DNA from: Candidatus Sumerlaeota bacterium
GTDB taxonomy: Bacteria; CG03; SLGR01
Direction: 5' to 3'
Length of the DNA stretch: 5,043 bases
Assembly (NCBI GenBank): GCA_007136585.1
Contig: SLGR01000207.1
Location: 1 to 5,043, forward strand
The notes beneath the pieces are model-generated. The model was given only the letters and a program-made list of their open reading frames with translations, had not been told where the DNA came from and ran no database searches. Positions 1 through 5,043 of this stretch are shown here, piece by piece. Positions within the stretch are counted from its first letter, which is position 1, and every line of letters begins with the position of its first letter. A program made the position numbers and the translations under genes.

Positions 1-419
1 ATCGCTTCCGCGCTTATTATCCCCTCAACCCCGGCAGTTACGGGGGTAAGGATATCAATAAGCTCCGGTGACGGGCCGATGTCAAAAAGCTTGATATGTT
101 CGGCCCGGCCTCTTACTCTCACAATGTACTCCCCTGCTTCGGTATAATATTTACTGAATGTATTCCAGCCGGATCCTGTCTCGGGAGCATTGAAGCCGGC
201 GCCTTTCTCCCATTCCACCTCTAAATCTTCAGGGTTATAAACCTGGAAACTAAAACTGGAACCTGCGTTCATTGAGATTTTAAAATTAAAGGTATCCGGC
301 GGCGGGGAATCCGCGGAGGCGGACCCGGGAAGGATAAAAAGAATAAGCGCGGAAAAAGCCAGAGCCGCTTTCAGCCTCTTAAGATATACGTGACGGGATA
401 CTAAACTGAGGTTTTTCAT
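1..419 (-). CDS. Secreted BspA/DUF285-like surface protein, N-terminal part (3' end outside window)
   Basis: Partial gene: 139 codons from an ATG at 419, running off the window. The protein starts with a Sec-type signal peptide: basic residues K14, R15 and K17, a hydrophobic stretch at about 18-31, and a likely cleavage after ASA at residue 36. The mature part starts with a proline-rich DSPPPD, then a beta-rich segment with the pattern YYTEAGEYIVRVRG (91-104). This is followed by ELIDILTPVTAGVEGIISAEA (119-139 in outline). That order resembles the N-terminal part of BspA-like (DUF285) proteins, where leucine-rich repeats follow. The repeats themselves would lie outside the window, so the family call rests on this short region and memory of the family. 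The start has no convincing Shine-Dalgarno sequence but is the only one that gives a full signal peptide. It has its own promoter and is probably not part of the hcp operon. Its role is likely at the cell surface, such as adhesion; function is inferred only. Confidence 0.65.
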   Translation of the reverse strand, partial: MKNLSLVSRHVYLKRLKAALAFSALILFILPGSASADSPPPDTFNFKISMNAGSSFSFQVYNPEDLEVEWEKGAGFNAPETGSGWNTFSKYYTEAGEYIVRVRGRAEHIKLFDIGPSPELIDILTPVTAGVEGIISAEA

Positions 420-433
420 AATCAAATCTGGAA

Positions 434-451
434 ATACTGTAATAGCAGTAT
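434..451. repeat. Inverted repeat ATACTG-6-CAGTAT over the -10 box and start site
   Basis: Perfect 6-bp arms, ATACTG (434-439) and CAGTAT (446-451), with spacer TAATAG. The element covers most of the -10 box and the expected transcription start of the BspA-like gene, a usual place for a repressor site. No regulator can be assigned. It shares the ATACT/AGTAT ends with the palindrome before the Rrf2 gene, but the inner spacing differs (8 instead of 5 nt). Confidence 0.4.
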
Positions 452-476
452 ACCAACTTACCCGGAGGCCTGTCAA
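447..476 (-). promoter_or_regulatory. Sigma70-type promoter of the BspA-like gene
   Basis: On the minus strand a perfect -35 box TTGACA (476-471) is followed after 18 bp by TATACT (452-447), one mismatch from the -10 consensus. Transcription would start near 440, only about 20 nt before the ATG at 419. It lies wholly between the hcp stop and the next start, so it separates the downstream gene from the hcp operon. Both boxes are involved in inverted repeats described separately. Confidence 0.75.
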
Positions 477-486
477 ATCCTCCGGG
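461..486. repeat. Inverted repeat CCCGGAGG-10-CCTCCGGG between hcp and the next gene
   Basis: Perfect 8-bp arms (461-468 and 479-486) with a 10-nt loop that contains the -35 box of the downstream promoter. On the minus strand it lies 26 nt past the hcp stop, so as RNA it would form a stable GC-rich hairpin at the end of the hcp transcript. It is followed by TAAGTTGG rather than a T run, so it is not a clear intrinsic terminator. It could be a weak or factor-assisted terminator, a 3'-end stabiliser, or an operator around the -35 box. Confidence 0.5.
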
Positions 487-511
487 GGCCCGGGCTCATA
501 CAGAGAAAGGG

Positions 512-2137
512 TTACTTTCCTTCCATCATACCCGATACATCCTCATCCGGATCGGATATCAGCCGGATGGCGAACCTTTCCGAAAAAGCCTTTCCCACAC
601 CGGGTGAGAGGAACCCGGGGAGGGTGGGTCCCAAACGTATATTCCTAAACCCCAGGTGGATCAGCGCAAGGAGCACCGCAACGGCCTTCTGCTCGTACCA
701 GGCTATATCCAGTGAGAGCGGGAGCCCGTTTACATCCTCAAGGCCCAGTGCCTCTTTCAGTTTTAAGGCGGTGACGCCCAGGGAATATGAATCGTTGCAC
801 TGCCCCGCGTCAATGACCCTGGGTATCCCCCCGGCCTCGCCCAGGCCAAGTTTGTTATACCGGTATTTGGCGCACCCCGCCGTAAGTATCAGCGTATCGG
901 ACGGGAGTTTTTCCGCAACCCTGCTGTAGTACTCCCTTGAGGGGTGCCTGCCGTCACACCCGGCCATTACTATCATACGGCTTATATCACCCGCTTTAAC
1001 CGCGGCTATGATATCCCCGGCAGATTCCTCAAGACGCTTCCTGGCGAACCCGCAGGTGAGTTCCCCCTCTTCCAGGGGAACCGGGGGTTCGGATTCCGCC
1101 GCCATCTCTATGACCCGGGAAAAATCCTTCGCCCCGCTCTCATTAGAGGGTATATGCTCTATACCGGGGTACCCGACCTCGTTTGCGGTGAATATTCTCT
1201 CCCTGTAGGAGTCCTTCACGGGTATCAGGCAGTTGGTTGTAAGTACAACCGGGCCGCGGAATGACTCAAACTCGGCCCCCTGGCGCCACCAGGAGCTGCC
1301 GTAATTTCCCGCAAGATGAGTGTACTTCCTGAGCTCCGGGTAGGCGTTTGCCGGGAGCATCTCCCCGTGGGTGTATACGTCAATACCCCGCCCGCGGCTC
1401 TGTTTCAGTATCTCCTCCAGGTCCCTCAGGTCGTGGCCCGAGACAAGTATACCCGGGTTTGAACGCGGTTTGAGCGGGACCTGAACCGGCTCCGGGTCGC
1501 CGTAAGTCTCTGTATTTGCCCTGTCAAGGAGCTCCATAGCGGTGGCGGCCGCGGACCCCGCCTCCAGAAGAAGCTCCGTAAGCTCCTCCGCGGGGAGATC
1601 CTTTCTCAGGGCCGCAAGCCCCTCGCGCATAAAATCCAGAACATCCCGGCTGTAATACCCCAGGTGAGCCGCGTGCTCGGAGTAAGCCGCTATACCTTTA
1701 ATACCGTAGAGAAGAAATGATTTAAGTGAGCGTACATCCTCGTTATCGCTCAGGCTGAGAATCCCGACCCCGCTGGCTTTTTCGTTAAGCTCCTCCGCGG
1801 TTTCCCCTTTCCATACGGCGGCCTCTTCCGTAAACCCCTCGCACGAAGCCTCCCCTATACCGTCTCTCAGGGAGATACCCTCGGTTATAAGGGAGGTTAT
1901 CCGCTCGCTGCTGAAGTTGACATTGGTTATGGTCGCAAAAAGAGCCCGGTATACGAAACGCCCCAGGGGCCTGTCGAACTTCTCTCCGCACTTCTCCGCC
2001 CGGAGGGCTATCCCGGAGAGTATGTATATGAGAAGGTCCTGGAGGTTTGCCGTCTCCGCGTCCTTCCCGCATACTCCTCTCATCGTGCACCCCGAGTTAT
2101 TGACCGTTTCCTGGCACTGGTAGCAGAACATTTTCAC
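512..2137 (-). CDS. hcp: Hybrid cluster protein (Hcp), class I
   Basis: Cytoplasmic Fe-S/oxo enzyme of 541 aa, normal full length for class I Hcp. The family was first described as hydroxylamine reductase; it is now linked to reduction of NO to N2O and to protein S-nitrosylation in nitrosative stress. The N-terminal cysteines C5, C8, C17 and C23 (C-x2-C-x8-C-x5-C) give the class I [4Fe-4S] proximal cluster. All expected hybrid-cluster ligands are visible: H235 (SGHDL), E259 (HGEM), C303 (TTNCLIP), C394 (MAGCDGRH, the persulfide cysteine position), C422 (TAGCAKYR), C447 (GQCNDS), and E482 and K484 (WYEQKA). The gene is therefore expected to be active. The start is GTG at 2137, giving MKMFCYQC; AGGAGA lies 6 nt before it, a better fit than the ATG two codons on. 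The GTG overlaps the TGA of the upstream Fe-S protein gene, indicating translational coupling and a shared redox job. No Hcr-like NADH oxidoreductase gene is present. Confidence 0.97.
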   Translation of the reverse strand: MKMFCYQCQETVNNSGCTMRGVCGKDAETANLQDLLIYILSGIALRAEKCGEKFDRPLGRFVYRALFATITNVNFSSERITSLITEGISLRDGIGEASCEGFTEEAAVWKGETAEELNEKASGVGILSLSDNEDVRSLKSFLLYGIKGIAAYSEHAAHLGYYSRDVLDFMREGLAALRKDLPAEELTELLLEAGSAAATAMELLDRANTETYGDPEPVQVPLKPRSNPGILVSGHDLRDLEEILKQSRGRGIDVYTHGEMLPANAYPELRKYTHLAGNYGSSWWRQGAEFESFRGPVVLTTNCLIPVKDSYRERIFTANEVGYPGIEHIPSNESGAKDFSRVIEMAAESEPPVPLEEGELTCGFARKRLEESAGDIIAAVKAGDISRMIVMAGCDGRHPSREYYSRVAEKLPSDTLILTAGCAKYRYNKLGLGEAGGIPRVIDAGQCNDSYSLGVTALKLKEALGLEDVNGLPLSLDIAWYEQKAVAVLLALIHLGFRNIRLGPTLPGFLSPGVGKAFSERFAIRLISDPDEDVSGMMEGK

Positions 2138-2961
2138 AGTATCTCTCCTTTCAGCGATATTACTATCTCTTTCGCCTTAATATCATCCCGCCCGGCGCGG
2201 CGCAGAGCCTCTTCGGCTATAGTAAACGCGCCGCGGCAGCAGGGAACCTGCATCCTTAAAACCGTTACAGACCTTACGTTATTCTCCCGTATTATCGCGG
2301 CAAGCTTATCCGCGTACTCCTCGTAAGAGTCATCCAGCTTGGGGCAGAATACCACAACCGGCCGGGACCGTAGAAACCTGGAGTGAAAATCCGCCGCGGC
2401 AAAGGGGACGCAGTCGGCAGATACAAGAAGATCGCTCTCCCTGAAGCATTCCGCCGACGGGTTTAGAAGCTTAAGCTGAAGAGGCCACTGAATCAGTTCG
2501 GAACGGGAGCCGGCGGCGGATGGTTCCGCCCGGGACTCCTCTCCGCTTCTTAGGTCAGCGGAAGCCATACCCGGACAGACCCCTGCGGAGCAGGCGGATT
2601 TTTCTCCGGGTTCCGGGATATCCCGGCCGGTCTCCCTTAAGTACTCAATCGCCTCCTGAAGGTACTTCTCCTGCCCGTGCTCCCTGAGATGATCAAGGTG
2701 GGCCTTCACGGTACTCTCCCCGGCCTTTACAATATTCTCCATAACCCGGCGCTCGTCGTAAGGCTCCGCCTCCCTCTCCTCTGTCTCGATAGCCCCTTCG
2801 GGGCAGGAGCCCAGGCAGGCGCCGAGCCCGTCGCAGAAGAGGTCGCTTACAAGCCGGGCCTTACCGTCAATTATCTGTATGGCCCCCTCCGGGCAGTCAG
2901 GGACGCAGAGCCCGCACCCTGTGCATTTTTCTTCGTCTATCCGTATTATTTTTCTTTTCAT
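2134..2961 (-). CDS. Ferredoxin-like Fe-S protein, likely electron partner of Hcp
   Basis: Protein of 275 aa with an N-terminal ferredoxin domain and a C-terminal domain with conserved cysteines. It resembles the 4Fe-4S proteins often found beside hcp in anaerobes. The first motif is complete: C13, C16, C19 and C23 (CTGCGLCVPDCPEGA). The second reads C43, C49 and C53 (CDGLGACLGSCPEGA), with leucine at 46 where a bacterial 2[4Fe-4S] ferredoxin has its second cysteine. A linker (about 60-155) contains CSAGVC (124-129). The C-terminal domain has SADCVPFA (C184), FCPKLDD (C206) and VPCCRG (C241, C242), which may bind metal or take part in thiol chemistry. The start at ATG 2961 is chosen because GGAGGG lies 9 nt upstream and MKRKIIRIDEEKC is a typical ferredoxin start. 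The frame stays open to an ATG at 3183, but that would overlap the cyclase gene and add a 74-residue piece unlike any known domain. It probably feeds electrons to Hcp; this is inferred from context. Confidence 0.88.
   Translation of the reverse strand: MKRKIIRIDEEKCTGCGLCVPDCPEGAIQIIDGKARLVSDLFCDGLGACLGSCPEGAIETEEREAEPYDERRVMENIVKAGESTVKAHLDHLREHGQEKYLQEAIEYLRETGRDIPEPGEKSACSAGVCPGMASADLRSGEESRAEPSAAGSRSELIQWPLQLKLLNPSAECFRESDLLVSADCVPFAAADFHSRFLRSRPVVVFCPKLDDSYEEYADKLAAIIRENNVRSVTVLRMQVPCCRGAFTIAEEALRRAGRDDIKAKEIVISLKGEIL
2144..2149 (-). promoter_or_regulatory. Ribosome binding site deciding the hcp GTG start
   Basis: AGGAGA on the minus strand lies 6 nt before GTG at 2137 but 12 nt before the alternative ATG at 2131. 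The spacing favours GTG. The site sits within the end of the upstream Fe-S protein gene. Confidence 0.7.
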
Positions 2962-2970
2962 TTTTAAATA

Positions 2971-2976
2971 CCCTCC
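2971..2976 (-). promoter_or_regulatory. Ribosome binding site deciding the Fe-S protein start
   Basis: GGAGGG on the minus strand, 9 nt before the ATG at 2961. It supports this start over the in-frame ATG at 3183, inside the cyclase gene. Confidence 0.75.
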
Positions 2977-3045
2977 AATACATTTACAGAGACCGTCGGT
3001 ACGGGTTTCCGGGTTTGTTCTGAGGGCAGGGAAGAACCCCTCGGA

Positions 3046-3060
3046 GCAGCCAAAGGCTGC
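3046..3060 (-). other. Small hairpin GCAGCC-3-GGCTGC in the 142-bp gap inside the cluster
   Basis: Perfect 6-bp stem with a 3-nt loop in the noncoding gap between the cyclase stop (3104) and the Fe-S protein start (2961). No T run follows on the minus strand, so it is not a standard terminator. It could be a processing or attenuation point that sets different levels for the regulatory and enzymatic halves of the cluster, or it may be chance. I see no convincing promoter in this gap. Confidence 0.3.
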
Positions 3061-3103
3061 GAGAATGAGGAAAACCGTTCCGGCGGGGGCCCTCCAAGCA
3101 CAC

Positions 3104-3979
3104 TCAGCCTCTCCTCTTTTTCCCGGTATATAGAAGCCTGTCAACACGCTCAAGGAGCCTCTCCGGGGTATCGCTCTTTTCAATTACCGAGACCCCCGCC
3201 GAGACCGAGACCCCCGCTCTTCCCCCGGGGCAGGGAACGCTTGTATTTTTTATGAGGTTCCTGAGTTTTTCCGAGGTCTTCTCCAGGGAAGAGAGGTCAG
3301 CCCCGGGTATGATAACCATAAACTCGTCGCCTCCCCACCTTCCCGCCACATCAGAGGTCCGCAGGTTCTTTTCCAGTGTCCCGGATACGGCCTGAAGAAG
3401 CCTGTCCCCCGCAGCGTGCCCCCAGGTATCGTTTACGGATTTAAACCCGTCAAGGTCCAGGAAAATAACCCCGGCGGAGGATGAGTAGCGCCCGGCCTCG
3501 CTTATCCTTAAGGAAAGGTTCTCTTCCAGGAACCTCCTGTTATAAAGACCGGTAAGGGGGTCCCGGAAGGCCTGGTCCCTCAGCTCCTCGATCTCCCCCC
3601 CGTCCCCGGAAGATGCCTCCGTAAAGACCTGCACCGTACCGTAAACCTCGCCTGCGGACGTGATAAGAGGGAACCCCCTTAACCTGACCGGAACCCTGTA
3701 CCCTTTTTTATGGCGGATATACCCAAACCTTTCGCACTCCCGGCCCCCGGCGGACGAGCGGACAGGGCAATCCGATGAACACATGGAGGTTCCTCCAGAG
3801 TCTATATGCATAAGGATACCCTCGCCGCACCTCACCCCCGTCACCTCGGAAGGTTCAAACCCGGTTATCGCCACGGCGGAGCGGTTCCAGAAAACTATCC
3901 GCCCCCCGGAATCCGTAAGATAGGCCCCCTCAAGAAGGCCCTTAAGTATTAATATGGCCGTTTTTAACCTGTCATCCAT
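3104..3979 (-). CDS. PAS-GGDEF diguanylate cyclase with cysteine-containing PAS domain
   Basis: Soluble protein of 291 aa with no signal peptide or membrane segment; it would make c-di-GMP from two GTP in the cytoplasm. An N-terminal PAS domain (about 8-120) starts with GAYLTDSGGRIVFWNRSA. The GGDEF domain (about 132-287) begins with the typical DPLTGLYNRR (140-149), has the metal-site region FLDLDGFKSVND (173-184) and an intact GGDEF at 216-220, so it should be active. RTSD (207-210), five residues before GGDEF, is a canonical RxxD inhibitory site, implying product feedback. The PAS part holds C51, C67 and C71 in the pattern CGEGILMHID...C-x3-CP. Similar cysteine-containing PAS domains occur in other sensor cyclases; their ligand is unknown to me. 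The gene overlaps the Rrf2 gene by 8 bp, so it should be expressed with it. The domain after GGDEF is short, ending at KKRRG. No EAL domain is present. Confidence 0.93.
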   Translation of the reverse strand: MDDRLKTAILILKGLLEGAYLTDSGGRIVFWNRSAVAITGFEPSEVTGVRCGEGILMHIDSGGTSMCSSDCPVRSSAGGRECERFGYIRHKKGYRVPVRLRGFPLITSAGEVYGTVQVFTEASSGDGGEIEELRDQAFRDPLTGLYNRRFLEENLSLRISEAGRYSSSAGVIFLDLDGFKSVNDTWGHAAGDRLLQAVSGTLEKNLRTSDVAGRWGGDEFMVIIPGADLSSLEKTSEKLRNLIKNTSVPCPGGRAGVSVSAGVSVIEKSDTPERLLERVDRLLYTGKKRRG

Positions 3980-4376
3980 CGGATTCCTCCATAAGCAGGG
4001 CCAGGGTTATACTCTCAAAATCCCGCTTTACCTTCTCCCGGGTCCTGATAAGCCGTTTCCTTAAGGGACACCGTCCGGTGTTTTTGCATATCTTTTTCCT
4101 GAAAACGCACCCTGAAAGTTTCATCTCCCCCTGGAAAAGCTCCGCCAGTTCAGCAAGGCTTATTGTATCGGGGTCCCTGATAAGCCGGACCCCGCCCCGG
4201 GGCCCTTCCCGGGTCTCAATATATCCGGCCTCCCTGAGACGCCCCAGTATCCTCCTCAGGAACCCGTAAGGGATATCTGCCTGCCGGGAGATAACCCCGG
4301 CGCTCTTATAGGTATCACCGGCAGCGCTTATAAGGGCCCTGACGGCGTAATCGGTCTCTCTTGTAAGAAGGCGCAT
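3972..4376 (-). CDS. Rrf2-family transcription regulator, probable Fe-S/NO sensor (NsrR/IscR type)
   Basis: Protein of 134 aa, usual Rrf2 size. It begins with the family signature MRLLTRETDYAVRALISAA, followed by a winged helix-turn-helix: ISRQADIPYGFLRRILGRL (29-47) is the recognition region and GYIETREGPRGGVRL (51-65) the wing. Three cysteines, C90, C97 and C103 (C-x6-C-x5-C), lie where NsrR, IscR and RirA bind an Fe-S cluster, so a cluster-bound sensor of NO, iron or redox state is likely. Gene order with hcp favours an NsrR-like job; this is inference. The start is certain from the family signature although no Shine-Dalgarno sequence precedes it. A perfect palindrome over its own promoter indicates autoregulation and control of the whole cluster. 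The stop overlaps the cyclase start. I give no gene symbol, since NsrR and IscR types cannot be told apart here. Confidence 0.93.
   Translation of the reverse strand: MRLLTRETDYAVRALISAAGDTYKSAGVISRQADIPYGFLRRILGRLREAGYIETREGPRGGVRLIRDPDTISLAELAELFQGEMKLSGCVFRKKICKNTGRCPLRKRLIRTREKVKRDFESITLALLMEESDG
3986..3990 (-). promoter_or_regulatory. Ribosome binding site of the diguanylate cyclase gene
   Basis: GGAGG on the minus strand, 6 nt before the ATG at 3979 and inside the last codons of the Rrf2 gene. It fixes the start and shows that the overlapping pair is translated from one mRNA. Confidence 0.75.
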
Positions 4377-4399
4377 AATGATACTATTTTAGTATCATT
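4377..4399. promoter_or_regulatory. Perfect 10-3-10 palindromic operator before the Rrf2 gene
   Basis: Arms AATGATACTA (4377-4386) and TAGTATCATT (4390-4399) are exact reverse complements around TTT. The 23-bp size fits a dimeric Rrf2 protein, whose known sites (NsrR, IscR type) are of similar length. The element touches the start codon and covers the -10 box, so a bound repressor would block transcription. The most likely ligand is the Rrf2 protein encoded right beside it. Confidence 0.75.
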
Positions 4400-4415
4400 T
4401 ATATAGATATGTCAA
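4386..4415 (-). promoter_or_regulatory. Sigma70-type promoter of the Rrf2-cyclase-ferredoxin-hcp cluster
   Basis: On the minus strand TTGACA (4415-4410) is followed after 18 bp by TAAAAT (4391-4386), one mismatch from consensus. The -10 box lies at the centre of the palindrome. The start would fall near 4379, about 3 nt before the ATG at 4376, so the mRNA would be leaderless or nearly so, in line with the missing Shine-Dalgarno sequence. A start from an AT-rich TATTAT further upstream is possible, but it has no good -35 box. Confidence 0.65.
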
Positions 4416-4516
4416 GTATATGGAAAATATAATACAGGCGAGTTTTATATATAACAGGTTAAAACATAAAGTAGGTTGAGCAATTTTCTCTTTATAAAAG
4501 CTTTTTTTATTCTAAT

Positions 4517-5043
4517 TTAATTAACTTGGTTCAGCCCCCCGGGTAAAGCGTTATAAACTATACTCAGAGGATCCCTATAATATATCCCGTCCAGGAGTTT
4601 TTCCTCGAATAGACGGCAACCGTCCCGGGGCACATAACTGCGCATAGAACCAATACTCAGTGCTCCATAACCACCACCGCCGCCACGTCTGTAATTTCTG
4701 TGAGCCCACCAATCAGACTCGGTTTCATTTTTGGTTCGTTTCCAGTCAGATCCATCGGCAACATATTCCCGGGATACGCCCACCTCAAATCCGTAATGCA
4801 GCGGGATACCTTTACTGCAGTACCCTAACCAGAAAATTTCCTCCGTATTCTCCGTTCTCTTAACCTGATTACCCTCAGAATCGTACTCAAAACTCCTCTC
4901 CATATTCTTTAACACAGTTACATCCCTTTTACGTCCGAAGGATTCAAATATCTGAAGTTCATACGATTCTGATGTCAGCTTAAATTCACCGCTTCCGTCG
5001 GCTTCAAAGACCTGAGTGTACCCTTTATTTCTTTCGCTCCTTA
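4517..5043 (-). CDS. Unrecognised protein, C-terminal part (5' end outside window)
   Basis: The reading frame is open from the window edge to a TAA at 4517, giving about 174 residues. A GTG at 4915 and an ATG at 4903 exist inside but have no Shine-Dalgarno sequence. The residues before them (for example GYTQVFEADGSGEFKL) continue the same beta-rich style, so the gene most likely starts outside the window. I do not recognise the family. The protein is polar, with many Glu, Asp, Arg, Tyr and Trp residues, a run of five glycines, and one stretch, FEYDSEGNQVKRT, that recalls a single YD/RHS repeat but is too little to call. There are two cysteines and no membrane segment in this part. It ends with NALPGGLNQVN. 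Its base composition is more AT-rich than the hcp cluster, and 140 bp separate it from the Rrf2 gene. It is probably not part of that operon and may be a surface or accessory protein. Confidence 0.6.
   Translation of the reverse strand, partial: RSERNKGYTQVFEADGSGEFKLTSESYELQIFESFGRKRDVTVLKNMERSFEYDSEGNQVKRTENTEEIFWLGYCSKGIPLHYGFEVGVSREYVADGSDWKRTKNETESDWWAHRNYRRGGGGGYGALSIGSMRSYVPRDGCRLFEEKLLDGIYYRDPLSIVYNALPGGLNQVN

Follow-up and report, generated by a model that had tools for sequence, protein, structure and literature searches.

A PAS-GGDEF cyclase gene probably inserted into a predicted Rrf2-controlled frdX-hcp operon of a Candidatus Sumerlaeota bacterium, at the border of a dispersed structured element

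We analyzed a window of 5,043 nucleotides, which is the whole of one contig (C231) in the draft genome of a Candidatus Sumerlaeota bacterium (1.88 Mb in 257 contigs). Reading of its open reading frames (ORFs) gave four genes on the minus strand in the order rrf2, PAS-GGDEF, frdX-like, and hcp, with an 8-bp overlap between the first two (3972 to 3979), a 4-bp overlap between the last two (2134 to 2137), and a gap of 142 bp in the middle (2962 to 3103). The ORFs, the single strand, both overlaps, and the gap had been given in an earlier note on this DNA and proved exact to the base. The flanking ORFs, at 4517 to 5041 and 3 to 476, have no Pfam matches. The features of the locus are the following.

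4410 to 4415, minus strand: -35 hexamer TTGACA of the rrf2 promoter (promoter scan)
4386 to 4391, minus strand: -10 hexamer TAAAAT of the rrf2 promoter, within the palindrome (promoter scan)
4377 to 4399, no strand assigned: predicted Rrf2 operator, palindrome AATGATACTA-AAA-TAGTATCATT (palindrome search; conservation)
3972 to 4376, minus strand: rrf2, Rrf2-family regulator of 134 aa (PF02082; PDB relative NsrR 5n07; subfamily alignment)
3104 to 3979, minus strand: predicted PAS-GGDEF diguanylate cyclase of 291 aa (ORF, Pfam, NCBIfam)
3626 to 3943, minus strand: PAS domain of the cyclase (Pfam PAS_9; homologue alignment)
3113 to 3571, minus strand: GGDEF domain of the cyclase (PF00990; motif alignment)
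2956 to 3106, minus strand: copy of a dispersed structured element (repeat comparison within the genome)
2134 to 2961, minus strand: frdX-like ferredoxin-domain Fe-S protein of 275 aa, with ATG at 2961 and stop at 2134 (Fer4; alignment; profile survey)
512 to 2137, minus strand: hcp, class I hybrid cluster protein of 541 aa, with a GTG start (PF03063; TIGR01703; PRK05290; 8cnr alignment)

The product of hcp matches PF03063 (E = 6.9e-156), scores 735.5 bits with PRK05290 (cutoff, 367) and 658.7 with TIGR01703 (cutoff, 360.8), and aligns end to end with the class I structure 8cnr. The two classes of Hcp are defined by cysteine spacing (PMC10210160), and the N-terminal cysteines of this protein (C5-x2-C8-x8-C17-x5-C23) align with those of 8cnr without gaps and without the four-residue insertion of class II; judged by these sequence features, it is a class I hybrid cluster protein. 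The protein encoded directly upstream has a Fer4 domain (E = 4.8e-11) in which the first 4Fe-4S motif is canonical. The earlier note took it for a two-cluster Fe-S protein; the presence of two clusters is uncertain because the second site has the form C-x5-C-x3-CP. In clostridia and delta-proteobacteria, the ferredoxin-like protein that partners Hcp has been called FrdX (PMC1274295); our use of the label denotes a ferredoxin domain and a place beside hcp, rather than a sequence-by-sequence match to the frdX of the literature. In C. difficile, where HcpR controls both frdX and hcp, NO raises their expression about 200-fold, and knockdown of either gene results in NO sensitivity (PMC12915319).

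The regulator belongs to the Rrf2 family (PF02082; E = 6.5e-26). Its candidate cluster ligands are Asp9 and the cysteines Cys90, Cys97, and Cys103 (C-x6-C-x5-C), and alignment showed that the members of its subfamily share this cysteine pattern together with a TDYA motif near the N terminus. The nearest relative of solved structure is NsrR (5n07), with which the Asp and Cys residues align at a slightly different Cys spacing. The description of the regulator as being of the NsrR type thus amounts to a resemblance, which covers the near-N-terminal Asp and the three cysteines of an Rrf2-family protein, and NsrR does have hcp as a target in some proteobacteria; however, the score with the NsrR equivalog model lies far below its cutoff (42.7 against 182 bits), and the operator is AATGATACTA-N3-TAGTATCATT. 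The other NCBIfam equivalog models also stay below cutoff (SufR type, 52.0 against 110.65 bits; IscR, 49.6 against 207.55 bits). Nor is the regulator an HcpR, for it is a PF02082 protein rather than a CRP/FNR protein, and its palindrome is of another type than the HcpR site, which reads wTGTGAn6TCACAw (PMC1274295). From the NsrR relative and the partner genes we infer that this Rrf2 may sense NO. It is rather unlikely, in our estimate, that it senses iron, O2, cysteine, or general redox state instead, which would tie c-di-GMP to Fe-S status rather than to NO: a signal of that kind would suit a protein that reaches the cutoff of no NCBIfam Rrf2 equivalog, but the association of this Rrf2 with frdX-hcp is conserved, NO is the inducer known for that gene pair in anaerobes, and NsrR is the regulator's closest solved relative.

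The promoter scan placed a sigma-70-like promoter before rrf2, the sole one recognized for the regulator, with 11 of 12 matches over the -35 and -10 hexamers. The palindrome, with two arms of 10 nt that are 100% complementary and a 3-nt spacer, covers the -10 box and directly adjoins the rrf2 ATG; at up to three mismatches it is unique in the genome. The pattern AATGATACTA-N3-TAGTATCATT is found at the matching place in four phylum members and in other phyla. Palindromes directly before rrf2, each with TTGACA upstream, are present in the phylum members G014 (ATGATACTAAAATAGTAGCAT), G012 (ATGATACTAAAATAGTGCCAT; here the rrf2 start lies at the end of contig C47), and G001 (AATGTTACTAATATAGTAACAGT), and outside the phylum the operator precedes rrf2-frdX in G353 and G223, both of one genus, and in G102 and G252. 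Rrf2 control is well supported because a palindrome over the -10 box is conserved at the same place across genomes, and this is strong evidence for predicted autoregulation by an Rrf2 subfamily that has its own conserved operator. We also considered and rejected a wider regulon for this Rrf2: the pattern occurs once per genome at up to two to three mismatches, and the extra matches at two mismatches are at the control level.

To place the cluster in a broader context, we used a FrdX profile built from the window protein and five relatives, which found matches in 83 of 386 genomes, a survey that depends on the genome sample. An Rrf2 gene, in some cases of another Rrf2 type, lies within 150 bp upstream in 20 of 69 FrdX loci, hcp lies within 1.5 kb downstream in 25, and both are present in 10, adjacency counts that come from purpose-built profiles which are poor at detecting distant Rrf2 proteins. 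Among the 16 phylum members examined, 5 have hcp, the genome of the window included. G012 and G014 encode rrf2-frdX-hcp, with frdX starting a few bases past rrf2; G001 encodes rrf2-hcp and a separate rrf2-frdX; and in G005 the frdX that accompanies hcp is broken and the neighbors are of another kind. By gene order and operator, then, rrf2-frdX-hcp is an existing kind of cluster, conserved across phyla and predicted to be under Rrf2 rather than CRP/FNR control. The earlier claim that Rrf2 governs this cluster is in agreement with the conservation of both module and operator.

The second gene of the window encodes a protein with a PAS_9 domain (E = 3.2e-07) and a GGDEF domain (PF00990; 148.7 bits; E = 1.6e-43). 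Its GGDEF motif (residues 216 to 220) and the RxxD motif of the inhibitory site (207 to 210) are intact, and D175, N183, and D184 are conserved, so that the cyclase looks enzymatically active by its motifs. In the PAS domain, which is of a widespread type, Cys51, Cys67, and Cys71 (C-x15-C-x3-CP) are invariant in 20 homologues, and H58 is present in most of them. The modelled loop that carries these cysteines (residues 59 to 77) has a pLDDT below 50, and a metal site in the domain would be only a guess. The Shine-Dalgarno sequence of the gene, GGAGG, sits inside the 3' end of rrf2, and the promoter scan found no promoter-like site between the two genes; the cyclase is very probably co-transcribed with rrf2. 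That the cluster includes c-di-GMP synthesis, as had been proposed, fits a cyclase that is likely active and read from the rrf2 promoter. The genome also encodes other GGDEF proteins and a PilZ domain. The GC content of the cyclase gene is like that of its neighbors (GC3, 0.66 against 0.62 to 0.68), and since its composition equals theirs, the gene is not a fresh and unadapted acquisition.

The earlier note offered the order Rrf2, PAS-GGDEF, FrdX, and Hcp for a search of other genomes and named its lack of conservation in relatives as a refutation of the proposal. Among the 16 phylum members and 69 FrdX neighborhoods, the order is restricted to the genome of the window, so that the proposal fails this check. 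The cyclase is absent from the clusters of the four other hcp-bearing phylum members (G001, G005, G012, and G014), and in none of the 68 other FrdX neighborhoods are regulator and enzyme separated by a GGDEF gene. The only full-length match to the cyclase in the phylum is a 353-aa PAS protein of G004, with 27 to 32% identity. We found no hcp, frdX, or rrf2 near 80 GGDEF relatives (30 to 40% identity) in named genomes, nor within 1.5 kb on each side of 29 loci that have the PAS type of this cyclase. G003, with a GGDEF gene upstream of rrf2-frdX, was evaluated as a parallel and set aside: its Rrf2 and its cyclase are of other types, and an ATP-pyrophosphatase-like gene stands between. The view that a cyclase is not a standard part of an Rrf2-hcp cluster is thus borne out in both surveys. 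On this distribution the cyclase is a predicted insertion into the module in its own lineage, seen in one draft genome and on one contig.

Because the gene is absent from other clusters and its relatives lie elsewhere, it could have been inserted here by chance, with no selection acting on it. On such a reading, the cyclase landed between rrf2 and frdX without a role in NO or redox responses and was tolerated since translation continues and the element in the gap gives frdX a ribosome-binding site of its own. This deserves serious weight, although we would not bet on it: the arrangement is confined to one genome, the relatives of the cyclase are unlinked to hcp, frdX, or rrf2, and a dispersed repeat, a mark of rearrangement, sits exactly at the cyclase/frdX junction, but the catalytic, inhibitory, and PAS motifs are all intact, and the neat 8-bp overlap, the good Shine-Dalgarno sequence, and the host-like composition point to a settled and expressed gene.

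The gap itself is not unique sequence but one of about 30 dispersed copies of an element in this genome (about 26 full and several partial). The window copy has lost its left end, where the 3' end of the cyclase gene now stands; it provides frdX with the Shine-Dalgarno sequence GGAGGG and ends at the start codon of that gene. A separate promoter in the gap had been named beforehand as evidence that would go against a single operon; the promoter scan found no promoter-like site there on the minus strand, and the gap has no T-run terminator. Transcription could be blocked or restarted at the element, or the mRNA could be processed there. Accordingly, we weighed an arrangement in two units, an autoregulated rrf2-cyclase transcript and a separate frdX-hcp unit, with the element as terminator, processing site, or promoter. 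The gap element is structured, and one copy, L028, lies behind a promoter of its own because it stands at a divergent gene start, both of which would accord with two units; with neither promoter-like site nor T-run terminator on the relevant strand of the gap, and with most copies of the element lying between same-strand genes, we hold this arrangement to be doubtful.

The reading that we favor by a little more than even chance is that of a predicted Rrf2-autorepressed frdX-hcp operon for NO or nitrosative-stress defense, with a lineage-specific insertion of a PAS-GGDEF cyclase that is co-induced by NO or cluster loss. Rrf2 would hold an Fe-S cluster and repress transcription from its own promoter until NO, or the loss of that cluster, relieves the repression; rrf2, the cyclase, and, probably through the element, frdX-hcp would then be made together. 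The cyclase would raise c-di-GMP, up to a limit set by feedback at the RxxD site, while Hcp reduces NO with FrdX as a candidate electron donor. The PAS domain, with its three invariant cysteines, may provide a further control by redox state or metal, in which case the cyclase would be both induced by the signal and gated by it. For the role of c-di-GMP in this organism, the usual guess would be attachment. Such a switch from NO to c-di-GMP is plausible but unproven, and it derives from the sequence of a single genome.

Several known systems bear comparison with this locus. (i) In the HcpR-controlled frdX-hcp systems of clostridia and delta-proteobacteria, Hcp and an FrdX-type ferredoxin are likewise found beside their own regulator and serve in NO defense (PMC1274295, PMC12915319), but the regulator there is of the CRP/FNR type rather than Rrf2, the operator differs, and the window has a cyclase inside the cluster. 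(ii) In H-NOX/cyclase pairs such as Pden_3719-3720 of Paracoccus denitrificans, overlapping genes couple NO to c-di-GMP (PMC5588039); the sensor acts on the cyclase protein in those pairs, whereas the link here would be transcriptional via Rrf2, perhaps with an input from the cysteine-bearing PAS domain in addition, and the window has no H-NOX. (iii) Stand-alone PAS-GGDEF cyclases of about 300 aa with the C..H..C-x3-CP pattern share the whole architecture, 30 to 42% identity, and the invariant cysteines with the window protein but are located elsewhere, not beside rrf2 or hcp. The coupling of NO and c-di-GMP through H-NOX (PMC5588039) and the control of hcp by Rrf2 or HcpR (PMC1274295) are therefore already known. 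What appears to be new, on the strength of one genome, is a cyclase inside an Rrf2-frdX-hcp operon: among the papers searched, none joins Rrf2, hcp, and a cyclase, and those that combine Hcp with cyclase terms are, by title and abstract, genome surveys or unrelated matter. If the favored reading is true, it would connect nitrosative or Fe-S stress with c-di-GMP at the level of transcription in an anaerobe, a route distinct from the protein routes of the H-NOX type. The work also sets apart a subfamily of Rrf2 proteins that has a conserved operator and is predicted to govern frdX-hcp in several phyla, and it strengthens the case for FrdX as the partner of class I Hcp, for which the electron donor has been stated to be unknown (PMC10210160).

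The dispersed element, rather than the cyclase, may be the more surprising part of the locus. Each copy has the orientation of the gene behind it. A start codon stands in fixed register in 22 of the 25 copies examined, 11 bases past the start of a conserved GGTATT-type motif and behind a Shine-Dalgarno sequence carried by the element (one of the 22, in L003, and one in L043 run off the end of the contig or locus, which leaves the gene behind them without a measurable length). Three copies with this register have no long ORF behind them but instead a GTGAAACGTCCATGAG-type linker and a second copy. Under a looser test (start codon 5 to 17 bases on and an ORF of at least 80 codons), 16 of 25 copies qualify against 7% of random positions. 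The genes behind the copies are unrelated: they include those of the purQ type, tsaD, aroK, aroA, pdxA, mltG, and RNase R, a trpG-type amidotransferase, rsmG, and 5-FTHF cyclo-ligase, and an outer membrane efflux protein, radical SAM proteins, and a solute-binding protein. Many full copies start with RTGAAACGTCCATGAG or a close variant, which places RTGAAA at both ends.

The element folds into a long stem with two side hairpins; pairing is kept in 90% of cells, and changes on both sides occur in 42 cells against 15 expected from shuffles. The fold of the window copy (z-score, -1.45) is poorer than that of the L032 copy (-4.07), and the L037 copy has a z-score of -0.82. Rfam searches gave no match at the gathering threshold or at E values up to 1. 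In nearly every copy, the frame that overlaps the following start codon is open, but variation across the three codon positions (0.25, 0.21, and 0.27) provides no clear coding signature. These features suggest to us, tentatively and at less than even likelihood, an undescribed family of structured elements of about 180 bp that may insert at start codons, with RTGAAA at both ends, and carry a Shine-Dalgarno sequence and a relay of overlapping mini-ORFs (VKRP and a stop, and then about 55 codons ending in ATGA), so that they could spread between co-transcribed genes without breaking translation; here such an element, together with the newly inserted cyclase gene, would have rewired an Rrf2/NO-defense operon to c-di-GMP. 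An element fixed at start codons is an oddity of relevance to both mobile DNA and translation. Weak relatives in the same order, three in G007 and one in G005, also lie directly before start codons and largely keep the core ATTCTCRC..CCGAGG.

The gap between the cyclase and frdX genes of the window is filled by one copy of an undescribed dispersed structured element, with about 30 further copies in the same genome and diverged relatives in G007 and G005, two genomes that belong to the same order:

Window, 2956-3106: element copy
Own genome, loci L002-L008 and L028-L047: about 30 copies
G007, L154 1501-1623, L157 1501-1632 and L159 1501-1631: diverged relatives
G005, L155 706-840: diverged relative

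Copies in the window's own genome are ~145-180 bp long and include several tandem pairs; they end on the start codon of the downstream gene, always in a single register, with the Shine-Dalgarno site carried within the element itself. The genes behind them are housekeeping genes that are mutually unrelated. The relatives in G007 and G005 also abut start codons, those of eutN/ccmL-type, etfB-like, rpiB-like and thiE-like genes.

An open frame of ~55 codons crosses nearly all of the copies (L002, L005, L007, L008 and L028-L040); its TGA overlaps the start of the next gene (ATGA), and its own beginning is overlapped by a 4-codon frame, VKRP*. Codon-position variation across copies gave no clear coding signal for the longer frame.

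The Rrf2 subfamily and the operator AATGATACTA-N3-TAGTATCATT, which precedes rrf2-frdX or rrf2-hcp in several phyla (L226, L227, L239, L251, L049, L051 and L284), constitute a candidate regulon type for Hcp that was not found in the literature examined. The rrf2 mRNA is probably leaderless, because a Shine-Dalgarno site is absent and the ATG lies ~10 bases past the -10 element (window 4374-4391), a layout shared by G001, G012 and G014 of the same phylum.

The PAS class of the cyclase, widespread in ~300-aa cyclases (L164-L189), has an invariant C..C-x3-CP motif, mostly with a His between, which may be a metal, Fe-S or redox site; no function was found for the class. In the FrdX family (window 2134-2961), the second ferredoxin site is a non-canonical C-x5-C-x3-CP, and C184, C206, C241 and C242 of the C-terminal domain are invariant. 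Two further loci carry frdX or a fragment of it:

G005, L048 2509-5439: hcp, with HD-domain-like and hemerythrin-like proteins and a broken piece of frdX beside it
G003, L223 5116-8344, one strand: GGDEF protein, ATP-pyrophosphatase-like gene, different Rrf2 type, frdX

The frdX partner of hcp appears to be decaying in G005; the G003 run is the closest partial parallel to the window.

The flanking minus-strand ORFs (4517-5041 and 3-476) have neither Pfam nor NCBIfam matches; a strong promoter-like site at 476-447 belongs to ORF 3-476.
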